From Egibacteraceae bacterium (GTDB lineage Bacteria > Actinomycetota > Nitriliruptoria > Euzebyales > Egibacteraceae): a DNA stretch of 64,000 bases. Under the pieces are notes generated by a model, which was not told the origin of the DNA, searched no databases, and saw nothing but the letters and a program-made list of their open reading frames with translations. A program made the position numbers and the translations under genes. Location: NCBI GenBank assembly GCA_035540635.1, contig DATLGH010000067.1, positions 22,763 through 86,762 on the forward strand, in the 5' to 3' direction. How positions within the stretch are numbered: the stretch's first letter is position 1; each line of letters starts with the position of its first letter. This document shows, in pieces, positions 1-64,000 of the stretch.

Positions 1-1613
1 AGCAGGTCATCGACGACCTGCCCCACCAGCGGCAGGTCGTGGGACACAAGCAGGATGGCGACGTCAAGGCGCTCCTGGAGCTCGAGGAGCAGACGGACTA
101 TGCGCGCCTGGGTGAGGACGTCGAGGCCAGTCAGCGGCTCGTCGGCGACGACCAGAGCCGGCTCGTTCGCGATAGCCATCGCGATCACGACCCTCTGCTT
201 CATGCCGCCGCTCAGCTCGTGCGGATAGGCGGTCGCCTTGGCCGCGGACAGCCCGACGAGCTCGATCAACTCGTCGGCCCGAGCTGCGGCGTCGTCCGGC
301 TCGCGGGTCAGAGCAGCTGCCTCGGCGATCTGACGGCGCACGGTGTAGGCCGGGTTGAGGGCGTTCATCGCGCTCTGCGGCACGAGGCTGACGACCCGGC
401 CGCGCAACCTGCCGACCTCACCGGGGCGCATGGCCGTCAGCTGATGGCCGTCCAGCACGACGGTGCCTCCCACGATCGCCCCCGGATGCGGGATGAGCCC
501 AGGCAGGGCCATCGCCAACGTCGTCTTGCCGCAGCCCGATTCCCCGACGAGCCCCACGAGCCTGCCGCGGCCCACGGTAAGGCTGATTCCGTCGACAGCC
601 CGCACCGCTCCATCGGGAGTGTCGTAGTGGACGTGGAGGTCCCGAATGTCAAGCACTACCTGCGGATCGGCAGGCGCCGCCGGGCCCCGCGCTGCGTGCT
701 CAGCGGCCCAGCGGCGACGGCGGACCGACCCCGAGCCGCCGGTGAGCCGGCGATCCCCCCATTCCTCGAAGGAGTAACCCACGAAGGCAAAACCGACGAC
801 GGTCGCCGTCAGCGCCAACCCCGGCGGTACGATCCACCATCTCCACGCCTCCGTGACGATAGCGTTGTGGGCGTTGGCGAAGAACAGCATGCTGCCCCAG
901 CTGATGCGCTGGGGATCGCCAAGCCCCAGAAACGACAGGCTGGCTTCGATCATGATCGCGACGTTGGCCGAGCGGACGAACTGCGCGGCCGCCAGCGGCG
1001 CGGTGCGCGGCAGGATGTGGACGGCCAGTATCCGCAGGGTGGACGCACCCATCGCCTGGGCCGCCTGAACGTGTTCGTACTTCAACACCTTGAGCACCTG
1101 CGAACGCAGCACCCGGGCTGGCTGCGCCCAGATAACCGCGCCTATGACGAACACCGTCATGAACAGCCCGCGGCCGAGGAAGGCGGCGACGACAAGCACG
1201 AGCGGGATGAAGGGAAAGGCCAGCGTCAGGTCGACCGCGCGCATGAGCGCGGCATCGACCGTTCCGCCGAGGTAGCCGGCAAGCAAGGCAACGGTCAAGC
1301 CAACCGCGAGGGCGAACAGAGCGGCGAGCAGGCCGATCGTCAGCGACACCCGTGCGCCGAACACGAGTTGGGCAAACAGGTCGTGGCCGACGTCGTTCGT
1401 GCCCAGCAGGTGCTCGGCGCTTGGGCGCCGGTTCGGCAGACCGGCGCGTTCCTGCGGGCCATAGCGTGTCAGCGCCGGGGCGGCGGCCGCCGCGGCGAAC
1501 AGCATGACCAGGATTGCTGCACCGGCGCTGCCGAGCACGCCCCCGGTGGTCCGCTCACGCCGAGGGGGTCGCCGCGGCTCGACGGTCTGCGGGGCGGTTT
1601 CCTGGGTCGTCAT
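1..1613 (-). CDS. Oligopeptide/nickel-type ABC transporter, fused DppC-like permease and DppD-like ATPase (partial)
   Basis: The frame is open from an ATG at 1613 to the left edge, so the C-terminus is missing. About 300 N-terminal residues are a DppC-type permease: TM helix near residue 30, the LLGTNDVGHDLFAQL signature, and the EAA-type loop around QAAQAMGASTLRI. After a basic linker (RLTGGSGSVRRRRWA) comes an ABC ATPase with Walker A GESGCGKTT, Q-loop VPQSAMNALNP, signature LSGGMKQR, Walker B LVVADEPLTGLD and switch His in VSHDLP. It should act in the membrane with the DppB subunit encoded just upstream, with which its start overlaps (ATGA). Permease-ATPase fusions of this family occur in other Actinobacteria. 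Substrate (peptide or metal chelate) cannot be told. Confidence 0.85.
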   Translation of the reverse strand, partial: MTTQETAPQTVEPRRPPRRERTTGGVLGSAGAAILVMLFAAAAAAPALTRYGPQERAGLPNRRPSAEHLLGTNDVGHDLFAQLVFGARVSLTIGLLAALFALAVGLTVALLAGYLGGTVDAALMRAVDLTLAFPFIPLVLVVAAFLGRGLFMTVFVIGAVIWAQPARVLRSQVLKVLKYEHVQAAQAMGASTLRILAVHILPRTAPLAAAQFVRSANVAIMIEASLSFLGLGDPQRISWGSMLFFANAHNAIVTEAWRWWIVPPGLALTATVVGFAFVGYSFEEWGDRRLTGGSGSVRRRRWAAEHAARGPAAPADPQVVLDIRDLHVHYDTPDGAVRAVDGISLTVGRGRLVGLVGESGCGKTTLAMALPGLIPHPGAIVGGTVVLDGHQLTAMRPGEVGRLRGRVVSLVPQSAMNALNPAYTVRRQIAEAAALTREPDDAAARADELIELVGLSAAKATAYPHELSGGMKQRVVIAMAIANEPALVVADEPLTGLDVLTQARIVRLLLELQERLDVAILLVSHDLPLVGQVVDDL

Positions 1614-2590
1614 GGGCTCGCGAACGGCCTCCGCACCCGCGGGTCCAGCAGCGGGTAAAGCAGGTCGGCGACGAAGTTGGCCGCCAGCACGGTGACGGCC
1701 AGGACGAAGAACGTTCCCTGCAGCACTGGGTAGTCGCGGGCGAGGACGCTTTCATACAGCAGCCGGCCCAGACCTGGATAGGAGAACACCGTCTCGATCA
1801 CGGTCGCGCCGCCGACGACTGTGCCCAGGTTGATCAGCGCCATTGTCGTCACCGGCAGCAGCGCGTTGCGTTCGGCGTGGCGGCGGACTTGCCGTTTGGT
1901 CAGGCCCTTGGCCTGAGCCATCAGGACATAGTCCTCGCGCAGCTCGGACACGAGGGCGGGCCGGGCGACGAGGTAGATGGTGCCGAGCATCGCCGCGGTC
2001 AAGGAGAGGGCCGGCAGGATCAGACGCCGGGCGACCTCAACCACAAGCTCCACCCCCTCCGTCGGCAGGGTGGGCACTGCCCCGAAGATAGGAAACCAGC
2101 CGAGGTGCACGGAGAACACCAGGATGAGCAACAGGCCGACGAAGAACGGGGGCATGGAGTCTATGAGCATGAACGTGCTCATGGTCGACACGTCGGTGGC
2201 CCGGCCGCGCTTCCACGCCGAGCGGAACCCGGCGGCGGTGCCGACCGCCACCGCCAACAGCGTCGAGGTGCCGACGAGCAGCAAGGTCCACGGCAAACGT
2301 TCCAAGACGATGTCGGTGACCGGCCGGGAGTAGCGGGCCGAGATGAGCAGATCGCCGCGGACCAGGCCGGCCAAGTACTCCCGGAACTGCACCGGCAGCG
2401 GCTCGTCGAGCCCGTAGCGGGCCAGGATGCGCTCGCGTTGCTCGGCGGTGATGGCCCCGGCCTGTTCGGGAGGGATGAGATAGTCCGTCACGTCCCCCGG
2501 TGCAAGGCGGGGAAGGGCGAAGTTCAACGCCGCGGCGGCGAACAGCACCAGCCCGTACTGAACGACGAGCCGGACAATCCGCCACGTCAT
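1610..2590 (-). CDS. DppB-like ABC transporter permease
   Basis: Inner-membrane permease of 326 aa for the peptide/opine/nickel uptake class, pairing with the DppC-like half of the next gene. N-terminal TM helix (VQYGLVLFAAAALNFALPRLAPGD), the loop typical of DppB proteins before TM2, and a C-terminal EAA-type loop (DYVLMAQAKGLTKRQVRRH) that would contact the ATPase; about six TM segments in all. Its stop overlaps the ATG of the permease-ATPase gene by 4 bases and it starts 12 bases after the binding-protein gene, so the three genes form one operon. No odd features. Confidence 0.9.
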   Translation of the reverse strand: MTWRIVRLVVQYGLVLFAAAALNFALPRLAPGDVTDYLIPPEQAGAITAEQRERILARYGLDEPLPVQFREYLAGLVRGDLLISARYSRPVTDIVLERLPWTLLLVGTSTLLAVAVGTAAGFRSAWKRGRATDVSTMSTFMLIDSMPPFFVGLLLILVFSVHLGWFPIFGAVPTLPTEGVELVVEVARRLILPALSLTAAMLGTIYLVARPALVSELREDYVLMAQAKGLTKRQVRRHAERNALLPVTTMALINLGTVVGGATVIETVFSYPGLGRLLYESVLARDYPVLQGTFFVLAVTVLAANFVADLLYPLLDPRVRRPFASP

Positions 2591-2602
2591 TCGCAGTGGC
2601 TC

Positions 2603-4375
2603 CTATTCATATTCATCCGCGCCCCTGCGACGCAGGAACACCGCGGCGACGACAACCGCTATGACCAGCAGGGCAACAAGAACCCAGACCCAGGGCTGCC
2701 GAGCCGCCTCTTCAACTCCGGTGCCCAGCGGCCCCTCGCCGACGCCCGTGCCGGCGTACTCGGCCAGAAACGACCGCTTCGTCAGGGGGCTGTGGCCGAA
2801 GTCGGCGATCCAGCCTGCGTAGCCATCGGTGCGGTGAGCCCAGATGCCATCCGGGTACATGACCACGATCATCGGAACGTCCTCGGCGAGAATGCGCTGA
2901 GCCTCCGCCAGCAACTCGCGACGCTCGTCGAGGTCGCCGCTTTCACCGGCGCGGACGACGATCTCATCAAACTCTGGATTGGCGTAACTGGTCTGGGTCT
3001 CGCCGAAGCCGCGCTCCCCGGGGGTATGGAAGAAGTAGTACAAGGCGTCTGGATCCACGTGGGCGTGCGCCTCCAGACCGCCGACACGGATGTCGAAGTC
3101 GGCCTCCTGACCCGGCTCCGGCGCGCGGCGTCGCTGTCCGATCGTGGCCGGATCCAGCGCCTCGACCTCCAGGTCGATGCCGACCTCACTGACCTGCTCG
3201 GCCACGATCTGGGAGGTCCGGATGCCCTGCGGGTCAAAGCTGGACACGAGCACGGTGAACGCGAGAGGATCGCCGTCGGGCGTGAGTCTGATGCCGTCCC
3301 CGTTCATCTGGTCGTAGCCCGCTTCATCGAGCAAGTCCCGAGCCTGGTCCGGATCGAACTGGCGGATCTCCTCGTCGATCGCCCAAGGCGACTCCGGGTG
3401 CATGTAACTGTCCCGGCCCGGCTCGCCGTTGCCGAGGAGGACCGTCTCCACGATCTCCTCCCGGTCGATCGCCAGAGCGATCGCCTTGCGCAGCTGGGGG
3501 TCGTCGAGCGGCTCGCGGGGGGTGTTGAAGTACAGCTGGATGGACTGGAAGATTGTGCCGCGCAGCACCTCTATGTCGTCGGCGCGGTCGAACGCCTCGA
3601 TGAGTTCGGTCGGCACGTTCTGAGAGACGTAGTCGACGTCGCCGGTTTGCAGCGCCGCGAACGCCGCTGCGGGCTCCTGGATGATCGGCATGACAAGTTC
3701 GTCGACGAGGGGGCGGCCCTGGAAGTAGTCGTCATTGGCCTCAAAGCGGTACTGCTGGTCGGAGACGATTTCGGCGACCCGGTACGGGCCGGTGCCGACG
3801 GGCAGCTCCTCTGTGAACGCACCGGGCTCGGCGACGTCCTCCCATTGGTGACGCGGCAGGATCGGCAGGTCCGCGCCGGGCATGATGCGGAACTGCCCGG
3901 CAGGGTGGGCGAAGTCCAAGCGGATGGTGTGGTCGTCGATGATTTCCGAATCCTCGTACAGCGGCATGTCCCCCACGTGGTGGGCGTAGCGGCCGGAGTC
4001 GGCTTCGTGCTCGACGTAGTACTCCATGCTGAACTGCACGTCGTCGGCGGTGAAAGGCGTGCCGTCGTGCCATGTGACATCGTCACGCAGGCTGACCGTC
4101 CAGGTCGTGTAGTCCTCCGACGGCTCGGCCGACTCGGCCAGCCACGGCTCAGGGTCGTCGCGCGCCTGCGACCAGAACAGCGAGTCGTAGACGAGGTGGA
4201 CAAGGTCGTGGGTGTTCGGGAACGCCCCGAAACTATGCGTGAAAGGGGTGATGTTGTTCTCGAAGCCGTTGAGGCCGATGGTGACCCGTGACGTCTCCTC
4301 AGTGGACGCGGTCGGGGACAGCGCGAGCAGAAGACTCGAGACGAGGAGCGCGACAAGCATTCCACGGCTTCGCAT
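2603..4375 (-). CDS. Family 5 extracellular solute-binding protein with C-terminal membrane anchor
   Basis: Binding protein of a peptide/nickel-type ABC importer, 590 aa. The start at 4375 is chosen because it is followed by a signal peptide (MRSRGMLVALLVSSLLLALS) and preceded by AGGGAAGGG; the open frame extends further upstream without coding character. The body has SBP family 5 features (EDYTTWTVSLRDDVTWHDGT, then PFTADDVQFSMEYY). Unusually there is no lipobox Cys. Instead a C-terminal TM helix (WVWVLVALLVIAVVVAAVFL) followed by RRRGADEYE would anchor it with the binding domain outside. First gene of the transporter operon. Ligand unknown. Confidence 0.88.
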   Translation of the reverse strand: MRSRGMLVALLVSSLLLALSPTASTEETSRVTIGLNGFENNITPFTHSFGAFPNTHDLVHLVYDSLFWSQARDDPEPWLAESAEPSEDYTTWTVSLRDDVTWHDGTPFTADDVQFSMEYYVEHEADSGRYAHHVGDMPLYEDSEIIDDHTIRLDFAHPAGQFRIMPGADLPILPRHQWEDVAEPGAFTEELPVGTGPYRVAEIVSDQQYRFEANDDYFQGRPLVDELVMPIIQEPAAAFAALQTGDVDYVSQNVPTELIEAFDRADDIEVLRGTIFQSIQLYFNTPREPLDDPQLRKAIALAIDREEIVETVLLGNGEPGRDSYMHPESPWAIDEEIRQFDPDQARDLLDEAGYDQMNGDGIRLTPDGDPLAFTVLVSSFDPQGIRTSQIVAEQVSEVGIDLEVEALDPATIGQRRRAPEPGQEADFDIRVGGLEAHAHVDPDALYYFFHTPGERGFGETQTSYANPEFDEIVVRAGESGDLDERRELLAEAQRILAEDVPMIVVMYPDGIWAHRTDGYAGWIADFGHSPLTKRSFLAEYAGTGVGEGPLGTGVEEAARQPWVWVLVALLVIAVVVAAVFLRRRGADEYE

Positions 4376-4625
4376 TATCAGCCCTTCCCTGGGGACGGAG
4401 TGGTCGGACAAGGGGTCGGACGCCCAAGCGGTCGACCCGGCGGGCATGAGCGGCGATGATAGCCACTTCGCCTGTCCGACTGGTAGATGCCAGAAGCATC
4501 TATCGCGGGTCGGAAAGGGCAAGCACACGGGCGGCCGGGAGTCGCGTCGGCGTGTCTCCCTCTGCGCAAGGAATAGGGAGCGGCTCTACGGCTAATGCAG
4601 GGGCCGAAGTCATCGCGGTGCTTGC
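4376..4625. other. Intergenic region upstream of the transporter operon
   Basis: About 250 bases with no convincing gene. It must hold the promoter of the minus-strand transporter operon, but I see no clear -35/-10 pair. The right end runs into transposase remnants. Confidence 0.4.
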
Positions 4626-5070
4626 GCCCAACGCCATGAGGAAAACGCCCGCCGCAGAAGGGCGTGGATCGTCTTCCAGGACGAATCGGGGTTCTGGCTG
4701 ATCCCCTCGGTGCGGCCCAGCTGGGCGCCGCGCGGGCAGACCCCGGTGCTGGCCACCGTTCAGCTGGAAGCCGCTGTCGATGGCCGCCGCCGTCTGCTAC
4801 CGGCCCGACGGCAGCGACGCCACCCTGGCGTTCCGGCTGCGTGCCGGCGCCTACAACGACAAGAGCCTGATCGGCTTACTGGAGGAGCTGCACCGTCACC
4901 TGAACGGCGACAAGGTCACCCTGATCTGGGACGGACTGCCGTCGCACCGCAGCAAACGCATGAACGCGTGGGTCGCCTCCCAGCGCCGATGGCTGGTGGT
5001 CGAGCGCCTGCCCGCCTACGGCCACGAGCCCAACAGGTCGAACCGCTGTTGGGCAACCTCAAGAGCCGGC
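4626..5070 (+). pseudogene. IS630-family transposase remnant
   Basis: The middle of an IS630-type DDE transposase can be read across three frames. Frame one has ENARRRRAWIVFQDESGFW and PSVRPSWAPRGQTPVLA. After a frameshift near 4765-4775 comes WKPLSMAAAVCYRPDGSDA and GDKVTLIWDGLPSHRSKRM with VVERLPAYGHE. After a second shift near 5030 comes VEPLLGNLKS. The N-terminal helix-turn-helix and the C-terminus are gone and no terminal inverted repeats were found. It is dead, and marks past insertion next to the LuxR-type regulator. The open frame of the regulator extends into it by chance. Confidence 0.85.
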
Positions 5071-5241
5071 CTCATCATCAAGGAGCGCGACTACTTCGAC
5101 ACCGTGTCGTCGCCATGCCAGGTGGGGCGGGTTTCAGTGGACCGTGTCGCACCTCGCCGGCGCACCGACCTCCGTCGGCTTCGCCGGCTCCCGGTCGAGC
5201 CGGCCTCCTCGGTCGTCAACGTCATCGGCGGATTCCGACCG

Positions 5242-5247
5242 TACGAT
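5242..5247 (+). promoter_or_regulatory. Candidate -10 box for the LuxR-type regulator
   Basis: TACGAT fits the actinobacterial -10 pattern TANNNT and ends 6 bases before the in-frame GTG at 5254. No ribosome binding site lies before that GTG or the ATG at 5263, so a leaderless transcript is likely. No clear -35 is visible. Confidence 0.4.
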
Positions 5248-5253
5248 TCGGGC

Positions 5254-8136
5254 GTGACCGCCATGCTCTGCCCCGTCGTCGTCGGGCGTGACGCGCAGCT
5301 CCAGCGGTTGACCGCGCGGCTGGAGGAGGCTGCAGGGGGACGGGGCGGCGTCCTTGGGCTGCTCGGCGAGGCCGGAACCGGCAAGTCACGGCTGGTGAGG
5401 GAGGCACGCGCCGAGGCGCACGCGCGTGGCCTGCTGGTCTTGACCGGTCGGGCGGTTGCCCGAGCGACGCCGACGCCGCTGCGGCCCCTCGCCGAAGCGG
5501 TGCAGTCCGGTTTCCGCGACGCGGAGCCGCCGGGCGAACCGTCGCTCGCCCCGTTCCTGCCCGCGCTCGCCCAGCTCCACCCGGGCTGGTCCGCCGCCGG
5601 GGCGGCGCCCGGAACCGGCATCGTGCTCGCCGAGGCGCTCGTGCGGCTCCTGTCGAGCGCCGGCCGGGGACGCGGCTGCCTCCTGGAGCTGGAGGACCTC
5701 CACTGGGCCGACCCCGACACCCTGGAGATCCTCGGGTACCTCGCCGACCATCTCGACGACGCACCCGTCCTGGTGCTCGCCTCCGCGCGCAGCGCGGAGG
5801 GCACCGCAGGCGAGCGCGTGTTGCGCGCTATCGCCCAGCGGCAAGCCGCCGAGCTGCTGGAGACCGCCCGTCTCGGACCCGCGGATGTCGAGGCGATGGT
5901 TGCCGCCTGCCTCGGCGCCGACGTGGACCGGCACGTCACCGAGCTCGTGGAGGGTCGAGCCGAAGGGGTCCCGCTGTTCGTCGAGGAGCTCCTCGCCGCC
6001 TTCGTCGGGATGGGCGCGCTGCGCGCCGACGAGGGGGTCTGGCGGGTGGTGGGGCGGTTGGACGCAAGCGGCGCCGTCCCGACGACCTTCGCCGAGACCG
6101 TCGAGTCGCGCCTGGCCGCCATGCCACCCCCGGCACGCGACGTGCTCGCGGCTGCCGCGGCCCTGGGCCGGCGGTTCGACTGGCGGCTTCTGCCCGCCGC
6201 CACCGAGCTCGCCGAGCCGCGCGTGCTCGACGCGCTGCACGATGCGGTCGCCGTCCAGCTGCTCGAGGCGCAGGGCGACGGCTTCCGGTTCCGCCACGCG
6301 CTGGGGCGTGACGTGGTCCTCGCCGGGCTGCTGCCGCCGGCGCGCGCCGAGGTCGCGCGGCGCTGCCTGTCCGCGCTCGAGCAGGCGCATCCGAACCTGC
6401 CCGACGAGTGGTGCGAGGTCGCGGCAGGCCTGGCCGTGCAGGCCGGCGACGTCGCCGGCGCCGTCGGGCTGCTGCTCGAGTCGGCCCGGCGCGCGCTGCG
6501 CCACGGCGCCGTGCGCAGCGCAGCCCAGACGGCCGACCGCGCGCGGGAGCTGGCCGGCGGCGACGCGCAGCTGCGCTTGGCCGTCGACGAGGCGGCTGGT
6601 GAGGCCGCCGCCTTCGCCGGTGATCTGGACACCGCGACGGCGCTGCTCGGTGAGGTCCTCGCCGCGCTGGCGCGGACCGCGTCGAACGTCGGCCGCCGCG
6701 CGCGGCTGCATCTCGCCCTCGCACGCGCCGCTGTCGCTGCCGGGCGCTGGACGGTGGCGGAGCATCACGTCGACGCGGGCACGGCTCTGGCCGGCGCGCA
6801 GGGCGACCGCGGCGCCCTCGCCGAGGCGCTCGCCCTCGGATCACAGGTCGCCTTGGCGCAGGACAGGCTCGCGGACGCCGAGCGCCTGGCACGCGAGGCG
6901 GTCGCGCACGGTGAAGCCGGGGGGGCGCCGGGCGCGGTGTGCGAGGCGCACGAGGTCCTGGGCCGCTGCGCGCGCCTGCACGACCTGGAGATCGCGGAGG
7001 AACACTTCCAGGCCGCCCGGCGCACCGCCGAGGCCCACGGTCTACGGCTGTGGCGTGCGCGCGCCCTGCACGAGCTGGGCACCATCGACCTGTTCACCAC
7101 GCTGCGCACCGACCGCCTCGAGGAGGCGCGGCAGGCGGCGGTCGATGCGGGCGCCGTGAGCACCGTGGCCCTGGCCGACCTGCATCTGACCTCGGTCGCG
7201 CTGGCGCACTGGCGCGCCGCCGACGCCTTCGAGGCGATCAACCGCTGCCTCGCCCTGGCGCGGCCGCTGCGGCTGGACACCTGCGGCATGGCGCTCATCC
7301 ACCTCGCCTGCGCCCACGCCGCCGTCGGCGACGAACCGGCCATGGAGGCCGCCGTCGCCGAGGCGCTCGACGTCGCGGGTGACAGCCTGGACGTCGTTGC
7401 CGGCGTGCCGGGGCGCGCGCGCAGCATGCTGGCGCTTCGTCGGGGCGACTTCGTCGCGGCCCGGCGCTATCTGGAGGAGGCCGTCGATCTGCTGCGGCGG
7501 GCGCCCCGCTTCTTCCCCTTCCTCGGCGTCTGGGCGCTGCTCGCCACCGTCCAGGACGAGCGGTCAGGCCAGCAGGCGCGCGCCCACGCCGCAGCCGCAC
7601 CGGGAGCGTCCTACGACGTCATCACCTGGCATCTGGCGCTCGGCGAGGCCGTGGACCTCGGCCGCGCCGGCCGCCGCGTGGAGGCCGAGAAGCTGTGGGC
7701 CGAGCGCATGGTGAACCCGCCACCGGTCACCCGGCTGGGTCCCTGGCTCGCCATCGCGCAGCTCGTCGTCGCCGGACCGGCCGCCCGGGACGGTTGGGGC
7801 GACCCCGAGCGCTGGCTGCGTGCCGCGCACGCCGACTTCCAGGAGCGCGACATGACCGAGCTCGCCTCGGCCTGCCGGGCGGCGTTGCGCGATATCGGTG
7901 CCCCGGCGCCCCGACCCACCCGCGCCGCGGCGGATGTCCCTGCGGCGCTGCGGGAGCACGGCGTCACCCCGCGGGAGGCCGAGGTCCTGGAGCTGGTCCG
8001 CCAGGGCATGACCAACCGGGAGATCGGCGCGCGGCTGCACCTGTCGCCTCGCACGGTGGACCGCCACGTCGCCAGCCTGCTGGCCAAGACCGGTGCCGCC
8101 GACCGCAGGGCGCTGTCGCGCATGGCGGGTGCGTAG
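5254..8136 (+). CDS. LAL-type LuxR-family transcriptional regulator with AAA ATPase domain
   Basis: Large regulator of about 960 aa. N-terminal ATPase with Walker A LLGEAGTGKSRLV and Walker B LLELEDLHWADPD; a long alanine-rich TPR-like middle; C-terminal LuxR helix-turn-helix (GVTPREAEVLELVRQGMTNR, then IGARLHLSPRTVDRHVASLL). LAL proteins bind DNA through the C-terminus and are thought to sense ligands through the ATPase/TPR part. The ATG at 5263 (MLCPVVVGRD) is the common family start; the GTG at 5254 sits just after a -10-like box and may start a leaderless message. The next two genes downstream are its likely targets. Confidence 0.88.
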   Translation: MTAMLCPVVVGRDAQLQRLTARLEEAAGGRGGVLGLLGEAGTGKSRLVREARAEAHARGLLVLTGRAVARATPTPLRPLAEAVQSGFRDAEPPGEPSLAPFLPALAQLHPGWSAAGAAPGTGIVLAEALVRLLSSAGRGRGCLLELEDLHWADPDTLEILGYLADHLDDAPVLVLASARSAEGTAGERVLRAIAQRQAAELLETARLGPADVEAMVAACLGADVDRHVTELVEGRAEGVPLFVEELLAAFVGMGALRADEGVWRVVGRLDASGAVPTTFAETVESRLAAMPPPARDVLAAAAALGRRFDWRLLPAATELAEPRVLDALHDAVAVQLLEAQGDGFRFRHALGRDVVLAGLLPPARAEVARRCLSALEQAHPNLPDEWCEVAAGLAVQAGDVAGAVGLLLESARRALRHGAVRSAAQTADRARELAGGDAQLRLAVDEAAGEAAAFAGDLDTATALLGEVLAALARTASNVGRRARLHLALARAAVAAGRWTVAEHHVDAGTALAGAQGDRGALAEALALGSQVALAQDRLADAERLAREAVAHGEAGGAPGAVCEAHEVLGRCARLHDLEIAEEHFQAARRTAEAHGLRLWRARALHELGTIDLFTTLRTDRLEEARQAAVDAGAVSTVALADLHLTSVALAHWRAADAFEAINRCLALARPLRLDTCGMALIHLACAHAAVGDEPAMEAAVAEALDVAGDSLDVVAGVPGRARSMLALRRGDFVAARRYLEEAVDLLRRAPRFFPFLGVWALLATVQDERSGQQARAHAAAAPGASYDVITWHLALGEAVDLGRAGRRVEAEKLWAERMVNPPPVTRLGPWLAIAQLVVAGPAARDGWGDPERWLRAAHADFQERDMTELASACRAALRDIGAPAPRPTRAAADVPAALREHGVTPREAEVLELVRQGMTNREIGARLHLSPRTVDRHVASLLAKTGAADRRALSRMAGA

Positions 8137-8215
8137 GCGAGATTGGGTAGCGATCACCGATGTGCGGTCCGTGCCGCCGGGTGACCATCGGGGCCTTCCG
8201 AGGAAAGGAGCACCG

Positions 8216-8488
8216 ATGTTCGTGACCGTTCTGCACACCGTGCACGACCCCGTGACGTTCCAGGAGCGGGGCCACGCGATGACCAGCCGCGTCCCGGCGG
8301 GCGTCCGCGTGCACCACTTCCTGCCGTCCACCGACCTGACCCGGGCGATCTGCCTGTGGGAGGGGCCGGCCGTCGCCGGCGTCAGCGCCCACGTCGACGC
8401 CAACCTCGGCGACGCTAGCAGCCAGGACTACTTCGTCGTCGCGGACGAGTACGCCCTCGGCCTGCCGACGCGGCAGGAGGTGGCCTGA
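8216..8488 (+). CDS. Small protein of unknown function, co-transcribed with a metallo-hydrolase
   Basis: 90 aa with a strong ribosome binding site (AGGAAAGGAG) before the ATG. The sequence (MFVTVLHTVHDPVTFQERGH, later HHFLPSTDLTRAICLWEG) looks like a small ferredoxin-like alpha/beta-barrel stress protein, but I do not recognise a named family. Its stop overlaps the start of the metallo-beta-lactamase gene (TGATG), so the two are translationally coupled and probably act together. Confidence 0.75.
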   Translation: MFVTVLHTVHDPVTFQERGHAMTSRVPAGVRVHHFLPSTDLTRAICLWEGPAVAGVSAHVDANLGDASSQDYFVVADEYALGLPTRQEVA

Positions 8489-9270
8489 TGCAGCTGCGGA
8501 CCGACGAGATCGCCGACGGCATCTACCGCATCTCGGCCTACATCCCCGACATCGCCCCGCCGGCGGGGTTCACGTTCAACCAGTTCCTCGTCGCCGCCGA
8601 CGACCCGTTGCTGTACCACGCCGGCCACCGCGAGATGTACCCGCTCATCGCCGAGCAGGTGGCCCGCCTGGTGCCGCTCGAGCGTCTGCGGTGGGTGGCG
8701 TTCGGGCACGTCGAGGCGGACGAGTGCGGTGCCATGAACCGGTGGCTGGACGCCTCAGCGCGAGCCGAGGTCGCGCACCTCGAGATCGGCTGCGACCTGT
8801 CGCTGCGCGACATGGCCGACCGGCCGCCCCGCGCGGTCGAGGACGGCGAGGTCATCGACCTCGGCGGCAAGCGGGTGCGGTTCATCGCCACGCCGCACGT
8901 GCCGCACAACTGGGAGACGCAGGTCATCTTCGAGGAGACCACCGGCACGCTGTTCTGCGGTGACCTGCTCGCGCACATCGGTAATGTCGCGGCGCTGACC
9001 GAGTCCGACGTCGTCGAGCCGGCGATGCACACCGAGGAGATCTTCCACGGCAGCTCGCTGTCCGCCCATGGCGGAGCGACGATCCGCCGTCTCGCCGAGC
9101 TCGAGCCGGCCACATTGGCGCTGATGCACGGCGCGTCTTACACAGGGGACGCCGCCGGCGTCCTGCGCGACCTCGCGGCGGACCATGATCGGCGGGTTCT
9201 CGCGGCGCTCGAGGCGGGGCAACCCGCCGCCGGCAACGGCTGCCCGCCGCTCGTCGGACACACCCACTGA
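8488..9270 (+). CDS. Metallo-beta-lactamase-fold protein, flavodiiron (ODP) type
   Basis: 260 aa. The fold motif reads GHVEADECG, the H-x-E-x-D pattern of oxygen-binding diiron proteins rather than the HxHxDH of hydrolases. Further ligands are in TPHVPHNWET, the bridging Asp in LFCGDLLAH and a late His in LMHGASYTGD. These are the diiron ligands of flavodiiron proteins, but the flavodoxin domain is absent, so it may need a separate electron donor. A role in O2/NO handling or sensing is inferred. It overlaps the upstream 90-aa gene by one base and follows the LuxR-type regulator. Confidence 0.82.
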   Translation: MQLRTDEIADGIYRISAYIPDIAPPAGFTFNQFLVAADDPLLYHAGHREMYPLIAEQVARLVPLERLRWVAFGHVEADECGAMNRWLDASARAEVAHLEIGCDLSLRDMADRPPRAVEDGEVIDLGGKRVRFIATPHVPHNWETQVIFEETTGTLFCGDLLAHIGNVAALTESDVVEPAMHTEEIFHGSSLSAHGGATIRRLAELEPATLALMHGASYTGDAAGVLRDLAADHDRRVLAALEAGQPAAGNGCPPLVGHTH

Positions 9271-9285
9271 TAAGGCGGTAAGGGG

Positions 9286-9969
9286 ATGCTGCCCCAGCTC
9301 ATCGACACGCCGGTTGACGACCGGGTGGCCGCCCGGCGACGCTGGGACGCCTGGCTCGAGGAGGTCCGACAGGTCGACGGGTGGCTGGGAGCCACCGGCG
9401 GAGTCGCCCCCGCCGGTGTGCTCGTCGTCGCCTGCCGCTTCGCCTCCGCCGAGCAGGCCAGAGGCCACGACCTCGCCGCGGCGTGGCAACCCGACGCCCC
9501 GGTCGAACAGACCGACGACGTGCACCTGCACGACACCGACCGCGCTGTTCGCGGCGTTCGGCGACATCTCGGTGGACGTCCGGCATGTGGTCGTGCGCGA
9601 CCGCTTGGTCGTCTTCGAACTCGTTCTCGAAGCGACCCACGACGGTCCTCTGGAGGTCGGGGAGCCTGACCGCTCCCACCCACGAACGCCAGTGTCGAGC
9701 TTCCCATGGTGTGGGTGTTCGAGCTCGACGAGGACGGCGAATCCATGCGAGCCTTCCCGACGGAACGCGACCCTTTGGAAACGGCTGATCCCCACCATGT
9801 CGGTACGGTCCTTGCGGCGGAAGGCCGCATTGTGACCGGCCTCACCATTGCGGTATACGCCTTCGCTCCTCTGGTTCAGCGGCGACCGCAACCCTCGTAT
9901 CCGCTGATACGGGGGCTTGCGCGAAGCGTGCTGAACGCATCAGTGATCAACAGTTCGAACAGGATGTAG
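9286..9969 (+). pseudogene. Frameshifted ABM-like/SnoaL-like protein
   Basis: Coding sequence spread over two frames with two shifts. Frame one starts at 9286 (MLPQLIDTPVDDRVAARRRW) and has a monooxygenase-like stretch (VLVVACRFASAEQARGHDLA). Near 9535 the homology moves one frame over (ALFAAFGDISVDVRHVVVRD, then LVVFELVLEATHDGPLEVG), typical of SnoaL-like/ester-cyclase domains. Near 9665 it returns to frame one (VELPMVWVFELDEDGE) and runs to a stop at 9969, past the expected end and across an opposing gene fragment. Two independent shifts argue for a dead gene rather than programmed frameshifting. Sequencing error is possible. Confidence 0.65.
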
Positions 9970-10262
9970 CGGTCCGCTGGCGAGTAGGACGCGTGGGCCA
10001 CGGCGAACTTGCGCAGCCTCGCATCTGTGACCATGCGAGCGGTCCCGCGTACCCGGAACTCTCCGCCGCCACCGTCGGGATCCTCGACCGCGCAATGCAG
10101 CGCGTACCTGCTTCCACGCGCAAGATCTTGCCCCTTCGGCGAGGTCGGCTCCATGAAGACGAACAGATGGCCGGGAGAGACGATCGGGGTGACCGGGTGG
10201 ACACGCGGCGCCCCGGCGCCATCCACCGTCGCGAGGTAGGCGACACCCGAGGCCGTGAGTCG
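9876..10262 (-). pseudogene. N-terminally truncated PNPOx-like (FMN-binding split barrel) protein
   Basis: The frame encodes most of a pyridoxamine-phosphate-oxidase-like barrel: ASGVAYLATVDGAGAPRVHP, then GHLFVFMEPTSPKGQDLARG and FRVRGTARMVTDARLRKFAV. The N-terminal 20 or so residues usual for the family are replaced by sequence from a 29-bp tandem repeat, and no ATG or GTG with a ribosome binding site remains at the right place. The C-terminus is also atypical. Probably a remnant cut by the event that left the repeat. Confidence 0.6.
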
Positions 10263-10268
10263 CCGGGT

Positions 10269-10326
10269 TGATAGCCGCCGGTATCGGTAGCCACCATTGA
10301 TAGCCGCCGGTATCGGTAGCCACCAT
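10269..10326. repeat. 29-bp perfect tandem repeat, two copies
   Basis: Two adjacent identical 29-bp units (10269-10297 and 10298-10326), each containing GCCGCCGGTATCGGTAGC. The core resembles the start of the dispersed repeats at 11579 and 18597. The array sits exactly where the PNPOx-like gene loses its N-terminus. Confidence 0.9.
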
Positions 10327-10446
10327 CGAGGGCCGAGGCGGCTCCCGTGACCCTCGTTGGCATGCGGGAGATCACCCGTCACCCGGCCAGGCGGCCCATG
10401 ACACGGGCCCCAGTTGCCAACAAGCCATGTCGCAGTAGCGAGGCTG

Positions 10447-10821
10447 TTAGCCCCAGACGAGGATGTCCGGCTGGGTACGACCCATGGCGCCGGCGATGAT
10501 CTGGAGATCGCCTGGGTCAGCGGTGAGCACACGTTGGCTCAGCGCGGCTCCGAGGAAGACAACGTGCGCGTCCACCACATCACTGCCGTCACTCCTTGCG
10601 AGCATGGCGCCCACGGCGCGGCCGTCGTCCAGGGCATGCACCTCGATGGCCTTGAGGACTGCGGCCAGTCGGGCCTGTCGAGCCCCGTCACGCCACACCT
10701 GCGCCACCACGGCCTCGGAGGTGTGCAAAGGCTCCCCGGCCCGTTCGGCTGCCGTGAGGAACACGCGGGCACGTTCCTCGTCACGGTCGACGGAGACGAA
10801 CACGCCGGCGTCGAGGATCAA
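10447..10821 (-). CDS. VapC-like PIN-domain toxin
   Basis: 124 aa PIN-domain protein. Likely acidic active-site residues: D4 (MILDAGVF), the Glu in HTSEAVVAQVW, the Asp pair in GSDVVDAHVVF and the Asp residues in LTADPGDL. Family members are Mg-dependent RNases that cut tRNA or rRNA when freed from antitoxin. Its ATG overlaps the stop of the ribbon-helix-helix gene (ATGA), the standard toxin-antitoxin order. The RNA target cannot be predicted. Confidence 0.85.
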   Translation of the reverse strand: MILDAGVFVSVDRDEERARVFLTAAERAGEPLHTSEAVVAQVWRDGARQARLAAVLKAIEVHALDDGRAVGAMLARSDGSDVVDAHVVFLGAALSQRVLTADPGDLQIIAGAMGRTQPDILVWG

Positions 10822-11051
10822 CGCCCCAATCCGAAGCGCTCGATCGCCTCGATGACTGCCTCCTCATCCACCGCGCCGCGCGCAGCTGCCCACTCATCCA
10901 GCGCCTGCTGCAAAGCATCTTGCCGAGCCTGCTCAGCAGCGAGCCGACGGACGGCGTGGCGAATGGCACCGGACCGGCCGCCGAACCGCTCGGCGAGCTT
11001 GTCCAGCGCTGCTTCTTCCTCTGGGCTGAGCCGCACGGTGGTGGTCGCCAT
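10818..11051 (-). CDS. Ribbon-helix-helix antitoxin (VapB-like)
   Basis: 77 aa. The N-terminal ribbon-helix-helix fold (MATTTVRLSPEEEAALDKLA) binds DNA as a dimer. The C-terminal half (QQALDEWAAARGAVDEEAVI) should wrap the PIN toxin. Translationally coupled to the toxin. A 17-bp palindrome lies 11 bases upstream of the start and overlaps a -10-like box, so autoregulation is likely. Confidence 0.85.
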   Translation of the reverse strand: MATTTVRLSPEEEAALDKLAERFGGRSGAIRHAVRRLAAEQARQDALQQALDEWAAARGAVDEEAVIEAIERFGLGR

Positions 11052-11060
11052 GAAAGGACG

Positions 11061-11078
11061 ATAGCACGGGGCGTGCTA
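11061..11078 (-). promoter_or_regulatory. Operator/promoter of the toxin-antitoxin operon
   Basis: Perfect inverted repeat TAGCACG-GGG-CGTGCTA at 11062-11078. On the coding (minus) strand its last bases form TGCTAT, a plausible -10 box ending 9 bases before the antitoxin ATG. No ribosome binding site is visible, suggesting a near-leaderless transcript. A ribbon-helix-helix dimer bound here would block polymerase. Confidence 0.6.
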
Positions 11079-11739
11079 CACATCACGGAGGGCGCCGCTG
11101 AGGCCGGCGACCATGCGCTCCTTCGCCGCGATGCTGTATCAGGCTGATCTCCTATGCGGGATGTGCGCATGGGGTGTGCGCCAGCGGAACGTTTCCGGGC
11201 CAGGGAGGCGTTGGTCGGCCCGGCCAGCGCCATCGCGCCCCAGCGCGTCCAACAGCGCCTCGGACACCTCCCGCACCGACGCCTCGCCGCGGATCGCGCC
11301 AAGCAACCGACGCATCATCCGCGGCGACGGCGGCGGCACGACCGCGGCCATGAGCCGGCCCAGCCGCCGGCGCCACCCCGCTGCCGCGGACCCCCAGACC
11401 CTCGCCGCCGTGACAACGGCTCGGCAGAGACGCCGCACCGACCGCAAGGAACCGCTGCCACCACGCACGATCCCGCGTCAACGGGCTTCCCGCGGACAGC
11501 ACAAGGGTCGCATGGTGGCCCGCCTCAACGTTGCGATATCCGGCTCGCTCCAGTGGTTCAAGAGGCGGTCACACCTTCGTAGATCCGCCGGCATCGGTAG
11601 CTGGTCGCCGCAGGCGACCAAGCGGCCAGCCCTGCTTGCCTCGGGGCGACGGCGGCTCGGTGCGGCCTGTCGTGCGCACCCCAAGGGTACTCACCGCCGC
11701 GACGCCGCAGCCCGGCGACGGGGTGTGATCGGGAACGGC
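11079..11739. other. Gene-poor region with possible gene debris
   Basis: No intact gene recognised. A minus-strand open frame at 11139-11468 (109 aa, with MRRLLGAIRGEASVREVSEA) has some coding character but no recognisable family or start signal. The right part carries one copy of a dispersed repeat (11579-11643). The 3' end of the SARP gene follows. Confidence 0.4.
11579..11643 (+). repeat. Dispersed repeat, copy A
   Basis: About 65 bp matching 18597-18660: shared blocks CCGCCGG..CGGTA, CTGGTCGCCG, GCAGG and GCGGCCAGCCCTGCTTG, with small indels. Its left block is also the core of the 29-bp tandem repeat at 10269. Identity of the parent element unknown. Confidence 0.65.
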
Positions 11740-14700
11740 TCACACCGAGTCGGCGGCGCCCTCCCCTGCCAGGGCCGCCAGCCGCGGGGCCGCCTGCAGG
11801 TGCCCGGCGTCGCGGGCGAGCGCCAGCGCCCGTTCCGCGACGGCGGCGGCGTCGGGCCGACCGCGCGCCGCCGCCACCTCGGCCTGAGCGAGCCGCGCCT
11901 CGAAGTGGGCCAGCGGCGGCCCGACAGCCAGGGCCCGGGCCGCGAGCCCGGCGGCCGCGTCGACGTCGCCGACGGCCAGGCGCACCAGCGCCAGGCGGGT
12001 GCACGCCCAGCTGGTGAACAGCGGCCACCCGCGGGAGCGATCGAGGCTGTCGCGGAACGCCCGCTCGGCCGCCGCCAGCGCACCCGCCGCCTGGTGCGCC
12101 ACCCCCAGGGCCCGCAGCGCCGCTGCGGTCCACGCGCCGTGGCCGATCGCCTCGGCGGTGGCGAGCGCCGCGGCCGCGGCCTCGACCGCGTCGTCGTGGC
12201 GACCGAGCGCCGCGAGCGCCTCGCCGCGATGCCACTGCGCGTAGGCGATGCCGTCGGGGGTCCCGAGCGCTCGGGCCCTCTCGAGCGCCTCGTCGCAGTC
12301 GTCGAGCCCCTCCTCGGGCCGGCCGAGGAACACGAGTCCGTGGCCACGGGTGGAGCGGGGGGTGATGACGCGCAGCAGGTCGCCGGCGTCGTCGAACAGC
12401 CGCGCGACCCGGTCGAAGGCGTCCAGGGCCTCCCGGTTGCGCCCGGCGAGGCAGGTGGCCATCGCGCGGGCGTCGAGGATGTCGGCGCAGCCGCGCGCGT
12501 CCCCCAGCGACCGGTACAGCCGCAGCGCTTCGTCGGAGCGCTCGCGCGCACGGGCGTCCCGTCCCACGTTCAGGTCGACGATCGCGCCCGCGTACAGGGC
12601 GTCGGCACGCGCGGCGGGGTCGCCGCCCGCTTCGGTGAGCGCGAGCCCGACGAGATCCTCGGCGCTGGTGAGGTCGTCGGCGCCGGCGGCGAGTCGCGCC
12701 TGGCGCGCCAGCCAGCGGGCCCGGGCGGGTCCGGCGGCCCCCAGGCGCAGCGCCGCGCGCAGGTCATCGAGCGCCTCCCGCACCGCCCCCCGCCGCGCCC
12801 GTCCCTCGGCCCGGACGGCGTGCAGGTCCGCGGTGAGCGCGACGGCCGGGTCCAGGGCGAGGCCGGCTGCGGCGAGGGCGACCGCCTCCGCGTCGGCGTG
12901 GCGCTCCAGGCGGCGGCGGGCCGCCGCCAGGTAGGCCGCCGCCGCAGGCTCGTGCTCGCCGGCGGCGGCGAGGTGTCGTGCCGGCTCGGCGGGGTCGGCG
13001 TCGCCGCAGGCGAGGGCGTCGGCGAGGCGGGCGTGCGCCAGGGCGCGGCGGCTGGCGGGCAGACCGTCGGCCACGCTGTCGGCGACGAGGTCGTGCGCCG
13101 GTTGCCACCCTCGCGCGCCGGGGCGCGCCAGCCCGGCGCCGTGGAGGCGGTCGAGCGCGTCGAAGACCTCGGCCTGCGGCAGCGCGGCGGCGGCTGCGAG
13201 CAGCTGCGGCGAGGCCGGGCGGCCGAGCAGCGCGAGGTGCTCCATCACCGCCTGCGCGGCAAGAGGCTGGCGCCCCAGCCGCCGGCGGACCACGCGGCGT
13301 TGGCCGGCGCGCGCGAGCGCTCGGACCGCGTCCTCGCCGAGCGCCCGCTCGGCGGTGGCTCGGTAGCGGCCGTCCCGTTCGCCGGTGACGTGGCCGGCGT
13401 CGGCCAGGCCGGCGAGCACCTCGTGGAGGGCGATCGGCGTGCCGTCGGTCTCCTCCCGCAGGACGTCGCCGAGCCAGTCGTCGTCGACGAGGGCCGTCAC
13501 CGCCGACGGCGGCAGGGCCTGCAGCTCCAGCTGCACCACGGCGTGGTCACCGCGCGCGAGGTCGGCGAGCAGCTCCCCGAGCGCGTCGTCGACCTCCTCG
13601 GGTCGGTAGGCGAGGACGAGCCGCAGCGCCGGCACACGCCAGTGCAGGTGGCGCAGCGCGTCGAGGCTCGTGGCGTCGGCCCACTGCAGGTCGTCGAGCA
13701 CCACCGCAGCCAGGCCTGCCTCGACCGCGGCGGCGAGCCGGCGCAGCGCCCGCTCCCGCTCCAGGGCCCGTCGGCTGTCAGGGCGGACGGCGGTGTCGGC
13801 GGCGTCGTCCGCAACCGGCTTCCCCCTGGGGGGCACGGTGTCGAGGAGCCGGTGCAGGAGCGCGCCGGCGATCTGGGCCTCGGCGGCGAAGGCCCGGGCG
13901 GACGCGACCGTCGCCGTGCTGCGGGCAGCCGCCTCGGCGAGCAGCCGCGACTTGCCCGTTCCGGAGGCGCCGGTGACCACGGCCACGCCGCCGTGACGCC
14001 GCAGGGCAGCGAGCAGCTCGCGCAGCTCCGCGTCGCGGCCGACGAACGGCAGGGGCGCCCGGTCGGGCTGCGCCGGCTTCGCCGGGGCCAGCCGGGGACC
14101 GGCGACGGGCAGCGCCCCGCGCAGCAGCTGGCGGTGCAGCTCGTCGGCGTGCGGTGACGGGTCCAGACCGACCTCCTCGGCGAGGCGACGGCGAAACGCT
14201 GCGTAGGCGCCGTCCGCACCGGCGGCGTCGCCCGCCGCGGCCAGCGCGCGCAGCACGAGCAGCGCCGAGCGCTCCCGCAGCGGTTCCGCGACCGCCGCCG
14301 CGGTGGCGTGGCTGACCGCGGCGGTCGCGTCTCTCAGCTCCAGCGCCGCCTCGGCGGCGCCCTCCCACGCCTCGAGCCGCAGCCGGCCGAGCCGGTCGCG
14401 GTAGGGCCGCGCCCACTCGGCGTCGCGGTCCTCCACGAGCGGCTCGCCGCGCCACCACCCCAGCGCCGCGGCGTAGCAGCGCGCCGCGGCCGCGGCCTCC
14501 CCTCGCCGCAGCGCCTGGTGACCGTGTTCGACACCCTGCTCGAACGCCTCCCCGTCGACCGCGCAGCGACCGTCGAGCGGGGCCTCCAGCGACGTCCCGG
14601 CCGCCACGACGAGCCACGGCGCACCGGTCGCCCGCCGGATGCGGCTGGTCAGCACGGCGAGGTTGGCGGCCGGGTCGGACGGTGGGGCGCCATCCCACAG

Positions 14701-14871
14701 CACCTCGACGAGCGCGTCCCTGGCCACCGGGACGCCGCGCTGCACCGCCAGGACGCGCAGCAGCCGCTGCGCGAGCCGGCCGCCGAACGCCGCGGGCGCG
14801 ACCGGTCGCCCGGCGCGCTCCACGGCGAACGCGCCGAGCACCCGCAGTCGGAGCTCCGCGCCCTCCGCCAC
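11740..14871 (-). CDS. SARP/AfsR-type transcriptional regulator (BTAD plus AAA ATPase plus TPR)
   Basis: About 1043 aa. The N-terminal winged helix of OmpR type begins ELRLRVLGAFAVERAGRP; it is followed by a BTAD domain (CYAAALGWWRGEPLVEDRDA), an ATPase with Walker A VTGASGTGKSRLL and Walker B VVLDDLQWADATS, and a long alanine-rich TPR region. I place the start at the GTG at 14871 because GAGGTGG sits 8 bases upstream and the DNA-binding domain begins just after it; the frame stays open to an ATG at 14967, which would overlap the divergent gene. Such regulators activate nearby operons, so the divergent PNPOx/nitrilase genes are likely targets. Confidence 0.85.
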   Translation of the reverse strand: MAEGAELRLRVLGAFAVERAGRPVAPAAFGGRLAQRLLRVLAVQRGVPVARDALVEVLWDGAPPSDPAANLAVLTSRIRRATGAPWLVVAAGTSLEAPLDGRCAVDGEAFEQGVEHGHQALRRGEAAAAARCYAAALGWWRGEPLVEDRDAEWARPYRDRLGRLRLEAWEGAAEAALELRDATAAVSHATAAAVAEPLRERSALLVLRALAAAGDAAGADGAYAAFRRRLAEEVGLDPSPHADELHRQLLRGALPVAGPRLAPAKPAQPDRAPLPFVGRDAELRELLAALRRHGGVAVVTGASGTGKSRLLAEAAARSTATVASARAFAAEAQIAGALLHRLLDTVPPRGKPVADDAADTAVRPDSRRALERERALRRLAAAVEAGLAAVVLDDLQWADATSLDALRHLHWRVPALRLVLAYRPEEVDDALGELLADLARGDHAVVQLELQALPPSAVTALVDDDWLGDVLREETDGTPIALHEVLAGLADAGHVTGERDGRYRATAERALGEDAVRALARAGQRRVVRRRLGRQPLAAQAVMEHLALLGRPASPQLLAAAAALPQAEVFDALDRLHGAGLARPGARGWQPAHDLVADSVADGLPASRRALAHARLADALACGDADPAEPARHLAAAGEHEPAAAAYLAAARRRLERHADAEAVALAAAGLALDPAVALTADLHAVRAEGRARRGAVREALDDLRAALRLGAAGPARARWLARQARLAAGADDLTSAEDLVGLALTEAGGDPAARADALYAGAIVDLNVGRDARARERSDEALRLYRSLGDARGCADILDARAMATCLAGRNREALDAFDRVARLFDDAGDLLRVITPRSTRGHGLVFLGRPEEGLDDCDEALERARALGTPDGIAYAQWHRGEALAALGRHDDAVEAAAAALATAEAIGHGAWTAAALRALGVAHQAAGALAAAERAFRDSLDRSRGWPLFTSWACTRLALVRLAVGDVDAAAGLAARALAVGPPLAHFEARLAQAEVAAARGRPDAAAVAERALALARDAGHLQAAPRLAALAGEGAADSV

Positions 14872-14900
14872 GTCCGCAACCACCTCGCAAGGGCTTCGCA

Positions 14901-15596
14901 ATGCCGCGGATGCAGTATGACCCCGAGCTTCCTCCCACGGCAACGGGGACACCACGGATGGCCGCACCCACAGGCACCCAGGCGCACACCGACGGCGGTG
15001 TGCTGCGCTACCGGCCCGAGCAGCGGGCCGTGCAGGACCGCTTCGACAGCAGGCGGATCGCCGACCGGATCAACGAGCGGCTCGCCCGGGCGACGATCGA
15101 CGACGCCGCCCGCGCCTTCATCGCCGCGTGCGACATGTGCTTCCTCGCGACCGCCGACGCCGACGGTGTGCCCACCTGCTCCTACAAGGGCGGGGACCCC
15201 GGCTTCGTCAAGGTCCTCGACGAGCGCACGCTCGCCCTACCCTCCTACGACGGCAACGGGATGTTCCTGTCGATCGGCAACGTCCTCGCCAACCCCGCCG
15301 TCGGGCTGCTGTTCGTCGACTTCGCCGGCGGCGGGCGGCTGCGTGTCCAGGGACGCGCCGCCGTGGAGGAGGGTCCGCTGCTGCGCTCGTGGACCGGCGC
15401 GCAGCTGGCGCTGCGGGTGACCGTCACCGCGGTCTTCCCCAACTGCAACCGCTACGTGCACCGGCTGGTGCCGGCGGAGCGGTCCCCGTACGTGCCCCGC
15501 CGGGGTCACCAGCCGCCCGTGCCGGGCTGGAAGCGCGCCGCCTGGGCGCACGACGCCCTGCCCGCCGCCGACCCAGCGCGCCGGGGCGGGTCATGA
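14901..15596 (+). CDS. Pyridoxamine 5'-phosphate oxidase family (FMN-binding split barrel) protein
   Basis: 231 aa from the ATG at 14901 (another in-frame ATG at 14910). The barrel core reads FIAACDMCFLATADADGVPT, CSYKGGDPGFVKVLDERTLA and GNVLANPAVGLLFVDF. Such proteins bind FMN, F420 or heme and act as small redox enzymes. Its stop overlaps the nitrilase ATG (ATGA), so it heads the operon nitrilase-DUF1326-DUF2182. Divergent from the SARP regulator with about 30 bases between starts, so their promoters must overlap coding sequence. Confidence 0.8.
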   Translation: MPRMQYDPELPPTATGTPRMAAPTGTQAHTDGGVLRYRPEQRAVQDRFDSRRIADRINERLARATIDDAARAFIAACDMCFLATADADGVPTCSYKGGDPGFVKVLDERTLALPSYDGNGMFLSIGNVLANPAVGLLFVDFAGGGRLRVQGRAAVEEGPLLRSWTGAQLALRVTVTAVFPNCNRYVHRLVPAERSPYVPRRGHQPPVPGWKRAAWAHDALPAADPARRGGS

Positions 15597-17104
15597 GCCA
15601 CGTCGTCGTCGCCGCCGTGCAAGCCGCCCCGGTGTTCTGCGACCGGGACGCCACGATCGAGCGCTGCGTCGCGTTCGTCGCCGAGGCGGCGGAGGCCGGC
15701 GCGCGCCTCGTCGTCTTCCCGGAGTCGTTCGTGCCCGCCTACCCGGACTGGGTGTGGCGCACGCGTCCATGGAGCGCCGACGCGGCGGCGCTGCACGCCC
15801 GGCTGCTCGACCAGGCGGTCGAGGTGCCATCCCCAGCGCTGGACGCGGTGCGGGTCGCCGCTCGGCGCGCCGGCGCCCACGTCGTCCTCGGCGTGACCGA
15901 GCGGGAGCCGCACGGCGCCACGCTGTTCAACACGCTCCTGCACGTCGACGGGCGCGGCGACGTCGTCCTGCGCCACCGCAAGCTCGTCGCCACCGGTGCC
16001 GAACGGCTCGTCTGGGGCACCGGTGACGGGTCGACGCTGCAGGTCGTCGACACCCCGTTCGGCCGCGTCGCCGGGCTGATCTGCTGGGAGCTGTACATGC
16101 CCCTGGCCCGCTACGCCCTCTACGCCCAGGGCGTGGACGTGCTGGTCGCACCGACGTGGGACACCAGCGACGTGTGGGTGCCGACGCTGCGCCACGTCGC
16201 CAAGGAGGGCCGGGTCCACGTCGTCGGCGTCGCCCAGGCGATCAACGGCGCGGACCTGCCCGCCGCCGTGCCGGCACGCCACCTGTGGGGCGGGGCGGAC
16301 GACTGGCTGTCCCGCGGGCTGTCCACGGTCGTCGACCCGTCCGGCAGCGTCCTCGCCGGTCCGCTCGAGGCGACCTCCGGGCTGCTCGTCGCCGCCATCG
16401 ACGTGGGCGCGGGCCGGGCGGCCCGCGCCCAGTTCGACCCCGTCGGCCACTCCGCCCGCCCGGACGTCTTCCGCCTGCACGTCGATGCCACACCGAAACC
16501 GGCCGTCACACGGAGCGGCCGACCGCAACCCGGGAGGGATCCCATGGACATCGTCGAGCTCCACCGCCGCGCCTGCGAGCTGTTCGCCCGCCTGGTCCAC
16601 GACGTCGGCGACGACCAGTGGAGCGCAGCCAGCCCCTGCGACGGCTGGGACGTGCGCGCGCTCGTCAACCACGTCGTGGCCGAGGACCGCTGGACCGCCC
16701 CTCTGCTGGACGGCGCGACCACGACCGAGGTCGGCGGTCGCTTCGACGGCGACCTGCTCGGCGACGACCCTGTCGGCGCCTGCGACGCCGCCACCAAGGA
16801 GGCCATCGCCGCGGCGGCGCGCACCGACCCGGGCCGGCCGGTGCACCTGTCGTTCGGCGACGTGCCCGCCCGCGAGTACCTCGGCCAGCTGTTCGCAGAG
16901 CACCTCGTCCACGCCTGGGACCTCGCCCGCGCGATCGGCGCCGACGGCGAGCTGCCGCCGGATCTCGTCACCGCGTGCGCCGACTGGTTCGCCGAGCGGG
17001 AGGAGGCCTACCGCGCCGCCGGGCACATCGGCCCGCGGCCACCCCTGCCCGAGACCGCCAGCCCCCAGCAGCGGCTGCTCGGCGCGTTCGGCCGCGCCGG
17101 CTGA
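15593..17104 (+). CDS. Nitrilase reading through into a mycothiol-type (TIGR03086/DinB-like) domain
   Basis: Residues 1-317 are a nitrilase with the catalytic triad E44 (VVFPESFVPAYPDW), K130 (LRHRKLVATGAERLVWG) and C164 (GLICWELYMPLARYALY), the numbering usual for true nitrilases that turn nitriles into acids plus ammonia. The frame then stays open through DATPKPAVTRSGRPQPGRDP into a 186-residue DinB-like/mycothiol-dependent domain beginning MDIVELHRRACELFARLV. That Met (16544) has its own ribosome binding site, so either two products are made, or two genes fused by stop loss. The start overlaps the previous stop (ATGA). Confidence 0.85.
   Translation: MSHVVVAAVQAAPVFCDRDATIERCVAFVAEAAEAGARLVVFPESFVPAYPDWVWRTRPWSADAAALHARLLDQAVEVPSPALDAVRVAARRAGAHVVLGVTEREPHGATLFNTLLHVDGRGDVVLRHRKLVATGAERLVWGTGDGSTLQVVDTPFGRVAGLICWELYMPLARYALYAQGVDVLVAPTWDTSDVWVPTLRHVAKEGRVHVVGVAQAINGADLPAAVPARHLWGGADDWLSRGLSTVVDPSGSVLAGPLEATSGLLVAAIDVGAGRAARAQFDPVGHSARPDVFRLHVDATPKPAVTRSGRPQPGRDPMDIVELHRRACELFARLVHDVGDDQWSAASPCDGWDVRALVNHVVAEDRWTAPLLDGATTTEVGGRFDGDLLGDDPVGACDAATKEAIAAAARTDPGRPVHLSFGDVPAREYLGQLFAEHLVHAWDLARAIGADGELPPDLVTACADWFAEREEAYRAAGHIGPRPPLPETASPQQRLLGAFGRAG
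16532..16546 (+). promoter_or_regulatory. Internal ribosome binding site before the mycothiol-type domain
   Basis: GGGAGGGA at 16532-16539 lies 4 bases before an in-frame ATG at 16544, exactly where the second domain of the nitrilase ORF begins. This supports separate translation of the C-terminal domain, either instead of or alongside the fusion. Confidence 0.6.
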
Positions 17105-17152
17105 CCCGCGCCTCAGCAACCGACCGTCACCATCTACGAAGGAGGAAGCCCC

Positions 17153-17806
17153 ATGACCGTCACCGAATCCCGCCCGACCGGACAGGACGTCGTCTACGCC
17201 CTCGAGGGCACCCTGCTGGAGGCCTGCTCCTGCGGGGTGCTGTGCCCCTGCTGGGTCGGCGAAGACCCCGACGGCGGGAGCTGCGACGCGTTCAACGCCT
17301 ACCACTTCGACCGTGGGGTCATCCGCGGCGTCGACGTGGCCGGGTTGAACCTCGTCAACGTCGTGCACATCCCTGGCAACGTGCTGGCGCCGGGCAGCTG
17401 GCGAGTCGTGACGTTCATCGACGAACGCGCCACCGAGGAGCAGGCGACGGCGATCCTCGACGCCTACCAGGGTCGGCTCGGCGGGCCGCTGGCCGACCTC
17501 GCGGGCCTCGTCGGCGAGGTGCTGGCCGTCATCCGCGCCCCCATCGGCCACGAGCTCGTCGGCGGCACCGGCACGCTGCGCGTGGGCGACGCCCTGTCCG
17601 CGCGGATGCGCCCCTACACCGGCCCGGACGGCACGACCACGACGCTGCGCGACTCGCTGTTCTCGACCGTGCCGGGTTCGCCGGCGTACGTCGGCAAGGC
17701 CGACACCCACACCGTCAACCTGCCCGAGCACGGGATGGTGTGGTCCTTCACCGACCGCAACGCCATCCAGGCCGACTACCGGATCGCGTATGCCGGCGAC
17801 GGATGA
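17153..17806 (+). CDS. DUF1326 domain protein
   Basis: 217 aa with the Cys-rich N-terminal motif of DUF1326 (EACSCGVLCPCWVG), likely a metal site, and no signal peptide. Start has AGGAGG upstream (gaaggaggaagcccc before the ATG). DUF1326 genes are repeatedly found beside DUF2182 membrane proteins, as here, where the two overlap by 17 bases. Function unknown; a metal-related pair is the usual guess. Confidence 0.85.
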   Translation: MTVTESRPTGQDVVYALEGTLLEACSCGVLCPCWVGEDPDGGSCDAFNAYHFDRGVIRGVDVAGLNLVNVVHIPGNVLAPGSWRVVTFIDERATEEQATAILDAYQGRLGGPLADLAGLVGEVLAVIRAPIGHELVGGTGTLRVGDALSARMRPYTGPDGTTTTLRDSLFSTVPGSPAYVGKADTHTVNLPEHGMVWSFTDRNAIQADYRIAYAGDG

Positions 17807-18551
17807 GCGCGCGCTGGCGGCCCGGCGCATCAACGTCGTCCTGTGGGGCGCGGTCGCCGCCGCCTGGCTCGTGGCCGTGGCTGCGGAGCGGCTCGGCGCC
17901 GCCTGGCTCGTCGACCACGAGGTCGTGGCGGGTCGGCTCGGCTCGGGCGCGCTGCTGCCGTTCCTGCTCGCCTGGCAGGTCATGCTCGCGGCCATGATGC
18001 TGCCGTCGGCCGTGCCGACGATCCGGCTGTTCGCGGCGATCGGGGGGCACCAGCCGCGGGCGGGGCGGGCGGTGGCGTCGTTCGTCGGCGGCTACGCGGC
18101 GGTGTGGACGGTGTTCGGCGCACTCGCGTTCACCGGTGACCTGCTCGTCCACGAGCTGGTCGCCGCCGGCGGCTGGCTCGCCGCCCGCCCGCAGCTGCTG
18201 GCAGCGGGGGTGCTCGGCGTCGCCGGCGCCTTCCAGCTGTCCGGGTTGAAGGACCGCTGCCTGGACCGTTGCCGGCACCCCGCCGGGTTCCTGCTGCCGC
18301 GCTACCGTCGCGGCGCGGCGGCGGCGTTCCGCATCGGCCGCCAGCACGGGCTGTTCTGCCTGGGCTGCTGCTGGGCGCTCATGCTCGTGATGTTCGCCGT
18401 CGGCAGCGCCGACCTGCGCTTGATGGCGGGCCTTGCCGCGCTGATGGCCTACGAGAAGACCGGCCGCCACGGCCGGGGAGTCGCCACCGCGGCCGGTGTC
18501 CTCCTGCTGGCCACAGCGGCCACCGTCGCGGTGGCAACCGGTGCCGGTTAG
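17790..18551 (+). CDS. DUF2182 family metal-binding membrane protein
   Basis: 253 aa, about six TM helices. Family features: FLLAWQVMLAAMMLPSAVPT in the second helix and the cysteine motif GLFCLGCCWALMLVMF, with MAYEKTGRHGR after the last loop. Together with the overlapping DUF1326 gene it forms a conserved pair of unknown role. Last gene of the PNPOx-nitrilase operon. Confidence 0.85.
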   Translation: MPATDERALAARRINVVLWGAVAAAWLVAVAAERLGAAWLVDHEVVAGRLGSGALLPFLLAWQVMLAAMMLPSAVPTIRLFAAIGGHQPRAGRAVASFVGGYAAVWTVFGALAFTGDLLVHELVAAGGWLAARPQLLAAGVLGVAGAFQLSGLKDRCLDRCRHPAGFLLPRYRRGAAAAFRIGRQHGLFCLGCCWALMLVMFAVGSADLRLMAGLAALMAYEKTGRHGRGVATAAGVLLLATAATVAVATGAG

Positions 18552-19189
18552 GCCTTCAATCAGTTGTGGCGTCTGCGCTGTATCAGCCCGAAGACCGGGT
18601 AGCCGCCGGTACCGGTACCTGGTCGCCGCCGCAGGTGCTCGGGCGGCCAGCCCTGCTTGGTCTCCTTGTCGATGCGGTCCCTCGGGTGCGCCCAAGGTCC
18701 GCGTTGGAGCACACCGAAGCGACTCGAAGCGCACCCGCGCGGCGTCGAACGCGGCCTCGCTGGCCCGCGCCGGCGCGCTCACCGCCCCTTGGCCAAGCGG
18801 GCCACCAGCGCCGCCCGGCCGGCGTCGCCCGCCTCGTCCACCCGGGCCTTCTCGGCGCGGTGCGGACTGTAGCCGTCCCTGCGGCCCGGCGATGGCAAGC
18901 CCGGCGTGTGTCCGGTCGACTCGATGAGGACCTGCGTGCCAACAGCCGGCGCCGTCACGGCGACCGCCATGAGAGGCTGTCAAGCGGCATAAAGGGTCCT
19001 ACGGCACGCTGGCCTGACGAGCAACTGCTGCGCGGTTCGCGGTCGCCCGGCACGCTGATCGCCCCCGATCCGCCGCTCCGCCCGGAGTGGAACCCTCCGC
19101 CGGCCGGCCAGGTGCGGCCAGGGTTGGAAGGTTCGTCGCTGCGGAATAGGTGTCGATGAGAGCGGACGGGCCGCTCCGAGGAGGCAGGT
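18552..19189. other. Gene-poor region with a dispersed repeat and coding debris
   Basis: No intact gene. Contains a copy of the dispersed repeat (18597-18660). Scraps of apparent coding sequence on the minus strand (VDEAGDAGRAALVARLAKG, then in another frame ASEAAFDAARVRFESLR) suggest a decayed gene I cannot identify. The last part must hold the promoter of the small membrane genes; GAGGAGGCAGGT precedes the next ATG. Confidence 0.4.
18597..18660 (+). repeat. Dispersed repeat, copy B
   Basis: About 64 bp matching 11579-11643: GCCGCCGGTACCGGTACCTG, GTCGCCGCCGCAGG and GGGCGGCCAGCCCTGCTTGG. Lies 3' of the DUF2182 gene in decayed sequence. Confidence 0.65.
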
Positions 19190-19405
19190 ATGACCATCGG
19201 TGGCAGCATCGCCTTGATCGTGATCGGCGCGATCCTCGCATTCGCGGTGGATTTCCACCTCGCCGGGATCAACATCGACGTGATCGGTTTCATCCTCATG
19301 ATCGGCGGGGTTATCGGCCTCGTCCTGAGCCTCACCTACTTCCGCAGAACGGTTGGCCCCGTCGAGGGCGAGCGCGTCGTCGAACGGCGTCGCGACATCT
19401 ACTAG
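19190..19405 (+). CDS. Small two-helix membrane protein (DUF6458-like)
   Basis: 71 aa: two TM segments (SIALIVIGAILAFAVDFHLA and VIGFILMIGGVIGLVLSL) and a short charged tail (GERVVERRRDIY). Good ribosome binding site (GAGGAGG). Resembles small actinobacterial membrane proteins often induced under stress; role unknown. Confidence 0.75.
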   Translation: MTIGGSIALIVIGAILAFAVDFHLAGINIDVIGFILMIGGVIGLVLSLTYFRRTVGPVEGERVVERRRDIY

Positions 19406-19497
19406 AGCGAACGGCGCGGGCGCCCCGCGAGGGGTTGCCCGCGCCTCTCCAGGCCTCCCCGCTCGTCCCCACGCGTCAACGGCTCCGGAGCTCAGGC

Positions 19498-19644
19498 ATG
19501 GACCCCCTCACCATCATCCTCATCATCTTGCTCATCCTCGTGCTCGTCGGCGGGTTCGGTTACGGCGGGGGCGCCTACCGCGGACCCGGGATAGGCCTCG
19601 GCACGATCCTGCTCATCATCATCATCGTGCTGCTCGTCACCTAG
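19498..19644 (+). CDS. Tiny hydrophobic protein (DUF3309-like)
   Basis: 48 aa, two hydrophobic stretches (LTIILIILLILVLVGGFGYG and IGLGTILLIIIIVLLVT) joined by a glycine-rich turn, the layout of DUF3309 proteins. CCGGAG precedes the ATG. Probably transcribed with the preceding small membrane gene. Confidence 0.6.
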   Translation: MDPLTIILIILLILVLVGGFGYGGGAYRGPGIGLGTILLIIIIVLLVT

Positions 19645-19649
19645 ACGGC

Positions 19650-21071
19650 TCAGGCCGGCTCGTCCCCGTTGTCGGGACGCTCCGCCTGCCACGCCCCGTG
19701 GACGGTGAAGGGAGCAAGCGCGTCACCCGCGGAGCGTTCGACGTTGGCGACCAGCCACGTCCCCTCGGGCCGGTGCTCCTCCTTGAACACCTCACCCTCC
19801 CGGTGCGCCTGCGCGACGAGGGCCGCCTGCTCGTAGGGCACGAGCGCCTCGACGACCCGCCGATCCGGCGGGATCCGGCCGGCGACCGCGGTCGCCAGCG
19901 CCTCGATGCCCTCGCCGGTGACCGCCGAGGCGACGATCGCCGACGGGAACGTGCGTGCGAGGCCGGCGAGCTCGTCGCGGTCGGTCGCGTCCGCCTTGTT
20001 CAGCACCAGCAGACGCGCCATGTCGCCCGCGCCGATCTCGTCGAGGACCCGGTCGACGGCCAGGATCTGCGCCTCCACGTCGGGGTGGCTCGCGTCGACG
20101 ACGTGCACGAGCAGGTCGGCGCGCAGCGTCTCCTCCAGCGTCGACTTGAAGGCCTCGACGAGCTGCGTCGGCAGCTTCTTCACGAACCCGACCGTGTCGG
20201 TCGCCACCGCGTGCCGTCCGTCCGGCAGGGCCATGCGGCGGGCTGTCGTGTCGAGGGTGGCGAACAGCTTGTCCGCGACGAGCACGTCCGCGCCGGTCAG
20301 CCGGTTGAGCAACGTCGACTTGCCCGCGTTCGTGTACCCGACGAGGGCGACGACCGGCACGGCGTGACGCTCGCGGTCCTTCGTCTTCAACCGCCGCGTG
20401 TCGGCGAACTCGGCGAGGTCGCGCTGCAGCTTCGTGATGCGCCGCATGATCTTGCGGCGGTCGACTTCGAGCTGGGTCTCGCCGGGTCCTCGGGTGCCGA
20501 TGCCGGCGCCTCCGGCGACACGCCCGCCGGCCTGCCGCGACAGCGCCTGGCCCCAGCCGCGAAGCCTCGGGAGCAGGTAGCTCAGCTGCGCGAGCTCGAC
20601 CTGGCCCTTGCCCTCACGGCTCGAGGCGTGCTGAGCGAAGATGTCGAGGATCACGATCGTGCGGTCGAGCACCTTCACGCCGAGGCGCTCCTCGAGGTTG
20701 CGCTGCTGAGCCGGGGTGAGCTCGTCGTCGAAGATCGCCGCGTCTGCGCTCACCGACCGTGCGAGGTCACGAAGCTCGGCGACCTTTCCGCTGCCCACGA
20801 ACGTCGCCACGTCGGGCTGGTCGCGCTTCTGCACGATCCGCCCGACCGTCTCCGAGCCCGCGGTGTCGACGAGGAGCTCGAGCTCGTCGAGTGAGGCGTC
20901 GACCTCCCGCGACGTGGTACCGGTCCGGTGCAGCGCCACGAGCACCGCCCGCTCGACGGGCCGGAAGATCGCCACGCCCTCCTGGGGCGCCCCCTCCTCG
21001 ACGCGCCGGGCCTCCGCACGGCGGCGGTCCGCTCGTGACAGCTCGAGGTGCTCGCCGTCGGCTTCGCTCAT
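19650..21071 (-). CDS. hflX: GTPase HflX
   Basis: 473 aa ribosome-associated GTPase that splits stalled or hibernating ribosomes. N-terminal HflX domain ([20 protein letters not shown], glycine-rich loop [20 protein letters not shown]), then the G domain with G1 [13 protein letters not shown]3 DTVGF and G4 NKAD. Start at 21071 overlaps the dapF stop (ATGA); the frame extends further upstream only by chance. End of the miaB-miaA-dapF-hflX operon, the same order as in mycobacteria. Confidence 0.95.
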
Positions 21072-21961
21072 CGGCTGTCCAACCATTCGGGACGCAGCCG
21101 GCCCTCGGCGATCTCCACGGCGGGGCCGGTGATGAACATCCCCTCGTCGGTCCACTCCGCGGCGAGCTCACCGCCGGGGAGCACGACCGTCACCTTGCGG
21201 TCGGCCAGGTCGAGGAGGTGCGCGGCGGCCGCCATGGCCGAGGCGCCGGTCCCCGACGCCTGCGTCTCCCCGACGCCGCGCTCCCATATCCGCCCGACCA
21301 CCCGGTCGCGGGAAGGCACGGAGATGAACTCCACGTTCGTGCCGCGCGGGAACGCGTCGTCGTGCTCGATGACCGGTCCCCAGGCAGCCACGGGGGCCTG
21401 CTCGACGTCGTCGACGACCACGACCGCATGGGGATTGCCCATGCACACCGTCGTCACCTCGGTGAAGCGTTGCTCGGTGGTGACGGCCAGCTCGCCGAGG
21501 CCGGGTATGCCGAGGGGCGGCGACCACGGGCAGCCGACGAGCCGCGCCGGGCTCACGTCGACCTTCTTCGGGCCCGTCGACATCGGCATTCCCATGGCGA
21601 CCCGCACGGCGGCGACCGTGCCGTCGGGGTGCTGGGCGGCGACCATCACGGGCTTCACGCCGTCGCGGGTGTCGACGTGCACGACGTCCCCGGGCGCAAG
21701 CCCACGGTCGGCGACGTACTTCGCGACGCAGCGCACACCGTTGCCGCACATCTCGGCCACGGAGCCGTCGGCGTTCCAGTAGTCCATGAACACATCAGTG
21801 CCGTCGCGTCCCGGAGCGAGGCGGATGACGCCGTCCGCGCCGATCCCGGTGTGGCGGTCGCAGAGGCCCCGGACCAGGGCGGGCGAGAGCGCCAGCTCGT
21901 TGCCGAAGTCGGGCAGCAACACGAAGTCGTTGCCGGCACCGTGGGCCTTCACGAATCGCAT
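21068..21961 (-). CDS. dapF: Diaminopimelate epimerase
   Basis: 297 aa; converts LL- to meso-diaminopimelate for lysine and peptidoglycan. First catalytic cysteine is present ([13 protein letters not shown]). The second, normally in an A-C-G-T-G motif, is replaced: the sequence reads [17 protein letters not shown], with a TCG serine codon. Start overlaps the miaA stop by one base. DapA, an earlier enzyme of the same pathway, is encoded at 53.4 kb. Whether the Ser variant epimerises normally is unknown. Confidence 0.93.
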
Positions 21962-22854
21962 CAGTCGGTCAGCACCTCACACGCGGAGGACGGAGCAACC
22001 CATCGTACCCGGGGGTCCTGGGCGAACCAGCGCATCTGGCGGGCGGCGTAGCGGCGGGTCCGGACGCGGATGCGCTCGACGGCGTCGCCGAGGGTGCCGG
22101 CCCCGGCGAGGTGGTCGAGCATCTCGGCGTAGCCGATCGCCTGGCGCGCGGTGGCGGACAGGGACCGGGAGGCGAGGCGCCGGCACTCGTCGACGAGCCC
22201 ACCGGCGAGCATGGCGTCGACCCGGGCGACGATGCGCACGGCGAGCTCGGCGCGGGAGACCTCCAGGCCGACGACGCGCAGCCGCGGGTAGACCGACCGG
22301 TGCTGGTCCCAGGCGCGCCGCCACTCGCTGAAAGGCCGGCCGGTGAGGCGGTGCACCTCGAGCGCCCGGACGCTGCGGCGAAGGTTCGCCGGGTCGATGC
22401 GGGCAGCGGCGGCGGGGTCGACGGCGCGGAGGGCGGCGTAGGCGGCCGTGGCGTCACCGGCGAAGTCGCCCTCGACCGCCGCCCGCACCACCGGGTCCGT
22501 CGGGGGGAACTCGAGCGGGTCGACGACGGCGCGGAAGTACAGGCCCGACCCGCCCACGAGCAACGGCACGCGCCCCCGCCCGGCCACCGCGGCGATCGCC
22601 GCCCGCGCGGTCGCCTGAAACCACTCCACGGTGCAGTCCTGCTCCGGTTCGAGCAGGTCGACCATGTGGTGGGCGATCCGCGCGCGGTCCGCACGCGAGG
22701 GCTTCGCCGTCCCGACGTCCATCCCCCGGTAGACCGTGAACGCGTCCACGGTCACGATCTCCGCTCCGAGGCGCTCCGCCACCTCGAGCGCCACCGTGCT
22801 CTTGCCCGACGCGGTGGGGCCCACGAGGGCCAGCACGAGGTCCGGCGATGTCAC
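21961..22854 (-). CDS. miaA: tRNA dimethylallyltransferase MiaA
   Basis: 297 aa; adds dimethylallyl to A37 of tRNAs reading UNN codons, the step before MiaB methylthiolation. P-loop ALVGPTASGKSTVALE, then DAFTVYRGMDVGTAKPS and the late motif RQMRWFAQDP. The GTG start at 22854 overlaps the previous stop (GTGA), which decides it over longer open frame. Encoded one gene after miaB. Confidence 0.95.
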   Translation of the reverse strand: MTSPDLVLALVGPTASGKSTVALEVAERLGAEIVTVDAFTVYRGMDVGTAKPSRADRARIAHHMVDLLEPEQDCTVEWFQATARAAIAAVAGRGRVPLLVGGSGLYFRAVVDPLEFPPTDPVVRAAVEGDFAGDATAAYAALRAVDPAAAARIDPANLRRSVRALEVHRLTGRPFSEWRRAWDQHRSVYPRLRVVGLEVSRAELAVRIVARVDAMLAGGLVDECRRLASRSLSATARQAIGYAEMLDHLAGAGTLGDAVERIRVRTRRYAARQMRWFAQDPRVRWVAPSSACEVLTD

Positions 22855-23606
22855 GCGCCGTGTGCCACGAGGTAGCCGACGCCTCGGGGCGCCGAGTAGT
22901 GCCGCCGGACGAGGCCTATCTTCCCGCGCGCCAGGGCCCCGTGCAGGACCGCCATCGGTGCCCACCCGAGCGCGCCGACACGCTTGGCCTCGGCCGGTCC
23001 GAGGCGTGCGAGCCCGTCAAGGCGTCCGGAGGCGACGGTCTCGACGGCCTGGGCGTCCCAGTCGCGCGCCCCCTCGACGAGGGAGAGGGGGGAGCGCTCC
23101 TCCAGGCCCGCGGACAGGTCACCCGCCGCGAGGACGACCGCGCGCACGCCCGCCTCCGTCAGCGCCTCGGCAAGACCCGCACCGGTCGCCGCGAGGGCGT
23201 CGAACCCGGCGTTGCGCGGCACCGCCATCGGCACGAGTGGCCTCCCGCCACCGTGCAGCAGCGCGAGCACCGACAGGCCGAGCGGCAGGGCGTCCTCCCG
23301 GTACATCGGGTACTGGCTCACACGCGTGACGCCTTCCACCGCTGCCCGGTGGACGGGGACGGCGCGGGTGATGTCAGGACGGCCGACGCCGGCCAGCGTG
23401 GCGGTCCCCCCGTCGTACAGGCCCTGGCCGTGCAAGGAAGGTCCGGGCTCGGCGGCCGCGAGCAGCACCGTGGTGTCCGACAGGGGCAGGGCCTCCATCG
23501 CCGCGTCGACGGCGTCGCACACCCGCCCGACACCGGGTGGCAGCGAAGCGCTCACGCCCGGCACGAGCAGCGGCGCGGTGGGGATGATGGCGGCGCCGAC
23601 GATCAC
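22851..23606 (-). CDS. Class III extradiol dioxygenase-like (LigB/MEMO-type) protein
   Basis: 251 aa. N-terminus MIVGAAIIPTAPLLVPGVSA is typical of the LigB-like actinobacterial family encoded between miaB and miaA (as with mycobacterial Rv2728c). Contains a His/Asp-rich core (LAAAEPGPSLHGQGLYDGG) but the metal ligands of true dioxygenases are not all evident. Function unknown. Six bases after miaB. Confidence 0.8.
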   Translation of the reverse strand: MIVGAAIIPTAPLLVPGVSASLPPGVGRVCDAVDAAMEALPLSDTTVLLAAAEPGPSLHGQGLYDGGTATLAGVGRPDITRAVPVHRAAVEGVTRVSQYPMYREDALPLGLSVLALLHGGGRPLVPMAVPRNAGFDALAATGAGLAEALTEAGVRAVVLAAGDLSAGLEERSPLSLVEGARDWDAQAVETVASGRLDGLARLGPAEAKRVGALGWAPMAVLHGALARGKIGLVRRHYSAPRGVGYLVAHGA

Positions 23607-23612
23607 CCCGGC

Positions 23613-25094
23613 TCACCGCGGGGATGCGCCGACGACCGGCAGGGGCCGCCGGCCTCCCCCCTCGCCCGGGGCCGGGGAGGCGGCGAGGCGGGCCGCCGGG
23701 GCCGCGACGACGAGGTGGGCGACCTTGCCGAGCAGGTAGTGCGACGCCGCATCGGTGACGACGGCCTCGACGAGCGCCCCGGGGCGTGCCTCGGGCGTGC
23801 GTGGGACGTGCACGAGCCGGTTCGTGCGGGTGCGCCCGCTCATACGCGACCCGTCCGTCTTCGACGGTCCCTCGATGAGCAGCTCGCGGCTGCAGCCGAC
23901 CTCGCGGGCGTTCGCGGCGGCGGACAGCTCGCGGGTGAGCGCGGCAAGGCGCCGGTAGCGCTCGCCGACGACCGCCGGGTCGAGATGGCCTTCCAAGTCG
24001 ACCGCGGCGGTCCCCGGACGCTTCGAGTATTCGAACGTGAACGCGGAATCGAACGCGGCCGCGCGGGTGACCGCCAGGGTGGCGGCGAAGTCCTGCTCGG
24101 TCTCACCGGGAAAGCCGACGATGATGTCGGTGGAGATGGCCACACCGGGGACCGTGCCACGAGCCTCCGCGACGAGGTCGAGGAAGCGCCGTGCCGAGTA
24201 CGCGCGCTGCATGCGCTTCAGCACACGGTCGGATCCGGACTGCAGAGGCAGGTGCAGGTGCTCGCAGACGTTGCTGACGTCGCGCATCGCCGCGAACACG
24301 TCGGACGTGAAGTCCTTCGGGTGGGGGCTCGTGAACCGGACGCGGTGAAGCCCCTCGACGTCGCCGAGAGCGTGCAGGAGCTCGGCGAACAGCGTGCGGT
24401 TGCCCCGGCCGGGCCCCGCCCGCCCCGCGCGCGCGAGGTCGCGACCGTAGGAGTTGACGTTCTGGCCGAGCAGGGTGACCTCACGCACGCCGTCGTCGAC
24501 GAGCGCGCGCACCTCGCCGACGATGTCGCCGAGCCGGCGGGACTTCTCCGGGCCTCGAAGGCTCGGGACGATGCAGAAGGTGCAGGTGTTGTTGCAGCCG
24601 ATCGAGATCGACACCCAGGCATGGTGGGCCACCTCTCGCCGAGCCGGCAGTGCCGACGGGAAGGTCTCAGTGTGCTCGAGGATCTCGACCACCGGCAGAG
24701 ACGACGAGTCCGCCTCGGCGAGCAGGGCGGGTAGCCGGGCGATGTTGTGGGTGCCGTAGACGACGTCGACCCAGGGAGCCCGCTCGGCGACGCGGGCCTG
24801 GTCCTTCTGCGCGAGGCAGCCGCCCACGACGACGGTCTTCGTGGGCTGCGCCTCCTTCAACGGCTTGAGGGAGGTGAGCTGCCCGTAGAGCTTGTTGTCG
24901 GCGTTCTCCCGGATCGCGCAGGTGTTGAAGAGCACGAGGCCGGCGTCCTCCGCAGACGCCGCCCGCCGGTACCCCATCGTCTCGAGGACGCCGGCGACGC
25001 GCTCGGAGTCGTGCTCGTTCATCTGGCACCCGAACGTGCGGATGAAGTAGCTGCGGGGCGACACCGGCGCCGGTGCGGTTGAGGAAGGGGTCAT
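23613..25094 (-). CDS. miaB: tRNA-2-methylthio-N6-dimethylallyladenosine synthase MiaB
   Basis: 493 aa radical-SAM methylthiotransferase. N-terminal cluster cysteines in RTFGCQMNEHD, FNTCAIRENADNK and VVGGCLAQKD; radical-SAM cysteines in SIGCNNTCTFCIVP; TRAM domain at the C-terminus. Start at 25094 (MTPSSTAPAPVSPRSYFIRT); the upstream open frame has no coding character. Works after MiaA on the same nucleotide of tRNA. Confidence 0.95.
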   Translation of the reverse strand: MTPSSTAPAPVSPRSYFIRTFGCQMNEHDSERVAGVLETMGYRRAASAEDAGLVLFNTCAIRENADNKLYGQLTSLKPLKEAQPTKTVVVGGCLAQKDQARVAERAPWVDVVYGTHNIARLPALLAEADSSSLPVVEILEHTETFPSALPARREVAHHAWVSISIGCNNTCTFCIVPSLRGPEKSRRLGDIVGEVRALVDDGVREVTLLGQNVNSYGRDLARAGRAGPGRGNRTLFAELLHALGDVEGLHRVRFTSPHPKDFTSDVFAAMRDVSNVCEHLHLPLQSGSDRVLKRMQRAYSARRFLDLVAEARGTVPGVAISTDIIVGFPGETEQDFAATLAVTRAAAFDSAFTFEYSKRPGTAAVDLEGHLDPAVVGERYRRLAALTRELSAAANAREVGCSRELLIEGPSKTDGSRMSGRTRTNRLVHVPRTPEARPGALVEAVVTDAASHYLLGKVAHLVVAAPAARLAASPAPGEGGGRRPLPVVGASPR

Positions 25095-25125
25095 ACGACG
25101 GACAAGGATACCGCCGCGCGGCTGG

Positions 25126-25416
25126 CTACTCGCCTGCGCGGCGCTGCCGGTAGCCGACGACGTCGGGCAGCCCGGATCCTTCGTCCTCGGGCTGGGCAAC
25201 CTCCATGTCGCCACCGCGCCCCGCGGCGAACAGCAACGCGATGAGCCCGCCGAACACCGCCGCCGACACCCGGTGGACCGCGGCCATGCCGGCGAACGCG
25301 GCGACGAGCACGAGGTAGCCCACGAGCGCGCGCGCCGGGGAGCGGACGAGGAACAGGCCCAGCCCGACGACGAGCCCCGGCACGCCGATGAACAACCACG
25401 CCTGAAGGAGGCTCAC
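25126..25416 (-). CDS. Small membrane protein
   Basis: 96 aa, three TM segments (LLQAWLFIGVPGLVVGLGLF, ALVGYLVLVAAFAGMAAVH, AAVFGGLIALLFAAG) and an acidic tail (DMEVAQPEDEGSG). GTG start at 25416 chosen because AGGAG lies 9 bases upstream. Precedes miaB by 31 bases and probably leads that operon; a membrane-protein gene sits next to miaB in mycobacteria too (as with Rv2732c). Confidence 0.75.
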   Translation of the reverse strand: MSLLQAWLFIGVPGLVVGLGLFLVRSPARALVGYLVLVAAFAGMAAVHRVSAAVFGGLIALLFAAGRGGDMEVAQPEDEGSGLPDVVGYRQRRAGE

Positions 25417-25661
25417 CGCTCGGCTCCTGTCGTGGAGAGGGGGCTTTCCCCCGCACTGCGATCGGAGTAGGCTGAGCAGACTAGTCCGCGGAGGGTTGCG
25501 CCCTGCATTCGCGCTGGCCGCGCTGTAGACCATAGCGCAAGGGGGGGCGTGGGCGCGTGACCCGGACAAGGGAAGCTTCGTTTGATGAGGAGTCAGCTGA
25601 ACCCCACTCCTGATAGGCCCGCTCCCCGGCTATCACCGAACCGCTCGTCAGTGGAGGAACC

Positions 25662-26498
25662 GTGGCGCACCCGAAGTTGACCCGCCGAGGAGATCCCCGG
25701 ACGCTCCTTGCCGCCGGAACCGCCGCCGCCCTCCTCACCGGTCCCGCGGCGCTGGCGCCCGCCGCGGCGGCCGTGCCCGCCGACGAGGCGGACGAGGTCA
25801 CCAGCGCCGTCGACTGCTGCGTTGAAGCGGCGCTGCCCGCGGCCGCCCCCGCGCCGGCGCCCCCTGCTGCCCCTGCGGCCGAGCCGGTGGCCACCACGGT
25901 TGTCCCCGACCCCATCGTCCAGGCCGTGGTCGGGCCGATCGAGAAGGTCGTCGACGACGTGCTGCAACGGACCCCCGTCGGCGGCGACATCGCCGAGCAG
26001 GCGCCCGCCGTGGTCGACACCGTCACCGAGGCGTTGCCCGCGGCGCCACTGCCCACGGACCCCCGGGGACTGCCCGCGACACCCCTCACTCCCCGCGCCG
26101 CGCCGGAGTCGGTCGGCACCGCCAACGCACCCGCCCCGCCGGTGCCCACGAGTGGTGCCTCCCAGGGAACGAGCACGTTCACGGTGCCGTTCCGCGCGCG
26201 GGGCGTTGCCACTGACACGACGGCGACCCGGCGGGTGCAGCCGTTCGCCGCTCCGGTGATGAGCGGGCCGATCTTCGCCGACCTGCCACGGGTCGCCGAG
26301 GAGTTCCTCGCCAGCAACGCGCCGTCCAGCTTCAGCAGCGACACCTTCAACGCGCTGCGTGGCGGACAGACCGGCACGGTGCCCGGGCCGGACGCGGCGA
26401 GCTGGCTGCTCGCGACCGCGGGGGGGATGCTGCTCCTGCTCGGCGCCGGCCACCTCCTGCACGCCCGCCAGCGCTACGTCGCCAGCGTCGCGCGGTAG
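25662..26498 (+). CDS. Secreted or surface-anchored Ala/Pro-rich protein
   Basis: 278 aa from a GTG with GGAGG just upstream. Signal peptide (TLLAAGTAAALLTGPAALAP), a low-complexity Ala/Pro/Val body, and a C-terminal TM helix (ASWLLATAGGMLLLLGAGHL) ending RQRYVASVAR, the layout of a sortase-less surface anchor. One CC pair (SAVDCCVEA). No recognised domain. The 160-base leader before it matches no riboswitch I could confirm. Confidence 0.7.
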   Translation: MAHPKLTRRGDPRTLLAAGTAAALLTGPAALAPAAAAVPADEADEVTSAVDCCVEAALPAAAPAPAPPAAPAAEPVATTVVPDPIVQAVVGPIEKVVDDVLQRTPVGGDIAEQAPAVVDTVTEALPAAPLPTDPRGLPATPLTPRAAPESVGTANAPAPPVPTSGASQGTSTFTVPFRARGVATDTTATRRVQPFAAPVMSGPIFADLPRVAEEFLASNAPSSFSSDTFNALRGGQTGTVPGPDAASWLLATAGGMLLLLGAGHLLHARQRYVASVAR

Positions 26499-26599
26499 CC
26501 GCACCAGGACCGGGCGGCGGGGGCCGCCCGCCGCCGCACGCGGCGCAGCCGGTACATCCCCCGTCCCTGAGGTACGCGTCACCACCTGGCCGGGCGTGG

Positions 26600-27625
26600 T
26601 CAGCGGCGGGGGGAGTCGATGTCGGCCGGTGTGGTGTCCGCGGGGTTCGCGCCGCGCCGGCCGAGCGGCTGGGGCTGGCCGACGGTCGTGTCGGTGACCG
26701 TCTGCCGTTCCGTCTCGGCGTTGATCTCCGCGCCGAGCAGGACGATGAAGGCCGTCAGCATGAGCCACAGCATCAGGACGATGATCCCGGCGAACGCGCC
26801 GTAGGTCTCACCGAAGTTGCCGAAGTTGTTCACGTAGAGCGTGAACAATGCCGACCCGATCAACCACAGGACCGTGGCGATCACCGCGCCGGGGGTGACC
26901 CACCGGAACTGCGCGTGGTCGCGGCCGGGCCCGTACTTGTAGACCACCGCGAGCGACCCGACCATCACCGCCGCCAGGACGACCCACTGCATCACCTGGA
27001 CGGCGATGTGGAGCCCCTGCGGCAGGCCGAGGCGGTCGAGCAGCGGCGGCAGCACGGCGATCAGCGAGAGGCTGAACAGCAGGAACAGGATCGCGCCGAC
27101 CGTGAGCAGGAGTGCGATGCCGCGCCTGATCGGGAACTTGCGGGTGTCGATCTCGTCGTAGGCGGCGGTGGCGCCCTCCATCAGGCCCGCCATGCCCCCA
27201 GAGGCACCCCAGAGGGCCAGCGCGACCGAGATCCCGAGCGCGACCGACAGGGTGGCGCGCCCGCTCTGGGCGACGTTCGCCACCTGGTCCTCGATGAGCT
27301 GCCCGGCGCCGCTCGGCAGGGCCTGCGTGAACGTCTGCGCCTGCTCGACCATCTGCTGGGGGTCGGCAACCAGCGCCCATATCGATATCGCCGCCACGAT
27401 CCCGGGGAACAACGCGAGCAGCGCCTTGAAGGCGACCCCGCCCGCGAGGAGCGACAGGTGGTCGTCCTTGATCTCGTCCTTGACGCGCAGCGCGATGTCT
27501 TTCCAACCGGCCTTCGGGATCTCGGTCGGGCGCTGTGCGGCGTGGGCGTTCTGCTCTCGGCCCACGCGTGCCGACCATGGTGGGGGGGGTCGGATGCCGG
27601 TGCTGGTGTCTCGGCTTTCGTTCAC
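26600..27625 (-). CDS. YihY/BrkB-family inner-membrane protein
   Basis: 341 aa, about six TM helices. Family signature around LSLLAGGVAFKALLALFPGI, and later YGPGRDHAQFRWVTPGAVIA and FGETYGAFAGIIVLMLWLML. GTG start at 27625 chosen for AGGAG eight bases upstream; an ATG at 27658 is possible. Last gene of a five-gene envelope operon. Function of the family is not settled. Confidence 0.88.
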   Translation of the reverse strand: MNESRDTSTGIRPPPPWSARVGREQNAHAAQRPTEIPKAGWKDIALRVKDEIKDDHLSLLAGGVAFKALLALFPGIVAAISIWALVADPQQMVEQAQTFTQALPSGAGQLIEDQVANVAQSGRATLSVALGISVALALWGASGGMAGLMEGATAAYDEIDTRKFPIRRGIALLLTVGAILFLLFSLSLIAVLPPLLDRLGLPQGLHIAVQVMQWVVLAAVMVGSLAVVYKYGPGRDHAQFRWVTPGAVIATVLWLIGSALFTLYVNNFGNFGETYGAFAGIIVLMLWLMLTAFIVLLGAEINAETERQTVTDTTVGQPQPLGRRGANPADTTPADIDSPRR

Positions 27626-27654
27626 GACGGATGCTCCTTTGCCGTTGTTTACGG

Positions 27655-28704
27655 TCATCGGCGGAGCGCTGCGATGAGCTCTTCCTTCGTCATGGCGGAG
27701 CGGCCGACGATCCCTCGGCCGGCGGCCAGCTCGCGCAGCTCCCGGAGTGAGCGCTCCTCGTAGCGGGCACGACCGCGCCCGGCCGCGCGGACCCGGCCAC
27801 CGTCGCCGGTCCCAGCCTTCCTCGACGACCTCGGGGCCGAGGCGGGCGTGGGCGAAACGGGCTCGCTGGCACGGAGGGCGGCGACGAGCTGGGCCTTCGT
27901 CATCGTCGAGCGCCCGACGATCCCGCGCGCGACGGCGAGCTCGCGCAGCTCCCTGAGCGAGCGCTGCTCGTACGCCTCCCCGGCGGCCGCCGGCACGGGC
28001 GGTGCGCCGGCACCGTGGGCGGCGTCCTGGGCCTCGCCCTTCACCTCCTGGGCGGCGTCCCGGGCCTCGCCCTTCACCTCCCGGGCGGCGTCCCGGGCGT
28101 CGTCCTTCACCTCCTGCACCGCCTCCTGCGCCTGCCCCTTCACCTCCTGAAGGGCCTCCTGCGCCTCCTCCTTCAGGTCCTGTGCCAGTTCGGCGCCGGA
28201 GCTCACGAGCTCGTTCTTCGCGGGCGCCAGCAGCTCATCGAGCCGGCGCGCCGCACGCTCCTCCGCGCGGGTCGGCGGCATGAGTGAGCCGGCCACGGCG
28301 CCGAGGCCGAAGGCGATGAGACCGGCGGCCAGGGGGTTGCCCCTGAACTGCTGCCGGGCAGCCTGGCCGGAACGGCCGGCGGCCTGGTCGACGGTGCCCT
28401 TCAGCTCCGAGACCGTGACTCTCGCGTCCTCCACTGTCCCCCTGACGCCCCCCTTGGCGTCCCCGACGGTCCCCACGACGCTGCCCTTGGCGTCCTCGAC
28501 GGTGCCCATGACGCTCGCCTTGGCGTCTTCCACCTTGCCCATGACGCTCGCCTTCGCGTCAGACAGCTTCGCCCTGGCCTGGTCCTTCGTCCGCTCGACG
28601 ACCCGGCTGGGGGTGACGCGGTCCTCGATCTCCTCGAGCGTGACTTCCGCCGCCCGACGCGTGGCTTCGATCTCCTGTCGGATCTGGTCCGGGTCCTCAG
28701 TCAT
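27655..28704 (-). CDS. DUF3618 protein with amphipathic repeats and two Rho-N/SAP-like C-terminal repeats
   Basis: 349 aa. N-terminal DUF3618 (DPDQIRQEIEATRRAAEVTL). Then 11-residue repeats (VEDAKASVMGK, VEDAKASVMGT, VEDAKGSVVGT), a Gly-rich helix (AAGLIAFGLGAVAGSLMPPT), more apolipoprotein-like repeats (EVKGEARDAAQ), and two copies of a 34-residue unit with the core SLRELRELA..RGIVGRS.MTK followed by a helix. Those C-terminal units resemble Rho N-terminal/SAP helical repeats, which can bind nucleic acid. Likely membrane-associated stress protein. Confidence 0.8.
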   Translation of the reverse strand: MTEDPDQIRQEIEATRRAAEVTLEEIEDRVTPSRVVERTKDQARAKLSDAKASVMGKVEDAKASVMGTVEDAKGSVVGTVGDAKGGVRGTVEDARVTVSELKGTVDQAAGRSGQAARQQFRGNPLAAGLIAFGLGAVAGSLMPPTRAEERAARRLDELLAPAKNELVSSGAELAQDLKEEAQEALQEVKGQAQEAVQEVKDDARDAAREVKGEARDAAQEVKGEAQDAAHGAGAPPVPAAAGEAYEQRSLRELRELAVARGIVGRSTMTKAQLVAALRASEPVSPTPASAPRSSRKAGTGDGGRVRAAGRGRARYEERSLRELRELAAGRGIVGRSAMTKEELIAALRR

Positions 28705-28745
28705 TGCGGATGCTCCCCTCTCCCGTGCCCGGTGTGCCTCCCGGC

Positions 28746-29360
28746 TCACGCTCGTGCGGCGTCCCCGACGTTCTCGGCGCGCCCGGCGGACTCGTCCCGC
28801 AGCTCCTCTGCGGCATCGCGGGCGTCCTCCTTGACCGCCTCGGCGGCCTCCGACGCAGTGCCCTTGACGTCCTCGATCTTGGTCTGCGCCTCCTGCCTGA
28901 GGTCCTGCGCCACCTCCTGGCCGGCTTGCTTGAGCTCCTGACCGACGGGCGCCAGGCGCTGCTTGAGGTCGCCGGAGATCTTCCGTTCGGGCTGCGTGTC
29001 GGGCAGGAGGGAGCCGATGAGCGCGCCGGCACCGAATGCGACGAGGCCGACGGCGAGCGGGTTGCCCTGGTAGTGGCGCCTGCCCTTCTCCTCGAGTTGG
29101 TCCACGCGCGCGCTGATGTCGCCCGTCACGTCCTCGAGGCGCGAGCCGCCCTGCGCAGACCCGGTCTCGTTGATGCGCATCACCTGTGGGCTGCCCATGA
29201 CCCGGTCCCGGGCGCCGCCCCACGCGCCCCGCAGGCGCGCCGTGCCCCGCCCGCCGATCCGGCGTGGGGAAACGCGTTCTTCGATGCGGCCGATGGTCGC
29301 CTGGGCGCCCTCCCGCGCGTGGGCGATGTCGTGCCTCAGCTCCTGCGGTTCTTGATCCAT
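28746..29360 (-). CDS. DUF3618 coiled-coil membrane protein
   Basis: 204 aa. DUF3618 head (ELRHDIAHAREGAQATIGRI), one Gly-rich membrane-like helix (GLVAFGAGALIGSLLPD), then a long amphipathic helix of 11-mer type (DLKQRLAPVGQELKQAGQEV, EDVKGTASEAAEAVKEDARD). Overlaps the DUF1469 gene by 25 bases and precedes a second DUF3618 gene, a paralogue pair. Confidence 0.82.
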   Translation of the reverse strand: MDQEPQELRHDIAHAREGAQATIGRIEERVSPRRIGGRGTARLRGAWGGARDRVMGSPQVMRINETGSAQGGSRLEDVTGDISARVDQLEEKGRRHYQGNPLAVGLVAFGAGALIGSLLPDTQPERKISGDLKQRLAPVGQELKQAGQEVAQDLRQEAQTKIEDVKGTASEAAEAVKEDARDAAEELRDESAGRAENVGDAARA

Positions 29361-29839
29361 TCCGCGTCCTCCTTCAGGGTCTCGATCGTCTGCTCGGGCT
29401 TGGGGTTGACGCGGTCGAGCTTCTCCTTGCCCTGGCGGAACAGGACACCGGCCACCACGGCGTAGATGACACCGACGACGAGGAACCCGACCCACACCGG
29501 CAGGAACTCCCCGAGCGCGAAGGCGAGCGCGAACGACAGCATGACCGCCGCCATGTAGCCGGCGCCCCCGGCGCCGCCCAGCGCCCCGGCGGCCTTGCCC
29601 GCCCGCCGGACCTCCTGTTTGATCTCGGTCTGGGCGAGCTCGATCTCCTTGCGGAAGAGCGTGCTCAGCTGGTTGAGCAGCGTCGACAGCAGCTCGGAGA
29701 GCGACTGGTCGTCGTCGCCGGAGGGGGGCGGCCCCGCGGGAGGGGCTGCTGAGGGAGGCGGTCCCGCGGGACGGCCGGAGGAGGCCGAGGTGTTGGCCTT
29801 CGGCAGTCTCGGAAGACGCCCGGATGGTGCGGACATCAC
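29336..29839 (-). CDS. DUF1469 (phage holin superfamily III) membrane protein
   Basis: 167 aa. Pro-rich cytoplasmic start, amphipathic helix (STLLNQLSTLFRKEIELAQT), and two TM helices (AAVMLSFALAFALGEFLPVW and GFLVVGVIYAVVAGVLF). In actinobacteria this family is routinely encoded with DUF3618 proteins, as here. Overlaps both neighbours (4 bases upstream, 25 downstream). Confidence 0.85.
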   Translation of the reverse strand: MMSAPSGRLPRLPKANTSASSGRPAGPPPSAAPPAGPPPSGDDDQSLSELLSTLLNQLSTLFRKEIELAQTEIKQEVRRAGKAAGALGGAGGAGYMAAVMLSFALAFALGEFLPVWVGFLVVGVIYAVVAGVLFRQGKEKLDRVNPKPEQTIETLKEDAEWIKNRRS

Positions 29840-30570
29840 CGCACCTCCGAACCGCGCACGGGAGCGCCGGTCTGGGCGCCGGTGCTCTCCAGCGCACGGG
29901 GTGACATCACCGTTCTCCGTGGCGCGCGGGTTGCACCGAGACGCTGGACCCGCTCGTCGAGGGCAGGGTCGGGCGCTCCGGGTGGGGTGGCCGGGATGGC
30001 GTCGGGCGTCCCCTCGGCACCGTCACTCGAGTCGGCTCGGGCGTTGCGCAGGAGCCGGCTCGTGAGCAGCCCCGCCGCCGCGGCACCGGCGAGGAACGCA
30101 CCCGGGCGCCGCCTGGCGAACTGTTGGAGCTCCTCGATGCTGCCGCGGGCGCCGAGCTCGTCGATGCGCCCGGCGATCTCGATGAGCGTGCCGGAGACCT
30201 GGTGGACGTAGCGGTCCACGTCACCGGCCTCCTCCGTGCGGCCCTCGGCGAGGGCCCGCGCCTGCTCGCCGGCCCCCCGCAGGGCCTCGGCGAGCTTGTG
30301 CGCCTGCTGCTCGGCCTGCTCCTCCAGCTGAGACGCGGCCGACGACACGAGGTCCTGTGCGTGCACGCTCACGTCCTCCGCGACGCGACCGGCCTGCTCC
30401 TGGACGGTCTCGCCGACCGAGCGCGCCTCCTGGGCCGCCGACTCGGCGAGCTGCTGTCCCTCCTGCTTCGCGGCGCCCCCTACCTGCTTCGCCTTGCCCC
30501 CGTCGCGCCCGTTGCCCCCGGTGGTGCCGGCGGCGGCCGCTGGCGGCGAGAGTCGATCGTTCGTGGTCAC
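29836..30570 (-). CDS. Coiled-coil membrane-associated protein, head of the envelope operon
   Basis: About 244 aa. N-terminal Glu/Gln/Ala-rich coiled coil (KQEGQQLAESAAQEARSVGE, LEEQAEQQAHKLAEALRGAG), then a hydrophobic helix (PGAFLAGAAAAGLLTSRLL) and a Pro-rich tail. GTG at 30570 chosen for AGGTGA five bases upstream; GTG at 30579 is an alternative. Family often co-occurs with DUF1469 and DUF3618 genes. Function unknown. Confidence 0.7.
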   Translation of the reverse strand: MTTNDRLSPPAAAAGTTGGNGRDGGKAKQVGGAAKQEGQQLAESAAQEARSVGETVQEQAGRVAEDVSVHAQDLVSSAASQLEEQAEQQAHKLAEALRGAGEQARALAEGRTEEAGDVDRYVHQVSGTLIEIAGRIDELGARGSIEELQQFARRRPGAFLAGAAAAGLLTSRLLRNARADSSDGAEGTPDAIPATPPGAPDPALDERVQRLGATRAPRRTVMSPRALESTGAQTGAPVRGSEVR

Positions 30571-30673
30571 CGCGATCACCTGTCCTTGTCGAGAAGTCGA
30601 GAAAGCCCGGTCGTCGTGCGGCGTAGAGGTTCCCGCTCGCCTGCCCGCGTAATCGGGCGTCACCGGATGGGTG

Positions 30674-31495
30674 TCAGCCAGGCCGGGCGGGGGCTTCCCC
30701 GCGCGCCGGCTTTCTCCCCGCAACCGTCACGGCGACCGCAACCTCCGCCTGCCGTTCAGCCGGGATGAGCCTGCCCATGACCTCGATGAGGTCGGGAGTG
30801 AACAGCGGGTAGCGAGCAGCGTCAGCAAGGCCGAACCCCCGGCGCGCGAGCCGCTCGACGCCAACAAACCCCACGTTGGTCATCTTCTGGGCGAAGACAC
30901 GCTCCGCCAGTGCGCCGGACACTCACCCGGCCCACGCGGAGGGATGGGTGAGCACCTCCGCGGGCAGGTCCTCCTCACGAACGGTGAGGTCCGCGACGCA
31001 CAACCGGCCACCGGGACGCAGGATGCGGTGCGCCTCGGCCAGCACCCGGCTCTTGCGCGCGGACAGGTTGATCGCCCCGTTCGAGATGACGACGTCCACC
31101 GAGCCGTCCGGCAAGGGCAGCGACTCCATCTCCCCTTGCCGGAACGTGACGTTGGCGACCCCGGCCTCGCGGGCGAACGCTTCGGCGCGCTCGACCATCT
31201 CCGCCAGGAGGTCGACGCCGACCACGCAACCGGCCGGGCCCACGAGACGGGCCGCGAGCAGGCTGTCGATCCCGGCGCCGCAGCCGATGTCGGCGACGAC
31301 CTCCCCCTCCGCGAGCTCCGCCCACGCGACCGGGTTGCCCACGCCGAGCGCCCACTCCCGCGCGCCGGCGGGCAGCTCCGCGAGCTGCTCGTCGGTGTAG
31401 AAGCGCGTACCCGGTCCGCCAGGATCCTCCAGCGACCGGTAGGCGTCCGCGACGAGCTGGCGGATCTCGTCCCTGTACATGAGGTCCTTCGTCAC
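30674..31495 (-). CDS. ArsM-like SAM methyltransferase, predicted selenoprotein (Sec191)
   Basis: Read with UGA (30925-30923) as selenocysteine this is 273 aa; otherwise it splits into 190 and 82 aa pieces in the same frame. SAM motif VADIGCGAGIDSLLAARLVG; motif LRPGGRLCVADLT. The UGA falls in SAWAG-U-VSGALAERVFAQKM, where ArsM-type enzymes have a conserved Cys (G-C-[IV]-x-G-A). The part after UGA continues normal C-terminal methyltransferase sequence (VGFVGVERLARRGFGLADAA). A hairpin follows the UGA. The other two arsenic-binding Cys of ArsM are Ser/Gly here, so the substrate may not be arsenite. Start overlaps the anti-sigma stop (ATGA). Confidence 0.82.
30890..30925 (-). promoter_or_regulatory. 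UGA-Sec codon and SECIS-like hairpin, methyltransferase 1
   Basis: UGA at 30925-30923, 14-nt spacer, then stem GGCGGAG (30908-30902), loop CGUGU, stem CUUCGCC (30896-30890): 7 pairs with one G-U. The loop is 21 nt past the UGA and carries GU, matching bacterial SECIS size and position. Confidence 0.7.
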
Positions 31496-31731
31496 GACGA
31501 CCCCCCCTCGAGGGTGTCGAGGAAGCCGACGAGGTGCTCCTCCACGTCGCTCGGCAGCTGCGGACCGCGGGTCTGCTGGAGCATGTCGCGCAGCGCGGCG
31601 GTGAACTCAGCCTCACCGCAGCAGCGACGGCACAGCGCCAGGTGGGCGTCGACGCGGTCGCGTTCGGGCGCGTCGAGGTCCTTGTCGAGGTACTCCCAGA
31701 GCCGGCGGACCGCCTCGCTGCAGCTGATCAT
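31492..31731 (-). CDS. Zinc-type anti-sigma factor (ZAS/zf-HC2)
   Basis: 79 aa with the H-x3-C-x2-C motif (HLALCRRCC) of cytoplasmic zinc anti-sigma factors, preceded by CSEAVRRLWEYLDKDLDAPE. Such proteins hold an ECF sigma factor and release it on thiol oxidation or metal stress. It overlaps the sigma gene (ATGA) upstream and the methyltransferase (ATGA) downstream, tying all three into one translationally coupled operon. No TM helix. Confidence 0.88.
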   Translation of the reverse strand: MISCSEAVRRLWEYLDKDLDAPERDRVDAHLALCRRCCGEAEFTAALRDMLQQTRGPQLPSDVEEHLVGFLDTLEGGSS

Positions 31732-32324
31732 CGCGGAGCCCCCTCCGGGTCGGCGAGCAGGTCCCGTTCGGTGGCGTACTCCCAGAGCTCGCGTTCGAAG
31801 TGCTTGCGGCCGCGGTGGAGCCAGGACAGCACGGTGCCCTGCGCGACGCCGAACATGCGGGCGACCTGCTTCGTGGAGTGGCCCTCCATGTGGACGAGGA
31901 CGAGCGGCGCGCGGTACTTCGGGTCGACGCGGTCAAGGACGTTCCAGACGTCGTCCTCGGAGAAGGAGTTGAGGAAGTCGAGGTGGACGCTGTCGGAGTA
32001 CGGCCAGGGGTCTTCCTCGGCGATCTTGCGGTACAGCGAGTAGTCCGGCCGGGGGTCCACCGGCTCCTCGCGTGGCAAGCCGGCGTCCTTCCGGTAGCGG
32101 TCCCGGACGCAGTTGAGGAGGATCTGGCGGAACCAGGCGGGCGCCGCCTGCACGTCCCGGAGCCCGTCGAAGCCCCGGTGGGCTTTGATGAGGCACTCCT
32201 GGACGGTGTCCTCCGCCCGGTCGGGGCCCACGAGCCTGCGGGCGAGCGAGTACAGCCACGGCAGCTGCTCTCGGGCTACTGCCGTGAAGGTTGCTCGCTG
32301 GGCTTCAGCCACCGCGTCGGCCAC
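31728..32324 (-). CDS. ECF-family RNA polymerase sigma factor
   Basis: 198 aa. Region 2 (AREQLPWLYSLARRLVGPDR, then EDTVQECLIKAHRGFDGLRD) and region 4 (MEGHSTKQVARMFGVAQGTV, then LSWLHRGRKHFERELW). Coupled to a zinc anti-sigma gene, so probably redox or metal controlled. Targets likely include its own operon and perhaps the divergent methyltransferase. Start at 32324 begins MADAVAEAQRATFTAVAREQ. Confidence 0.9.
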   Translation of the reverse strand: MADAVAEAQRATFTAVAREQLPWLYSLARRLVGPDRAEDTVQECLIKAHRGFDGLRDVQAAPAWFRQILLNCVRDRYRKDAGLPREEPVDPRPDYSLYRKIAEEDPWPYSDSVHLDFLNSFSEDDVWNVLDRVDPKYRAPLVLVHMEGHSTKQVARMFGVAQGTVLSWLHRGRKHFERELWEYATERDLLADPEGAPR

Positions 32325-32657
32325 GGCTCACGGGGGCGTGCAAGGTCACCGCGGGCTCGGCGTCGACGTGGACGGGCGGGGTCGCGGGGAACACCTTCGT
32401 TCTCGCCTTCGGTCGTGGATCGCTCAGCGTTGAGGACGAAACCACACCGTCGATTATTGCAGTCGGCGCACGGTGGCCGGCGGGTCACCGTGACGGGCGC
32501 GCCCTGCCGCGGGTAGGGGCCGTCCTGACCGAGGGGGGCCGATGGGTGCGTGAAGCACGCGAACTCCCGATCAGGCTTCGCCGTCGTGGAGGGGACGCAA
32601 TAGGAGCCCGTCGCACGCGTCCTACCTCGTGAGCCCATCGACGGAGAGGAGACACCT
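32325..32657. other. Divergent promoter region between the sigma operon and methyltransferase 2
   Basis: 333 bases without a gene. It should contain promoters for both directions. A GGAAC at 32388-32392 resembles an ECF -35 but no firm -10 could be paired. GGAGAGGAG precedes the GTG start of the rightward gene. Confidence 0.45.
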
Positions 32658-33461
32658 GTGAAATCGAGCGGAACGGCGAACGCCCCGGCGCCGCGAACGA
32701 CGCCGGTGAACCCCGACGCGCTGCGGGCGGAGGTGCGACGCAAGTACCGCGAGGTGGCGCACGACCCCGCCGGAGCCCACCACTTCCACACGGGCCGTGC
32801 CCTGGCCCGCCTCCTCGGCTACCCCGCCGAGGCGGTCGACGCGTTGCCCGAGCGGGCCGCCGAGTCCTTCGCCGGCATCGCGAACCCCTTCTCGCTGCGC
32901 CCGCTCGCCGAGGGAGAGCGGGTCGTCGACGTGGGCTCGGGTGCGGGGTTCGACAGCATCCTCGCCGCCCAGCAGGTCGGGCCCGGTGGTGCCGTCGTCG
33001 GCGTCGACATGACCGCCGAGATGCTCCGTAAGGCACGACGCAACGCCGCCGAGCTCGGGCTCGGCAACGTCGAGTTCAGAGAAGGGCTCGCCGAAGCCCT
33101 GCCCGTCGAGGACGGCTGGGCCGACGTCGCCATAGCCAACGGGGTGCTCAACCTCTGCGTCGACAAGCGGGTCGTGCTCGACGAGCTCAGCAGGGTGCTC
33201 ACCCCCGGCGGCTGGCTGCAGTTCGGCGACATCGCCAACGCCACTCCCGTCCCCCCGGACTCCCTGGGGGACATCGACCTCTGGACCGGGTGAATCGCGG
33301 GCGGCCTGCCGTGCGCAGGCTGGCGGATGATCCTCGAGGAGGCCGGGTTCGTCGACGTGGCGATCGGCCCGCCGATCGACACCTTCGGGGGAGCGCGTGG
33401 TGAGGACCGGGCCCGCGCGTTCGGCGTGTACGGCTACGCGTTCCTGGCCCGCAGACCCTGA
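32658..33461 (+). CDS. ArsM-like SAM methyltransferase, predicted selenoprotein (Sec212)
   Basis: 267 aa if UGA at 33291-33293 is read as selenocysteine. SAM motif VVDVGSGAGFDSILAAQQVG; motif LTPGGWLQFGDI. The stop interrupts DIDLWTG-U-IAGGLPCAGWRM, and the frame continues with typical family C-terminus (ILEEAGFVDVAIGPPIDTFG, then AFGVYGYAFLARRP) to a TGA at 33461. Same position as Sec191 of the divergent methyltransferase. GTG start with GGAGAGGAG upstream. It keeps Sec but lacks the N-terminal arsenic-binding Cys (GFDS) and has NGVLNLC in place of the N-C-V-I-N-L of ArsM. Confidence 0.84.
33291..33322 (+). promoter_or_regulatory. UGA-Sec codon and SECIS-like hairpin, methyltransferase 2
   Basis: UGA at 33291-33293, then stem CGGCCUGC (33302-33309), loop CGUGC (33310-33314), stem GCAGGCUG (33315-33322): 8 pairs with one G-U. 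The loop starts 16 nt after the UGA. The loop sequence is nearly the same as in the other methyltransferase although the stems differ. Confidence 0.72.
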
Positions 33462-33594
33462 CAGGACGTGACGCGCCGACGCCCAGGGTTGCGCCATCCA
33501 GACTGCGGGTAGCCCTTCCTGGGCTGGCTGGCTCCGGCGCGCGTGCGCCACACCGGGCCTACCTGCGAGACGCGGGTGCGAGAAGGGGGGTGCC

Positions 33595-33945
33595 ATGCCG
33601 GACAGAGGCGGCCGGGGGTCGTCGGGTTCGCTCCTCCAGGGTGGACTGTGGATGCTCATCCTCGCGGTCCTGCTGTCGTGGTTGCCGATCCTGGGCCCGC
33701 TGATCGCGGGGTTCGTGGGAGGGCGCATGATCGGCGAGCAGACGCGTGCCCTCGGCGTCGCTCTCGTGCCTGCGGTGATCCTCGCAGGCGTGCTCTGGGC
33801 GATCCTCGCGGCGTTCGACCTTCCCGTGCTCGGAGCCGTCGCCGGTTTCGGCGCGCTCGTCGTCGTGGCGGTTCAGGAGCTGCCGCTGCTCCTGGGCGCA
33901 TGGTTCGGGGCCGCCACGAACGCGGGCTCGAGAGCCGCTGCATGA
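33595..33945 (+). CDS. Small membrane protein
   Basis: 116 aa, three to four TM helices (LWMLILAVLLSWLPILGPLI, ALGVALVPAVILAGVLWAIL, GAVAGFGALVVVAVQELPLL). Gly/Ser-rich start (MPDRGGRGSSGSLLQGG). Ribosome binding site AGAAGGGGGG. No family recognised. Convergent with recX. Confidence 0.65.
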   Translation: MPDRGGRGSSGSLLQGGLWMLILAVLLSWLPILGPLIAGFVGGRMIGEQTRALGVALVPAVILAGVLWAILAAFDLPVLGAVAGFGALVVVAVQELPLLLGAWFGAATNAGSRAAA

Positions 33946-34007
33946 CGCGGCCGGCGCGACCGCCGGCCAGGTGATCGGGTCGCCGGTGGCGCGGACGGGC
34001 CCAAAGA

Positions 34008-34044
34008 CCGTCAAGGGTTGCCTTCGATGCTGAGCACTTGACGG
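34008..34044 (-). terminator. Hairpin after recX
   Basis: CCGTCAAG (34008-34015) pairs with CTTGACGG (34037-34044), 8-bp stem and 21-nt loop, beginning 11 bases past the recX stop. On the minus strand it is followed by TCTTT. Plausible terminator of the recA-recX operon. Confidence 0.4.
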
Positions 34045-34055
34045 TTGGAGTCAGG

Positions 34056-34672
34056 TTAGTCCCACTCGCGGTCGAGGCCGCTCGCGGTGATGGCCGCGCG
34101 CCGTGCGAGCCCCTCGGAGTACCCACGGCGCGCGAGGAACCCGACGAGGCGGCGGGCGACCGCCTCGGGCTGCAGCGAGCCGGGTAGCTGCTGTGCCCGC
34201 CGCAGGGCCAGGTCGGTCGCGACCGCGAGGTCGTCGCGGTCGTCCAGCCGCGCGAGCGCCGCGTCGACGATCCCGTCGGGCACCTCGCGGCGGCGCAGCT
34301 CCCGACGCAGCCGGGCCTGCCCGTAGCCCCGTTGGCGTCCCCTGTCCTCGACCCACGCCGCGGCGAAGGCGACGTCGTCCACGGCACCCACCTGGCGAGC
34401 GCGCGCCAGGGCAGCATCGATCACGTCCCCCGCGAGCTCCTGACGCTCGAGCTTGGTGATGAGCTCCGCCTCGGTCTGCGGCCGGTTGGCCGTGCTCCGC
34501 AGCACGAAGGACAGGGCTTCGGCGACGGCCTTGTCGAACGGCCCCGATTCGGCCACCCTTTCGCCGGCCGCTCCGCCGCCCCCGGGGTGCTTGCCGGCCG
34601 GAGCTTCCGCCGCGCGTGGGCGGCAGCGCCCCGCGAGGCCGGGGGCGGGTTCGTGGCGGCTGGGCGCGTCGG

Positions 34673-34676
<4 letters not shown>
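34056..34676 (-). CDS. recX: Regulatory protein RecX
   Basis: 206 aa RecA modulator that binds and caps RecA filaments. Contains the triple-helix repeats of Rec[21 protein letters not shown], then [20 protein letters not shown] with [20 protein letters not shown], and [20 protein letters not shown]. Start overlaps the recA stop (ATGA). N-terminal 50 residues are low-complexity. Co-transcribed with recA and so under SOS control. Confidence 0.92.
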
Positions 34677-37999
<3,323 letters not shown>

Positions 38000-38109
38000 C
38001 GGGTTCCCTTCGGTCGTCGGGCGGTCGTCGACCCAACTCGTGAACACCGTAGCGGTGGGGTGTGACAGGCCGGGTGCATCGGCGGTCGCGGGTGTTGACA
38101 AGTGCGCGG

Positions 38110-38138
38110 ATCGTACCGAACCCATGTTCGGTTGTCAG
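38110..38138 (-). promoter_or_regulatory. recA promoter with SOS (LexA) box in the spacer
   Basis: On the minus strand: -35 CTGACA (38138-38133), 17-bp spacer, -10 TACGAT (38115-38110). The spacer carries CCGAACATGGGTTCGG, a CGAAC-N4-GTTCG palindrome matching the actinobacterial LexA site. LexA bound there would cover both promoter elements. Predicted leader to the ATG is about 100 bases. Confidence 0.88.
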
Positions 38139-38313
38139 GCATCCTCCACCGTTCCGAGAGCGCACACGGCGCGAGCCCGCACCCGGGTTTCGCGCACACG
38201 CGGGATTCTTTGCGACCTGGCGGTCGCCGCGCGCGTCCCGGGAGGGGGCGGTTATGGCCGGTCGGGCGTGGGAGCCCGGCGCCGGGGTCAGGCCAGGCTC
38301 GCGGGGAAGCCGG

Positions 38314-39483
38314 TCAGGGAAGGGACGTGAGGAAGCCGGTCAGGGCCGCCTCGTAGCCGTCCCGGTCGGCATTCCAGGCGGAGACGTGTCCCGCGCCCGG
38401 CGCGCGCAGGTAGGTGATGAGGTCCGGTCGGGCCTCGGCGAGCAGGTCCGACGACGCCACAGGCACGACGGGGTCATGGGTGCCGTGGACGAGCAGCACC
38501 GGCGCGGTCCAGGCGTCCACCCGCCGGAGCTGGTCGAGCTCCCGGGGGTCGCTGCCGGCGCGTAGGTGGGTGGCGGCGAGGGTGAGGGGGACGACGACGC
38601 GGGGCAGCCGCATGCGCCGGGCGTGGTGGCGCAGGACGAGGCTCCAGTCCAGAACCGGCGCCTCGAGAACCACCCCGTCCACCGCCGGCGCAAGCGAGGA
38701 GCGGTGCAGCAGCTCCCCCACGATGGCCCCACCCATCGAGAAGCCGACGAGCACGATGCGGTCGGCTCCCGCGTCGCGGGCGAAGCGGACCGCCGCTTCG
38801 ACGTCGACCCACTCGCGCGCCCCCATGCCGTTGCGTCCACCGCCTTCCTCGACGGCTCCCCGGTAGGTGACCGCAAGGCCCGTCCACCCCGCTGCGACGA
38901 CGCTCGGCAGCGCGCGGAAGGCCTGGGCGCGCCGCGATCCACGGCCGTGCACGAAGAGCACCCAGTCGCGGTTGTCGGGGCGCCCGAACAGCCAGGCGCG
39001 CCGACCGGCGACCCCAGCCTGATCACCCACCGCCTTGGCGGCGCCAACCGGGTGGCCGACGAGCACGTCCGTCCAGGGCAGGCCGAGGCTGTCGGGGCGG
39101 TCGGGCCACGCGTAGGCGCACATCTCGGCCCGGGCTCCCGCGTGCGGACGCCCCTCGATCGGGGTCAGGGGCCGCTCTGCGGTCTCCGGCTCGTCCGCCG
39201 GCGCCGGCAGCACCCGCGCATACCCGCCCGGCCACCACAGGCCCCAGGTGCCTGCGAGGGCCGCCCCGGGCCCCCGCAGGCTCACCCAGTCGGTCCCGAC
39301 CGCCCGGACGGTCACCGGCCACCTCCGGATCGTCGAGGGGGTCGTCGTCAGGGCGCGCGACGCCCACCAGCCGGTGGCGCCGGCGCCGGCCGCAGCAGCG
39401 GCGGCCGCCACCGACCCGGCACGCCACAGCACGCGTGCAGCCACCTGCGCGGGCCGTGGGGCGGGCAGGGCGGGCGCAGCCAT
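38314..39483 (-). CDS. Alpha/beta hydrolase with N-terminal membrane anchor
   Basis: 389 aa. N-terminal hydrophobic helix (VLWRAGSVAAAAAAAGAGAT), then an alpha/beta-hydrolase with oxyanion region FVHGRGSRR, nucleophile elbow VLVGFSMGGAIV, acid region VHGTHDPVVPV and catalytic His in GAGHVSAWN. Resembles BAAT/YfhR-type hydrolases. Start at 39483 (MAAPALPAPRP). Substrate unknown. Not close to thpR, with a hairpin between them. Confidence 0.85.
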   Translation of the reverse strand: MAAPALPAPRPAQVAARVLWRAGSVAAAAAAAGAGATGWWASRALTTTPSTIRRWPVTVRAVGTDWVSLRGPGAALAGTWGLWWPGGYARVLPAPADEPETAERPLTPIEGRPHAGARAEMCAYAWPDRPDSLGLPWTDVLVGHPVGAAKAVGDQAGVAGRRAWLFGRPDNRDWVLFVHGRGSRRAQAFRALPSVVAAGWTGLAVTYRGAVEEGGGRNGMGAREWVDVEAAVRFARDAGADRIVLVGFSMGGAIVGELLHRSSLAPAVDGVVLEAPVLDWSLVLRHHARRMRLPRVVVPLTLAATHLRAGSDPRELDQLRRVDAWTAPVLLVHGTHDPVVPVASSDLLAEARPDLITYLRAPGAGHVSAWNADRDGYEAALTGFLTSLP

Positions 39484-39514
39484 GGCGCTCAGCCGCCCGC
39501 GAAGGTGCCCCGCC

Positions 39515-39569
39515 ACATGGCGAGGAGCGACACGCCCCCCGCGTGTCGCTCCTTGCCCGCCATGTGTCC
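39515..39569. terminator. Long imperfect hairpin between thpR and the hydrolase gene
   Basis: AGGAGCGACACGC pairs with GCGTGTCGCTCCT across a short C-rich loop, extended by ACATGGCG/CGCCATGT after a small bulge. It lies downstream of thpR and just upstream of the hydrolase ATG. No U-tract follows, so a terminator role is only likely, not shown. Confidence 0.45.
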
Positions 39570-39685
39570 CGCCTGGGTGTGCTCCTAGTGGGTCAGTGTG
39601 CACCCCCCGAACGGGGGTGTCTACAGCAATCTTGATGAAAGGCCGCTGCGTGGGGGAGCAGCCGGTCGCGGCGTCCCGGCCACCC

Positions 39686-40240
39686 TCACCCCTGCAGCAG
39701 CCATGCCCCCCGGGGGCTGTACTCCGCGCCCGTGCGGCGCAGGCGAGAGCGCAGAAGGACGAGCCGCTCGACCTCCCAGCCCGACGGCGGCCCGTCGTAG
39801 GCGCCCGCGAGATCCCGCGGCAGGCGCGTGGTCCTGCCCGCGCGCGCGAGCGTGAGGTGCGCGTGGAACGGGCGCTCCTCGACGGACAGCCCGCCAGCGA
39901 CCATCGCCTCCCGCAGCGCCGCGGCGACGGCATGCAGCCCGCGGCTGTCCTCCAGTGCCGCCCACAGCACCCCGTTGCCGAACATGCCGGCGCCGCCGGT
40001 GAGCCGCAGCGCGAACGGGCCCACGGAGCCGGCGGCCTCCGCGCACGCACCCTCGACGGAGCGGGCCCCCGCGTCGTCGACCCAGCCGACGAACTGGAGG
40101 GTGAGGTGGTAGGCGTTCGGCGCCACCCAGCGCGCCGCCGGCTGCCGCCGGCGCAGCGGCTCGGTGGCGGCGTCCACGGCGTCGCGCACGTGTGCGGGGA
40201 CCTCCACCGCCACGAACAGCCGCATCGTCGTCTCGGCCAC
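39686..40240 (-). CDS. thpR: RNA 2',3'-cyclic phosphodiesterase (ThpR/2H family)
   Basis: 184 aa with the two H-x-T-x motifs of 2H phosphoesterases: AYHLTLQFVG and FHAHLTLARAG. The start MAETTMRLFVAVEVPAHVRD is typical (internal Met at position 6 also possible). Opens 2',3'-cyclic phosphates on RNA. Nine bases after cinA, with which it is co-transcribed. Confidence 0.9.
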   Translation of the reverse strand: MAETTMRLFVAVEVPAHVRDAVDAATEPLRRRQPAARWVAPNAYHLTLQFVGWVDDAGARSVEGACAEAAGSVGPFALRLTGGAGMFGNGVLWAALEDSRGLHAVAAALREAMVAGGLSVEERPFHAHLTLARAGRTTRLPRDLAGAYDGPPSGWEVERLVLLRSRLRRTGAEYSPRGAWLLQG

Positions 40241-40249
40241 AGGTGTGCC

Positions 40250-41563
40250 CTACCCACCGGGGCCGGCGGCGACCTCGCCCAGGCGCCGGCGGAGCCCTTC
40301 GAGCGCGACGCTCGCCGCCCACTCCTGAAGCTCGGTGCGGCTGCGGCTCGGCAGGACGACGGTGCGCGTACAGGGTGGGGCGTCCGGCACGACCACCCCG
40401 ACGCACACGGTGCCGACGTCGCGAACTCCCTGCGTCGCCGGCCCGGCCACGCCGACCACGCCGAGGCCGACGTCGGCGCCGAGGCGGTCACGCGCCCCGG
40501 CGGCGAGCGCCGCCGCCACCGGTTCGCTCACCGGGCCGTGGCGGGCGAGCAGGTCGCCGTTCACGCACGCCACGCCGGTCTTGGCCACCTCGGTGTAGGC
40601 CACGATGCCGCCGAGGAACCAGTCACTGGCTCCCGGCACGGTGACGAGCCTCGCCTGCACCCCCCCACCCGTGACCGACTCGGCGACCGCGAGCGTCCAG
40701 GCCGTCCGGCGCAGCTGGCGGGCGATGGCGTGCTCGATGCCCTCGTCGTCGAGGCCGACCACGCCCGCACCGAGGCGGTCGACGATCTCCTCCACGACGG
40801 GGTCGGTCAGGGCCCGGGCGGCCTCGCGCGAGGCGGCCTTCGCGGTCACCCGCACACGGGTCTCGCCGCGGGAGGCGAGGAACGCGATGGTGGGGCTGTC
40901 CTCCCGGTCGAGGCGCTCGACGAGGTCGCCGCACAGCTCGGCCACGCCGGACTCGCTCATGCCCGCGGTGCGCACAACCCTGCTCACGGTCGTCGCGAGC
41001 CCGCCCCGCTCGACGAGGTCGGGCACGACGTCGCGCTCGATCATCACCTCCATCTCCGCGGGCACGCCGGGGACGCAGTACACGAGGGCGCCGCCGACCT
41101 CGACGGCGAAGCCGGCGGCGGTGCCGACCGGGGAAAGCACGCGCGCCCCCGCGGGCAGGTCCGCCTGGCGGAGGTTGCTCGCCGGCATCTGCCGGCGCCC
41201 CCGCGCGAAGTGCTCCTCGAGGTAGGCCGCGAGCTCGGGGCGCCGTTCGAGCCGGACCCCCGCGTGCCGGGCGACCGCATCCCGTGTGACGTCGTCCTGG
41301 GTCGGTCCGAGACCGCCGGTGACGATCACCGCGTCGGCCCGCACCGCGGCGCCGCGCAGCTCCTCGACGATGCGCTCGACGTTGTCGCCGACTGTGGTGT
41401 GGCGGAACACGTCCACGCCGATCTCAGCGAGGCGGGCGGAGATCCAGCCGCTGTTCGTGTCGACGCTCTGCCCGAGCAGGAGCTCGCTGCCGACCGCGAC
41501 GATCTCCGCGCGCAGGCCGTTTCGGTCGTCGCCACGCTCGGCGACGTGCCGGCTACACCCCAC
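40250..41563 (-). CDS. cinA: CinA-family protein (competence/damage-inducible; NMN amidohydrolase domain)
   Basis: 437 aa. N-terminal MoCF-like domain (AEIVAVGSELLLGQSVDTNS, then DAVIVTGGLGPTQDDVTRDA) and C-terminal PncC-type amidase domain (LAVAESVTGGGVQARLVTVP, GVVGVAGPATQGVRDVGTVC). GTG start at 41563 overlaps the pgsA end by 11 bases; no ATG lies nearer to the conserved start. Likely role: repair or salvage of damaged pyridine nucleotides. In the pgsA-cinA-thpR operon. Confidence 0.9.
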   Translation of the reverse strand: MGCSRHVAERGDDRNGLRAEIVAVGSELLLGQSVDTNSGWISARLAEIGVDVFRHTTVGDNVERIVEELRGAAVRADAVIVTGGLGPTQDDVTRDAVARHAGVRLERRPELAAYLEEHFARGRRQMPASNLRQADLPAGARVLSPVGTAAGFAVEVGGALVYCVPGVPAEMEVMIERDVVPDLVERGGLATTVSRVVRTAGMSESGVAELCGDLVERLDREDSPTIAFLASRGETRVRVTAKAASREAARALTDPVVEEIVDRLGAGVVGLDDEGIEHAIARQLRRTAWTLAVAESVTGGGVQARLVTVPGASDWFLGGIVAYTEVAKTGVACVNGDLLARHGPVSEPVAAALAAGARDRLGADVGLGVVGVAGPATQGVRDVGTVCVGVVVPDAPPCTRTVVLPSRSRTELQEWAASVALEGLRRRLGEVAAGPGG

Positions 41564-42227
41564 GGGCGCGCCGTTCACCTCGCACGGCGTACTCCACACC
41601 GCTCGCGACGGTGAGAACGACCGCCACCCAGAGCCCCGCGTCGGCCACGGCACCCGGCACGGGCGGCAGCAGGTACAGGGTGACCGCGATCACCTGCGAG
41701 ACGGTCTTGGCCTTGCCCCACACGCTCGCGGGCATGACGACGTCGCGGCGGACGAGCCAGGTGCGCTGCGCGGTCACCGCCGCCTCCCGCACGACGATGA
41801 CCCCGACGGCCCAGCTGGGCAGCTCGCCGATGGCGGCGAGCACCGCGAGGCTGCCGATGATGAGCACCTTGTCGGCGGCGGGGTCGGCGAGCTGCCCCCA
41901 CCGCGTCGCCCCGAGCAGCCGGCGGGCGAGCCAGCCGTCGACGGAGTCGGTCAGCGCGGCGAACACGAAGATGCCGAGCGCCCACCACCGCGCGGTGTCG
42001 CCTTCGAGCGTGACGAGCCACGCGATGACCGGCATGAGCAGCACCCGCAGGAGGGTGAGCGCGTTCGCGGGGTTGAGGAGCATGGCGCGCCCCGCGGGCG
42101 TGGCACGCCCCGCGGGGACGGCGCGCTCCGCGGCGTCCAGCGCTGGACGCCGCCCGTCGCCCGCACCGTGCGCGGCTTCCCCGGCGTCGACCGCGTCGGG
42201 GTCCTCGAGCGGCTGTGGTGCGGTCAC
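41553..42227 (-). CDS. pgsA: CDP-diacylglycerol-glycerol-3-phosphate 3-phosphatidyltransferase
   Basis: 224 aa membrane enzyme of phospholipid synthesis. CDP-alcohol phosphotransferase motif intact: DSVDGWLARRLLG..GQLADPAADK. About 45 N-terminal residues are a Pro/Ala-rich extension before NPANALTLLRVLLMPVIAW. pgsA next to cinA is common in actinobacteria. Confidence 0.93.
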   Translation of the reverse strand: MTAPQPLEDPDAVDAGEAAHGAGDGRRPALDAAERAVPAGRATPAGRAMLLNPANALTLLRVLLMPVIAWLVTLEGDTARWWALGIFVFAALTDSVDGWLARRLLGATRWGQLADPAADKVLIIGSLAVLAAIGELPSWAVGVIVVREAAVTAQRTWLVRRDVVMPASVWGKAKTVSQVIAVTLYLLPPVPGAVADAGLWVAVVLTVASGVEYAVRGERRARGV

Positions 42228-42234
42228 GACCGGC

Positions 42235-43017
42235 TCACGCCACCACGTCGACGTCGCACTCGGTGTCGCCGCCGGGACAGGTCACGACGACGACCTGTCC
42301 AGCCGAGCCGAGCCGGCCCTGGTCACGGCCGTTCGCCTCGACCGCGACGGCGCTCGCATCGCCGATGCGCAGCCGCACGAGATCCTGGCCCGTGAAGGTT
42401 CGCCGGAAGCCGCTCGACTGCACACCTTCTAGGACCGTGTCCCCGTCGACCTCGACGCGCATCCACGACACCTCCCCCGTCACCGCGACGACGACCTCGA
42501 TGCCCTCCACCTCCGGGTCGGTGGGGTCGACCGTTGCCGGCGGCGACGGCGCCGTCGTGGTGGTGGGCGGCGTGGGGGACGCCGCCTCCGGCGTCTCCGC
42601 CGGTGCGGGGCCCCGCTCCCCCACCGTGTCGGGGTCGCCGCCGCGCCCGAGGAACATCCCGAGGCCCGCCAGCACGAGCAGCAGCGCCCCGGCCGCGACG
42701 ACGATGACCGCAGGGCCGGACCGGCGCTCGGGTGGGAGCATCGGCCCAACCGGCTCGCGGACCGGCGCGGTGTCCTCGTCGCGCTCGTACTCGGCGCGGT
42801 AGGCCTCGAGCAGCGGCTCGGGGTCGAGGCTCAGGAACTTCGCATAGCTGCGCAGGAAGCCCTTGACGTAGACGCCGCCTCCGAGGGCGGCGAACTCCTC
42901 TTCCTCCAGCGCGGCGAGGTAGCTCTCGCGCACCCGGGTCTCCGCGGCCGCGTCGGCGAGTGTGCGCCCGTGTCGCCGCCGGGCCGCCCGCAGGGTCTCG
43001 CCGATCCCGGTCGCCAT
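42235..43017 (-). CDS. RodZ-like helix-turn-helix membrane protein
   Basis: 260 aa. Cytoplasmic HTH (IGETLRAARRRHGRTLADAA, then RESYLAALEEEEF), one TM helix (AVIVVAAGALLLVLAGLGMF), Pro/Thr linker, and a DUF4115-like extracellular domain. Same layout as RodZ, which links the MreB cytoskeleton to the wall. Start at 43017 (MATGIGETLRAARRRHGR). Seven bases before pgsA. Confidence 0.85.
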   Translation of the reverse strand: MATGIGETLRAARRRHGRTLADAAAETRVRESYLAALEEEEFAALGGGVYVKGFLRSYAKFLSLDPEPLLEAYRAEYERDEDTAPVREPVGPMLPPERRSGPAVIVVAAGALLLVLAGLGMFLGRGGDPDTVGERGPAPAETPEAASPTPPTTTTAPSPPATVDPTDPEVEGIEVVVAVTGEVSWMRVEVDGDTVLEGVQSSGFRRTFTGQDLVRLRIGDASAVAVEANGRDQGRLGSAGQVVVVTCPGGDTECDVDVVA

Positions 43018-43049
43018 AGGACTGACAAGTATAGGAAGTGGGGACCTGC

Positions 43050-43856
43050 TCACGGGGCGCTGGCGAGGAGGTCGAGCACGTCGGTGGCCACCGCCTCGTC
43101 GCCATCGACGGTGAGGTGCTCGGCATCCACCCCCTGCCAGGCCCAGCGCTGCTCAGCCACGAGCGCGAGCGTGCGGGCGTCGGTCCTCACCACCGCGTCG
43201 GGACGGGCCGTGACCCGCGGGCCGTACTGGCGGCGGGCGAAGTCGATCCCCCACGTCAGTCGCCGTCCCCCGCCGGTGTCCACGACGACGCGCGCCACGC
43301 CGCTCGTGCGCCGCGCCCGCGGCAGGCCGACGTGCGGCAGGACGCTCAGCACCGAGAGGGCGAGGACGTCGCCGACGGCGTCCTCGACGGCAACCGGCTC
43401 TTGACGGCTGGTGGAGTCCGTGGCCCACGCCACGTCGCACTCGTGCACCCACTCGTCGAGCACGCGGCGGTAGGCGAAGAACAGCAGCGGCTGGCGGCCG
43501 AGCCAGCCGGGCATGGGCAGACGGCCGACCACGGTCGGCAGGCGATCGGCCACCGTTGCGAGCCGTTTCCCCCAACGCTCGAGCTCCTGGAGCAGCTCGG
43601 CCGGCTCCCGGTCGTCCCAGCGCGTGGCGTCGTCGCCGTGGTCGAACTCCCACAGGTCGCCGGCACGGCGCAGCGCCTGGTGGATCTTTCCCGTTGCGAA
43701 CGCCTCGTCGACCGCGACGAGATGCGCGGCGACGTCACCCACCCGCCAGTGCGGCAGGCACGGCGTGTGCCAGATGCCGTCCGGCAGCCCTGCGAGGCGG
43801 CGGACGGTCGCCACCCGCTGGGCTCGCAAAGCCGCGACGGCTGCCGTCTTGCGCAT
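43050..43856 (-). CDS. DinB-like mycothiol-dependent maleylpyruvate isomerase family protein
   Basis: 268 aa from an ATG with a very strong ribosome binding site (AGAAGGAGGT). Head resembles the MDMPI N-domain (LAGLPDGIWHTPCLPHWRVG, then DVAAHLVAVDEAF) with His residues that bind Zn in this fold, and VHECDVAWAT later. Substrate unknown. Leftmost of a minus-strand group ending at 43856; divergent from the protease gene. Confidence 0.82.
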   Translation of the reverse strand: MRKTAAVAALRAQRVATVRRLAGLPDGIWHTPCLPHWRVGDVAAHLVAVDEAFATGKIHQALRRAGDLWEFDHGDDATRWDDREPAELLQELERWGKRLATVADRLPTVVGRLPMPGWLGRQPLLFFAYRRVLDEWVHECDVAWATDSTSRQEPVAVEDAVGDVLALSVLSVLPHVGLPRARRTSGVARVVVDTGGGRRLTWGIDFARRQYGPRVTARPDAVVRTDARTLALVAEQRWAWQGVDAEHLTVDGDEAVATDVLDLLASAP

Positions 43857-44033
43857 ACCTCCTTCTTCCCCCCCGCCGGGGTCCCGACGCCCGCCGCACC
43901 CCCCAAATGGACTAGTCAACACTAGTTCCGGCGGCGCGGTGGCCGAATGGCCCTGTAGATGACGGTGCAGACCGCCGAAGACGTCCCTACGGCACGGTTG
44001 TCCCCGTGCGTGGCGAAACGAAGGGTAGGCGAC

Positions 44034-45671
44034 ATGACCCCCGTCCATCAGGCAACCGTCACCGGCGGGGCCGCTTTCCCGCGTCCCCGAGCCGCGCTGG
44101 CGGCGCTGGCCGTGGTCAGTCTCCTCGCGGCCCTGTTCGCCGGGGCGCCGATGCGCACGTCGACCTACATCGTCCCGTCCGACGCGACGCTGCCCGCCGG
44201 CACGCGCGTGCTCGACGCGCTGCCGCTCGTGGACGCGCTCCTCGTCGCGGCGCCGGTCGCGCCTGCGCGGGCCGTGGGCGCCGACGCGACCATCGGCTGG
44301 CGCTCCCTCGTCGAGGGGGCCGAACCCGGCGCCGGCGTGGTGCTCGACAGCGGTGTCGCCTCCACCCGCGCACCCGAGGTCTGGGAGACGACCACGCGCG
44401 GTCAGGGAGCCCTCGTGGCGCTCGTCGACACCGGGGTCGCCGACGTCCCGGCGCTGCGCGACGCCGTCGTCGCCGAGCTCGACTTCACGAACAGCGGCGG
44501 TGGCGACGGCTACGGCCACGGCACCTTCATGGCCTCGCTCATCGCGGGGCGCGGTGACGTCACGCCCGGGGTGGCGCCCGCGGCGGAGCTACTCTCCCTC
44601 AAGGTGGCGAGGGCCGACGGCAGCGCGGAGATCGGCACGGTGCTCACCGCGTTGCAGTGGCTCGCCGGTCCCGGACGCGACGCGGGGGTCACCGTGGCCA
44701 CGCTGGCCCTCGGCGTCGACGCCCACACCCCGGCCGGTTACCTGCTCGACCTGGCCGTCGGCCGGCTGGCCGCCACGGGCGTGCTCGTCGTCACCGCCTC
44801 GGGCAACGAGAGCGGCGTGCTGAGCTCGCCGGCGAGCTCGCCCGGGACCTTCTCCGTGGGATCGGTCGACGACCAGGGCACGCCCGGCCGGGCCGACGAC
44901 CGGATGGCCGCGTTCAGTGGTTCGGGAGTCGACCGGCTCGGCGTCGCGCAGCCCGACGCCGTCGCCTCGGGCGTCCGCGTCGTCGGCACGATGCCGTGCG
45001 GGGCGACGCTGGCCGTCGAGCACCCGGCGGCGTTCGTCGCCGGCGGCCGTGAACGGTGCACGGCCGGCGCGAGCGCTGCCTCGTTCAGCGGCAGCGGCAC
45101 GTCGATGTCAACCGCTCTCGCCGCGGGTGTGGCCGCGCTCGCATGGTCGGCGAACCAGGCCCTCGACGCGGCGCAGCTCGACGCCGCCCTGCGAGCGGGC
45201 GACCCCGCCGGTGATCCGGCCGGCCTTCACGCCTTCGCCCTCGACGCTCCGGCTGCGGTGGGCGCCGGGATGGGCCTCGACCAGGGGGCGGCCGCCCGTC
45301 CCGGCAGGTCCCCTGCGGTCGGGACTCCCCCGCCGGCTCCGGCCGGGCGGCCGGTTGTGGCCGAGCCACAGGGTGCGAACGGGCGGAGCGCGGACTGGCG
45401 CGACAGCGACTGGCAGGGCGTCAACTGGCGCGGCGTCAACTGGCGCGAGACCGATTGGCAGGGCGTCAACTGGCGCGGCGTGAACTGGCGCGACACCGAC
45501 TGGCTCGGCGTCAACTGGCGCGGCGTCAACTGGCGCGGCACCCAGTGGCAGGGCGTCAACTGGCGCGGCGTCAACTGGCGCGACGCCGAGTGGCAGGGCG
45601 TCAACTGGCGCGGCGTCAACTGGCGCGGCGTGAACTGGCGCGGCGTCGGCTGGCTGATGGTGACGCCCTAG
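44034..45671 (+). CDS. Secreted subtilisin-like (S8) protease with tryptophan-rich pentapeptide tail
   Basis: 545 aa from the ATG at 44034 (AGGG upstream; an earlier ATG at 43959 is possible). Signal anchor (ALAALAVVSLLAALFAGAP). Catalytic Asp in LVALVDTGVAD, His in GYGHGTFMASLIAG, oxyanion Asn in VVTASGNESG, Ser in SFSGSGTSMSTALAAGVAAL. The C-terminus is some 90 residues of five-residue units of V-N-W-R-G type, arranged in 15-residue super-repeats. No LPxTG or TM anchor after the tail. Function of the tail unknown; wall binding or dimerisation is possible. Confidence 0.9.
   Translation: MTPVHQATVTGGAAFPRPRAALAALAVVSLLAALFAGAPMRTSTYIVPSDATLPAGTRVLDALPLVDALLVAAPVAPARAVGADATIGWRSLVEGAEPGAGVVLDSGVASTRAPEVWETTTRGQGALVALVDTGVADVPALRDAVVAELDFTNSGGGDGYGHGTFMASLIAGRGDVTPGVAPAAELLSLKVARADGSAEIGTVLTALQWLAGPGRDAGVTVATLALGVDAHTPAGYLLDLAVGRLAATGVLVVTASGNESGVLSSPASSPGTFSVGSVDDQGTPGRADDRMAAFSGSGVDRLGVAQPDAVASGVRVVGTMPCGATLAVEHPAAFVAGGRERCTAGASAASFSGSGTSMSTALAAGVAALAWSANQALDAAQLDAALRAGDPAGDPAGLHAFALDAPAAVGAGMGLDQGAAARPGRSPAVGTPPPAPAGRPVVAEPQGANGRSADWRDSDWQGVNWRGVNWRETDWQGVNWRGVNWRDTDWLGVNWRGVNWRGTQWQGVNWRGVNWRDAEWQGVNWRGVNWRGVNWRGVGWLMVTP
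45408..45632 (+). repeat. 45-bp coding repeat, five copies
   Basis: Copies begin at 45408, 45453, 45498, 45543 and 45588. Each encodes [DQE]W[QL]GV-NWRGV-NWR followed by two variable residues. Followed by NWRGVGWLMV and two more codons. Confidence 0.93.
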
Positions 45672-45691
45672 GTGTCACTGCTTCCCGCGCG

Positions 45692-47830
45692 ATGATGGTT
45701 CACGGCCCACCCCGGCTGCGGGAGCTCCCACTGCCCGCCCGCGGCCTCGTCGGGGTGACGGCGGTGCTGTCGGTGCTCGTTGCCGTCACGGCCGTCGTCT
45801 CCGGCGACGCTCCCGTGTCGCCGTGGCCCGTCCTCGCACTGTCGGCCGGCATCGCGGTGAGCGAGGGGCTGCGCGTCGACCTGCCCTTCCGGCGCGCCGG
45901 CACCGCCCAGTTCAACCTCAGCGACGCCGCGCTCACCGTCGGGTTGCTGCTGCTCCCGCCGGCAGAGGTCGTCCTCGCAGCCTGCCTCGGCAAGCTCTGC
46001 TGGCAGCTCGTCGACCGCGTGCCCTCGCTGAAGCTCGTGTTCAACCTCGCCTGGTACGTGACCGGCACGGGAGTCGCCGCGCTCGTCGTGGGAGCCATCG
46101 CCCCCCGCCCGGGCCCCGTGGCCGCGGGGAGCATGATCGCGGTCGGGATGGGCCTCTGCACCCTCACGGCAGTCAACGCCACAGCGGTCAGCGGGATCAT
46201 CGCCCTGTCGGCCCGGCAGTCCTGGCCCGCGACCGCGCGCCGCATCGTGCCCACCCTCGCGCTGCTGACGGTGACGAATGCGGGCCTCGGGCTCATCGCG
46301 GTCCTGCTCGCCGAGACGCGTCCGTGGGCGCTGGTCGCCCTCGCGATCCCCGTCGCGCTGCTGTACGGGGCGTCGCGGGCGCAGGTGCACGCAACGGTCG
46401 ACCGCGAGCGCTCGGCGGCGGTGGTGACCGTCGAACATCGCTTGTCCGACGCCACCGATCCGGCCGCGGTCGCCAGCGCCCTCGTCGAGGGCGTCGGCGA
46501 GGTGCTCGGCCTGCGGGCCGCGATCTGGCGCGACGGCCGATGGCTCACCCCACCCCCGGCGCCGCCGGGGGCTGGGTTGCCGGGGTCGGGAACCCAGCAG
46601 GCGCCCCTCGGTCGCGGCGAGGGGGTGCTCGTCGCCTGGCCCGGCGAGCTCGGCGTCACCGTCGACAGCGCCGAGTGGCTGGCGCGCCTGGCCCGGTCCG
46701 GGGGCGTCCACCTCGACCGGGCCGCGGCCCACTCGGCGCTGGAGCAGGAGCGGGCGACCCTGCGGGCGGTCGTGGACGGCACCGGCGACGGCATATTCGT
46801 CGTGGACGAGAGCGCGACGCTGCGCCTGTGGAACCCCGCGATGGGCCGCCTCGCGGCGAGGCTGCCCGAGCAGGCGCTCGGCCTACCGGTTTCCACGGTG
46901 CTCGGGCCGGGGCCGTGGCAGACCCCCGGGGTCCACGACGTGACGCGGCCGGGGGTGAACCCGCACACCTGGCGGGTGTCGGTCGCGACGGTGCGCGACA
47001 CCGCCCACTCCAGCCTGCACGTCGCCGTCGTGCACGACGTCACCGCCGAGCGCCGCGTCGCCCGCATGAAGGACGACATGCTCGCCGTCGTGTCCCACGA
47101 GCTGCGCACCCCGCTCACGCCCATCAAGGCGAGCGCGCAGCTGCTGCGCCTGCGCGGCAACGCCATGCGCGAGGAGCAGCGGGAGGAGCTCCTCGCGCAG
47201 ATCGAGGGGCGGGCCGACCACCTGACGCGCCTCGTCGAGGATCTCCTCCTCGTGGGGCAGCTGTCCTCCGCCAGAACCCGGCCGGCAACCCCCACCGCGC
47301 CGTCGGGAGCCCGGCCGCCGGTGACCGCCGCGCACGTGGATCTCGCGGGGCTCCTGCGCGAGGAGGTGGCGCAGCTCGCCCTCGCACGCCCCGGTCACAC
47401 GCTCTTCTGCATCGCACCCGACGAGGAGCTCGCGGTCGTCGATCCGCGGCGCGTCCGCCAGATCGTCGACAACCTCGTCGAGAACGCCTGCAAGTTCTCG
47501 CCCACGGCGACGACGGTGCGCATCACGCTGTCGACGAACGAGCACACGGCGACGCTCGTCGTCGCCGACGAGGGCCGCGGCATCGCCCCCGACGACCTCG
47601 ACCGCATCCTCGAGCCCTTCCAGCGCGGCGAGGACCCGCTGCACATGACGACGTCGGGTGCGGGGCTCGGGCTGTTCATCGTCCGCGAGCTCGTCGGTGG
47701 GCTCGGCGGGCGTCTCCACATCGCAAGCGAGGTGGGGGTCGGCACGGCCGTGACCGTCACCCTGCCGCTCATCAGGCCCGCCGCCAGGCCTGCGACCGCT
47801 GCCGCGGGCGGACCGCTGTCGCTCAGCTGA
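45692..47830 (+). CDS. Membrane PAS sensor histidine kinase
   Basis: 712 aa. N-terminal integral membrane sensor of about seven helices (MASE-like), then a GAF-like segment (VEGVGEVLGLRAAIWRDG), PAS (LRAVVDGTGDGIFVVDESAT), HisKA with intact H-box (VVSHELRTPLTPIKASAQLL), and HATPase (N-box IVDNLVENACKFSP, G1 DEGRGIAP, G2 GAGLGLFI). Start at 45692 or 45695 (MMVHGPPRL). No response regulator gene adjacent. 21 bases after the protease. Confidence 0.9.
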   Translation: MMVHGPPRLRELPLPARGLVGVTAVLSVLVAVTAVVSGDAPVSPWPVLALSAGIAVSEGLRVDLPFRRAGTAQFNLSDAALTVGLLLLPPAEVVLAACLGKLCWQLVDRVPSLKLVFNLAWYVTGTGVAALVVGAIAPRPGPVAAGSMIAVGMGLCTLTAVNATAVSGIIALSARQSWPATARRIVPTLALLTVTNAGLGLIAVLLAETRPWALVALAIPVALLYGASRAQVHATVDRERSAAVVTVEHRLSDATDPAAVASALVEGVGEVLGLRAAIWRDGRWLTPPPAPPGAGLPGSGTQQAPLGRGEGVLVAWPGELGVTVDSAEWLARLARSGGVHLDRAAAHSALEQERATLRAVVDGTGDGIFVVDESATLRLWNPAMGRLAARLPEQALGLPVSTVLGPGPWQTPGVHDVTRPGVNPHTWRVSVATVRDTAHSSLHVAVVHDVTAERRVARMKDDMLAVVSHELRTPLTPIKASAQLLRLRGNAMREEQREELLAQIEGRADHLTRLVEDLLLVGQLSSARTRPATPTAPSGARPPVTAAHVDLAGLLREEVAQLALARPGHTLFCIAPDEELAVVDPRRVRQIVDNLVENACKFSPTATTVRITLSTNEHTATLVVADEGRGIAPDDLDRILEPFQRGEDPLHMTTSGAGLGLFIVRELVGGLGGRLHIASEVGVGTAVTVTLPLIRPAARPATAAAGGPLSLS

Positions 47831-48377
47831 TCCGCGTCGGCGGGGTGGCCCCCAGGCCGTCCCCGGCCTCCTGCCACCCGGGGGCGTCGGCCTCTTCGCT
47901 CATGCCGATGGGGCCCAAGGTCCGCCCGTGCAGGAACTGCGTCACGACGGCCTTGTCGGAGCCGAACAGCTCCTCGGTCTGGCCGAACATGACGAGGTTG
48001 CGCCGGAAGAGCATCCCGATGTAGTCGGCGATGTTCCGCGCGGTGGGGATGTCGTGCGTGACGATCACGAAAGTTGCCGCCAGCTCCTCCCTCAGCTGGA
48101 GGATGAGCTCGTTGAGGAACGACACGCGGACGGGGCCGAGGCCGGAGTCGGGCTCGTCGAACAGCACGATCTCCCGGTCAAGCACGAGCGCACGGGCGAG
48201 ACCGGCCCGCTTTCTCATCCCGCCGGAGACCTCCCCTGGGAAGCGGTCGGCCGCTCCGGCGAGACCGACCCGCTCGAGGTTGCGCATGACGATCTCGCGG
48301 ATCTCCCGCTCGCTCCTGCGGGTGTGCTCGCGCAGGGGTAAGGCGGTGTTGTCGTAGAGGTCCACTCGACGTCCCAC
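47823..48377 (-). pseudogene. N-terminally truncated MlaF-type ABC ATPase
   Basis: 184 aa carrying only the second half of an Mla/Mce-associated ATPase: LPLREHTRRSEREIREIV, signature EVSGGMRKRAGLARAL, Walker B REIVLFDEPDSGLGPV, switch VTHDIPTARNIADYIG. Walker A and the first ~100 residues are missing; upstream sequence is another truncated gene. Overlaps the histidine kinase end by 8 bases. Non-functional as ATPase. Confidence 0.82.
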
Positions 48378-48487
48378 ATCCCCTCGCCGTAGCGGGTGTC
48401 GATCTTGATGTCGCGCTTGTCGACGACCGAGCTCCGCGCCTCCCGGGTCCGCCCGGCTCGAAGGACGCTCAATCGGCCCCGGCTCAT
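48365..48487 (-). pseudogene. Truncated start of an mce-locus gene fused to mlaF remnant
   Basis: From an ATG at 48487 (overlapping the previous stop, ATGA) about 40 residues are coding-like (VLRAGRTREARSSVVDKRDI, then KIDTRYGEGMWDVEW), after which coding continues in another frame as the MlaF half. The breakpoint is near 48365. Identity of the lost gene unknown, probably part of an mce operon. Confidence 0.5.
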
Positions 48488-49128
48488 CCCTGCCCGCCCT
48501 GCGGCGCGGCCGGCTCGCCGGGGGCGCCGGGGGCGCCGGGGGCGAGCGTGGGCGACGGCCCGAGCACCGCGATGTCGGCGACGAGCCACCGGCCCGCCTC
48601 GCGGACGAGCGTGAGCTCCATGCGGAGCTCGTCGACGATCGGCTCCTCGACGGAGGCGTTGAGGCTCGTCTGCCGCACGAGCACGAACACCTCGGCCTCG
48701 TCGCCGTCGAGCTGTTGCACGAAGCTCCGCGTCACCTCGCCGACGGACTCGACCTCGTTGTCGCGCAGGGCGTCGCGGAACTCGCCGCTGAAGAGCTCGC
48801 CGACCTGGGCCGCGTAGTCGTCCGTCGCCAGGGCGCGTAGCTCCTCGACGAACTCGTCGATCGCTGCCCCTTCGAAGGTCGTGACGCGGGCCGCCACCAC
48901 CTCCGCCGCCTCGCGCACCTCCTCCCGCGCGCGCGCCTCGGCAGCCTGGACCTGCCACTGGAAGGTGGAGAAGGCGGCGGCGAGCACCGCGATGACCGCG
49001 ACGGCCCAGACGAACCGGGGGTCGCGCAGGAGCCCGGTCGCGCCGGGCTTGCGCGCTTCACCCCCGCCACGGGGGGTTTCGAGCGTCTCGACACCGCTCG
49101 GGCCGGGCGCGGATGTGGGTTCAGCCAT
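48484..49128 (-). CDS. Mce-associated membrane protein
   Basis: 214 aa. Pro/Gly-rich cytoplasmic start, one TM helix (FVWAVAVIAVLAAAFSTFQW), then an extracytoplasmic domain with VAARVTTFEGAAIDEFVEEL and YAAQVGELFSGEFRDALRDN, the layout of Mce-associated proteins. Start at 49128 (MAEPTSAPGPSG) with AGAGGA upstream. In intact loci these accompany MCE proteins and MlaE/MlaF transporters for lipids; here only fragments of those remain. Confidence 0.8.
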   Translation of the reverse strand: MAEPTSAPGPSGVETLETPRGGGEARKPGATGLLRDPRFVWAVAVIAVLAAAFSTFQWQVQAAEARAREEVREAAEVVAARVTTFEGAAIDEFVEELRALATDDYAAQVGELFSGEFRDALRDNEVESVGEVTRSFVQQLDGDEAEVFVLVRQTSLNASVEEPIVDELRMELTLVREAGRWLVADIAVLGPSPTLAPGAPGAPGEPAAPQGGQG

Positions 49129-49361
49129 GGTCGTGTCCTCTGCGTCGCGTGCGCTGGCGTTGCGCCGCGGGAGGCCGGAGGGCGCGCCCCGTGCCGAGGA
49201 GCAGGCCGCTGCCGAGGATGAAGGATACTGTCGCGCCCCGCGCGGGTTCGCCATGCCGCACCCGCGAGCAGTCCGTCATGCCTTGTCAATGTCACCCGCA
49301 GTCACAACGACGTGCGGGGCTCCGGAGTCTCGCCGGGCCTCCCGGCGCCGGCGGGACCCGC

Positions 49362-51764
49362 TCAGGGGACGGCGGGCGGGGGGCCGCCGGCGTCCCCCCC
49401 GAGACGGCGCTCCAGCTCGTCGACGCTCATGAGGACCTGGCGGGCCTTCGGCCCCTCCGACGGCCCCACGACGCCCATCTGCTCGAGCTCGTCCATCAGC
49501 CGCCCCGCCCGGGCGAACCCCACCTTCAGCTTACGCTGGAGCATGGAGGTCGAGCCGAGGCCCGACCGCACGACGAGCTCCATCGCCGCGGTGGTGAGGT
49601 CTGCGTCGCTCGCGTCGTCGCCGGTGACGTCGAGGCGCGCCTCGGCGTCGGTCTTCACCATGCCCGCCGCGTACTCCACGGTGCGCTGCGAGCGGCAGTG
49701 GTCGACAACGCGTTCGATCTCCCCCTCGCCGATGTAGCAGCCCTGGATACGATGGGGCTTCGAGGCGTTCGCCGGCATGAAGAGCATGTCGCCGTCGCCG
49801 ACGAGCTTCTCCGCTCCGTACTGGTCGAGGATCGTCTTCGAGTCGTGGCCGGTCGCCATGGCCAGGGCGATGCGGGAGGGCACGTTCGCCTTGATGAGGC
49901 CGGTGACGACCTCGACCTGGGGACGCTGCGTGGCGAGCACGAGGTGGATGCCCACCGCGCGCGCCATCTGGGAGATCCGCACGATGTGGCTCTCGACGTC
50001 CCGGGGCGCGACCATCATGAGGTCGGACAGCTCGTCGATCACGAAGACGATGTAGGGCAGCGGCTCCCAGACGGTGTCGGCCTCGCCGCTGATGGCGGGC
50101 GCCTGCCGCACCGTCTGGTCCCGGACCGCCCCGTTGTACGAGTCGATGTTGCGGTAGCCGAGCAGGGCGAGGCGCTCGTAGCGCGACTCCATCTCCCGGA
50201 CGGTCCACTCGAGGGCCTCCGTCGCCCGTTTCGGATCGGTCACCACGGGGTTGAGCAGGTGTGGCGCGCCCTCGTAATGGTTGAGTTCGACCCGCTTCGG
50301 GTCGACGAGGATGAGCCGCACCTGATCGGGGCGGGCGCGCATGAGCAGGCTCGTCACGATCGCGTTCATGGTCACGCTCTTGCCGGACCCGGTGGCACCC
50401 GCGATGAGCAGGTGCGGCATGGTGGCGAGGTTGACCATGACGGCGTGGCCGGCGATGTCCTTGCCGACCCCGACGGCGAGCGGGTGGGCCTGGCGCTCGG
50501 CTTCGGGGGCGCGCAGCACGTCGCCGAGGGTGATGAGGTCGCGGTCGCGGTTGGGCACCTCGATGCCGATCGCGGACTTGCCGGGGATCGGCGCGACGAT
50601 GCGGATCTCCGGCGTGGCGAGCGCATAGGAGATGTCGTCGCCGAGCTTCGTCACCGCCGCGACCTTCACCCCCGCCTTCAGGGTGACCTCGAACCGGGTG
50701 ACGGTCGGGCCCCGGTGCATGCGGCTGACCTCGGCCCCGACGTTGAACTGGCGCAGCGTGCGCTCGAGCGCACCGCGCATCTGGTCGAGCTCCCGCTTGT
50801 TGCCGACCGCCTCGCGCCCCGTGCGCAGCAGCGACAGGGGGGGAAGCTCGTAGGCGGCCCAGTCCTCCGCCGGCGGTGCGAGCACCGTCGCCGTGCCCGC
50901 CCCGGCGGTGTCCACGCCGGCCGGCAGCAGCTGCGTGTCCGACAGTCCCGGTTCGGCTGCCGCCGCCACCTCGGGCCCGTCGGCGCCGTCGAGCGCGAGC
51001 TCGTCGTCGCCGCCCCCCATCGGACCCGTGTCGTCGTCGTCGAGCGAGGTCGCCGGGGCGTTCTCGTCGAGGACCACCGTGGGGCTGTCCTCTTCGGCGG
51101 CGGCCGCCTCGGCCCGTTCCTCACGGGCGAGCCCGCGGCGCGCGCGAGCCTCGGCGACCCGGTCACGCACCGCGCGGGCGCCCGCCGCACACCGCTCGAC
51201 GACGACCCGCGGTGGGGTCGCGGTCGCGAGCAGCAGGCCCACCACGACGACCGCCACGAGCAGCACGACGGCGCCGCCGGTGGCGGCGGCGGCGCGCAGG
51301 GGCAGCGCGACGGCTGCGCCGGTCCAGCCGGCGGCGCGCTGGAGGTCGGACAGGCCCGCGTCGAACGGCGGGGCGCCGGCGGCGAGGTGCCACAGGCCCG
51401 CGGTTCCGAGGGCGACGAGCATCCCCCCAGCGACCACACGCCGGTCGGCCGGTCGTGGCTCGCGCAGGAGCAGCACCCCTCCCGCGGCAAGGGCAACCGG
51501 GGCCGCGAGCCCGAGCATGCCGAACAGCCCACGGAACGCGACGTCGAGGAACACGCCGACGACGCCGGCGGCGTCGGCGTAGAGGCCGAGGGCGCTCAGC
51601 GCGGCCAGGACGAGCAGCGCGATCCCCCAGATGTCGCGGAGGTGGTCGGCGACGGTCGGGCCGCCCGGGGGGGGGTTGCGCCGGGCCGGGCGCCGCCCCG
51701 CCTCCGCGCCCTTGCCGGCCTTGCCGGTCGCCGCCTTCCTGCGGTCGGTCCTCGCCCCCGCCAC
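49362..51764 (-). CDS. ftsK: DNA translocase FtsK/SpoIIIE
   Basis: 800 aa. N-terminal membrane domain of about four to five helices, acidic linker (ATSLDDDDTGPMGGGDDELA), then the motor: Walker A IAGATGSGKSVTMNAIV, Walker B VFVIDELSDLMM, and a C-terminal gamma winged helix (LGSTSMLQRKLKVGFARAGR). Pumps DNA across the septum. Starts 3 bases after the RNase J stop. ftsK near RNase J, dapA and thyX also recalls the mycobacterial chromosome. Confidence 0.95.
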   Translation of the reverse strand: MAGARTDRRKAATGKAGKGAEAGRRPARRNPPPGGPTVADHLRDIWGIALLVLAALSALGLYADAAGVVGVFLDVAFRGLFGMLGLAAPVALAAGGVLLLREPRPADRRVVAGGMLVALGTAGLWHLAAGAPPFDAGLSDLQRAAGWTGAAVALPLRAAAATGGAVVLLVAVVVVGLLLATATPPRVVVERCAAGARAVRDRVAEARARRGLAREERAEAAAAEEDSPTVVLDENAPATSLDDDDTGPMGGGDDELALDGADGPEVAAAAEPGLSDTQLLPAGVDTAGAGTATVLAPPAEDWAAYELPPLSLLRTGREAVGNKRELDQMRGALERTLRQFNVGAEVSRMHRGPTVTRFEVTLKAGVKVAAVTKLGDDISYALATPEIRIVAPIPGKSAIGIEVPNRDRDLITLGDVLRAPEAERQAHPLAVGVGKDIAGHAVMVNLATMPHLLIAGATGSGKSVTMNAIVTSLLMRARPDQVRLILVDPKRVELNHYEGAPHLLNPVVTDPKRATEALEWTVREMESRYERLALLGYRNIDSYNGAVRDQTVRQAPAISGEADTVWEPLPYIVFVIDELSDLMMVAPRDVESHIVRISQMARAVGIHLVLATQRPQVEVVTGLIKANVPSRIALAMATGHDSKTILDQYGAEKLVGDGDMLFMPANASKPHRIQGCYIGEGEIERVVDHCRSQRTVEYAAGMVKTDAEARLDVTGDDASDADLTTAAMELVVRSGLGSTSMLQRKLKVGFARAGRLMDELEQMGVVGPSEGPKARQVLMSVDELERRLGGDAGGPPPAVP

Positions 51765-51766
51765 GG

Positions 51767-53419
51767 CTAGACCTCCACGAGCACCGGCAGGATCACGGGC
51801 CGGCGCCCCACCTGGTCGCGCCAGAACCGCGCGAGTGCCTGCACACTCGTGCGCCGCACGACCGCCTCGTCGCCCTCCCCGCCGTTGCGGTGCAGCTCGT
51901 CGGCGAGGACCTTGGCGGCGTGCTCGAGCATGACCGACTGCTCGGGCTCGTAGATGATCCCCTGCTGGAGCACCCCCGGCTCACCGACGACGCGGGCGTG
52001 CTGGTCGACGGTGATGACCGCGATGCAGATGCCCTCGCCCGCGAGGCGCTCACGGTCGCGCAGCACGGCGTTGCCGACGTCGCCCACCCCGAGCCCGTCG
52101 ACGAACACGACGCCGGGACGGAACGACTCGCCCCGGCGCACCGTGGCGTCCTGGAGAAGGACCGTGTCGCCGTCCTCGCAGACGAAGACCTGGTCGGGGG
52201 GCGTGCCGGTCTCGCACGCGATGCGTGCATGCGCGACGAGGTGGCGGTACTCGCCGTGGACGGGGATGAAGTGCTCGGGCCGCACGATGTTGTGGAAGAA
52301 GCGCAGGTCGTCGGCGGCGGCGTGCCCGGACACGTGCACGTCGGCGATGCCCTTGTGCACCACGTCGGCACCCTGCCGGAACAGCCCGTTGATCGACCGG
52401 TAGATCGCGTGCTCGTTGCCGGGGATGACGCTCGAGGCCATCACGACGGTGTCGCCCGGCTCGAGGCGCACCTGCTTGTGCTGGCCCGCGGCCATGAGCG
52501 ACAGCGCGGCGTACGGCTCCCCCTGCGAGCCGGTGCAGACGATGACCGTCTCGTGGCGCCCCATCCGGTCGACGGCAGCCATGTCGACGATGTCGTCGTC
52601 GCGGTAGTGCAGGTAGCCGAGCTCACGCCCGATCGGCATGTTGCGGACCATCGAGCGACCGACGAAGCACACCTTGCGGTTGACTGCCAGAGCGGCGTCG
52701 ATGATCTGCTGCACCCGGTGCACGTGGCTCGCGAACGTCGTGACGATGATGCGCCCGCTCGCCTGCCGGAACACCTCCGCCATGGTCCGGCCGATGACCC
52801 GCTCCGTGGGCACGTGCCCGGCGGTGTCCGCGCCGGTCGAGTCGGCGAGCAGGAGCGCGACGCCGTCGTCGCCGAGCTGGGCGAGGTGCGGCAGGTCGGT
52901 GGGCTTCCCGTCGATCGGGGTCTGGTCGAGCTTGAAGTCGCCGGAGTGGAGGATCGTTCCATGAGGGGTGTGGAACGCGACCGCGAGCCCGTCGGGGATG
53001 GAGTGCGCCACCCCGACGAACTCGATGTCGAAGGGCCCCGTCGTGAGGCGCTCGCCCGCCTCGACCTCCCGCAGGTCGGCGTTGACGTCGGGATGCTCCT
53101 CGAGCTTGGCGCGGATGAGCCCGAGGGTCAGGCGGGTGCCGTAGACGGGCACGTCGGGGAAGTCGCGCCAGAAGAACGGCAGCGCCCCCATGTGGTCCTC
53201 GTGCCCGTGGGTGATGACCACGCAGTGGACGTCGGCCGCGCGGCCCCGCAACGTCGACCAGTCGGGGAGGATGAGGTCGATCCCGTGGTGCTCGGCGTCG
53301 GGGAAGATGAGCCCGACGTCGATGAGCGCGATGCGCCCGTCGACCTCGACCGAGGCCATGTTCCGCCCGATCTCGCCGAGGCCTCCGAAGAAGGAGACGC
53401 GGACGGGAGGGTGCGCCAT
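51767..53419 (-). CDS. rnj: Ribonuclease J
   Basis: 550 aa MBL/beta-CASP RNase with endo- and 5'-exonuclease activity in mRNA decay and rRNA maturation. Metal motif VVITHGHEDHMGALPFF, later FHTPHGTILHSGDFKLDQTP, VSGHAAADDL and VHGEYRHL. Full length for the family. Its ATG overlaps the dapA stop by one base (TGATG). Confidence 0.96.
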   Translation of the reverse strand: MAHPPVRVSFFGGLGEIGRNMASVEVDGRIALIDVGLIFPDAEHHGIDLILPDWSTLRGRAADVHCVVITHGHEDHMGALPFFWRDFPDVPVYGTRLTLGLIRAKLEEHPDVNADLREVEAGERLTTGPFDIEFVGVAHSIPDGLAVAFHTPHGTILHSGDFKLDQTPIDGKPTDLPHLAQLGDDGVALLLADSTGADTAGHVPTERVIGRTMAEVFRQASGRIIVTTFASHVHRVQQIIDAALAVNRKVCFVGRSMVRNMPIGRELGYLHYRDDDIVDMAAVDRMGRHETVIVCTGSQGEPYAALSLMAAGQHKQVRLEPGDTVVMASSVIPGNEHAIYRSINGLFRQGADVVHKGIADVHVSGHAAADDLRFFHNIVRPEHFIPVHGEYRHLVAHARIACETGTPPDQVFVCEDGDTVLLQDATVRRGESFRPGVVFVDGLGVGDVGNAVLRDRERLAGEGICIAVITVDQHARVVGEPGVLQQGIIYEPEQSVMLEHAAKVLADELHRNGGEGDEAVVRRTSVQALARFWRDQVGRRPVILPVLVEV

Positions 53420-54303
53420 CAGGCGGTCACCCCCACCGCCGCGAGCGCGTCGGCGACGACACCCTCGACCTCCTCTTCGGCGTCGGCGAGCGGCGGCCGC
53501 ACGGGACCGCCGGGCAACCGCAGCTGGCGCAGCGCGGCCTTCAGCGGCACCGGGTTCGTGTCGACGAACAGCGCGGAGAAGAGCGGCAGCAGCGCGAGAT
53601 GGTGCGCCCGCGCCGCGGCGGGATCCGTGGGGAACGACGCGATCAACGCCGCGAGGCGCTCACCGACGAGGTGCCCGGCCACGCTCACGATCCCCACCGC
53701 GCCGACCGCGAGCAGGGGCAGCAGGTCGATGTCGTTGCCGGCGTAGATCTCGAAGGTGTCGGGCGCGTTCGCGTTCACCCAGGCGGCCTTGTCCAGATCC
53801 TTGACCGCGTCCTTGACTGCACGGACGCTCGGTGCGGCCTCGTGGATGGCGAGCAAGGTCTCCGGAGCGATCTCGCACGCCGTGCGGCTCGGGATGTTGT
53901 AGAGCAGGATCGGCTGCTCGACCGCCCGCGCCACCGCCGTGAAGTGGGCGATGAGGCCCCGCTGCGACGGCCTGTTGTAGTACGGCGTGACGACGAGCAG
54001 GCCGTCCACCCCGAGGCCGGCGGCCTCCTCCGCCAGGCGCACCGTCGCGGCGGTGTCGTTCTTGCCGACACCCGCCACCACGGCGGTCCGCTCCCCTACC
54101 GCCTCCACCACCGCCGAGAAGAGGTCGAGGGTCTCGTCGTGCGACAGGGTCGGCGACTCCCCCGTCGTGCCGGCCACGACGAGGCCGTCGCTGCCGTGCT
54201 CGACAAGATGGGTCGCCAGGCGCTGCGCCCCGTCGAGGTCGAGGTCACGGTCGGCGGTGAAGGGGGTCGCCATGGCGGTGAGGACCCTTCCGAAGATCGG
54301 CAA
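53419..54303 (-). CDS. dapA: 4-hydroxy-tetrahydrodipicolinate synthase
   Basis: 294 aa class I aldolase, first committed step of lysine/DAP synthesis. TTGESPTLSHDE near the active site, catalytic Tyr in LLVVTPYYNRPSQRG, Schiff-base Lys in VRAVKDAVKDL. The next gene is RNase J with a one-base overlap. Pathway partner dapF is at 21 kb. Confidence 0.95.
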   Translation of the reverse strand: MPIFGRVLTAMATPFTADRDLDLDGAQRLATHLVEHGSDGLVVAGTTGESPTLSHDETLDLFSAVVEAVGERTAVVAGVGKNDTAATVRLAEEAAGLGVDGLLVVTPYYNRPSQRGLIAHFTAVARAVEQPILLYNIPSRTACEIAPETLLAIHEAAPSVRAVKDAVKDLDKAAWVNANAPDTFEIYAGNDIDLLPLLAVGAVGIVSVAGHLVGERLAALIASFPTDPAAARAHHLALLPLFSALFVDTNPVPLKAALRQLRLPGGPVRPPLADAEEEVEGVVADALAAVGVTA

Positions 54304-54418
54304 GGCGGATCCTTCGTGGTCGGCAGGTCCGAACGTCAGGAGGCGCAGTATCCCTACTCGGTGGCTGGGGCATGGAATACGGGTGATGTGAGTCTAGCCA
54401 CAACGTCCCGAGGTCTGT

Positions 54419-54520
54419 TTGAACGTCCTACCGCTTCGCTGCCTGAGGACGGTTGAACGTCCTACCGCTTCGCTGCTCGAGGACGGTTGAACGTCCTACC
54501 GCTTCGCTGCTCGAGGACGG
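54419..54520. repeat. 34-bp tandem repeat, three copies, covering the 3' end of the sensor kinase
   Basis: Perfectly adjacent 34-bp units at 54419-54452, 54453-54486 and 54487-54520; units 2 and 3 are identical, unit 1 differs slightly. Each has CGTCCT..AGGACG inverted arms. Unit 3 encodes the kinase's last codons (RPRAAKR-stop), so the other two look like duplicates of the gene's end. Confidence 0.92.
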
Positions 54521-55818
54521 TCGGCGGCGGTCGGCTCGTCGTCGGCGCTGGGCGCCGCCGAGGGGGACAGGCGGAAGGAGACGAGGAAGCGCGCGCCGCC
54601 GCGCGGTGCGGGCTCGTAGCGCACCCGCGCACCCATCGCCTCCGCGAGCTCCGCCACGAGCGGCAGGCCGACCCGGGGTCCGCCGCCCTCGTCGGGGGGG
54701 TCGAAGAGCCGGTGCGCGGCGGTCGAGGGCACCCCGGGGCCGTCGTCGGTGACGACGAGGACGCCGTGGCCGGCCGTGGTGAGCGCGGTGACCGTCACCG
54801 TGGTCCCCGACGGCGTGTGGTCGGCGACGTTCTCCAGCAGGTTGAAGACGATACGGCGCGCCCCCCGCCCGTCGGCGACGACCTTGACGGGCCCTACGTC
54901 GATGTTGACGGTGTGGTGGTCGAGGCGCCGGCCGAGCGCCACGACGCTGTCCTCCACGACCCGGCGGAGGACCACCGGCTCGAGGCGCACGCTCGTCTCG
55001 TCGAGGACCCCCACGTCGGTCAGCTGGGCCACCTCGGCGTCGAGCTTCGTGACGATCACCCGCAGCCGTGCGGCCAGCCGGCGGCGGTCCTTCTCGGGCA
55101 GGATCGCTGCGCTGTCATCGAGCTGGTCGGCGACCTCCTCGAGCTCGCGCAGCGGCGAGCGCACGTCGACGCTGGCCTGCCGGACGAACGACCGCCGGCG
55201 CCGGTTGCGCTCGCGGACGGTCTCGGCCTCCTCCCCGGCGAGGGCGATGAGCTCGTGCAACCGGCTCGCGTACGTGGCCGACAGGTAGCCCACCGAGATG
55301 ACCCCGGCGATGCTGACGAGCAGGATCACGACCCGCTCCCCGAGGTCGGGGCGGTGCAGGAGCGCCGGGTGCAGTCCGAGCTCCTCCAGGCCGAGCTGGA
55401 GAACGGCGAGCAGGCAGGTGAACACCGTGAACGCGTAAGCGGCCTTGGGCCCGAGCAGGATGCCCGCGCTCACCACGACGATCGTGTAGAGCATGATGAG
55501 ACCGGACCCCGTGCCACCCAGGAACGCCACCGCTCCCCCGAGGACCAGGGCGTCGGCCAGGAGCGAGGCGATGACCGCGGTGCGCGGGTAGGCGACCGAC
55601 TTCTTGAAGTAGGCGGTCGTCACGACGGCGAGAACCGGCACGCCGAGGGCGAGCGGCCACACCTCGCTGCCGAAGATCCCGAACAGCACCCCGACGGCGA
55701 TGAAGTACGCGGCTCCGCCGACCGCGCGGACGAGGCCGAACCGGCGCAGGAGCACGTCGTCGGGGGTCGGGATGCGCTGCCGGCGCGGTGGCGGGAAGGC
55801 CTCCGGAGCGGTCGTCAT
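54496..55818 (-). CDS. Sensor histidine kinase lacking the phosphoacceptor histidine
   Basis: 440 aa, about six TM helices (AAYFIAVGVLFGIFGSEVWP, GLIMLYTIVVVSAGILLGPK), coiled linker, then a dimerisation helix FVRQASVDVRSPLRELEE: the H-box normally S-H-E-L-R-T-P-L here reads SVDVRSPL, with Val for His. The ATPase domain keeps N-box FNLLENVADHTPSG and G1 VTDDGPGVP. Likely a pseudokinase, partner or ATP-dependent sensor. C-terminus encoded within a tandem repeat. Confidence 0.85.
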   Translation of the reverse strand: MTTAPEAFPPPRRQRIPTPDDVLLRRFGLVRAVGGAAYFIAVGVLFGIFGSEVWPLALGVPVLAVVTTAYFKKSVAYPRTAVIASLLADALVLGGAVAFLGGTGSGLIMLYTIVVVSAGILLGPKAAYAFTVFTCLLAVLQLGLEELGLHPALLHRPDLGERVVILLVSIAGVISVGYLSATYASRLHELIALAGEEAETVRERNRRRRSFVRQASVDVRSPLRELEEVADQLDDSAAILPEKDRRRLAARLRVIVTKLDAEVAQLTDVGVLDETSVRLEPVVLRRVVEDSVVALGRRLDHHTVNIDVGPVKVVADGRGARRIVFNLLENVADHTPSGTTVTVTALTTAGHGVLVVTDDGPGVPSTAAHRLFDPPDEGGGPRVGLPLVAELAEAMGARVRYEPAPRGGARFLVSFRLSPSAAPSADDEPTAADRPRAAKR

Positions 55819-55828
55819 CCCCCCGATG

Positions 55829-57445
55829 CTACGCGTCCGAGGCTACCCTGCGGGCCTCGGCCGCCCGTTCGGCGTCGAGGCGCTCGAGGTGGCCGGGCGT
55901 GTAGTCGACGAACCGCATCATGTCGGCCACGGCCGGGTGGCCCGCCTCCGTGCCGATGAGCGTGTGCATCCGCTGAGCGATCCGCCGGTAGGAGGGATGG
56001 CCCTGAGGGCCGCTGCGCAGCTCGATGAGCTGCATCGCGGCGCGGGCGTTCAGCTGCAGGCTGTAGCGGACCTTCCACGCGAAGCCCACCGCGTACGGGG
56101 ACTGGCGCGGCAGGTCGGGACGCAGCCGCTCCCACAGCTCCGCCTGCCGACCGAGGGCGCGGTGCCAGACGTCCTCCACGCCCGCCGCGACGAGCTCGGG
56201 CGGGGTGTCGTAGCCGTGGCGGGGGCTGAGCTCCTGCCAGTCGATCGTGAGCATGCGGTGCCGCTGGAGATCGCGGAATGCCCCGTAGTCACTGCACACG
56301 TCGAAGCGGTACCACACCCGCTCGAGAGCCCGGCCCGGCTTGTGCCGGCGGTTGCGGCGGTCACCGACGTACGCCCGCACGACGCGCAGACGCTCGGTCT
56401 CGGGCATCGCGCGGACGACCTCGCGCAACTGTCCTTCGGGCAGGTGGCTGTGCGGGTAGAGCATCCCCGTCACGAGCTCCACCTCGGCGTCGGGGCTGTA
56501 GGCGACCAGGGTGACCTCCTCCGCCGGAGCGGGCGGCACCCCCGCGAGCAGCTCCTCGGCGAGCGCGCGGCTGTCCGCGCGCGTCCGGGCGAGGTAGCGC
56601 GCCCACACCTCGCCGCGGTCCGGGCGGTCGACCCGCGTGAGGAACGACGGGATGACCTGGCGGAGCTCGGCGAGGAGTGCGTCGCCGACCGCGCGGGCCT
56701 CCGCGAGCTCGTGTCCGCGCAGCCGCAGCAGCAGCTGCTCGTAGGCCTGGCCGCTCGCGAAGACGCCGACGTTCGACACCGTCGCGGCCGGCAGGACACC
56801 GCGGAGCAGGTCGCAGACCTTCGCGGTCGTGGCGTTGCGGTAGACGACCTCGGAGGTCGTCTCGTCCCGGGGGAACTCCGCCTCGACCCAGCTGCGCACC
56901 GGTTCGAACATCGCGGAGTAGCCGGCGAAGACGGCGTCGAGCGCTTTCGTGTAGGCGTCGCTGTGGGGACTCGCCGCGATGTCGGGGTCGCGGTAGTAGC
57001 GGTAGCGCCCACCGGGCCGGTCGTCGTAGCGCATGTACCGGGTGGACTGCTCGAGGTAGGCGGCCAGCCGGCCCCATTCGAGGACCTTGGTGAGCAGGTT
57101 CGAGGCCTGCTCCACGGCGACGTGGGCGCCGCCGAGCTGGGCGACCGAGTCGTCGCCGTACTCGACGAACACCCGCTCGTACAGGCGCGCCGCCCGACCG
57201 GCGTCCGCCCGAGCGGGGGGCTGCGGGGCGCCCTCGGCCGGCGCGAGGTCGTCGGCGAACTCGTCGAGCAGCAGGCGGCGCAGGCTCTTCGGCGACCGAG
57301 AGTAGCGCGCGAAGAGCGCGCCCTTCACGACCTCGGGCATGTTCGTGAGGGCGAAGACCGGCCGGCTGGTGTTCGTGACGTGACGGCGGAGGACCGCCTG
57401 CTCGGCGTCGGTGAAGGACTCCTCGGCGTACGCGTGGGTGTGCAC
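55829..57445 (-). CDS. thyX: Double-length ThyX-type (FAD-dependent) thymidylate synthase
   Basis: 538 aa, about twice usual ThyX length, apparently two ThyX-fold halves. The N-terminal half has VFVEYGDDSVAQLGGAHVAV and YLEQSTRYMRYDD; the C-terminal half has FRDLQRHRMLTIDWQELSPR, related to the R-H-R-x7-S ThyX motif, and YSLQLNARAAMQLIELRSGP. It is encoded near dapA and ftsK as in mycobacteria. Whether it makes dTMP or has another flavin role is uncertain. Divergent from the phosphatase gene. Confidence 0.82.
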   Translation of the reverse strand: MHTHAYAEESFTDAEQAVLRRHVTNTSRPVFALTNMPEVVKGALFARYSRSPKSLRRLLLDEFADDLAPAEGAPQPPARADAGRAARLYERVFVEYGDDSVAQLGGAHVAVEQASNLLTKVLEWGRLAAYLEQSTRYMRYDDRPGGRYRYYRDPDIAASPHSDAYTKALDAVFAGYSAMFEPVRSWVEAEFPRDETTSEVVYRNATTAKVCDLLRGVLPAATVSNVGVFASGQAYEQLLLRLRGHELAEARAVGDALLAELRQVIPSFLTRVDRPDRGEVWARYLARTRADSRALAEELLAGVPPAPAEEVTLVAYSPDAEVELVTGMLYPHSHLPEGQLREVVRAMPETERLRVVRAYVGDRRNRRHKPGRALERVWYRFDVCSDYGAFRDLQRHRMLTIDWQELSPRHGYDTPPELVAAGVEDVWHRALGRQAELWERLRPDLPRQSPYAVGFAWKVRYSLQLNARAAMQLIELRSGPQGHPSYRRIAQRMHTLIGTEAGHPAVADMMRFVDYTPGHLERLDAERAAEARRVASDA

Positions 57446-57455
57446 GCCCGCAGGC

Positions 57456-57461
57456 TACAAT
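57456..57461 (+). promoter_or_regulatory. -10 box of the SpoIIE-type phosphatase gene
   Basis: TACAAT lies 10 bases before the ATG at 57472, with no ribosome binding site between, suggesting a leaderless or near-leaderless transcript. No good -35 seen. Confidence 0.5.
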
Positions 57462-57471
57462 CCGGTGGTCT

Positions 57472-58542
57472 ATGGAACCCCTCCGGTCGCCACTGCGGTT
57501 GGGGGAGGAGGCTGCACTGGCCTTGCACGAGCCCGATCTCTCGGCGGGCCAGGTCACCGACCTCCTCGTCGCGCTCGTGCGCGACCTCGGACTCGCGAAG
57601 GCGGTCTACGAGCCGGCCGGAGGCGGCACCACGCCGCCGGAGGAGGGCTTCGTGCCCGCGCCGGTGCACCGGGGGTCGGCGAGCTCGGGCAGGCCCGACC
57701 TCGCGGGCATCCTGTGGTACCGGCCGTGCGGTCCGGAGGTGGGGCGCCACGTCGAGTCGCTCGCGGCGCACGCGAGCCTCGCCCTCGGCGCCGTCGCCGA
57801 CCGGCAGGAGATGGTCCGGCGCGAGGACAGCGTCCGGCGGATCGCCGAGAAGCTGCAGGACTCACTGCTGCCCCCGCTGCCCGAGCTCGAACAGACCCTG
57901 CTCGCCGTGGAGTACCGGGCCGCCGGGCGCGACACCCGCGTGGGCGGTGACTTCTACGACGTCTTCCCCATGCCCGACGGCCGGGTGCTCATCGTGGTCG
58001 GCGACGTCATGGGCAAGGGGGTGGAGGCGGCCAGCCGCACCTCGCGGATCACGCAGACGCTGCGGGCCCTCGCCATGCAGGGCCTCGGCCTCGACGAGCT
58101 GCTCGCCCGCGTCGACGAGCAGGTCAGCTTCCAGGACCCCGACATCATGGCGACCGTCTGGTGCGGCCTCTACGTGCCGGCGACCGGCGAGCTCGTCTTC
58201 GCCTCCCTCGGTCACCCTCCGGCGCTGCTCATGCGCGAGAGCGCGAGCGACCCTGTCCACCTCGCGCTGCAGGGCCTGCCCCTCGGCCTCCGCGGGTTGT
58301 CCGAGGAGCCACCGGAGTGCCGTGACCGCCGCCTCGCGCCCCGCGACCTGCTCGTGCTCTACACCGACGGGGTCATCGAGAGCAGCGGCGACGTCATCGC
58401 CGGCCTCGAGGCCCTCCACACCGCGGTGCGCGCCCGCCGCGACGAGCCGCTCCACCTGCTCGTCCGGGACTCGCTCGACGAGCTGCTCGCCCAGGGGGGC
58501 CACACCGACGACGCGGTCATGCTCCTGCTGCGCCGCCGCTGA
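57472..58542 (+). CDS. PP2C-type SpoIIE-family serine phosphatase
   Basis: 356 aa. N-terminal GAF-like part, a coiled linker (IAEKLQDSLLPPLPELEQTL), then the phosphatase core: AGRDTRVGGDFYDVF, VVGDVMGKGVEAASRTS, FASLGHPPALL, LLVLYTDGVIESSGD and TDDAVMLLLRRR, all metal-binding Asp present. Such enzymes dephosphorylate anti-sigma antagonists in partner-switching cascades. No partner gene adjacent. Confidence 0.9.
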   Translation: MEPLRSPLRLGEEAALALHEPDLSAGQVTDLLVALVRDLGLAKAVYEPAGGGTTPPEEGFVPAPVHRGSASSGRPDLAGILWYRPCGPEVGRHVESLAAHASLALGAVADRQEMVRREDSVRRIAEKLQDSLLPPLPELEQTLLAVEYRAAGRDTRVGGDFYDVFPMPDGRVLIVVGDVMGKGVEAASRTSRITQTLRALAMQGLGLDELLARVDEQVSFQDPDIMATVWCGLYVPATGELVFASLGHPPALLMRESASDPVHLALQGLPLGLRGLSEEPPECRDRRLAPRDLLVLYTDGVIESSGDVIAGLEALHTAVRARRDEPLHLLVRDSLDELLAQGGHTDDAVMLLLRRR

Positions 58543-58614
58543 GTTCGCGGAGCGGAGCGCCGCCTCGCTGCGCTTTCCCACCTCACGGTCCCGTCCGTTA
58601 GGCTTGCGCCCTCC

Positions 58615-59664
58615 ATGCGCCCGTCGGGACAGGTGAGGACCCCGTTGACGAGCCCGCCGTGTCCGGCACGGGTTCTCCCACGGCATGGCCTTCCGGGGCT
58701 GGCCCTGCCGGGAGTCGCGGCGCCGAACCTGCTCGACCCCCGCGGGCCCGCCGCCGCGGACATCGCCGTGCTGTGGTGGGTGCTGCTCGCCGTCGGCGGG
58801 GCGGTCTTCGTCGGCGTCGCCGTCCTGCTCGGGGTGGCGTCGGTGCGCCGCCGCACGCAGGACGTCGCGAAGGACGCGCTCACGGGCGAGGGCTTCGTCG
58901 GCGGCGGCAACGTCCTCGTCGTGGTCGGCGGGATCGCGTTCCCCGCGGCCGTCGTCGTGGGCCTCATGGTCGCCACGGTCGTCACCGCCGAGCGCGTCGC
59001 CACCGTGGGCAACCCCGCGGAGCCGTTCGTCGTCGAGGTCACCGGCCACAAGTTCTGGTGGGACGTGCGCTACCCCGACCACGGCATCCGCATCGCCAAC
59101 GAACTTCACCTGCCCGTGGGCCAGCCGGTGGAGGTGGTGGTCACCTCCGCGGACGTCATCCACAGCATCTGGGTGCCCCAGCTCGGCGGGAAGATCGACA
59201 TGAACCCCGGCCACGTGAACATCCTGCGCCTCGTGGTCGACGAGCCCGGCGAGTACCGCGGGCTGTGCACCGAGTTCTGCGGCATCCAGCACGCCCGCAT
59301 GCACTTCGTCGCGGTGGCGCACGAGCAGGACGACTTCGCGCGCTGGCTCGCCGACCATGCCGACCCCCCCGACGAGCCCGACGACGCAGGCGCCCTCGCG
59401 GGCCGCGACGTCTTCATCGGCGCCGGGTGCGGGGAGTGCCACACGGTCACGGGGGTGAGCCCCCGAAACGACAGCTACCCCGACCTCACCTTCCTCGCCG
59501 AGCGCCGCACGATCGCGGCGGGGATCCTTTCGAACAACCGCGGCACGCTCGGCGGCTGGGTCCTCGACCCGCAGGGCCTGAAGCCCGGCAACCGCATGCC
59601 GCCCGCCAACCTCACCGGGCAGGAGCTGCAGGACCTGCTCGACTACCTCGAGACGCTGCGGTGA
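58615..59664 (+). CDS. ctaC: Cytochrome c oxidase subunit II, caa3 type (heme c fused)
   Basis: 349 aa. Two TM helices (VLWWVLLAVGGAVFVGVAVL, VLVVVGGIAFPAAVVVGLMV), CuA domain (VIHSIWVPQLGGKIDMNPGH, CTEFCGIQHARM) and a C-terminal cytochrome c with heme motif AGCGECHTVTG. So electrons can pass from an external cytochrome c to CuA within one chain. TAGGCT 10 bases before the ATG is a possible -10. First gene of the oxidase operon. Confidence 0.94.
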   Translation: MRPSGQVRTPLTSPPCPARVLPRHGLPGLALPGVAAPNLLDPRGPAAADIAVLWWVLLAVGGAVFVGVAVLLGVASVRRRTQDVAKDALTGEGFVGGGNVLVVVGGIAFPAAVVVGLMVATVVTAERVATVGNPAEPFVVEVTGHKFWWDVRYPDHGIRIANELHLPVGQPVEVVVTSADVIHSIWVPQLGGKIDMNPGHVNILRLVVDEPGEYRGLCTEFCGIQHARMHFVAVAHEQDDFARWLADHADPPDEPDDAGALAGRDVFIGAGCGECHTVTGVSPRNDSYPDLTFLAERRTIAAGILSNNRGTLGGWVLDPQGLKPGNRMPPANLTGQELQDLLDYLETLR

Positions 59665-59671
59665 GCGGGAC

Positions 59672-61627
59672 GTGACGACGACCCGGGTCGACGTCGACCG
59701 CCTCCAGCGCCTGTGGGACGCCCCGCCGACCCTCCTCGGCTGGCTCACCATGGTCAACCACAAGACGATCGGCAAGCGCTTCCTCGTGACGGGCGCGGCG
59801 TTCTTCGTCCTCGGCGGGATCTTCGCACTCGTCATGCGGGTGCAGCTGGCGCTGCCCGAGCTCGAGATCCTCGATCCCCAGGTCTACAACGAGCTGTTCA
59901 CCATGCACGGCGTCACGATGGCGTTCCTGTTCATCGTGCCGGTCCTCGAGGGCTTCGCCATCTTCATCCTGCCGCTCATGGTGGGCGCCCGGGACCTGCC
60001 GTTCCCGCGGCTGACCGCCTTCGGCTACTGGGTGTACCTCCTCGCCGGGGTCTTCATCTTCTCGAGCGTGTTCGTCGGCGCGGTGCCCGACGGCGGCTGG
60101 TACGCCTACGTGCCGTTCACCGGCCCGGAGTTCACGCCCGGCCTGTCGATGGACTTCTGGCTGCTCGGCATCACGTTCCTCGAGATCTCCGCGATCGGCG
60201 CCGGCATCGAGATCGCCGCGCTGCTGGTCAAGAACCGCGCGCCGGGCATGACCATCGCGCGCATGCCGCTGTTCGCCTGGTCGATGCTCGTCACCGCGTT
60301 CATCATCATCTTTGCGTTCCCGACGCTCATCGTCGGCTCGATCCTCCTGGAGGTCGAGCGCAAGATCGGCGCCCCGTTCTACAACCCTGATCTCGGCGGC
60401 AACGAGATCCTCTGGCAGCACCTGTTCTGGTGGTTCGGCCACCCCGACGTCTACATCTGGCTCCTGCCGGGCGTGGGGATCATCTCGATGATCGTGCCCA
60501 CGTTCACGCGCACGCCGCTGGTCGGCTACACGTGGGTCGTCGCGTCAACGGTCGTGTCCGGCGTGCTGTCCTTCGGCGTCTGGGTGCACCACATGTTCAC
60601 CGTCGGGCTGCCGCTGCTGTCGATCAGCTTCTTCGGGGGTGCGTCGCTGGTGTTCGCCCTCCCCAGCGGCGTGCAGGTGTTCTCCTGGATCGCCACCATC
60701 TGGCGGGGCAGCATCCGCTGGGCCACCGCGATGCTGTTCGCCGTCGGGACGCTGCTCACTTTCACCTTCGGCGGCATCAGCGGGATCATGCTGGGTGTGG
60801 TGCCCTTCAACTGGCAGGCTCACGACACGCACTTCGTCGTCGCCCACTTCCACTACGTGCTCATCGGCGGCTCGGTCCTGCCCATGTTCGCCGGCGCGTA
60901 CTACTGGTGGCCCAAGCTCACCGGGCGGATGCTGTCCGAGCACCTCGGACGATGGCATTTCTGGCTCTTCGTGATCGGGCTCAACCTCACGTTCTTCCCC
61001 CTCCACGTCCTCGGCTTCCTCGGCATGCCGCGGCGCGTCTACACCTACCTCGAGGGCCTCGGCTGGGGCCCGCTGAACCTCCTCGCGACCATCGGCGCGT
61101 TCCTCACCGCCGCGGGCGTCCTCGTGTTCCTCGTCAACGCCGTGGTGAGCCAGCGCCGGCCCGTCGCCGACCCCGATCCCTGGGGCGCGGGCACCCTGGA
61201 ATGGGCGGGGCCGACGTTGCCGCCGTCGTACAACTTCGCCATCTCCCCCGTCGTGCGGTCGCGCTACCCGCTCTGGGAGCAGGAGTCGATCGAGGCCGAC
61301 GACGAGCTGACGCGCCGGTGGACCGTGCCGCTGGCCGACCCGCTGGAGGACGAGCGCGAGATCCTCGTGACCTCCGAGATCGACGCGGAGCCCCAGACCG
61401 TCGCGATCCTGCCGCAGCAGTCGGTGTGGCCGCCGACGGTGGCGGTCACGCTCGCGGTGGCGCTGACCGGCGTCCTGGCCGACATCTACTGGATCGCCTC
61501 GCTCGGGCTCGTCGCGTCGGTCGCCGGTGCGGTGGCGTGGGCGTGGTCGCGAAAGGACTTCGCTGCGATCACCTACCCGCAGAGCCCCATGGCTCGGCAG
61601 ACGGGGGGCCTGTCCGATGAGCGCTGA
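59672..61627 (+). CDS. ctaD: Cytochrome c oxidase subunit I
   Basis: 651 aa, 12 or more TM helices. Low-spin heme His in FTMHGVTMAF; binuclear centre FGHPDVYIWLLPG (CuB His and cross-linked Tyr), WVHHMFTVG and VAHFHYVLIGG. The proton-gate Glu of A1 oxidases (H-P-E-V-Y) is Asp here. GTG start 7 bases after ctaC. C-terminal extension carries two more helices (VAVTLAVALTGVLADIYWIA). Confidence 0.95.
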   Translation: MTTTRVDVDRLQRLWDAPPTLLGWLTMVNHKTIGKRFLVTGAAFFVLGGIFALVMRVQLALPELEILDPQVYNELFTMHGVTMAFLFIVPVLEGFAIFILPLMVGARDLPFPRLTAFGYWVYLLAGVFIFSSVFVGAVPDGGWYAYVPFTGPEFTPGLSMDFWLLGITFLEISAIGAGIEIAALLVKNRAPGMTIARMPLFAWSMLVTAFIIIFAFPTLIVGSILLEVERKIGAPFYNPDLGGNEILWQHLFWWFGHPDVYIWLLPGVGIISMIVPTFTRTPLVGYTWVVASTVVSGVLSFGVWVHHMFTVGLPLLSISFFGGASLVFALPSGVQVFSWIATIWRGSIRWATAMLFAVGTLLTFTFGGISGIMLGVVPFNWQAHDTHFVVAHFHYVLIGGSVLPMFAGAYYWWPKLTGRMLSEHLGRWHFWLFVIGLNLTFFPLHVLGFLGMPRRVYTYLEGLGWGPLNLLATIGAFLTAAGVLVFLVNAVVSQRRPVADPDPWGAGTLEWAGPTLPPSYNFAISPVVRSRYPLWEQESIEADDELTRRWTVPLADPLEDEREILVTSEIDAEPQTVAILPQQSVWPPTVAVTLAVALTGVLADIYWIASLGLVASVAGAVAWAWSRKDFAAITYPQSPMARQTGGLSDER

Positions 61628-62240
61628 TCCCGCGCTCGACGCCGGCCCCGAGGAGATCCGCGCGGGCCGGGCGATCGAGCCCCGCCCGCTCGCGTGGTGG
61701 GGGATGATGCTCACCCTCGCGGTGATCGCCACCATGTACGGCGCCATGTACTTCAGCTACTTCTACATCCGCATCGGTGTCACCCGCTGGCCGCCCGACG
61801 GCATCGCTCCACCCGCTCTCGGCCTCCCGGCAGTGTCGGCCGCCGCCCTGCTCGCCAGCGCCATCGTGCTCTGGGGCGGTCTGCGGCGGTCCCACCGCGG
61901 CGAGCTCGGCGCGGAGCGGTTCGGTCTCCTGAGCGCGCTCGTGCTCGCCGGTGCCTCTGTCGCCCTGCTGCTGCTCGACTGGACCCGCGCGGGCTTCGGC
62001 GTCGACGTGCACAGCTACGCGGCCCTGTACTACGTGCTGCCGGCGATCCACGCGGTGGTCCTCGCCATCGGCATGCTCATGGCCGTGGTGCACCTCGCCC
62101 TGTCGTTCCGTCCCGAGGACCTGCCGCGGCGCGCCGTCGGCCTGCGGGCCCTCGGCGCCTACTGGTACCTCGTCGCCCTCGGCGGCGCCCTGCTCACCGC
62201 CGTCGTCTACGGCACCCCGCACGTCTGGCCGGTGGCGTGA
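61617..62240 (+). CDS. ctaE: Cytochrome c oxidase subunit III
   Basis: 207 aa, five TM helices (TLAVIATMYGAMYFSYFYIR, LLSALVLAGASVALLLLDWT, HAVVLAIGMLMAVVHLALSF). ATG at 61617 overlaps the ctaD end by 11 bases. Core structural subunit of the oxidase. Confidence 0.9.
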   Translation: MSADPALDAGPEEIRAGRAIEPRPLAWWGMMLTLAVIATMYGAMYFSYFYIRIGVTRWPPDGIAPPALGLPAVSAAALLASAIVLWGGLRRSHRGELGAERFGLLSALVLAGASVALLLLDWTRAGFGVDVHSYAALYYVLPAIHAVVLAIGMLMAVVHLALSFRPEDLPRRAVGLRALGAYWYLVALGGALLTAVVYGTPHVWPVA

Positions 62241-62611
62241 CGGATCAGAAGACGCGCAGCCCGCGACTGCCGGGGTGGCTCCCGCTGTGGTTCGGGGTCG
62301 CCGGCGGTCAGGCCGCCTGGGCGGTGGCCGTGCTCGTCGCCTACCCGACAGTCGCCGCGGTCTGCAACGCCGACGCCTCGCGGGTGTGGGTCCACCTCGT
62401 CCGCTGGACGGCTCTTGGGGTAGCCCTGGCGGCCACCGCGATCGCCTACCGATCCTGGCGCGCCGCGCAGGCCGCCGGCGACGACGTCCCGCCCGGCCTG
62501 GTGAACCGCGTGCGGTTCATGGGCCTCGGAGGGGTGCTCCTGTCGGGGGCGGGCGCCTTCCTGCTCTTCGTCGAGGACATCGCGACGTGGGTGATCCACC
62601 CGTGCCTGTAA
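62237..62611 (+). CDS. Small membrane protein of the oxidase operon
   Basis: 124 aa, three TM helices (AAWAVAVLVAYPTVAAVCNA, WTALGVALAATAIAYRSWRA, LGGVLLSGAGAFLLFVEDIA). GTG start overlaps the ctaE stop (GTGA). Position and size fit an oxidase accessory subunit; no family named with confidence. Confidence 0.75.
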   Translation: MTDQKTRSPRLPGWLPLWFGVAGGQAAWAVAVLVAYPTVAAVCNADASRVWVHLVRWTALGVALAATAIAYRSWRAAQAAGDDVPPGLVNRVRFMGLGGVLLSGAGAFLLFVEDIATWVIHPCL

Positions 62612-63438
62612 CCGCCGACCCGCTGCCCCTGCTCGGCGTCGCCCTCGCCGGCGGCGCGTACGCGCGCGGGACCGTGCGCCTCTGGCAGCAGGTCGGTCGC
62701 GGCCGGGTCGTGCGCCGCGGTCACGCCGTCGCGTGGGCCCTCGCCAGTCTGGCGCTGCTGGCCGCGTTCGCCGGCCCGGTCGAGGCGCTGTCGGGCCGCG
62801 TGCTCACCGCCCACATGGTCCAGCACCTCCTGCTCACCCTCGTCGCCGCGCCGCTCCTCGCGCTGTCCGCGCCGACCCTGCCGCTTCTCGCCGGCGTTCC
62901 GCACCCGCTGCGGCGGCCGGCGGCCCGTGCGCACGCCCGCCTGCGGGCGCTTCGGTCGTGGACCGCGCACGGGGTGTGGCCGTTCGCGGTCGTCGGCGTC
63001 TACGCGGTGACGGCCTGCCTGTGGCACCTGCCGGGGCCGTACCAGGCGGCCGTCGCCAACGACCTCGTCCACGCCGCCGAGCACGCGTCGATGCTCGGCG
63101 CGGCGGTCCTCCTGTGGTGGACCGTCCTGCAGTCGGGGCGCCGCAGCGCGTTCGGCTACGGCACGGGGATCGCCGTCGTCTTCCTCACCGCGCTCCAGCA
63201 TGCCGCGCTCGGTGGGCTGCTCACGCTCGCACCGACCCCGCTCTACCCCGCGTACGGCGCCGGGCCGGCCCCCGGGGGGATGACGCCGCTCGCCGACCAG
63301 CAGCTGGCCGGGACGCTCATGTGGGCGCCGAGCAAGATCCTGCACGGCGTCGTGGTCGTGATCCTCGTGGTCGCCTGGCTGCGCGACGTCGACGCGCGCA
63401 GCCGCCGGCGGGAGGCGGAGCTGTCCCGTGGGGCGTAG
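62602..63438 (+). CDS. ctaG: CtaG-type (caa3_CtaG) cytochrome oxidase assembly protein
   Basis: 278 aa, about seven TM helices. Family motifs VLTAHMVQHLLLTLVAAPLL, LWHLPGPYQAAVANDLVHAA and PLADQQLAGTLMWAP, with conserved His residues for copper delivery. GTG start at 62602 overlaps the previous gene by 10 bases; overlaps the following cytochrome gene by 11. Confidence 0.9.
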   Translation: MPVTADPLPLLGVALAGGAYARGTVRLWQQVGRGRVVRRGHAVAWALASLALLAAFAGPVEALSGRVLTAHMVQHLLLTLVAAPLLALSAPTLPLLAGVPHPLRRPAARAHARLRALRSWTAHGVWPFAVVGVYAVTACLWHLPGPYQAAVANDLVHAAEHASMLGAAVLLWWTVLQSGRRSAFGYGTGIAVVFLTALQHAALGGLLTLAPTPLYPAYGAGPAPGGMTPLADQQLAGTLMWAPSKILHGVVVVILVVAWLRDVDARSRRREAELSRGA

Positions 63439-63832
63439 CCCCTCCCTCACGGCCCGCTCCGCCCGCTCGCTGCGGGCCTGGCTCACCGTCGGGCTCGTCG
63501 TGACCGCGTGCGCCGGCGGGCAGCAGGTCACTCCCCCGGGCCTGCAGGTCCCCGGCGACCCCGAGCTCGGGCGCGCCGCCCTCGCCGAGTACGGGTGCAT
63601 CGCCTGCCACGCCATCCCCGGAGTGCGCGGCAACCACACCGAGGTCGGTCCCCCGCTCGCCGGGTTCGCCCGGCGGCGGGTGATCGCCGGCCGACTGCCG
63701 AACACCCCCGCCAACGTCGCCGCGTGGGTCGAGAACCCCCAGGCGGTCGACCCGGGAAACGCGATGCCCGACCTGGGGGTGACACCCGAGGACGCCGAGC
63801 ACATCGCCGCGTACCTCTACACCCTCCGGTAG
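63428..63832 (+). CDS. Lipoprotein cytochrome c
   Basis: 134 aa. Lipobox VVTACAGG after a short hydrophobic stretch; one heme motif YGCIACHAIPG; likely axial Met in GNAMPDLG. Probably the electron donor to the caa3 oxidase, tethered outside the membrane. GTG start inside the end of ctaG. The last 14 codons and stop lie within a long inverted repeat. Confidence 0.9.
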   Translation: MGRSPSLTARSARSLRAWLTVGLVVTACAGGQQVTPPGLQVPGDPELGRAALAEYGCIACHAIPGVRGNHTEVGPPLAGFARRRVIAGRLPNTPANVAAWVENPQAVDPGNAMPDLGVTPEDAEHIAAYLYTLR

Positions 63833-64000
63833 GCGCGTTGCGGCGGCAACCCGCCACGCCCGCGCCCCGGGCTGGCGGCGCTGGGACCGCTAGCCCCGTC
63901 GCCCCGCCCGCCCGCCCGCCGGGGCGCGGGCGTGGCGGGTTGCCGCCGCAACGCGCCTACCGGAGGGTGTAGAGGTACGCGGCGATGTGCTCGGCGTCCT
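63789..64000. repeat. Perfect inverted repeat, arms of at least 82 bp, at the right edge
   Basis: 63789-63870 is the exact reverse complement of 63919-64000, with a 48-base GC-rich spacer (63871-63918). The left arm includes the last 14 codons and stop of the cytochrome c gene; the right arm is cut by the window edge and may run on. Confidence 0.97.

Follow-up and report, generated by a model that had tools for sequence, protein, structure and literature searches.

The 64-kb window (i.e., the whole stretch of DNA analyzed in this study) encodes two nearby divergent paralogues with an ArsM fold, hereafter A and B, each of which contains one in-frame UGA before its terminal stop codon (Table 1). 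The terminal stops are also TGA (30676-30674 on the minus strand for A and 33459-33461 on the plus strand for B). The initial annotation had located the two in-frame TGAs and counted 83 (A) and 56 (B) further codons including the UGA; re-reading of the sequence found both TGAs at exactly the same positions and returned the same counts. It had also anticipated that standard annotation would yield truncated genes plus an orphan ORF, and ORF calling indeed split A into a 190-aa ORF and a separate 82-aa ORF (30922-30674) and shortened B to a 211-aa ORF. Similarly, the two public proteins that match the window, P0003 (185 aa) and P0123 (211 aa), both stop right before the UGA. Public databases shorten the A and B proteins because this in-frame UGA is likely a selenocysteine (Sec) codon, as discussed below.

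Table 1. Features of the A/B locus, with positions numbered from the first nucleotide of the window
Feature	Position	Strand	Description
Gene A, ArsM-like SAM methyltransferase	30674..31495	-	GTG start, 273 codons + stop; UGA is codon 191
In-frame UGA of A, predicted Sec191	30923..30925	-	WAG-U-VSG; column of CmArsM Cys224
Predicted SECIS-like hairpin of A	30890..30908	-	GGCGGAG-CGUGU-CUUCGCC; loop nt 25-29 from U of UGA
Zinc-finger anti-sigma factor, zf-HC2, HxxxCxxC	31492..31731	-	Pfam PF13490; overlaps start of A
ECF sigma factor, regions 2 and 4	31728..32324	-	Pfam PF04542, PF08281; overlaps start of anti-sigma gene
Gene B, second ArsM-like SAM methyltransferase	32658..33461	+	GTG start, 267 codons + stop; UGA is codon 212
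In-frame UGA of B, predicted Sec212	33291..33293	+	WTG-U-IAG; column of CmArsM Cys224
Predicted SECIS-like hairpin of B	33302..33322	+	CGGCCUGC-CGUGC-GCAGGCUG; loop nt 20-24 from U of UGA

Codon column, coding constraint and predicted hairpins

Codons and hairpins were counted in 42 A and 35 B non-redundant genes of relatives. The column of the UGA was TGA in 25, TGC in 14 and TGT in 3 of the A genes, and TGA in 29 and TGC in 6 of the B genes; hence all 77 genes had TGA, TGC or TGT there, and each of the 23 genes without UGA for which DNA was available had a sense codon for Cys (TGC or TGT). The UGA of both A and B is thus aligned with the catalytic Cys of homologues, as in selenoprotein genes. 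The homologues show that this is more than chance: among the best 120 of 7805 matched A homologues (the window's own included), 78 ended exactly before this column and 42 had Cys, while among the best 120 of 7950 matched B homologues, 9 ended before it, 109 had Cys and 2 had Trp. In total, 87 of these 240 best-listed homologues (78 A and 9 B) ended at the Sec codon, indicating that database entries for proteins of the A/B type widely lose everything from that codon on. Some of the shortened entries bear the name arsenite methyltransferase.

All four combinations of the two forms were found in the 17 loci with both genes, seven of which had UGA in both, five Cys in A and UGA in B, four Cys in both and one UGA in A and Cys in B. 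Despite these combinations, the trees need only two (A) and one (B) changes of codon state, and their well-supported branches force just one change, which is deep (38 A and 34 B genes). Given that so few changes are needed, repeated independent switching between Sec and Cys is not claimed, and the sequences counted here are non-independent.

The results on codon positions, trees, residue columns and re-encoding were obtained with a smaller set of 38 A and 34 B genes, from which L039 B, L050 A, L065 A, L066 A and L071 A were left out for having a neighbour in the same frame; L053 (partial) and L054 (a 48-residue piece) were outside both gene sets. In pairs of UGA-form A genes, the divergence at the three codon positions was.348/.280/.486 after the UGA vs..309/.244/.492 before it. 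The corresponding values for B were.264/.263/.422 and.270/.249/.452. In both A and B, the frame downstream of the UGA is constrained to a similar degree as the upstream part, and the stretch after the UGA is in most genes as long, in residues, as in Cys forms that carry no extension. According to the initial annotation, relatives that stop at this UGA and show no conservation beyond it would speak against its reading; the relatives show the opposite.

Bacterial SECIS elements are expected to contain a G in the loop, and a predicted stem-loop of this type, with G in its loop, lies shortly 3' of the UGA in both A and B. When a stem of at least 7 bp at a fixed place after the UGA was required, the hairpin was present in 25/25 UGA-type vs. 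0/17 Cys-type A genes and in 27/29 UGA-type vs. 0/6 Cys-type B genes, and was therefore absent from all 23 Cys genes. The two UGA-type B genes with no stem at the fixed place (L048 and L096) each had another candidate hairpin. In L100 and L101 the loop of the hairpin differs. When the same peptides were re-encoded with synonymous codons, 10.6% of the draws for A and 6.2% of those for B contained the hairpin. Only the fixed-place hairpin separated the UGA forms: the folding energy of single sequences was not unusual against codon shuffles for most genes, and free-energy z-scores in 63-nt windows gave no separation.

Selenocysteine machinery and the reading of the UGA codons

The initial annotation had proposed a search of the genome for selA, selB, selD and tRNA-Sec, the absence of which would have spoken against its reading, and the full set was found. 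The genome encodes a tRNA-Sec with anticodon UCA (69 bits), SelA (355.7 bits), SelB (307.4 bits) and SelD (363.6 bits), all four over their cut-offs. The SelD gene itself has an in-frame TGA, and a formate dehydrogenase gene has one within a UHSS motif. Within the 64-kb window, no tRNA was found and Rfam gave no match at the gathering threshold. SelA was found in 23/26 genomes with a UGA form vs. 19/35 without (p=0.004), and among genomes at least 90% complete, in 13/13 vs. 11/20. The three UGA-form genomes without SelA were 71-78% complete.

Two other readings of the UGA codons were considered. If they were true stops, A and B would be pseudogenes or would encode functional truncated products (190 and 211 aa), which would agree with the standard annotation that ends both genes there and with the position of the Rossmann core upstream of the UGA. 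This is, however, very improbable given the invariable TGA or Cys codon at the column, the similarly constrained frame with its mostly conserved length and a hairpin that is specific to the UGA forms. The UGA might also be decoded as another amino acid, such as Trp or Gly, through a general or local change of the code, in line with the Trp found at the column in two of the best 120 B homologues (P0124 of Blastococcus deserti and P0234). But A, B, the anti-sigma gene and most of the relatives' A and B genes use UGA as their regular stop, every non-UGA gene uses TGC or TGT at the column, and tRNA-Sec(UCA) and SelB are present, which leaves a code change hardly any probability. Pseudogenes, true stops and a code change were therefore rejected on the basis of conservation, hairpin and machinery. 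The UGAs of A and B are instead very probably translated as Sec by the genome's own machinery, and Sec would likely serve as the single soft ligand for SAM-dependent methylation. SelA, SelB, SelD and tRNA-Sec would insert Sec at both UGAs, directed by the predicted downstream hairpins. Judged from sequence, the interpretation of the initial annotation is thus supported, and the UGAs of A and B are likely Sec codons.

Fold, active-site cysteines and known selenoproteins

The AlphaFold2 models of A and B had mean pLDDT values of 91.6 and 87.5, respectively. Their best PDB matches were the ArsM structures 5evj and 4fr0 (A) and 4fr0 and 6cx6 (B), and the top 13 structural matches for both models were ArsM or human AS3MT. 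The UGA column corresponds to Cys224 of CmArsM and Cys206 of the human enzyme, so that the claim of two genes with UGA at the same conserved Cys holds. The position of CmArsM Cys72, however, is Val in A and Ile in B, and that of Cys174 is Gly in both, which distinguishes them from CmArsM and human AS3MT (PDB 4fr0, 4fsd, 5jx7, 5eg5 and 8xt7), whose fold they share. Among relatives, the Cys72 column is V/T/L in A (Cys in 0/38) and V/I/T/M in B (Cys in 0/34), and the Cys174 column is Gly in all 72 genes (38/38 A and 34/34 B). The label ArsM-like given in the initial annotation therefore fits the fold, but the substrate may be something other than arsenite because A and B are without the other two arsenic-ligand cysteines.

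The family scores were also below the curated cut-offs. Against NF008823 (cut-off 263 bits), the best NCBIfam match of A, A scored 219.1 and B 200.3 bits, while the canonical ArsM encoded elsewhere in this genome passed with 278.3 bits; the latter keeps each of the three Cys, and its available part contains no UGA. For NF041537, NF041536 and NF047649 (cut-offs of 510, 575 and 460 bits), A and B reached at most 215.1 bits.

A Sec-containing arsenite methyltransferase (NF008823, UxxG motif, WP_011987699.1) is listed as experimentally verified in Table 1 of PMC13188914, which cites Fomenko 2007. The kind of selenoprotein is thus known from that listing, and the novelty is smaller than the initial annotation implied, although its selenoprotein claim is supported. 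According to the same table and NCBIfam, the ArsM/AhpD (NF041537), ArsM/DUF2284 (NF041536) and methyltransferase/UXPK-star (NF047649) proteins have two or three Sec (PMC13188914). A and B resemble NF008823 in their ArsM fold and in a single Sec, here predicted, within UxxG (UVSG in A and UIAG in B), but they score under its cut-off, are without the Cys72 and Cys174 ligands and form a paralogue pair in actinobacteria with ECF sigma/anti-sigma genes; the comparison with WP_011987699.1 is by listing and motif. The other three families share Sec in the UxxG of an ArsM-like domain and rank high among the NCBIfam matches of A and B, but they take their names from a second domain or motif, while A and B are single-domain proteins with no second Pfam domain, have one in-frame UGA each and reach less than half of the cut-offs. 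What sets A and B apart is a single-domain paralogue pair without two of the arsenic-ligand cysteines, often adjoining, with A behind ECF sigma and anti-sigma genes. No publication on this actinobacterial pair was found among the matches listed, judged by titles and the starts of abstracts; this is a weak test, and the likeliest exception is Haft and Tolstoy 2025, reportedly the source of the ArsM/AhpD, ArsM/DUF2284 and methyltransferase/UXPK-star selenoproteins. A term look-up in PMC12013277 and PMC5029168 returned no methyltransferase or arsenic passage.

Genomic context and possible substrates

Genes for an ECF sigma factor and a zinc-finger anti-sigma factor were upstream of A in all 24 loci checked, including 23/23 named relative loci, and A and B often adjoin each other in relatives. 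Known thiol-sensing pairs of ECF sigma factor and ZAS anti-sigma factor include those of the SigR-RsrA type. The pair found here resembles them in that an ECF sigma gene adjoins a gene for an HxxxCxxC zinc-finger anti-sigma factor, but no GGAAC-N15-18-GTC promoter was found upstream of the sigma gene (24 stretches, three of them <70 nt) or of B (11 stretches). An OsmC-like gene was found in 6/24 loci (three checked by Pfam), and some A homologues are fused to a cupin or to a TusA-like domain that scores under the Pfam cut-off. No arsenic genes were recognized among the few neighbours examined beside the A/B pair.

With Val or Ile at the Cys72 position and Gly at that of Cys174, the Sec selenolate at the Cys224 position would be the sole remaining soft ligand of the active site. 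According to the published ligand rule for AS3MT, arsenite takes three Cys, methylarsenite two and dimethylarsenite one. By this rule, a one-ligand site would bind a soft substrate through one bond while SAM methylates it; the substrate could, for instance, be dimethylarsenite, which would give trimethylarsine, or a different metalloid or chalcogen species. Expression of A may be controlled by an ECF sigma/anti-sigma pair that senses thiols or metalloids. We tentatively propose, as a possibility and no stronger, a selenium-dependent two-enzyme methylation module of actinobacteria, of which A and B would be the founding members and in which a single selenolate, left over from the three-ligand arsenic site, would capture dimethylarsenite or a Se, Te or Hg compound, the work would be split between the paralogues and a thiol-sensing ECF sigma factor would switch the module on. 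When A and B were counted at E <= 1e-60, a canonical ArsM over the cut-off was found in 15/29 genomes with A or B vs. 7/32 without (p=0.015, one-sided). Because no such copy was found in the other 14 of the 29, the counts do not support a constant division of labour in which canonical ArsM would hand over dimethylarsenite as a rule. One canonical match with a TGA (G039) turned out to have Cys at the column, and its TGA is the terminal stop.

A and B could be arsenite methyltransferases of the usual sort, with Sec simply in place of one Cys, as their fold, their top structural matches and the first rank of NF008823 among the NCBIfam matches of A would suggest. For ArsRM, a reported arsenite methyltransferase, the model has Gln and Tyr instead of Cys in contact with the arsenic (PMC10190100), and the missing cysteines therefore leave room for arsenite. 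We consider this unlikely, given that both proteins score under a cut-off that the genome's other ArsM passes, that Cys72 and Cys174 are replaced in all genes checked and that, as stated in a passage of PMC3877260, CmArsM needs both C174 and C224 for arsenite and methylarsenite. A better prospect, with somewhat less than an even chance, is a substrate other than arsenic (Se, Te, Hg, a low-molecular thiol or selenol, or a thiol-reactive organic compound) that is methylated in a thiol-stress response. This is consistent with the loss of the arsenic-ligand cysteines, the operon with ECF sigma and HxxxCxxC anti-sigma genes, the OsmC-like neighbours and the TusA-like and cupin fusions, although every one of the nearest solved structures is of an arsenic enzyme.

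If the proposed role of Sec as single soft ligand is true, one selenolate would do the job of the three thiolates of ArsM in the active site of an enzyme that methylates metalloids or chalcogens. A and B in their Sec and Cys forms, together with the canonical ArsM of the same cell, would then allow the benefit of selenium to be compared.

Two UGA-containing ArsM-like genes and their ligand residues

The initial annotation had placed an in-frame TGA at a conserved Cys in two divergent ArsM-like methyltransferase genes, here called A and B, and had expected standard annotation to truncate both. Each TGA was found in the window sequence at the place reported, ordinary ORF calling broke both genes, and the public entries matching A and B (P0003, P0123) ended before the UGA. 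In pairwise alignments the UGA of A and of B aligned with Cys224 of CmArsM.

Coordinates of the genes and neighbouring features discussed in the text (U, selenocysteine; UGA read as U)
Feature	Location	Strand	Remark
Gene A	window, GTG 31495 to TGA 30676-30674	minus	U = residue 191 of 273
Gene B	window, GTG 32658 to TGA 33459-33461	plus	U = residue 212 of 267
Neighbouring ORF	window, 29836-30570	minus	no Pfam match
Neighbouring ORF	window, 33595-33945	plus	no Pfam match
RecA gene	window, 34673-38125	minus	1150 aa
SelD gene (L019)	G000:C3:38333-39253		in-frame TGA, UACK context
Formate dehydrogenase-like gene (L113)	G000:C33:11192-11929		in-frame TGA, UHSS motif
UGA-type B of another genome	G047:C88:7186-7956		
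selA of the same contig	G047:C88:10032-11084		about 2 kb from this B

Pfam named only generic methyltransferase domains in A and B. Their best NCBIfam matches were ArsM and three ArsM-containing selenoprotein families, with the cut-off reached by none of the 25 families listed for each protein. The AlphaFold2 models were good (pLDDT 91.6 and pTM 0.90 for A; 87.5 and 0.85 for B), and the best 13 Foldseek matches of each were ArsM and human AS3MT structures. Compared with CmArsM, A and B have lost two ligand cysteines: Cys72 lies opposite V52 in A and I74 in B, and Cys174 opposite G140 and G162, respectively. Cys was found at the Cys72 column in none of 38 A and 34 B genes, and the Cys174 column was Gly in all of them (38/38 and 34/34).

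According to PMC3877260, arsenite requires all three Cys of CmArsM and methylarsenite requires Cys174 and Cys224; dimethylarsenite is bound by one Cys. The selenolate of A or B would be the sole soft ligand in the active site and would hold a one-ligand substrate while SAM donates the methyl group. It should be noted that the arsenic contacts of Brevundimonas ArsRM are modelled as Gln and Tyr in PMC10190100, which speaks against a strict Cys-ligand rule.

Conservation across the UGA and the predicted hairpin

The selenoprotein reading had been tied to conservation beyond the UGA in relatives and to selenocysteine (Sec) machinery in the genome, and both were found. The codon-position divergence pattern was alike on either side of the UGA (38 A and 34 B genes), and Sec and Cys forms continued for a similar number of residues beyond the column, C-terminal extensions aside. 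Such extensions occur in the A homologues L047, L048, L051, L061, L067, L070, L073, L074, P0022 and P0071; that of P0071 is a cupin (Pfam), and that of P0022 has a TusA-like Pfam match below cut-off. Judged by eye, the tails of the extended loci resemble one or the other kind, L061 being a UGA form of A with a TusA-like kind of tail.

After removal of duplicates, the column codon was TGA in 25, TGC in 14 and TGT in 3 A genes, and TGA in 29 and TGC in 6 B genes; all four Sec/Cys combinations were present among 17 loci with both genes. Two B homologues, P0124 (Blastococcus deserti) and P0234, have Trp at the Sec column and Arg and Cys, respectively, at position +7; the Trp possibly reflects a TGA-to-TGG change, or a table-4 reading in the metagenome record.

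A hairpin with a stem of at least 7 bp and a 5-nt loop at a fixed place 3' of the UGA was predicted in all 25 UGA-type A genes, 24 of them with the loop CGUGN, and in 27/29 of the UGA-type B genes, with this loop in 25; at that place it was predicted in none of 17 Cys-type A and 6 Cys-type B genes. When the peptides of the smaller gene set were re-encoded at random with synonymous codons, such stems arose in 10.6% of draws for A and 6.2% for B. In that set one stem pair of B appeared as G-C in 13 genes and as C-G in 15, out of 29; for one stem pair of A the counts were 12 G-C, 9 G-U and 3 A-U, out of 24. A simpler free-energy test did not set the UGA forms apart. Two distant B-like UGA genes, L100 (G027) and L101 (G023), have a 9-bp stem with a UGGAG loop instead of CGUGN.

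A Cys seven residues after Sec is found in 26 of the 29 UGA-type B genes, where its position overlaps the hairpin loop codons. Given that it also occurs in 35 of 109 Cys-type B homologues among the matches listed (best 120 of 7950), a role in the protein is possible despite this overlap, and this Cys may reduce the selenenyl form.

Selenocysteine machinery and distribution

The genome of the window (3.46 Mb, 110 contigs, 96.5% complete) encodes tRNA-Sec (anticodon TCA), SelA, SelB and SelD. The SelD gene has its own in-frame TGA and a candidate hairpin with a GGUCC loop, a second, alternative hairpin after the UGA scoring equally. The formate dehydrogenase-like gene is below the TIGR01591 cut-off, and its TGA is followed by the hairpin GGTCCCC[GGTCT]GGGGACC; it probably encodes another selenoprotein of the window's genome. 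The candidate loops GGUCU (formate dehydrogenase), GGUCC (SelD), CGUGU (A) and CGUGC (B) conform to NGUNY.

Among 61 genomes searched at E <= 1e-60, the window's own included, A was found in 21, B in 26 and both in 18 (co-occurrence p=9e-7); in 14 of these 18 the two genes share a contig and are a few kb apart at most. Of 396 genomes in a phylum sample, 23 had A. At least one of the two genes was in its UGA form in 26 of the 61; SelA was found in 23 of these 26 vs 19 of the other 35 (p=0.004), and the three UGA-form genomes without it are 71-78% complete. For the 33 genomes with completeness of 90% or more and contamination of no more than 5%, the counts were 13/13 vs 11/20 (p=0.004). We infer that Sec is inserted at the UGA of A and B.

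A canonical ArsM over cut-off was found in 22 of the 61 genomes; in 21 of these copies the matched stretch contains no stop, and the TGA of the remaining one is terminal. The copy of the window's genome (L024) has the GCG, SNC and GCIAG cysteines, exceeds the NF008823 cut-off and has no UGA in the available part of the gene, which is cut by the contig end. Thus, among the ArsM-like genes of the 61-genome sample, predicted Sec is confined to the Cys174-less paralogues.

Regulator genes upstream of A and the listed ArsM selenoproteins

Gene A follows ECF sigma and zf-HC2 anti-sigma genes, with overlapping gene ends. Relatives of A turned up at 24 loci in a scan of genome contigs, and both regulators were upstream of A in all 23 named loci L031-L053 (identity 47-81% for sigma, 35-64% for anti-sigma), the sigma match being partial near the contig end in L031 and L035; L054, a 48-residue piece, was excluded. 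Judged from the regulator type only, their trigger could be thiol or metalloid stress. An OsmC-like gene was nearby in 6 of the 24 compared loci; Pfam was used to check three of these six genes. Two inteins interrupt the RecA gene in the window, and their homing-endonuclease domains are LAGLIDADG_2 and LAGLIDADG_3.

PMC13188914 lists, as an experimentally verified selenoprotein, an arsenite methyltransferase whose Sec lies in a UxxG motif, and, as predicted ones, three fused ArsM-like families; ArsM is also among the selenoproteins listed in PMC9312934. A and B share the UxxG motif but score below the cut-offs of all those models, lack two ligand cysteines and make up a regulated actinobacterial pair. 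Sec in ArsM is already on record; we regard the ligand-reduced, regulated pair, whose anatomy, conservation and accompanying Sec machinery were shown by computation, as probably the new part.
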